From IMG/VR virus record IMGVR_UViG_3300017739_000159, positions 1 to 20,354 of that record: DNA of 20,354 bases; one strand, 5' to 3'. Numbering within the stretch: position 1 is the stretch's first letter; each line of letters begins with the position of its first letter. Position numbers and translations under genes: made by a program. This document shows positions 1 through 20,354 of this stretch, piece by piece. The notes under the pieces were generated by a model. The model worked only from the letters and a program-made list of their open reading frames with translations. It ran no database searches and was not told where the DNA came from. The DNA comes from a virus.

Positions 1-658
1 CGTCAACGATGTTTATACCTGTGATAAGTCTAAAGCTACTAAAATCTAATATTCTTCTTCCTCTAAACTTTATAGTATCACCAACAGATGGAAGTGGCGT
101 AGAATTACTTATTCTAATAGCGTCGTTAGTTAAAACGCCGTTAGAGTCTAGTAGGTCAATAATGTCGCCTAAGTCTGCATTGTTATTAGTTGTATTTGTT
201 GCAGACATACCTGGTCTAAGGCAATTGTTGTCTGCAAATTTTATTTCATGTGGAGTTTGATTATTGCCTGCACTAACACTAGCAACAACCATATTAGCTT
301 CGTATATATCTACAAACACATAAGTTAAAGTGTTTGTGTCTACGGCATATTTTAATATAAAATCTTTTACACAACCTTCGTCATTGATAGATATATCGTT
401 TCTAGAACCTGCTACTAAATAATATATAGCGTTCTCTTCTCCATTAACTATCGACCCAACGCAATAACTATCAGCTGGAACACCGTTTGGTGTTTGTTCT
501 ATATTGCCTAGTAAAGTTTCTAGCGCACCAACATTACTTCCTTCAGAAGTAGATATTTCAATGTTAAGCGCATCTCTATACTGACCAGCTGGAACAAGGC
601 GCTCGTCAAGGTCCTTGTTCATTTTACCTTGCGCAAAATTTCTAATAAACTCTGGCAT
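1..658 (-). CDS. Tail stabilisation / muzzle-like structural protein (5' part, runs off left edge)
   Basis: The reading frame opens with ATG at 658 and stays open for 219 codons to the left edge, so the 3' part is outside the window. The N-terminus reads MPEFIRNFAQGKMNKDLDER and is followed by LVPAGQYRDALNI and ISTSEGSNVGALETLLGN. I recognise this opening from large phage structural proteins found after gp4-like proteins in marine and crAss-like podoviruses, often labelled tail stabilisation protein. The position fits: in P22 the gp10 tail accessory factor follows gp4, and here this gene begins one base after the stop of a gp4-like gene. It probably forms the lower neck or tail hub of the virion. 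The coding call is firm. The role is inferred from the N-terminal motif and gene order. A frame at 9-260 on the other strand is a shadow. Confidence 0.8.
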   Translation of the reverse strand, partial: MPEFIRNFAQGKMNKDLDERLVPAGQYRDALNIEISTSEGSNVGALETLLGNIEQTPNGVPADSYCVGSIVNGEENAIYYLVAGSRNDISINDEGCVKDFILKYAVDTNTLTYVFVDIYEANMVVASVSAGNNQTPHEIKFADNNCLRPGMSATNTTNNNADLGDIIDLLDSNGVLTNDAIRISNSTPLPSVGDTIKFRGRRILDFSSFRLITGINIVD

Positions 659-659
659 A

Positions 660-2849
660 CTAGTGCTTTATTATTTTAGATTTGTTTCTCATTATTTGTT
701 CCATCTCAACAGTCTTCATATTAGAAAGTCTGATCTTAGCGTTTCTAGTAGCAGCAAATCTTTCTTTCTTTAACATCTGTACAGTTGCTGGACTATAGTT
801 TGATCCTGTTGAAGCGATAGCGTAAGCTACGTGTTTATAAAAAGCTTCTTCAGCAAACTTATGTATAATCATATTTCCGCTAGAGTCTAAGCCATCAGAT
901 ATATAATCTAAAACTACCGTCTGACCAACTAAAGCTGGAGAGAAAAACAACTTACCATTTTCATAATCGAAGTAGTATGATCCGTTAACTTGAGCTGTCT
1001 CAGGTGACAACCCATATCTTTGGCCTAGTGTTATGTTTTCATATCCATGATCGTAATCAGCGTCTGCTATTATCGGTTCACCAGCATCGCTGTTTTGATA
1101 ATTGTTTAATGTAGTTCCGTTGTAGTCACCAGCTACACTACCATCAGGATTTATATTATACCAGTTTTGACCACTAGTTTCTACGTTAGTTATTTCGTAG
1201 GTATTAGTTACTATTTCTTCTTGAACGCCACCAGATATAAAGTCGTTTAAATCGTCTTCAAACCCTGTAGAAGTAAACTGCCCACCGCTAATATTTGTTC
1301 CTACACCATGCTGATCTAGTCCTCCAAATTGAGGATTCATACCTTGCCAATAAGGGTTTGGGTTTGGATTAGCTTGATCATAACCTCCGACAGGTGGGGT
1401 TGATTCTAAACCAGCAAGAGCTGGATTACCATCTTGTTGACCTGCTGCTAAAGCATCAAAAATAGGTGCTGTACCATTTTGCCAAGTACCATCTGGAACT
1501 ACTTGGTTACCGCTACTTATTGAAGCTAGAAGATGAGGTATATACTGTCTTCTTATTGTGCCAAACTCAAATGCTCCACTAGTGGTTGTTTTCTCTTTTG
1601 GATAAACAAACACGTTGTAGCTTCCTGTATGTGTATCGTAGTTTTTCACATACTCATCGTAGTCGTTTTTGTATACGCTCGTAGGTTGTATAACATTAGC
1701 GCCAACGTTAGTAAACAATGGAGCTAAAACATTAGCGTTACTTCCAGTAGGACTGGTGAAGCTTTCTGTTGACGCTAAGCCATGATATGCAGCGTGAGCC
1801 TCGTCCGCAAATACGATAACTAAAACATCATCACCTGACGAAGCTTGAGGAGGAGCTCCTTGCAGCGTAATTGTTTGCGCGCTACTATCAAGATTATATA
1901 TTAAATCTGCCGTATCACCTTTTTCAATACCTAATCCACTGCCGGTCGCTTGAGCTACATCATAAAATTGGTAGTTAACACCTCCAGTTCCGTTAGTATC
2001 ACCAGCGTTAATAGTAGACCAATAACCAGCAGACAAAGATAAGCTTGCTTGGTTGATAGTTGTTCCGTTATGGTGATCAACGTGACCACTTGTAACCATA
2101 GGGTATTTGTAGAAATTATCGTTTACAGCACTAGTGTAGTGGCTTTCTTGAACCGCTCCGTCCATTTGAGCTTTTATATTTCTATTGTTAAACTGACCTG
2201 TCATAGGAACAGAAGCCCAGTCTAACCATCTTTCACCAGCTACAGCAACATGGTAAACATTATGCCCAGAACTAGTTTTATTTTCGTCTCTAGTAAATCC
2301 TGGTAAACCGTCTAGCCATTGCGTTACAAAAGAATATGCGTCAGCTGTCTGCTGTACACCCATAGAAGTACCGTCATAAAAAATATAAACTTTAGTGTTA
2401 GAAGGTATTTCGTTTGTTATTATTTGCTCTTCTGTTATTGTTTCAGTAGTTATAGTTTCAACAAACGGCTCGTCTGTAGGCGTAGGGTTAAACGGGTTTT
2501 GAGTATGTCTTGTGGGATACAAAGGTCTTTTTATGCCGTTAGGGCTGCTCCAAAAAACATCTGTATAGCCTACAAAGTCATGCGGTAAAGGTATGCACAT
2601 ACCGTTGTTAACCTCTACTTCCCAAGTTTTCTTTGATCTTAACGTATCATAGCTTAATTCTTGCGCTGCTCGTCTTGCAAAAAACGCAATATCTTCTTTA
2701 GCGGCTTTAGGTATTATTTTATTTTCACCTACATAATAAGCTAAAAACGTATTAATTAAATCGTTTAAAGTTTGATACTGATAACTACCGTAGTTTGTTT
2801 CGTAGTTGTAGTAATCAGCTTCACTGTTTAAGTCCCAAAATCCACTCAT
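660..2849 (-). CDS. P22 gp4-like tail adaptor/ring protein with inserted vWA-like domain
   Basis: The protein has 729 residues in three parts. Residues 1-120 (LNDLINTFL, VGENKIIPKAAKEDIAFFAR, AAQELSYDTL, CIPLPHDFVGY) match the helical N-terminal part of gp4-like ring proteins that extend the portal into the tail in marine and crAss-like podoviruses. The C-terminus from about 605 to 729 (YYFDYENGKLFF, VLDYISDGL, HKFAEEAFYKHVAYAI, KKERFAATRNAKIRLSN) is the second conserved part of that family. About 480 residues are inserted between them. The insert begins with a Thr/Glu-rich linker, then a strand with YDGTSMG (D159) resembling a von Willebrand A metal-binding loop, and later strands VYHVAVAGERWLDW and DDVLVIVFADEAH. 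After about 450 it is rich in Gly, Asn and Pro. The start shares one base with the upstream stop (TAATG). The ring role is likely and the vWA assignment is moderate. Confidence 0.85.
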   Translation of the reverse strand: MSGFWDLNSEADYYNYETNYGSYQYQTLNDLINTFLAYYVGENKIIPKAAKEDIAFFARRAAQELSYDTLRSKKTWEVEVNNGMCIPLPHDFVGYTDVFWSSPNGIKRPLYPTRHTQNPFNPTPTDEPFVETITTETITEEQIITNEIPSNTKVYIFYDGTSMGVQQTADAYSFVTQWLDGLPGFTRDENKTSSGHNVYHVAVAGERWLDWASVPMTGQFNNRNIKAQMDGAVQESHYTSAVNDNFYKYPMVTSGHVDHHNGTTINQASLSLSAGYWSTINAGDTNGTGGVNYQFYDVAQATGSGLGIEKGDTADLIYNLDSSAQTITLQGAPPQASSGDDVLVIVFADEAHAAYHGLASTESFTSPTGSNANVLAPLFTNVGANVIQPTSVYKNDYDEYVKNYDTHTGSYNVFVYPKEKTTTSGAFEFGTIRRQYIPHLLASISSGNQVVPDGTWQNGTAPIFDALAAGQQDGNPALAGLESTPPVGGYDQANPNPNPYWQGMNPQFGGLDQHGVGTNISGGQFTSTGFEDDLNDFISGGVQEEIVTNTYEITNVETSGQNWYNINPDGSVAGDYNGTTLNNYQNSDAGEPIIADADYDHGYENITLGQRYGLSPETAQVNGSYYFDYENGKLFFSPALVGQTVVLDYISDGLDSSGNMIIHKFAEEAFYKHVAYAIASTGSNYSPATVQMLKKERFAATRNAKIRLSNMKTVEMEQIMRNKSKIIKH

Positions 2850-3595
2850 TATGATTTACGTTTTGCGTCAGCTTCTACGTGCTCTGATTTACCATAGCTC
2901 GATAGACCTGGTTTGTTAATAACTATACCAGCTAGCTCTAATATTTTTAACACTAGTCTAGCTTCTTCTGAAGGGTGAACCTCAAAATCAGCAGCTCCGT
3001 TAGCATTGTATAAAGCTTTTTCATTTACGACAACATAATCCCACTCTACTTTTTTAGGTTTTCTTATGTAGTCGCATCTTACGTCGTTAAATATATTTGC
3101 AAAACCGCCTACAGAGTTTAAGTGAAAAACTTGTATAGCGTTGTTTTGTCTAATATAAGCTGGGTGCTCTAATAAAGGTTGCCCACCAAAAACACCTTTT
3201 TTCATTAAGTGTAGTTTCTTAGGCGTAACCTGAGAGCATATATTTTCTAGATGTCTTACTTCTTCAAGCCTATACATATCGCTAGTACCAGCTGGATAAC
3301 CTATAGTGTCGTTTATAGGTAATAATATCTCGTTGCCGTTAGTCTGCGTTAAAGTAAAATTATATACTTGAAATATACTTAACTTATCTTCAATGTCATC
3401 AACAGAATCACCAGACGCCGTAGCGTTGCCAGGATTTCTATGTAATTGATTTAAGTCATAGAAGTATTGCTCAAACAATTGTTGTTGAGCTTGATTGGCT
3501 AAAAGGTTAAACTCCTGTGGAGTTATGTAGCCTCTTTGTTCTTTATTTGCTAATGCTAGTACACGTTGATATACCGTATCTACACTTACTGCCAT
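2849..3595 (-). CDS. Head-tail connector-like structural protein
   Basis: This 248-residue protein starts MAVSVDTVYQRVLALANKEQ, followed by RGYITPQEFNLLANQAQ and FEQYFYDLNQ. That helical opening is familiar from uncharacterised structural proteins of marine phages, where it sits between capsid and gp4-like genes. A second recognisable block is DVRCDYIRKPKKVEW (about 171-185) with FEVHPSEEARLVLKILELAG (about 204-223). Similar blocks occur in connector or adaptor proteins that bind below the portal. It lies directly upstream of the gp4-like ring gene, coupled through TAATG, and downstream of a UUCG hairpin. Its C-terminal 20 residues are charged. A role as a head-completion or ring protein in the neck is inferred mainly from position and the shared motifs. 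No catalytic motif is visible. Confidence 0.8.
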   Translation of the reverse strand: MAVSVDTVYQRVLALANKEQRGYITPQEFNLLANQAQQQLFEQYFYDLNQLHRNPGNATASGDSVDDIEDKLSIFQVYNFTLTQTNGNEILLPINDTIGYPAGTSDMYRLEEVRHLENICSQVTPKKLHLMKKGVFGGQPLLEHPAYIRQNNAIQVFHLNSVGGFANIFNDVRCDYIRKPKKVEWDYVVVNEKALYNANGAADFEVHPSEEARLVLKILELAGIVINKPGLSSYGKSEHVEADAKRKS

Positions 3596-3616
3596 TTAAT
3601 TATCTTTTATAGTTAA

Positions 3617-3640
3617 GTAACCACCCCGAAGAGTGGTTAC
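3617..3640 (-). other. UUCG-capped intergenic hairpin, weak terminator or processing site
   Basis: On the minus strand an 8-bp perfect stem (GTAACCAC / GTGGTTAC) is extended by a U-G and a C-G pair and capped by UUCG closed by C-G, the extra-stable tetraloop. It lies in the 60-base gap between the head-module gene ending at 3656 and the connector gene starting at 3595. The downstream sequence (TTAACTATAAAAG) has no U-tract, so it is not a canonical intrinsic terminator. It could be an RNA-processing or stability element that sets relative transcript levels. Confidence 0.65.
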
Positions 3641-3655
3641 TCTTCTATAAAGTAA

Positions 3656-4492
3656 TTACATACTTAGTCGCTTTTCTATGTTAGAATACACTTCCATACC
3701 TTCATCAGTCTTGAACCAAACAGCTAGCGCTGAATATGGGTGCTCGTCAAAAGGAACAGTCATTAGTTTTCTACCAGTGTTACCCCACTCAAAGTGTCTT
3801 TGATCAGAAGATAATTTTAATATACCTTCTTCAGTAGCTCTAATACCAAAGTTTCTAAGCTCTACGTTTTCGTCTTGAACTAATTCTAAGAACAATAAAG
3901 GATTTCTCTTAGCAAACAGTAGACAATCTCGTTTAAGTTCTTTAGAACTCATCTCAGATACTTTAGACCCTAATTCTACTCGCATGATAGCTTCCATCTT
4001 ATCGATGTCTAGAGTTTTAGCTAACACTAAAGCGTCTGCTTCTATCTCTAACCAGTCTAGTTGACTAGCAGCTTCTTCAACAGGTTTGTACTCTTTGTAT
4101 ATCAAGTCTTTGTGAGGGTGGTATAACGATAATAGTTTTTGTAATACCGTTTTGTTTTTAGGAACAAACAAAGCTCCGTTTCTAAAAATTATATGTTCTA
4201 ATCTTTGCTCACCTTGCATTTCATCTACAAACGGAGTTCTTTGATTAGTAGTGTTCTTTAACTCTCTTTCATAACCTTTTCCTTCGTCAAAATAGTATAT
4301 ACCAGCCGCTTTTAACTGATAGCTCAAAGGTGATCTATTACCTTTAAGGTTGTACATTCTATCTTTTATTTCCCAAGAAGGTTTTTTAGGAGTTGCTACA
4401 GGTTTTGGTTTTTCAATAACCACTTCCTGCGTTTCGTTAGTAGCTTTAATTTCTGTTTCAGCTACCTTCTTTGTAGTTTGTTTTTTTGCCAT
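3656..4492 (-). CDS. Conserved head-module protein of unknown function
   Basis: The protein has 278 residues. The first 40 are a Lys/Thr/Glu/Pro-rich, probably disordered tail (MAKKQTTKKVAETEIK), followed by a folded part starting WEIKDRMYNLKGNRSPLSYQ with LKAAGIYYFDEGKGYEREL, then RTPFVDEMQGEQRLEHI and FRNGALFVPKNKTVLQKLL. I recognise this block from proteins encoded immediately after the major capsid gene in marine phages. I know no experimental function for it. The C-terminal half is helical and charged (KELKRDCLLFAKRNPLLFLEL). It is expressed separately from the capsid gene because a strong terminator lies between them. A head-closure, minor capsid or packaged protein is possible. No enzyme motif is visible. 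Confidence 0.8.
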   Translation of the reverse strand: MAKKQTTKKVAETEIKATNETQEVVIEKPKPVATPKKPSWEIKDRMYNLKGNRSPLSYQLKAAGIYYFDEGKGYERELKNTTNQRTPFVDEMQGEQRLEHIIFRNGALFVPKNKTVLQKLLSLYHPHKDLIYKEYKPVEEAASQLDWLEIEADALVLAKTLDIDKMEAIMRVELGSKVSEMSSKELKRDCLLFAKRNPLLFLELVQDENVELRNFGIRATEEGILKLSSDQRHFEWGNTGRKLMTVPFDEHPYSALAVWFKTDEGMEVYSNIEKRLSM

Positions 4493-4512
4493 AATAATAT
4501 AAAATAAAAATT

Positions 4513-4541
4513 AAAAAAAAAGATCGGGGCCGAAGCCCCGA
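4513..4541 (-). terminator. Intrinsic terminator after the major capsid gene
   Basis: On the minus strand, a 7-bp G/C-rich stem TCGGGGC / GCCCCGA with a UUCG loop (4524-4541) is followed by TCTTTTTTTTT (4513-4523). It begins 12 bases after the capsid stop codon. Stem, tetraloop and U-tract together make this the clearest regulatory element in the window. It should end or attenuate transcripts that carry the capsid gene, allowing high capsid expression relative to the neck genes. The other strand has no downstream T-run, so it acts in one direction. Confidence 0.93.
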
Positions 4542-4552
4542 CCTAATCAATA

Positions 4553-6019
4553 TTACTTCATTAACATGAAGTTGTTAGCACCTTGTACTACTAAACATCT
4601 TTCAGATAAGAAGTGAACTTGCATTGCATCAATTGAGTCAGTGATGTTTCCACCTACAGAACCAGTGATGAACGACTTCATTCTACGATCTTCCATCTGA
4701 GAAGCTCTATAACGTACGTGTAAGAACGGACGCTTTAAGTTTCTACCTAATGTTTGGTCGTACACTGTAGATACACCAGCAGGAATAATAACCCCTCGGA
4801 TAGCTTCAGCTTTGTAAGCATCGTTGATAGATCCACGAGTAGCCTTATCGTTTAAGTAACGGAAGTCAGACTTGTAGAAATCGTAAGAACCTCTTCGGAA
4901 TCCAGAGAATCCTAGGTTTAATGCCATATCTTCAGAGTTGTTGAATACTCCGAAAGAAGTACCACCAGCACCGTAAGAGTTCATTGCAGCTAACATATCG
5001 TCCATAGCTAGAGACGTAGCTCTATTTACAAACATCATGTTTTCTTCAATAGCACCCTGCTTGTCAAACTCAGCTAAGATAGCGTCAAACTCAGCTAGGT
5101 CAGTAGCAGCGTTAACACCAGTAACACCAGTAGTAACATTACCTCTTCCTTCAATAGCAGAGAATAAACCTTCAGTACCAGTACTATTAGTACCTGTACC
5201 AGTTCCGTAGATACCTTCAGACACGTTATCCGCGTTAGCACCTTTCTCAGATTCAATCAAAGCCATCTCTAAGTAATCAGCGAAACGTGAACGAGTGTCA
5301 CCTTCAGCTTTTAAGTACCAGTAGTATCCGTTTTGTCCGTCTTCACCAGTAACTTCCACCCAACCAATTTGAGCTGCATCAGATCCAGAGATCTCGTAGT
5401 AGTCTTTTAAGATAATTGGCTTGTTGTTGAAAGTTTTGAAATCTGGAGCGTTAGCAGAGCTACGACCTAAATCACCTTTCTTAAACTCAGAACCTACAAC
5501 TAGTATAGTTAAAGCATCTGCAGCTGTAGCGTTGTGAGCAGTTAAGTCTGCAACACCGTAAGGAGTTACGTCTAAAACAGCGTTTGCAACGTCTTCAACT
5601 CTAGCTCTAAATACACCACCTGGATTGTTGTGAGCACACAAGATAATGTCACCTGGACGAATACCGTGAGCTGTAGCAGTAAAGTCTGAAGTTCCATCAA
5701 TGTCGTTTTCAATAGTAATTTGACCACCTGACGCAGTACCTGCGTTTGTAGAAGTCACTTTACCAGTGTAAGACAAGTGTAGACGACCTTGCTCTGACCA
5801 AATAACTTGATCAGCAGACATTGGCTCTTCTGCACCAACTTGCTCTAAAAATCCTGAAATTGTTCTTGAACCGAATACTTCGGCCTCACCTTCCATCAAG
5901 TCTGGTAAGTATTGTTGTGCCCAACCTTGAGTAGTGCCAGACGTAAAATCGATATAGTTAGTCGATAACGTCTGCTTTTGTGGGGCTGCAACTGTATTAG
6001 TTGCTCCTGTAATTGCCAT
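4553..6019 (-). CDS. Major capsid protein (HK97-like fold, inferred)
   Basis: The 488-residue protein lies between a scaffold-like gene and a strong terminator, the usual place for the coat gene. The N-arm (YLPDLMEGEAEVFGSRTISG, FLEQVGAEEPMSADQVIWSE, QGRLHLSY) is a signature of major capsid proteins of crAss-like and related marine phages. Residues about 87-178 are beta-rich and Thr/Ala/Asp-rich and look like an insertion in the core fold. The central and C-terminal parts (FADYLEMALIESEKG, ENMMFVNRATSLAMDDML, SDFRYLNDKATRG, RGVIIPAGVSTVYDQ, LHVRYRASQMEDRRMKSF) fit a P-domain and A-domain. It assembles the icosahedral shell. The leader (AAAATTTAACAATT before ATG) is A/T-rich without a Shine-Dalgarno site. 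It is the most likely client of the phage chaperonin, by analogy with T4 gp23 and gp31. Fold assignment is by family recognition, not structure. Confidence 0.92.
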   Translation of the reverse strand: MAITGATNTVAAPQKQTLSTNYIDFTSGTTQGWAQQYLPDLMEGEAEVFGSRTISGFLEQVGAEEPMSADQVIWSEQGRLHLSYTGKVTSTNAGTASGGQITIENDIDGTSDFTATAHGIRPGDIILCAHNNPGGVFRARVEDVANAVLDVTPYGVADLTAHNATAADALTILVVGSEFKKGDLGRSSANAPDFKTFNNKPIILKDYYEISGSDAAQIGWVEVTGEDGQNGYYWYLKAEGDTRSRFADYLEMALIESEKGANADNVSEGIYGTGTGTNSTGTEGLFSAIEGRGNVTTGVTGVNAATDLAEFDAILAEFDKQGAIEENMMFVNRATSLAMDDMLAAMNSYGAGGTSFGVFNNSEDMALNLGFSGFRRGSYDFYKSDFRYLNDKATRGSINDAYKAEAIRGVIIPAGVSTVYDQTLGRNLKRPFLHVRYRASQMEDRRMKSFITGSVGGNITDSIDAMQVHFLSERCLVVQGANNFMLMK

Positions 6020-6042
6020 AATTGTTAAATTTTAAGCGTTAA

Positions 6043-7227
6043 TTATTTTTTATTTTTAATCTTAAACTTAAAATCTGAAGAAGAATCTCCACTTAAAACT
6101 CTGTACTTAATGCCTCCAACCTCAACTTCTTTATTTGCTTGTCTAGGATTCATGTTAATGTTCTTAGACTTTTCAATAGATTCTTTTAAAGCGTCAGCTT
6201 TGCCTTGCTCATAAAAGTGCTTGGCTACAGAGTCAGCGTTCATAGCGGTGTATAATCCTTTGTGATAACCAGCAGCGTCTTCCATAACACCTTCTTTGCT
6301 CAAAAACTTTTTGACAAAATTGTTAATGTCACTCTGACTAGTCTTGACCTTATCAGTGTCTTTAACACCAAATCTAAACTTCTTTTCACCTACATTAAAT
6401 TCAAAACCTTTGAACTCTCCGGAAAATAAGTTGTTTGTTTTGTTGTCAAACACCTCTTTGGCCTGATTAAACTTGCTTTGTCTTTCTTCAGACTCTTTGT
6501 TATGTCGATTAAAGAAGTCCATAGCCTTTTGATATTCATTGTTGACTGTTGGGCGAGCTTTAATCTCATCGTAATATTTAGACTTTTGCCCGTCTAAGTA
6601 GGCTTTAGCCTCAGCAACTTGCTCTTTTAAGGCTATTTTCTTTTTTCTAATATCTTTAGCTTCATCAATCTCTTCATCGTAGCTAAACGTTTCGTCCATC
6701 AAAAACTGTATTTCTTCAGCGTCGAGATGAGGCTTAGTAGCTTTATAGTATTCTCGCAAAGCTGTTAAGTTATCCATTTCAGAATAATCTTTATTTAGCT
6801 CAACGTAATCTTCAACTGTACCACCTGTTTCATTCATAAATGAAACTAGCTTGTCTAGGTTTTCAGGAAGCTCTACGCTTGGCTTTTCTTCAGATACAAC
6901 TTCTTCTTTTACTTCTTCAACAGTTTCTTCTGTTATCTCTTCTAATACTGGGCTTTCTTGTGTTTCACTTTCCGCCTGTACTTCTTCTTGTTGCGGTGCG
7001 GTGTCGGTAGCTTCATCGCTTCCAGCCACTCCTGCGTCGTCAGTTGTACTTTCTTCAACATCTTTGGTTTCTTCATTTTTAGTCATATCAACTTTGTAGA
7101 CATCGTCTTCACCATTGTAGTTAGAAAACTTCTTAGGTTTAACTTTAACTTTGCCTACTGCTTCGTCAACTATCGGTTGTTCTTTTTGAACAACTTCTTC
7201 GACTGGGTTTTCATTTTTTTCTTCCAT
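6043..7227 (-). CDS. Scaffolding protein
   Basis: The 394-residue product sits between portal and coat genes, where scaffolding proteins are encoded in P22 and crAss-like phages. Residues 1-120 are very acidic and low in complexity (repeated EE, TE and VEE), predicted disordered. Residues 185-260 are charged helix with coiled-coil character (KDIRKKKIALKEQVAEAKAY, QSKFNQAKEVFDNKTNN). The end contains NMNPRQANKEVEVGGIKYRV and a basic finish (FKFKIKNKK), as expected for the coat-binding end of a scaffold. It would line the procapsid and leave before DNA packaging. No protease motif is visible in it. The acidic stretch creates apparent open frames on the opposite strand that I treat as shadows. 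The call rests on composition and position. Confidence 0.82.
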   Translation of the reverse strand: MEEKNENPVEEVVQKEQPIVDEAVGKVKVKPKKFSNYNGEDDVYKVDMTKNEETKDVEESTTDDAGVAGSDEATDTAPQQEEVQAESETQESPVLEEITEETVEEVKEEVVSEEKPSVELPENLDKLVSFMNETGGTVEDYVELNKDYSEMDNLTALREYYKATKPHLDAEEIQFLMDETFSYDEEIDEAKDIRKKKIALKEQVAEAKAYLDGQKSKYYDEIKARPTVNNEYQKAMDFFNRHNKESEERQSKFNQAKEVFDNKTNNLFSGEFKGFEFNVGEKKFRFGVKDTDKVKTSQSDINNFVKKFLSKEGVMEDAAGYHKGLYTAMNADSVAKHFYEQGKADALKESIEKSKNINMNPRQANKEVEVGGIKYRVLSGDSSSDFKFKIKNKK

Positions 7228-7244
7228 AATATAAAATATAATAA

Positions 7245-9590
7245 TTAAAACTGATTCATATTCAAGCCAGTCCCTAGTTCATCATTACCTGCTGACTCGA
7301 ATTTTTTACTCGCTGCTTCTTGTCTTTTGTCTTCTATTTCGTTCTTAGACTCAGCTTCTAAAGCTCTTAGCTTCATGTTGTATTGGAACTCTAGCTCCAT
7401 TAATCTTTCTTTTATTTTAGCTTCTTGCTCTAGGTTTTTAGCTTTAAACTCTGCTTTGGCTTGCTCTAGCTGCATTTGACTTTGAGTGAGCGCTTGCTGC
7501 TTTTGCGTTTCGGCTTGAGCTTGAGCTTGCGCTGTTTGCTGTTGAGCTTGCTGTTGAGCTTGTATATTTTGCTGTTGCATTGCTTGCTCTTCTTTAGTCT
7601 TCTTCTTTTCTTTTATTTTAAGAAGCTCGTTGGCAAGCTTTACATTTTTAGTGTTTCTAATATCAATAGCGTCAGACAGCTTTATAATCTTCTGAGCTAA
7701 AGCCATTTGTATATTGTTTTCTAGCATTTGCTTTTCCTCTTCGTCAGGTGCTAGTTCTATAAATATACCAAAGTCGTATAGATATAGCTCAGACATTTCT
7801 TCTAACGTAGCAACATTATGTGTTCCTATTTGTTGCAAGAAAGCATCTCTTGTTGGAGAATACTCAAGTATGTCTGAAACTCTTAAAGATATTTGCTCTG
7901 CTACATCGGCTGTTAAATACAAGCCCGCTTGAAGCACGTGTCTTGTAGCTGTATTGCTATTTGCTGCGGCTAGTTTTTGAACACCAACTAAAGCGTGTCT
8001 GTCAGGCGTACTACCATCACTAGCTTCGTTTAATCCGGTTACGTCACGAATCATCTGCAAGTAGTAGTTGTAATTACCTATAAGCGTTTGTATTTTGTTC
8101 GCACCACCGTTAGTGTTTATTTCTTGTATAGGTATTTTACCTGGGTTTGGATCTCCATCTACATTATATGATCTACCAATAACAGAACCTGTTTGGAAGA
8201 ACATGTTTAAAGCTTCTTGTGGATTATAGTTTGTTCCGTTACCAAGATCAACTTCAGCTAAACCATCAGCGTCTAAATAAACACCATCAGGCACCATACG
8301 TGACATTACTTGTTGTAGCTTTAAGTGTGTAAGCTGTATCATATCTGCAAAACCAGTGATACGGCTGACGATACTTTCAACTCTACCCTGATACATACGA
8401 GGAGCAACAATACTATAGTTAAGCTTAACCTTAGTCATATCGCTTTTTGGCCTCATCATGTTTTCAGCCATTTCCCATTTTAAAAGTTTTTCAGATCCTA
8501 GTATTTTAGCTCCTTCAAATAAAACTTCTACTTGTCTTGATAGCTTAGCGTAGTCACCCTGCTTATCGGTAGGTGGGTTAAACGAGTCATCTTTTTCTAT
8601 AGCTTTTTCTCCGCCTGTTGAGGTTTCTTTCAACTTATAGACTTCGTTCATGTATGTTTTATAGTTGAAATATAGTACGTCAACTATGTTTTGATCTTTA
8701 CTTCTTCTAGCTCTATTGTATTCGTATTTATGAGAGTCTCCCTTTTGTATGTCTTCTAAATCTTCTTGAGTTAAGTGTGGAAACTCTTTTACTAGTTCGT
8801 TGATAGGTATAGACTTTACTTCACCAACATAATATATATCATCAAAATAAGGAGATTCAGTATAAGAGTATACTAACATATCTGGATCAACATACTCTAC
8901 TCTAACACCGTTAGCTGTATCAAAAGTAGTTTTTACAGCAGCTATACCTAACACAGCTAAATCGTAGTATAATCTTTTTCTTGTAAGCTCGTAATTGTTA
9001 CCTTGAAGCAAAACGTTTATAGCCTGCTCTTCAGCTAGCTCTGTAGCTTGCTTGTAAGTGAGCTGCATGTGCAACTCTAGCTCTTCCTCTGTCTCTGGTA
9101 AAGTTTCTGGATCGTTCTCTCTAAAATCCATGTTAAAGTTTTGCTGAGCTGCAGCGTCAAACTCTTTTGCTTTTAAATCTCTGAGTACGCTTTCCATGTA
9201 CTCAGTTCTTTTAGCAACGCCGTATGGATCTTGCGAAAATACTTTTATGTCGTAATTTCTTTCAGACATACCGTTAACCACTATGTCTACAAATTTTGGA
9301 ATTATAGGTACAGGTTTCCAGTCTAAGTTTAAGTAGCTCAAGTCACCATTTATTGACAACTCATCTTTATACTTTTGCACTGACTGCTCACCCCTTGCGT
9401 ATAGTCTTAATCTATGAAAGTCATTTCTATTAGCGTAAAATCTAGATGCGCTACGCCTATGAGCTCCGTTGTCTGCTCTATCAAACCACTCTGTCTCTAT
9501 TGCTTTAGCAACATCTAATCCGTAATCGTAGCTTAACTTTTCAACATCAGGTACTACCTGACTTGGAAAATAACTGTTTGCTCCAACCAT
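7245..9590 (-). CDS. Portal protein, crAss-like, with Q-rich coiled-coil tail
   Basis: The product has 781 residues, the size of portals in crAss-like and related podoviruses. The N-terminal part includes RFYANRNDFHRLRLYARGEQ, then NLDWKPVPIIPKFVDIVVNG with MSERNYDIKVFSQDP, a block I associate with this portal group. Following blocks such as YDLAVLGIAAVKTTFD, VRVEYVDPDMLVYSYTESPY and IRDVTGLNEASDGSTPD fit wing, stem and crown regions. From about residue 657 to 767 there is a long Gln/Ala/Glu-rich stretch (KTKEEQAMQQQ, QALTQSQMQLEQAKAEFKAK, IKERLMELEFQYNMKL) that should form a helical barrel or coiled coil projecting into the capsid. It forms the dodecameric DNA channel and docks TerL during packaging. 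It follows terL by two bases, so the two are probably translationally linked. Confidence 0.92.
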   Translation of the reverse strand: MVGANSYFPSQVVPDVEKLSYDYGLDVAKAIETEWFDRADNGAHRRSASRFYANRNDFHRLRLYARGEQSVQKYKDELSINGDLSYLNLDWKPVPIIPKFVDIVVNGMSERNYDIKVFSQDPYGVAKRTEYMESVLRDLKAKEFDAAAQQNFNMDFRENDPETLPETEEELELHMQLTYKQATELAEEQAINVLLQGNNYELTRKRLYYDLAVLGIAAVKTTFDTANGVRVEYVDPDMLVYSYTESPYFDDIYYVGEVKSIPINELVKEFPHLTQEDLEDIQKGDSHKYEYNRARRSKDQNIVDVLYFNYKTYMNEVYKLKETSTGGEKAIEKDDSFNPPTDKQGDYAKLSRQVEVLFEGAKILGSEKLLKWEMAENMMRPKSDMTKVKLNYSIVAPRMYQGRVESIVSRITGFADMIQLTHLKLQQVMSRMVPDGVYLDADGLAEVDLGNGTNYNPQEALNMFFQTGSVIGRSYNVDGDPNPGKIPIQEINTNGGANKIQTLIGNYNYYLQMIRDVTGLNEASDGSTPDRHALVGVQKLAAANSNTATRHVLQAGLYLTADVAEQISLRVSDILEYSPTRDAFLQQIGTHNVATLEEMSELYLYDFGIFIELAPDEEEKQMLENNIQMALAQKIIKLSDAIDIRNTKNVKLANELLKIKEKKKTKEEQAMQQQNIQAQQQAQQQTAQAQAQAETQKQQALTQSQMQLEQAKAEFKAKNLEQEAKIKERLMELEFQYNMKLRALEAESKNEIEDKRQEAASKKFESAGNDELGTGLNMNQF

Positions 9591-9592
9591 AT

Positions 9593-11812
9593 TTAATTTT
9601 TAATTATTTGAGAGTTAACCCCGTCGTTTTTATATTTAGCAAAGCTTACATCAAGCCTTGTTTTAGTTCTTTGTTGGTTTGGCCTATACAGGTGTTTGTT
9701 GCAAGCCATTATAGCTAAACCGCTACTTATACTGGCATCAAATTTGGTTCTTTTGTTTATGTCAAACTTTGCCCAGTCATTAAGCGTGTCGTTAAAATAC
9801 ATTGTTCCGTAACTACCGTCCTGCATTAACCCAACCTTTTCGTTGATATACATTTCAATAGCAGCGGCGTGTGCTTGCTTAATATCCTCGCTAGAGTTTG
9901 GTATTCCACCTATTTCTCTTTCTGTTACTGAAAGCTTATTATAAATTTTATCTGGTCTATTCATACTAAACCCTCTGTATCCTCTACGCCTCAGATGATA
10001 TAGTAGTCTTGGTTTATTATTCTCAGCGAGTAATGGCATGCCGTAGAACACTAACGCCATTAATACGTCTTCAAAAAATATTTCAGCGGTTTGTGGTCTT
10101 GCTATATATTCTAAGAAAAAAGTACTCGGTGGAGCATTTTCCATAGAAAACTTTGTTAGTCCATGAAGAGATCCGTTGGATCCTCTACCATCAACAGTAC
10201 CGCTAATATCGTAACTATCGCAGCCAAAGGCGCCCATGTGCTCGTTTCCAGGATGCTTAATTCCATTTTTTACTATTACATTGTTTTGTAATTTGTAATC
10301 AGGCACCCAGCTAACTTTAAATCTTCCGTTAGGATCGTGACTCCAAACAACCTTTGTATCTCTAACTCCGTTCTGCCACTGAAAGTTTCCTACAGATAAT
10401 ACAGCAGAGCTTGTTATACCTTCATTATAATCTATTTGCTCATATATCTTTACAAGATTAAATAGACTATTTTTTGTTTCATCTCTAAACGCATGCTCTT
10501 CAGTTCTTGGAAACTGTCGATAAAATTCGTTTAGTGCGTCTTGATCATCTCTTAATCCATCTGCTTCATTCTCCCAATGCGATATAACACCTATATCTAT
10601 TAGTTCTCCGTGAGGTCCAAGACACTCTCCTCTTGGAGTATCAAATACGGGTCGTCCATACTCATCAATAAAGCCTTCATAGTTCCATTCCATTGGGATA
10701 AACAGAGAATATAAACCAGAGCGTGTTTGACCATTTCTATTTCTTTTAGTTACATCACTATCGCTGTACAACTTTTTAAAGTTATCACCACCTTTATCTA
10801 AAGCGTTTGACGTTGAACCCATCATACACTTACCTATAATTCTACTACCAAGACGCAAACAAGTCTTTGTTACACGCCAGTTGTTTAGAATATTATCAGG
10901 CCTTTCCCACTTGCCGCTTTCATCGTGTACTAGTAGGTTAAGCTTTTCACCGTCGTAGCTGTTATCACCAGTATTCTTCCAATCAATAGTAGTGTCAAGT
11001 CCAACCAGCTCTTCCTGCTTTTCGTTCGCAGTAATTTTTCTACGCGTAAACTTACTTGCAGGAACCCTATAAGCAAGCTCACTCTTAGGTCTGTCCATAC
11101 CATCTTGAATGGGTTTGAAGAAGAAAGGATAGTTAATAGATATTGGTACAACCTTATCGGTAAACATTTTCTTTGCATCAGCTCCACTTTTTGATAGTAT
11201 TCCATATCTAGCATCACTCGATATTGTAGCTAAGTTAACCGTTTCGGCTGAGCTCATAAACGAAAAACCACTACGTCTGTTTTTTAAATAACACATACCG
11301 TAGCATCTACTGTCAGCTTTACAAGCCTCCCAGAATATAAAGAATAATCTATTAGCCTCTCTAAAATCTGGCGCGCCTACATCTATTTTGCTCCATTGTA
11401 AATACATGTAATGACTACCTGTTATATACGTAGGCTCATCACCGTTCATAAACCAAAAACCTTCCTCTCTTCGTTTAAACTCTTCGTCTATAAAGTCGTA
11501 CCACTTGTCTTTTTGCTCTTCAGGATACTCTCTCCAGTCGAATATGTTTTTCAGTTTAGTTAGTTCTTTAGGATATTCTAGTTTTTCCCACTTTCTTTTG
11601 TCTGACACGTGCACGTTTTGCGGTTTAGGCGGCAACCCAATTCGCAAACCTTGTATCTCCAGTACCTGTCCAATGCGTCCACTTTTAGAGATAACGACAA
11701 TATCATTTTCTTTATTGTATCCATACTCCCATTTACGTTTTTTGTTAAGTCGACTTATGGTAGTCTTCTTAACTGGTTCAACTATTTTATATAAGCTTTG
11801 TTCGTAACTCAT
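9593..11812 (-). CDS. terL: Terminase large subunit (packaging ATPase-nuclease)
   Basis: The 739-residue motor protein has an N-terminal ATPase and C-terminal RNase H-like nuclease. Residues 176-184 (LKNRRSGFS) fill the Walker A position in a deviant form with the lysine upstream of the glycine. LNLLVHDE (D297-E298) is Walker B. CMMGSTSN near 329-336 is a likely coupling motif. The nuclease has GCDSYD with D532, an acidic pair E581-D582 after AEIFF, and D692 in FDASISSGLAIMA, matching the usual three acidic sites. It cuts concatemeric DNA and drives it through the portal. The start ATG overlaps the upstream stop (ATGA). A GGAAGG run about 10 bases upstream is coding sequence of the preceding gene and may be coincidence. 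Length and motifs resemble crAss-like TerL proteins. Confidence 0.95.
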   Translation of the reverse strand: MSYEQSLYKIVEPVKKTTISRLNKKRKWEYGYNKENDIVVISKSGRIGQVLEIQGLRIGLPPKPQNVHVSDKRKWEKLEYPKELTKLKNIFDWREYPEEQKDKWYDFIDEEFKRREEGFWFMNGDEPTYITGSHYMYLQWSKIDVGAPDFREANRLFFIFWEACKADSRCYGMCYLKNRRSGFSFMSSAETVNLATISSDARYGILSKSGADAKKMFTDKVVPISINYPFFFKPIQDGMDRPKSELAYRVPASKFTRRKITANEKQEELVGLDTTIDWKNTGDNSYDGEKLNLLVHDESGKWERPDNILNNWRVTKTCLRLGSRIIGKCMMGSTSNALDKGGDNFKKLYSDSDVTKRNRNGQTRSGLYSLFIPMEWNYEGFIDEYGRPVFDTPRGECLGPHGELIDIGVISHWENEADGLRDDQDALNEFYRQFPRTEEHAFRDETKNSLFNLVKIYEQIDYNEGITSSAVLSVGNFQWQNGVRDTKVVWSHDPNGRFKVSWVPDYKLQNNVIVKNGIKHPGNEHMGAFGCDSYDISGTVDGRGSNGSLHGLTKFSMENAPPSTFFLEYIARPQTAEIFFEDVLMALVFYGMPLLAENNKPRLLYHLRRRGYRGFSMNRPDKIYNKLSVTEREIGGIPNSSEDIKQAHAAAIEMYINEKVGLMQDGSYGTMYFNDTLNDWAKFDINKRTKFDASISSGLAIMACNKHLYRPNQQRTKTRLDVSFAKYKNDGVNSQIIKN

Positions 11813-12087
11813 TTCGATCTGCCTTCCGCGAAGCCTTTAAATACTCGTTCTTTCTTTTCTTCTTGTGTCTTTCCTTCCAGAATATTTTCTTCTTCTTGTA
11901 TACGGTTGAGGATTTCAAATGCATCAAATATAGCTAACTTCTTAGTAGCCGCAGCGTTCTTTAATCTATCAGCAGATACATCATCTTCTGTGTTAGTGAT
12001 GATCTTTTCTTTAGCAACATTTATCAACTCTTCAACAGCTCTATGCCCAGCTTGGATTATAAGTTTCTTTGTTTCTTTGGTGTCCAT
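11809..12087 (-). CDS. Putative terminase small subunit
   Basis: The product has 92 residues, all apparently helical: ETKKLIIQAGHRAVEELINV, then a short acidic turn, then RLKNAAATKKLAIFDAFEIL and a charged end finishing KGFAEGRSK. It lies immediately upstream of terL with a 4-nt ATGA overlap, the classic place for the DNA-recognition subunit. I recognise close relatives next to terL in marine phages but know of no experimental proof. A typical helix-turn-helix is not evident. The first 47 nt also encode the end of the upstream GroES-like gene. An alternative is a small structural or regulatory protein. The call is therefore positional. Confidence 0.7.
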   Translation of the reverse strand: MDTKETKKLIIQAGHRAVEELINVAKEKIITNTEDDVSADRLKNAAATKKLAIFDAFEILNRIQEEENILEGKTQEEKKERVFKGFAEGRSK

Positions 12088-12610
12088 ATTTAATTGTAAT
12101 AAATTTATTCATTACTCTATAAAGCCTTTGGCCTTCAACTACAAACTCATATTGTGAAAAAGGAGTGTAACCTACAACCTCACCTGCTTCATGAGTGCCA
12201 TCACTATATACTATCACACCTTTTGAAGAATCTTCTTTTTCAGAGCTGTAGCCATCTTCACTTACTAGCGGTTGAACAAAAGAATAACCAGGCATAGCCT
12301 GTTTGCCGTTTAAGAATATTTGATCAGCTGTTATTATATATTTGTTTTCCTTGAAGTATGACTTGCTGTTTCTTTCTTTTCCTTGCATATCATACCATCT
12401 TCTGAATACGTTGTGGTGGACGATGACTTCGTCGCCTGGTGATATATTGTAATCGCCAATAATAGGGCAAGAGACAACAATAGCTCTACGGTTAATAAAC
12501 TCATGCTTAGATACGTCTGTGTTTAGTATAAGCTCTTTATCTCCTATAGATTTTACGTTGTTATATCTTTTACCTACTGGCTCTACAACAAAGCAATAAG
12601 GGCTTTTCAT
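12041..12610 (-). CDS. Tandem GroES-like domain protein (candidate second co-chaperonin)
   Basis: The 189-residue product resembles conserved marine phage proteins without assigned function. By reading, residues 5-100 follow the GroES pattern: strand CFVVEPV, a mobile-loop-like segment ending in the hydrophobic triplet L27-I28-L29, strand AIVVSCPI, the SPGDEVIV turn (57-64), and final strands KYIITADQIFL. Residues about 107-176 repeat it: GYSFVQPL, a loop without a hydrophobic triplet, KGVIVYSDG, AGEVVGYTPFSQYEF, then QRLYRVMNKFITIKY. The LIL triplet is identical to that of the phage GroES at 17266-17523. The C-terminus is KETYNPSWA. The gene starts by TAATG on the upstream stop and overlaps the putative terminase small subunit by 47 nt. 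A two-domain GroES has precedent in plastid Cpn20. The fold is inferred. It could be a GroES-fold protein with another job. Confidence 0.78.
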   Translation of the reverse strand: MKSPYCFVVEPVGKRYNNVKSIGDKELILNTDVSKHEFINRRAIVVSCPIIGDYNISPGDEVIVHHNVFRRWYDMQGKERNSKSYFKENKYIITADQIFLNGKQAMPGYSFVQPLVSEDGYSSEKEDSSKGVIVYSDGTHEAGEVVGYTPFSQYEFVVEGQRLYRVMNKFITIKYGHQRNKETYNPSWA

Positions 12611-12837
12611 TAATACTCTAGATTATATTCTATTGATATAGCCATATTCTTGTTGAAGTCTTTCCAAGGTAAAACATCGTTACCTTTTTTAATGTATATA
12701 GAATACTTTTCTTCTTCTTCAATAATATCGCAGATAGTATGCCCTCCATAGACGTCTTGGCCTACGGAGTAATGCATAGCATCTATTTTATAGTCTTTAC
12801 CTATCGTTATCTTTCTTATCAGCTTCGTCTGTATCAT
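12610..12837 (-). CDS. Small hypothetical protein
   Basis: About 75 residues from the ATG at 12837 (MIQTKLIRKITIGKDYKID), ending NMAISIEYNLEY. A start six codons earlier, at 12855, is also possible. I prefer 12837 because it halves the overlap with the upstream coiled-coil gene and puts the hydrophobic strand-like segment close to the N-terminus. The middle (SVGQDVYGGHTICDIIEEEE, YSIYIKKGNDV) alternates strand-like segments with polar turns, so it is a small beta protein. The stop shares one base with the start of the tandem GroES-like gene (TAATG), so the two are probably co-translated. I do not recognise the family. Confidence 0.65.
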   Translation of the reverse strand: MIQTKLIRKITIGKDYKIDAMHYSVGQDVYGGHTICDIIEEEEKYSIYIKKGNDVLPWKDFNKNMAISIEYNLEY

Positions 12838-13093
12838 TGTATTTAATTTTACCATCAGTAAGACTTATGTTGTCTGTACCGTACTCTTTTTTAAATTCTT
12901 CTCGTAATTCATCTACTAGCATCTGCATTTGAAGTACAGCGTGTAAAGCCTCGTGCTTTCTAAGCTCTAAGGCCCCAATATCTGCTTGAGCCATTTGAAT
13001 GCTCTGCACTGCTTTTTGTAGTCTTTGAAGTTGTTCTTTAGAAATAGTTTCTGGTCTAAGGTCTTTCACCTTAGGAGTTTTCCTCTTTGCCAT
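12797..13093 (-). CDS. Small coiled-coil protein of unknown function
   Basis: The 98-residue product has a basic start (MAKRKTPKVKDLRPETISKE), a central helix from about 18 to 70 with heptad-like Leu/Met/Ala spacing (LQRLQKAVQSIQMAQADIGA, VLQMQMLVDELREEFKKEYG), then an acidic tail ending DEADKKDNDR. I have seen similar short coiled-coil proteins in this region of marine phage genomes, with no known role. It is preceded by an A/T leader (TTAATTTAATTAAATAAAATT). It overlaps the next gene by 41 nt if that gene starts at 12837. A structural or chaperone-adaptor role is conceivable, but nothing in the sequence decides it. Confidence 0.75.
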   Translation of the reverse strand: MAKRKTPKVKDLRPETISKEQLQRLQKAVQSIQMAQADIGALELRKHEALHAVLQMQMLVDELREEFKKEYGTDNISLTDGKIKYNDTDEADKKDNDR

Positions 13094-13116
13094 AATTTTA
13101 TTTAATTAAATTAATA

Positions 13117-13488
13117 TTACTCGTACACTTGTACGAATCCAATCGTAACGCTAGTTGTAGCGCTATAAGTTATATTCACCTTTCCACTTGAATCATTAAA
13201 CCCTGCGGGTTTAAAAGGTCCAATAGATGTTATTTGTCCTGTCGCGCAAGACTTAGCTACGTTTGCTTTTGTTAAGGTTCCGTAGCTAGTATCCTCTATA
13301 TTAGTTGATGATACATCAGCTGTATCTAAATGAGCCTCAACAGTAACTGTAACAGCGCTACCGCTCGCGTTATTTATCAAGATTATTTCTTTTCCCGAGT
13401 TAGCGAAATCATCACCTCCCGATGAAGTAGCATGAAACGTTATTTGAGTTCCAGCTTCTATAGATTGTTCTGGTGTTCTTGTAGCCAT
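13117..13488 (-). CDS. Beta-rich probable virion decoration protein
   Basis: The 123-residue product is rich in Thr, Ser, Ala, Val and Gly with alternating strands (TQITFHATSSGGDDF, KEIILINNASGSAVTVTVEA, GKVNITYSATTSVTIGFVQV). The pattern (hydrophobic strand, short polar turn, strand ending VYE) suggests a beta-sandwich such as those of decoration or head-fibre proteins. There is no signal peptide or enzyme motif. It starts two bases from the stop of the upstream beta-rich gene. The GGGAG near the start is the Trp-Glu-Arg coding end of that gene, not clearly a ribosome site. I infer a virion surface role from composition and context only. Confidence 0.75.
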   Translation of the reverse strand: MATRTPEQSIEAGTQITFHATSSGGDDFANSGKEIILINNASGSAVTVTVEAHLDTADVSSTNIEDTSYGTLTKANVAKSCATGQITSIGPFKPAGFNDSSGKVNITYSATTSVTIGFVQVYE

Positions 13489-13489
13489 A

Positions 13490-14251
13490 TTATCTCTCCC
13501 AGCTAAATATACATTTAATAGGGCTTAAGTTTATTATCTCGTCAGCAGAAGCTATAGCACCCACGTTGTTAGAGGTTAGTATAATAGAAGTAGAGTCTGG
13601 TATGCTGCTTACCGTACCTATAGTCGCGTTAACGTCGTGTATATGTAAGACATCTCCTTTTTGAAAGAAACTTCTTGGATCAGTTGTGCTAACAGTAATG
13701 TCGTTAGTGGCATCATCTGAGTGAGCTCCTGCTGTAACTACGTTTGTAGAAAAGTTAAGTGCAAAACTTTGATGACCAACACAAGCAACGTAAACTTTAT
13801 CGTAACCTACGTTTTGACCGTACTCAACTCTACTTTCTACCACTATAGCTGCCATTTGATCTCCAGAAGCGCCAGCACCCATGCTATATACGTCTAGAAA
13901 GTCTAATCTAGCTTTTACAGCTGTATCGTCTATAACAACAGCACCTAAAACGTTATCATAATATCCAGTTCCATTTGCTGTAGCATTAGGCGTTCCTATG
14001 GAAGAAGGTGCTGTACCATCAGCGTTAGGCTTAGCGAAAAAGAACTGCATAGCCCCAGCCGTGTGAGTACCTCTTATCATAACGTTAATATCTTTTAATT
14101 TAGCTGCGCCTTTTGGAATTTGCATCTCTTGCCAATCAAATAGTACGTCTCCTGCTGCGAAAGCTAAATCAGTTTTGTCAGATTGTATAATTTGCGCTAC
14201 GTCTGTAAACGCTGGTTTAATTTCTGTTGTAAAAAATTTACTAACTGCCAT
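13490..14251 (-). CDS. Probable structural protein, beta-rich
   Basis: The 253-residue product opens MAVSKFFTTEIKPAFTDVAQ. Middle segments DLAFAAGDVLFDWQEMQIPK and KLKDINVMIRGTHTAGAMQF suggest strands of a capsid-associated or fibre protein. Residues about 130-165 (GDQMAAIVVESRVEYGQNVG, YDKVYVACVGHQSFALNFST) and about 170-245 (DDATNDITVSTTDPRSFFQK, GDVLHIHDVNATIGTVSS) give a second beta domain with the GDVLHI turn. The protein ends FSWER. I recognise the general style from unassigned structural proteins of marine phages, not a named family. It lies between the holin-like gene and another beta-rich gene, with 1-base gaps on both sides. Confidence 0.75.
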   Translation of the reverse strand: MAVSKFFTTEIKPAFTDVAQIIQSDKTDLAFAAGDVLFDWQEMQIPKGAAKLKDINVMIRGTHTAGAMQFFFAKPNADGTAPSSIGTPNATANGTGYYDNVLGAVVIDDTAVKARLDFLDVYSMGAGASGDQMAAIVVESRVEYGQNVGYDKVYVACVGHQSFALNFSTNVVTAGAHSDDATNDITVSTTDPRSFFQKGDVLHIHDVNATIGTVSSIPDSTSIILTSNNVGAIASADEIINLSPIKCIFSWER

Positions 14252-14252
14252 T

Positions 14253-14675
14253 TTATTTTTCTTTTACTTGTTCGTTTTTCTTTGAGCTTCCACCGAAGAA
14301 GAAGTCTATTATTGTATTTACTTTAGCACTCATAGCGCCAAATATAGTCGATATAAAGCTTATTTCAAATTCACCTAAGTCTATTGACTTTGTAACGAAA
14401 TAATTAAACATTACAAACGTAATGCCAAAATATGCTACAGTAAATAACGTTGCTAATACTTTTTGAATAATAGCATCGTCTTTATACATCTCTCTAGCAG
14501 ACTTGCGATCTTCAACTTCTTTTGCAAACGCTTCGCGCTCTGCATCAAGAAGTAGCTTTTTAAGAGCAAGCTTAGCTTCATCGCGCTCTTTGTCTGTAGT
14601 AACAACTTTGTCAAGTATGCCTTCTGCATTATCTACTATTTTACCGAATAAACCTCCTACCAAGTTATTTATCAT
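14253..14675 (-). CDS. Holin-like membrane protein
   Basis: The 140-residue product has an N-terminal amphipathic stretch (MINNLVGGLFGKIVDNAEGI), a charged helix (about 28-66, AEREAFAKEVEDRKSAREMY), a clear membrane segment at about 69-93 (VLATLFTVAYFGITFVMFNY), a second hydrophobic segment at about 102-127 and a polar tail with FFFGGSSKKN. The order (charged helix with AREMY, two to three hydrophobic segments, FFFGSS-like end) matches the family known as holin of 3TMs, first described in gene transfer agents. It would form membrane lesions at lysis. No endolysin is visible nearby, although a metallopeptidase-like gene lies about 280 bases upstream in transcription order. Confidence in membrane location is high and in holin function moderate. 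Confidence 0.82.
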   Translation of the reverse strand: MINNLVGGLFGKIVDNAEGILDKVVTTDKERDEAKLALKKLLLDAEREAFAKEVEDRKSAREMYKDDAIIQKVLATLFTVAYFGITFVMFNYFVTKSIDLGEFEISFISTIFGAMSAKVNTIIDFFFGGSSKKNEQVKEK

Positions 14676-14685
14676 ATTACTCGCT

Positions 14686-14955
14686 TTATAATTTAACTAC
14701 ATACTTACCTTTACTGTCTTGTTTAACAGTAGAGTAATCTTGCACGCTAATTTGAGGATAGTCTTTAGGGTTATCGCCCTCTAGTTTAAATTTAGATTCA
14801 AACTCACCTTCTTCTACATAGCCTCCAACTTTGTTATCGTTAGAAACGTATATTCTGTTTTCAACTGGTCCTTCATCTTTTTTTCTTGGAGGATTTTCAT
14901 CTTCTATTTTAAGTAGCCCAGTTTTAGAACCGTAGCCTTGCATTTTATAGCCCAT
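14686..14955 (-). CDS. Small hypothetical protein
   Basis: The 89-residue polar protein, charged throughout, starts MGYKMQGYGSKTGLLKIEDE and ends STVKQDSKGKYVVKL. A second in-frame ATG four codons downstream is equally possible. Short hydrophobic pieces (NRIYVSNDNKVGGYV, YPQISVQDYS) suggest a little beta structure, and there is no membrane segment or known motif. It lies between the HExxH gene (3-base gap) and the holin-like gene (10-base gap), so it may belong to the lysis or tail group. I do not recognise it. Confidence 0.65.
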   Translation of the reverse strand: MGYKMQGYGSKTGLLKIEDENPPRKKDEGPVENRIYVSNDNKVGGYVEEGEFESKFKLEGDNPKDYPQISVQDYSTVKQDSKGKYVVKL

Positions 14956-14958
14956 GTT

Positions 14959-15330
14959 TTAATCTTTAAATTCCCACGGTAAATCAACATCTCCTTCTTC
15001 GTACCACTCGCCTTCGTAAAGTATGTAGCCATCTTTTCTAGGATATGTTACACCGTCAAATGTTAACGTTTCATCGTCATAATCAACCCTTCCAAGTTTA
15101 AAGTGTGTCATGTGTTTCATTTCATGTTGCAGCACTCTATTATAATCTTCAGAATCTTTTTCAATATCGTTACTTATATATATCACACCTTCTCTGTGAC
15201 ATTCACCCATCGTGCCTTCAGGTAGATCAGCAAACTCAACTCTTACGCCACTAACCATGTTGTCACTAGTTCCATTGAAGTTAAGCTTCTTGTCTTTGTT
15301 ACCTCTGTTGCTACCTAATTTAAAAGCCAT
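14959..15330 (-). CDS. Small HExxH zinc metallopeptidase-like protein
   Basis: The 123-residue product has H69-E70-M-K-H73 within VLQHEMKHMTHF, the zincin signature with the preceding helix. It is preceded by GVIYISNDI, a strand typical of zincins whose edge strand lines the active site. A third zinc ligand is not certain; D83, D85 or D86 in VDYDDETL, or H76, are candidates. The C-terminus (TYPRKDGYILYEGEWYEEGD, LPWEFKD) is a conserved-looking acidic and aromatic tail. The layout recalls small phage proteins related to the DUF4157 type of HExxH domain. It may cut a virion or cell-wall protein, or be a structural zinc protein. Its start shares one base with the upstream stop (TAATG). Confidence 0.75.
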   Translation of the reverse strand: MAFKLGSNRGNKDKKLNFNGTSDNMVSGVRVEFADLPEGTMGECHREGVIYISNDIEKDSEDYNRVLQHEMKHMTHFKLGRVDYDDETLTFDGVTYPRKDGYILYEGEWYEEGDVDLPWEFKD

Positions 15331-15770
15331 TATCTGCTTGGGTCTTTAATCATATCATCAATAGCTTTATTGAAAACTTTATCTGTATATGATTTGTTAT
15401 TGTAGAATACACTTCGATCTGATACTGGCATGTCTTCTTCTCCGAGTAAGATCCTATAGATTCTACTTATTAATTGGCTGCATTTAAACGAAGTTTTAAA
15501 TACGCTATACTTTATCGTTGTACGATTTCTATGTCGCCAAACTTCTATCCAGCCTTCTTGTCTTAGTTTATCCCAACGCTTCTTATCCCAACTCATGGTA
15601 TAAGTGCCATCTATAAACTCTTGTCTTGTAAACCGACCTTTGCAATCTAAGTATATTAGTAGCTCAAGCTCGGCATCTGTCAACCCGTAAGTCTTACAAG
15701 CCCACTTTCTAGTGAGCCTGTAATACTTAAGAATTTGTAATTCACGTATATCGTGACTAGTTAATCTCAA
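15330..15770 (-). CDS. Winged-helix-like protein with TTG start
   Basis: About 146 residues. The first codon is TTG, directly after the stops TAATAATAG, and no in-frame ATG occurs until about codon 59, which would remove most of the conserved N-terminus. The order is helix HDIRELQILKYYRLTRKWAC, helix YGLTDAELELLIYLDCKGRF, recognition-helix-like TRQEFIDGTYTMSWDKKRWD, then the wing-like GWIEVWRHRNRTTIKYSVFK. This matches a MarR-type winged helix, although DNA binding is not proven. The C-terminus (FKCSQLISRIYRILLGEEDM, VFNKAIDDMIKDPSR) is helical. Related proteins occur in marine phages within structural blocks, so a structural or late regulatory role is possible. It follows the third beta paralogue by six bases. 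Confidence 0.75.
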   Translation of the reverse strand: MRLTSHDIRELQILKYYRLTRKWACKTYGLTDAELELLIYLDCKGRFTRQEFIDGTYTMSWDKKRWDKLRQEGWIEVWRHRNRTTIKYSVFKTSFKCSQLISRIYRILLGEEDMPVSDRSVFYNNKSYTDKVFNKAIDDMIKDPSR

Positions 15771-15776
15771 CTATTA

Positions 15777-16478
15777 TTAGTCAAGTGTTATTGAATCTAC
15801 AGCTGTGATACCAGGAGCATTATTGTCTAGGAAAATATCTCTAAACGTATCTGCTACTACTATCATTTGACCTTGATTTCTTTGATCCATCATAACATCG
15901 TGTAAGCATTGAGCGAGAACTTTAAAGTTTCCCGCAGTGTAAGATAATCTTACTATATCAACACCACCAGCTACGTTATCGTTAGTGTTTGGCTCAAAGT
16001 AAATATCAGCAGTGTCATTGTCAACCTGAACTAAACCTAAGAAAGAAGAAGCAGGCCATACACAAGCATCACCAGCTTTAACAGGTCCGTTCAATCTTAC
16101 CACCGCGTCGTTCTCACCTGTAGTAGAGCTTAGCGTAACGCCAAACTCAGGATCAGCGGTAGCTGTAGTTACTGTTATATCTTGAACACCGTCGTAGCTT
16201 AACGCGTTAGGGTGTACTACAACAACCTGACCATTACCTGGTTTTGATCTTGCTGAGCCAATACCGTAGTGCGTGCCAAATGACAAGTTAGTGTAGTCAG
16301 AACCGTCTAACTCTAAAGTCATGTTACCGTTTACGAATAAATCGTTTCCAGCAACACCGTCTGGAATAGGATCTACTAAATCAGTTGTTAGTCTGTATGT
16401 AGTTGCTGATGTAGAAGCCGTAAAGTCTTGATTTCTTGTAGCTCCCTTTGCAAAGTATAAATATTTTTCGTTGTACAT
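15777..16478 (-). CDS. Beta-rich paralogue with internal insertion domain
   Basis: The 233-residue product is the longest of three tandem relatives. Its start (KYLYFAKGA) and its C-terminus from about 137 (DACVWPASSFLGLVQVDND, then YTAGNFKVLAQCLHDVM, MIVVADTFRDIFLDN) align by eye with the 117- and 112-residue neighbours. Between them, about residues 14-135, lies an unrelated stretch (TYRLTTDLVDPIPDGVAGND, MTLELDGSDYTNLSFGTHYG, GQVVVVHPNALSYDG) that looks like a separate beta domain. Function is unknown. Composition and neighbourhood suggest a virion or DNA-associated protein. Similar YLYFATG-type starts are known to me from uncharacterised marine phage proteins. It begins after A/T-rich sequence without a Shine-Dalgarno site. 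Confidence 0.78.
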   Translation of the reverse strand: MYNEKYLYFAKGATRNQDFTASTSATTYRLTTDLVDPIPDGVAGNDLFVNGNMTLELDGSDYTNLSFGTHYGIGSARSKPGNGQVVVVHPNALSYDGVQDITVTTATADPEFGVTLSSTTGENDAVVRLNGPVKAGDACVWPASSFLGLVQVDNDTADIYFEPNTNDNVAGGVDIVRLSYTAGNFKVLAQCLHDVMMDQRNQGQMIVVADTFRDIFLDNNAPGITAVDSITLD

Positions 16479-16488
16479 AGTAGTAATT

Positions 16489-16842
16489 TTATAAGCTTAT
16501 TTCAGCATCGGTTAATACATTCTTTCTGCTAGTTGGGCTAAAGAAAGTTTTAGTTCCACTAACCTCATCTACGTCTGCTAGTACGATAAATCCATCTTTT
16601 GGATTAGAAGTAAAAGCATTTGAGCATTGCTCCATAGCTTCCATGCTGTGTCCAGTTTTATGGATTAAGCTTATAGTAGATATGTCAGTGTTGTGCGCTG
16701 TTCCTAAATCAGCAAACGTTAAGTCTAGCTCATCGTCTAACTGAATTTTCATAGCACATAGATTTGCTACTGGTAGCATTACAGCTTCACCAGCCGCGTT
16801 AGCTCCATCACCTGTTGCAAAGTATACATATTTATTTATCAT
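16489..16842 (-). CDS. Small beta-rich paralogue, middle of three
   Basis: The 117-residue product starts MINKYVYFATGDGANAAGEA. The rest follows the pattern of both neighbours: VMLPVANLCAMKIQLDDELD (strand and acidic turn), DISTISLIHKTGHSMEAMEQ (strand then helix), GFIVLADVDEVSG (strand) and a short tail ending NVLTDAEISL. In the 112-residue neighbour the same places hold FLGMELVDADT, FSGNFKDACRAIAGALN and MTVVADALNDEYLG. Tandem duplication followed by divergence is the simplest explanation. Function is unknown; the small alpha/beta unit could be an oligomeric virion component. Gaps to its neighbours are 10 and 11 bases, so all three are co-transcribed. Confidence 0.75.
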   Translation of the reverse strand: MINKYVYFATGDGANAAGEAVMLPVANLCAMKIQLDDELDLTFADLGTAHNTDISTISLIHKTGHSMEAMEQCSNAFTSNPKDGFIVLADVDEVSGTKTFFSPTSRKNVLTDAEISL

Positions 16843-16853
16843 CGTTTTGTGTA

Positions 16854-17192
16854 TTAAGCGTTAGTTACAGTGACAGTACCAGAGAATCTTCCTCCGTTGT
16901 ATCCAAGATACTCGTCATTTAATGCATCAGCAACAACCGTCATTGTGTTGCTATTCAATGCGCCTGCGATAGCTCTGCAAGCATCTTTAAAATTACCTGA
17001 AAAGTCAAACGTAACAGTATCAATAGCCGCCGTGTTGATTGGAGACTTGAAACTTAGTTTAACCGTGTCTGCGTCTACTAGCTCCATACCTAAAAAGGTT
17101 TCAGCTGTAAACATTGATGCGGAGTCAGCTCCTGCCGCTGCGTCGTGGAAATACAACGTAGCCGGGTGATTCCATGCTGGAAAATTAGCCAT
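16854..17192 (-). CDS. Small beta-rich paralogue, first of three
   Basis: The 112-residue product starts MANFPAWNHPATLYFHDAAA and ends SGTVTVTNA. TFLGMELVDADTVKLSFKSP, VTFDFSGNFKDACRAIAGAL and MTVVADALNDEYLGYNGG correspond by eye to FLGLVQVDNDTADIYFEP, LSYTAGNFKVLAQCLHDV and MIVVADTFRDIFLDNN of the third paralogue. It is the first gene after the chaperonin pair and follows a 73-base gap, the longest in the window, which may hold a promoter. Its A/T leader (CATTTAACAA before ATG) lacks a Shine-Dalgarno site. No function can be assigned from the sequence. Confidence 0.75.
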   Translation of the reverse strand: MANFPAWNHPATLYFHDAAAGADSASMFTAETFLGMELVDADTVKLSFKSPINTAAIDTVTFDFSGNFKDACRAIAGALNSNTMTVVADALNDEYLGYNGGRFSGTVTVTNA

Positions 17193-17265
17193 TTGTTAAA
17201 TGTTTTTGATTAATAATTATTTGTTTAAGATTTTGTGTTTAAGGATTAAGGCTTGTGGTTTATGT
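17193..17265 (-). promoter_or_regulatory. Longest intergenic gap, A/T-rich, with repeated TTAAACA
   Basis: The 73 bases between groES and the first beta paralogue are strongly A/T-rich. On the minus strand TTAAACA occurs three times, at 17263-17269 (overlapping the groES stop), 17236-17242 and 17222-17228, so starts are 27 and 14 bases apart. No Bacteroidota TAnnTTTG box and no hairpin with U-tract is visible. It is a candidate site for a phage late promoter or operator, but in A/T-rich DNA such repeats can arise by chance. Confidence 0.3.
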
Positions 17266-17523
17266 TTAATCTACTAATACAATATCACTTGCCTTGATAA
17301 CAAAATAAAACTTACCGTCAAACTCTATACCGTGGCCTGCAAATCTATCATACCACACTATATCGTCTTGGTTAATAGCTTCGACAAGATCTCCTGCCGA
17401 AACTACTTTACCTTTAAAATACCTTAACTCTTCATCTTTGTTCTCATCTAATATAAGACCGCTAGATGTTTTTTGTTTTTCTTTTATTCGATCTACTACT
17501 ACGTAATGATTAACTGCCTTCAT
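17266..17523 (-). CDS. groES: Phage co-chaperonin GroES (roofless)
   Basis: The 85-residue product, against 97 in E. coli, shows the cpn10 pattern. Strand YVVVDRI is followed by a mobile loop (about 14-34) with SSGLILDENKD, where L23-I24-L25 replaces the GroEL-binding IVL triplet. Then come FKGKVVSAG, DDIVWYD, GHGIEFDGKFYFVI and the final KASDIVLVD. Between VVSAG and DDIV only eight residues remain, against about 17 in E. coli, so the roof hairpin of the dome is missing. T4 gp31 also lacks this roof. It should cap the GroEL ring as a heptamer. The start lies 14 nt inside groEL in another frame, with no Shine-Dalgarno site, so translation is probably coupled. The order groEL then groES is the reverse of bacterial operons. 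Confidence 0.93.
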   Translation of the reverse strand: MKAVNHYVVVDRIKEKQKTSSGLILDENKDEELRYFKGKVVSAGDLVEAINQDDIVWYDRFAGHGIEFDGKFYFVIKASDIVLVD

Positions 17524-19078
17524 TTACTCGGATGTTTGAAATTACACAATCAGCAGATATAATAGTAGATACTACGCTTACTGCGTTTTTCAGCGCCGAT
17601 TTTGTAACCAAAACCGGATCTATGATGCCAGACTTAACCATGTTGATACGTTTACTAGTTATAGCATCTCTACCATAACCTTCGTGATCCACAGAGCCTT
17701 TGTCTATAAATATACCAGCATTAGCTAATATAGTGTCAAATGGAGTTCTTATAGCCTTTAAGAATAACTCTTCGCCGACATCGTCGGTCGAAATTTTTTG
17801 AGAGGCATTAAGGAGTGCAACGCCGCCCCCTGGCACTATGCCTTCTTTCAACGCAGCCTTTGTAGCATAAATCGCATCCTCGACCCTGTCTTTCTTTTCT
17901 TTAAGTTCCACCTTTGAGTTTGCCCCAACACGGATAATTCCAACACTACCCGATAACATAGACAGTCTTTGCTCCAGCTTTTTCTTAATAAAACTATTTT
18001 TCTCATCTGCAATTTTTTTATGTAGCTCATCTATTCTTTCACCTATTGATGATTCGTCTGCTTCTACGGTGATAACAGTGTTCTTGTCATCTGTCTCTGC
18101 ATAATCAACTTGACCAAGATCTTCTGGTGTAATAGCGTCTAGATCATCTCCTAGCTCTTCGTTAAATAGAACAGCGCTAGTTAAAATAGCTAGATCTTCA
18201 CACGTGTCTCTCTTTGTAGGGCCAAAGCCTGGTGGGTCTACAATGTTTACTTTTATATTACCCTTTACTTTATTCATAAGCAGCGCCGACTTTACTTGTT
18301 GAGCTGCAGGCGCTATAATAAGTAAAGATCGGTTTTGTTTAATTACATGCTCTAATACACCTTGTATCTTACGTATGTTAGGTATTTCAGACATACACAT
18401 CAATACTAAAGGATTATCAAGCTCTGCTTTCTGTTTGTCTGTGTTAGTTACAAAATGTGGAGATGTTAGCCCTGAATCAAACTGAACGCCGTCTACAGTG
18501 TCTACGTACGTTTCTTCAGTCTCAGAAGTTTCCATAAGCACAACGCCGTCTTTACCTACAGCTGTGTAAGCCTTTGCTATGATCGTACCAAGCTCTTTGT
18601 CATTGTTACAGCTGATCGTGGCTACGTTGATTAGCATGTCATTGTCAACTTCTATCTTTATAGACTCTAAATAATCAAGCACTTTGTCTAAGCCAGACTG
18701 CATACCTTGCTTTATTTCTCTAATTGTCGCCTTGTCCATAGAATCATAGACATGTGTAAGTATTGCTTCAGCTAGAACAGTTGCAGTGGTAGTGCCATCA
18801 CCCGCTTGTTTCACCGTATTGTTTGCTGCTTCTTTAATAAGTGTAGCTCCAATATTCTCGACAGGGTCGAATAACACCACGGACTGCGCTACAGTAACGC
18901 CGTCTTTAGTAATTACTGGGTTACCTCGGGCATCTTCGTAAATTACGCACTTACCAGACGCGCCGAGTGTAGATTTTACTGCTTTTGCTAGTTTGTTCAC
19001 GCCAGATATGACGCGATTTTTAGCTTCATCGCCAAAATTAAGCTCTTTGACGATCTCGCTAGGGAGATTGTATTCCAT
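17510..19078 (-). CDS. groEL: Phage chaperonin GroEL, possibly single-ring
   Basis: The 522-residue type I chaperonin is full length except for the tail. Equatorial ATPase motifs are intact: TLGASGK (usually TLGPKGR), ITKDGVTV with D59 (E. coli D52), [12 protein letters not shown] (93 onward, E. coli D87 at D94), [16 protein letters not shown] with D401 (D398) and GGGVALL. The apical domain has PGFGPTKRD and [10 protein letters not shown], where the substrate-binding Tyr199 and Tyr203 of E. coli correspond to Leu and His. The C-terminus ends [13 protein letters not shown] with no GGM tail. At the ring-ring interface K105 aligns with D112, E434 with S430 and R452 with D448, and the E461 region is replaced by hydrophobic residues. 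It would fold virion proteins, most likely the capsid protein, in the host cytoplasm. It is preceded by a TTTAA-repeat leader. Confidence 0.97.
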
Positions 19079-19081
19079 TTT

Positions 19082-19099
19082 ATTAAATTAAATTAAATT
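19082..19099 (-). repeat. Pentamer tandem repeat in groEL leader
   Basis: ATTAA is repeated three and a half times on the plus strand, which reads AATTTAATTTAATTTAAT on the coding strand, three bases before the groEL start. It is an extreme case of the unstructured A/T leaders seen before many genes here and takes the place of a Shine-Dalgarno site. Changes in repeat number could alter spacing or strength of initiation. Confidence 0.6.
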
Positions 19100-19104
19100 A
19101 TTGC

Positions 19105-19401
19105 TTATTTGTTGAAAGTTTTTATAACTTTAGGCCCTTTCGTAGCCTCTATTTTCTTAGTAAAGTGCTCAACACTGCCATCTATAGCTTTTTCTGCACC
19201 TTCTAAAGTTTCTCTACGCGTAACATCAGACCATCTTTCTGCATCATCAGGGTGATTTACTTCTGTTTGGTAGTAACCATTAGGTAATTGGGTGATTCGC
19301 CAGTTGCTTTTGTTAGCAAGGTGTTCCCATTGGCCCTTGGTTTTGTCGTTAATTTGTGGATTTCCGGTCCACGTGCTTGTTTTGTAATACAAATACGTCA
19401 T
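19105..19401 (-). CDS. Small hypothetical protein
   Basis: The 98-residue product starts MTYLYYKTSTWTGNPQINDK and is rich in Trp, Thr, Asn and Lys. WRITQLPNGYYQTEVNHPDD resembles a beta-hairpin with exposed aromatics, and ETLEGAEKAIDGSVEHFTKK is an amphipathic helix in the C-terminal half. The tail is basic (KGPKVIKTFNK). The layout, a small beta sheet followed by a helix, is compatible with a nucleic-acid- or protein-binding adaptor, but I do not recognise a family. It directly precedes groEL with a 26-base spacer, so the two share a transcript. It may be a chaperonin-linked gene only by position. Confidence 0.72.
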   Translation of the reverse strand: MTYLYYKTSTWTGNPQINDKTKGQWEHLANKSNWRITQLPNGYYQTEVNHPDDAERWSDVTRRETLEGAEKAIDGSVEHFTKKIEATKGPKVIKTFNK

Positions 19402-19451
19402 TTTGGTTTATGTATTGGTTAATAATTAGTTTACGGTAATATAGTTACCTG

Positions 19452-19883
19452 CTAAAAGCAATGTTTATCTGTGGGTGAGTTGCTTTTTCTACCTGATCCG
19501 CACTGTGGACACATCTTAGCGCAGCCTGGACAAGGTTTTGCACCTAGCTTGCTTTGATTTTTCTTAAATAAACCAGCACCTCTAGCAGCTCCCATAGCCA
19601 TACCAGCAGGTCCTAGCGCTAATCTACCTACGTCTTTTAAATTAAACTTGCCATCTCCACCCATGATAGCTCCTTTAGCCATGCCGCCTAAGCCTTTAGT
19701 TAGCTTACCCACCATACCTCCTAAAAACTTTGTTGGAGCTGGGTTAGCAGCGTTAGTTTGCCTAACTGTACCGCCTTTATCAGACACGTACTGTAGCGCG
19801 CTTGATCCAGGTCTGAAATCGATTTTAGTAGATTTAGTGTCTCTATCGATACCTGGTAATTTTTTACATCTTCTATTTGCCAT
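19452..19883 (-). CDS. Gly/Ala-rich protein with C-terminal CxxC-x3-CxxC motif
   Basis: The 143-residue product has a basic N-terminus (MANRRCKKLPGIDRDTKSTK). The middle (about 52-106) is rich in Gly, Ala, Met and Lys with short hydrophobic runs (FLGGMVGKLTKGLGGMAKGA, LALGPAGMAMGAARGAGLF). The end holds C118-P-G-C121, C125-P-Q-C128 and a penultimate Cys142. The paired CxxC motifs suggest one small metal-binding knuckle or a redox-active or cross-linked tail. Gly/Ala-rich amphipathic segments occur in phage internal or ejected proteins that enter membranes, so an ejection-protein role is possible. No homologue is recognised. The leader AAAATTTTAAAAATT before ATGGC lacks a Shine-Dalgarno site. 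Confidence 0.72.
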   Translation of the reverse strand: MANRRCKKLPGIDRDTKSTKIDFRPGSSALQYVSDKGGTVRQTNAANPAPTKFLGGMVGKLTKGLGGMAKGAIMGGDGKFNLKDVGRLALGPAGMAMGAARGAGLFKKNQSKLGAKPCPGCAKMCPQCGSGRKSNSPTDKHCF

Positions 19884-19888
19884 AATTT

Positions 19889-20354
19889 TTAAAATTTATT
19901 TTTTCTAAACGACATTGTTCTACCTTGTAACATTTTAGTTACAGGTCTTTTCATATTTGTAGCGGCTGGATCAGGTGCTTCAGAAGTTTTTCTTTCTGGC
20001 AGCTGGAAGCGTTGTATTGAATTATCACCACCACCCTTGTAACTTCCAAACTGTCCGAAGTCTTGACCTACAAAATTACCATCAGGGCCTAAATCCATCA
20101 TCTTATTGCTTTCTCCGCCAGCTCCTCCAACCTTGCCTTGCGTTTGATCAGCATCTTGCATCTTGCTGTAATCCTGTTGAAGATTTACAGCTTGAAGTGT
20201 ACCTTTTTGATCACCAATACCATACATAGATATAGAATCTGGATTAGCATTAGCAAATTGGCTAACAGTCATGTTGCTGTACTGTACTTCGTTGTCATCT
20301 GTCATTCCTACAGGAACCTGTATAGCTTGATTTAAAGATGGTTCTGTGTAGCCC
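19889..20354 (-). CDS. Hypothetical Gln/Gly-rich protein, 5' end cut by window edge
   Basis: The frame stays open from the stop at 19889 to the right edge. An ATG at 20305 would give 138 residues, but 16 codons above it are also open (GYTEPSLNQAIQVPVG) with no stop and no A/T leader, unlike the real starts nearby. The gene therefore probably begins outside the window. Residues after the internal Met (DDNEVQYSNMTVSQFANANP) and later stretches (QQDYSKMQDADQTQG, GGAGGESNKMMDLGPDGNFV) are Gln-, Gly- and Asp-rich with little hydrophobic core, as in internal or tail-associated virion proteins. The end is basic (KMLQGRTMSFRKNKF). Function is unknown. The stop lies five bases before the start of the next gene. 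Confidence 0.7.
   Translation of the reverse strand, partial: GYTEPSLNQAIQVPVGMTDDNEVQYSNMTVSQFANANPDSISMYGIGDQKGTLQAVNLQQDYSKMQDADQTQGKVGGAGGESNKMMDLGPDGNFVGQDFGQFGSYKGGGDNSIQRFQLPERKTSEAPDPAATNMKRPVTKMLQGRTMSFRKNKF

Follow-up and report, generated by a model that had tools for sequence, protein, structure and literature searches.

Capsid decoration proteins are exemplified by Hoc, pb10 and Dec. Phage crAss001 has an auxiliary capsid protein, gp36 (PDB 7qof), which Bayfield et al. (2023) describe as a pleckstrin-homology (PH) domain (residues 1-74 and 238-333) with an inserted FliD-like domain; each asymmetric unit of the capsid carries nine copies, and the authors knew of no other viral capsid with a protein of this fold and size (PMC10172136). 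In this work we examined a small protein family encoded between GroES and a 146-aa protein (p146) in a 20,354-base virus fragment (the window), and in related contigs. We refer to this interval as the slot and to the three proteins that it encodes in the window as A, B and C.

The window genes lie on the minus strand, as judged by synteny and family matches. The order of transcription is three small ORFs, GroEL, GroES, A, B, C, p146, small genes (one of them weakly holin-like), E253, D123, further small genes, TerL (labelled from annotated relatives), a P22-like portal (Pfam 2.5e-7), a 394-aa protein, the presumed major capsid protein (MCP), two genes and an SU10-adaptor-like protein. The window MCP is 43.8% identical to those of Maribacter phage Panino and of an uncultured podovirus from a spring, 36.7-38.8% identical to those of Flavobacterium elemo phages, and 34.6% identical to that of Cellulophaga phi38:1. 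The 25 TerL relatives in genome assemblies, all on MAG-type contigs, were titled Bacteroidota (15/25), archaea (6/25), proteobacteria or Desulfobacteraceae (3/25), or were without a group (1/25); we take the non-Bacteroidota minority to be mis-binning. The host of the window phage and of the slot-bearing marine contigs is probably a member of the Bacteroidota. A 33-kb IMG/VR contig (3300017773_000066, L003) encodes an MCP 100% identical to that of the window and probably represents the same virus population. The window also encodes a phage GroEL; for the related phage phi38:1, methylated GroEL is reported from free-virion samples (PMC13288928). The 729-aa adaptor-like protein resembles the SU10 adaptor only at residues 27-176, under the Pfam cut-off; given this partial match and a counterpart of 442 codons in L112, it may carry a large insert.

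The proteins described here may have a PH-like domain in common with gp36 (published for gp36, tentative for the core here); they also resemble it in a second inserted domain (in the C-type proteins only) and in belonging to a Bacteroidota phage (probable here). In contrast to gp36, which has 333 aa, A and B are single domains of ∼110 aa without an insert, and the insert of C lies after strand 1, at another place than the FliD-like domain. The slot is located ∼10 kb upstream of MCP, whereas gp36 lies downstream of MCP in crAss001, four genes after gp32; gp36 is single copy, whereas zero to three copies occur in the exchangeable slot. The slot proteins resemble decoration proteins of the Hoc, pb10 and Dec type in being small, modular, low in Lys + Arg and dispensable at the genome level; the family had no sequence match to known decoration proteins in Pfam or PHROGs.

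Table 1. Positions of the slot genes, their parts and neighbouring features (window coordinates unless a contig is named).
Feature	Position	Strand	Basis
A112, first paralogue, single core domain, 112 aa	16854..17192	-	ORF and sequence comparison
B117, second paralogue, single core domain, 117 aa	16489..16842	-	ORF, sequence comparison, model
C233, third paralogue, core domain with insert, 233 aa	15777..16478	-	ORF, alignment, model
Insert of C, ∼residues 15-134	16077..16436	-	shuffles, alignment, low-confidence model
First core strand of C (residues 6-10), which the insert separates from the remaining core	16449..16463	-	alignment, models
AT-rich leader between GroES and A	17193..17265	-	leader comparison
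GroES, conserved upstream neighbour of the slot	17266..17523	-	PHROG 1.9e-14
p146, conserved downstream neighbour of the slot	15330..15770	-	phrog_17028 (unknown function) 2e-5
Phage GroEL	17510-19078
Segment with D123 and E253	13117-14251
729-aa adaptor-like protein	660-2849
Beta-rich domain (DSGK..F.L, then TLP)	L109 1661-2107; L209 (=G008) 1241-1669, 1654-2112; L117 1409-2176

Homology of A, B and C and the insert of C

A first-pass annotation had described the three tandem ORFs as paralogues, with coordinates that proved exact. Pairwise comparisons were scored against 300 shuffles. A gave z 11.3 against full-length C and z 14.9 against C without its insert, and the A-C kinship was also found by phmmer (C vs. 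A, 1.4e-5). B was weakly similar to full-length C (z 2.2, equalled by 12 of 300 shuffles) and reached z 7.1 against C without the insert, a piece that was picked only after reading the earlier finding. The A-B similarity is not significant alone (z 1.6, with 26 of 300 shuffles as good); an ORF of another contig (L085 1134-1475) bridges the two, matching B at E 5.4e-9 and A at 3.2e-6. Judged by sequence comparison, A, B and C are homologous, with the A-B tie carried by relatives. Chance similarity was rejected for A and C by shuffles and phmmer, and for B via relatives, the direct comparisons of B with A and with full-length C being weak. The blocks FLG, GNFK and VVAD, said to be shared by all three products, are literal in A and C, but B reads LCAM, GHSM and VLAD instead.

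An iterated profile search with five seeds (A, B, two ORFs of L085 and one of L099) recovered 22 distinct members among the ORFs of 167 records, the worst domain E-value being 3e-19 against a last-round profile that already contains the members. At E 0.01, a member was present in 22 of 50 contigs selected from the loci collected here. The family consensus starts with a short strand (LYF) and an acidic turn, followed by P-A-S with G some residues on; next come a strand that closes with F, the motif D-V-LT, a helix and a further strand with ADD at its end. The 22 members had no credible match in PHROGs (two families, one member each, best E 0.0031) or in Pfam (nine families, one member each, best DUF2653 at 5.7e-4), and A, B and C of the window matched nothing under 0.04 in either database. 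By tblastn, no relatives of single members were found in an annotated phage collection; none of C or of A were confirmed in IMG/VR, and no family member was present in the stretches scanned of phi38:1, elemoF, ctfjg026 and Panino. A literature search, with subscription journals mostly outside its reach, found no title or abstract opening on this family.

The claim that ∼120 residues of different sequence split the third product was confirmed: this stretch is unlike A, B and the rest of C, alignment and models agree, and it comes directly after the first core strand. When nine C-type and 19 small proteins are aligned, the gap of the small ones opens immediately behind the first strand (LYF), and all eight C-type relatives aligned with window C have an extra stretch there. 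The large protein of G061 shows the same lay-out by eye; it has the weakest core match (E 0.029, or 4e-5 with a wider profile). The insert of window C is homologous to those of L008 52-732 and of G003 (phmmer 5.3e-14 for the latter). A single family for all C-type inserts was rejected, since the L214-L222 type has no detectable kinship with the window and G003 inserts (hhalign E 0.021); the G061 insert is possibly a relative of the L214-L222 type (E 4.4e-4, probability 33%). The insert was also considered as an extra copy of the core and rejected, z being below 0 against A, B and the rest of C. Duplication followed by domain insertion, as had been proposed, is borne out by the shuffle tests, the L085 link, the family alignment and the models.

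Slot content and block exchange

Next, we searched all collected records for GroES and p146 on one strand and <6 kb apart. The resulting table has 37 rows, corresponding to 36 distinct junctions because L206 appears twice. Three members were present at nine junctions (window, G003, G013, G056, G061, L216, L217 with L218, L220 and L222), a share inflated because four of these trios (L216, L217/L218, L220 and L222) were fetched with a C-type query; without them, and with the window counted, it is 5/32. Two members were found at three junctions, one member at 14, an unmatched gene at one and nothing at nine, where GroES and p146 adjoin. The order within every trio is small, small, large. With 9/36 junctions empty, the slot genes are dispensable at this place. 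Three empty-slot records searched whole (G062, G069 and G070) contained no family member; an empty slot does not always mean that no member is present, as L236 has a weak match elsewhere (6886-7338, E 0.0027). In one starred group of three, L116 is empty, L211 has one gene and L215 has a trio. L138 is the contig whose slot is filled without a detectable member; its 127-aa product (3482-3862) has a strand/helix pattern that looks similar by eye, and it is possibly a very diverged member of the family.

In the single-member slots of L109 and G008, the core gene lies beside another small beta-rich protein (once in L109, twice in G008), and the same domain is fused to the C-terminus of the core in L117 and, more weakly, in L112. 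This domain had no match in PHROGs. The AT-rich leader between GroES and A contains spaced C pairs (TTAAAC..AAACCA.AA) that are recognisable by eye in 16 of the 18 slots compared; the leader is different in L109 and G008 (L209), whose slots start with the other domain. It could have a regulatory role or serve as a recombination anchor.

We then compared the history of the slot genes with that of their neighbours. In a tree of 39 core domains, the A, B and C types mostly stand beside their counterparts from other contigs, and four labels require five changes, compared with a minimum of 3 and a mean of 19.0 in shuffles. In the tree found, no type forms a single clade; one clade each for A, B and C was not rejected (AU p 0.41, 0.57 and 0.53). 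The details of this tree are unsure because the end branches are long (median 0.69) and 14/36 inner branches are open. Since the types tend to stand with counterparts in other contigs, the duplications predate these phages. In a tree of GroEL, GroES and p146 from the 36 junctions, the trio label requires nine changes for nine rows, which is no improvement on shuffled labels (8.2), at least seven of them forced by well-supported branches, and emptiness (with L138) requires four. The paralogues are thus coherent while their carrier backbones are scattered.

Pairs of contigs gave a direct view of the exchange. Upstream of the first start codon and downstream of the last stop codon, the DNA flanks of L099 and L217 agree at 95.4 and 94.1%, respectively; the slot between these flanks holds one gene in L099, which is a single contig, and three genes in L217, with no alignable DNA. 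An assembly error at the L217 trio is disfavoured because L218, from another metagenome, agrees with it at 99.0% over 8,275 bases, trio included. For L217 and L215, scanned in windows of 200 bases, the trios show 90-99% identity within the slot and 88% in the window across the slot start, compared with 66-81% on the GroEL side. Downstream, identity is 94 and 84% within p146 and 38-67% beyond, the last range coming from a global alignment that includes unlike genes; further past p146, blastn pieces are 69-85% identical. These windowed identities place the change near the GroES-A leader upstream and near the end of p146 downstream. For p146, dS between L215 and L217 is 0.841; the three slot genes have values of 0.096 (A), 0.013 (B) and 0.158 (C). 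The nearest backbone to that of the window, L210 (84% over the three backbone proteins), has one slot gene instead of three.

Among seven trio contigs, median identities are 29% for A, 31% for B and 32% for C, compared with 70% for GroEL, 56% for GroES and 84% for p146; TerL reaches 81% in five of the seven. Some other genes vary as well, p123pept being at 44% and p253E at 34%. p146, which bounds the slot, is among the most conserved genes here; it had no match in Pfam, and by eye it has the look of a winged-helix DNA-binding protein. No positive selection was seen in the slot genes of five contigs by the Nei-Gojobori method: the dN/dS ratios of A and C span 0.08-0.25, those of B 0.20-0.89 (the maximum comes from a near-identical pair) and those of p146 0.03-0.07. 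Because selection among close relatives is purifying, we read the slot diversity as old alleles exchanged between phages. We concluded that the trio is an old duplication plus cassette transfer and not a one-off local duplication. The word 'local' in the first-pass annotation, taken as a recent event in this phage, was therefore not supported: the A, B and C types tend to group across contigs and the trio travels as a block.

A second exchangeable segment holds D123 (tail PHROG, 6.7e-9) and E253. Its DNA (window 13115-14249) is unalignable with that of L210, while both sides are 79-89% identical; L099 and L217 differ at the corresponding place too.

Fold of the core and possible kinship with gp36

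To describe the core we used predicted models of B (mean pLDDT 73.2) and C (mean pLDDT 64.9). In the C model, the first ten residues have pLDDT 86, residues 141-210 lie at 72-95 when averaged in tens, and the insert is below 60. The two models compared, B and C, both run through five strands, a helix and more strands in the same succession, and the different folds that would have spoken for chance similarity were not found. In VIA-align searches, the leading matches were PH, PTB and FERM-F3 domains, with Z up to 5.2 for B and 5.8 for C. The top four rows of each list have Z 5.1-5.8 with 67-74 residues aligned and rmsd of 3.0-4.5, lower rows include unrelated folds, and by the tool's own warning Z below 8 may reflect only a common arrangement; values near 5 are frequent among unrelated folds. 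Foldseek searches with both models found nothing in PDB at E 0.001. We tentatively regard the modelled core as pleckstrin-homology-like. Most top matches of C run from ∼residue 4 to ∼200 with ∼70 residues aligned, so that these matches take in strand 1 along with the core and pass over the insert. An N-terminal fusion instead of an insertion is disfavoured by these spans and because strand 1 is well modelled.

The B117 model matched nine proteins in BFVD at E 0.001 or better, six of them labelled 'uncharacterized' and three nameless. These predicted fold matches are marine viral proteins (A0A218MM55, A0A7S9SUY7 and others; Foldseek E 8e-6 to 7e-4), mostly of 96-121 aa and thus near the size of the single-domain A and B; the larger ones (436, 546 and 408 aa), unlike A and B, hold the fold inside a longer chain.

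Sequence searches for relatives of solved structure gave chance-level matches only: with one family profile (A1) gp36 ranked third in PDB at E 1.3, and with another (A2) it was not listed among the PDB profiles. Its absence among the structure-search rows listed excludes nothing. We also compared family alignments by hhalign with a profile made from eight gp36 relatives. The core profile A5 scored 29.15 (E 9e-4, probability 22.8%, 53 columns), with gp36 279-333 covered by two of its strands, its helix and its final strand, and A7 and A4 scored 25.5 (E 0.0032) and 22.2 (E 0.013). In control experiments, 200 column-shuffled gp36 profiles reached at most 19.1 against A5, and 18 other window families reached at most 16.6 against A5 and 22.6 against gp36. 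The best of these controls, MCP, matched the same part of gp36, and the A4 score falls under it. Two smaller family profiles of eight ORFs each (nearest A and nearest B) gave control-like scores of 15.9 and 15.6, and the gp36 match thus depends on the alignment used. The A5 comparison hints at a possible remote kinship of the family core with gp36, although two defining features of gp36, the inserted FliD-like domain and a single gene shortly after MCP, have no counterpart in the family.

Possible roles of the slot proteins

Lys + Arg content is under 8% (4.5-7.8%) in seven of the 25 window genes, namely A, B, C, MCP, the adaptor, D123 and E253, and 10.1% or more in the remaining 18. The share of A/G/S/T/N/V is high in A, B and C, as in MCP, the adaptor, D123 and E253, unlike in the other 18. 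This composition, together with dispensability, modular added domains and block exchange, favours exposed virion proteins. In the reading that we prefer, the exchangeable GroES/p146 slot encodes accessory proteins of the virion, and the paralogues A, B and C would most likely be auxiliary (decoration) proteins of the capsid; we give this reading a probability of about 0.47, slightly short of even. The first-pass annotation had drawn the same comparison with decoration proteins, and the host-binding module that it named would be a hypothetical role of the insert. The slot proteins would then be located in the virion, have the capsid as their partner and be exposed on its surface. The small core domain (five strands, a helix and further strands, tentatively PH-like) would be the anchor to the virion, and the added domains, placed after strand 1 in C-type proteins or at the C-terminus in other phages, would form the outward part. 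Slot exchange may change how the particle meets cells or other surfaces.

Several of these observations are also expected of tail adhesins, that is, slot proteins that build a tail fibre or spike, or sit at its end, and whose block exchange swaps receptor specificity: the exchange between intact flanks (L099/L217 and L217/L215), the modular beta-rich domains, a composition like that of other likely exposed proteins, and the nearby second segment with its 'tail' PHROG match in D123. However, the core proteins have merely ∼110 aa, nine empty junctions out of 36 would be odd for a sole receptor binder, and there was no credible match to a known fibre family in Pfam or PHROGs, A112 having a weak match to a tail PHROG (E 0.047). 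We consider this explanation unlikely, and prefer a capsid auxiliary role in view of the small size of the core, its complete absence from some slots and the weak gp36 lead.

Variable slots among late genes can also carry non-virion cargo. The presence of zero to three genes combined with exchange is the pattern of accessory cargo, and would suit small intracellular proteins directed against host defence or superinfecting phages and exchanged as sets. The low Lys + Arg and high A/G/S/T/N/V contents, shared with MCP, the adaptor, D123 and E253, argue against it, as do the fused and inserted beta-rich domains and the place within the late gene block; we rate it as improbable to much the same degree as tail adhesins. 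Internal head or ejected proteins packaged beneath the shell would fit the late gene block and the virion-like composition, but such a location accounts less readily for modular inserted or fused domains and for block exchange; we rate this reading as very improbable.

The capsid auxiliary reading can be extended, with due doubt, to a general picture that we hold to be possible at best: marine Bacteroidota phages would keep, in a dedicated slot flanked by GroES and p146, a coat cassette of zero to three PH-fold decoration proteins with varied inserted or fused outer domains that recombines as a block, separately from the remaining genome. The single-domain members would be the form of the fold from which the two-domain gp36 arose by insertion, and the C-type would be a second, independent insertion into that fold.

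Tail-fibre exchange is well known. To our knowledge, multi-gene block exchange at one slot has not been described for capsid decoration proteins. Natural pairs such as L099 and L217, with a near-same backbone and a different slot, would allow functional tests of the slot proteins. If the gp36 link held, the family would provide an evolutionary root for the gp36 auxiliary capsid protein. If the capsid auxiliary reading is true, exchange of an optional coat-protein block would re-dress the phage surface without touching the receptor-binding tail.
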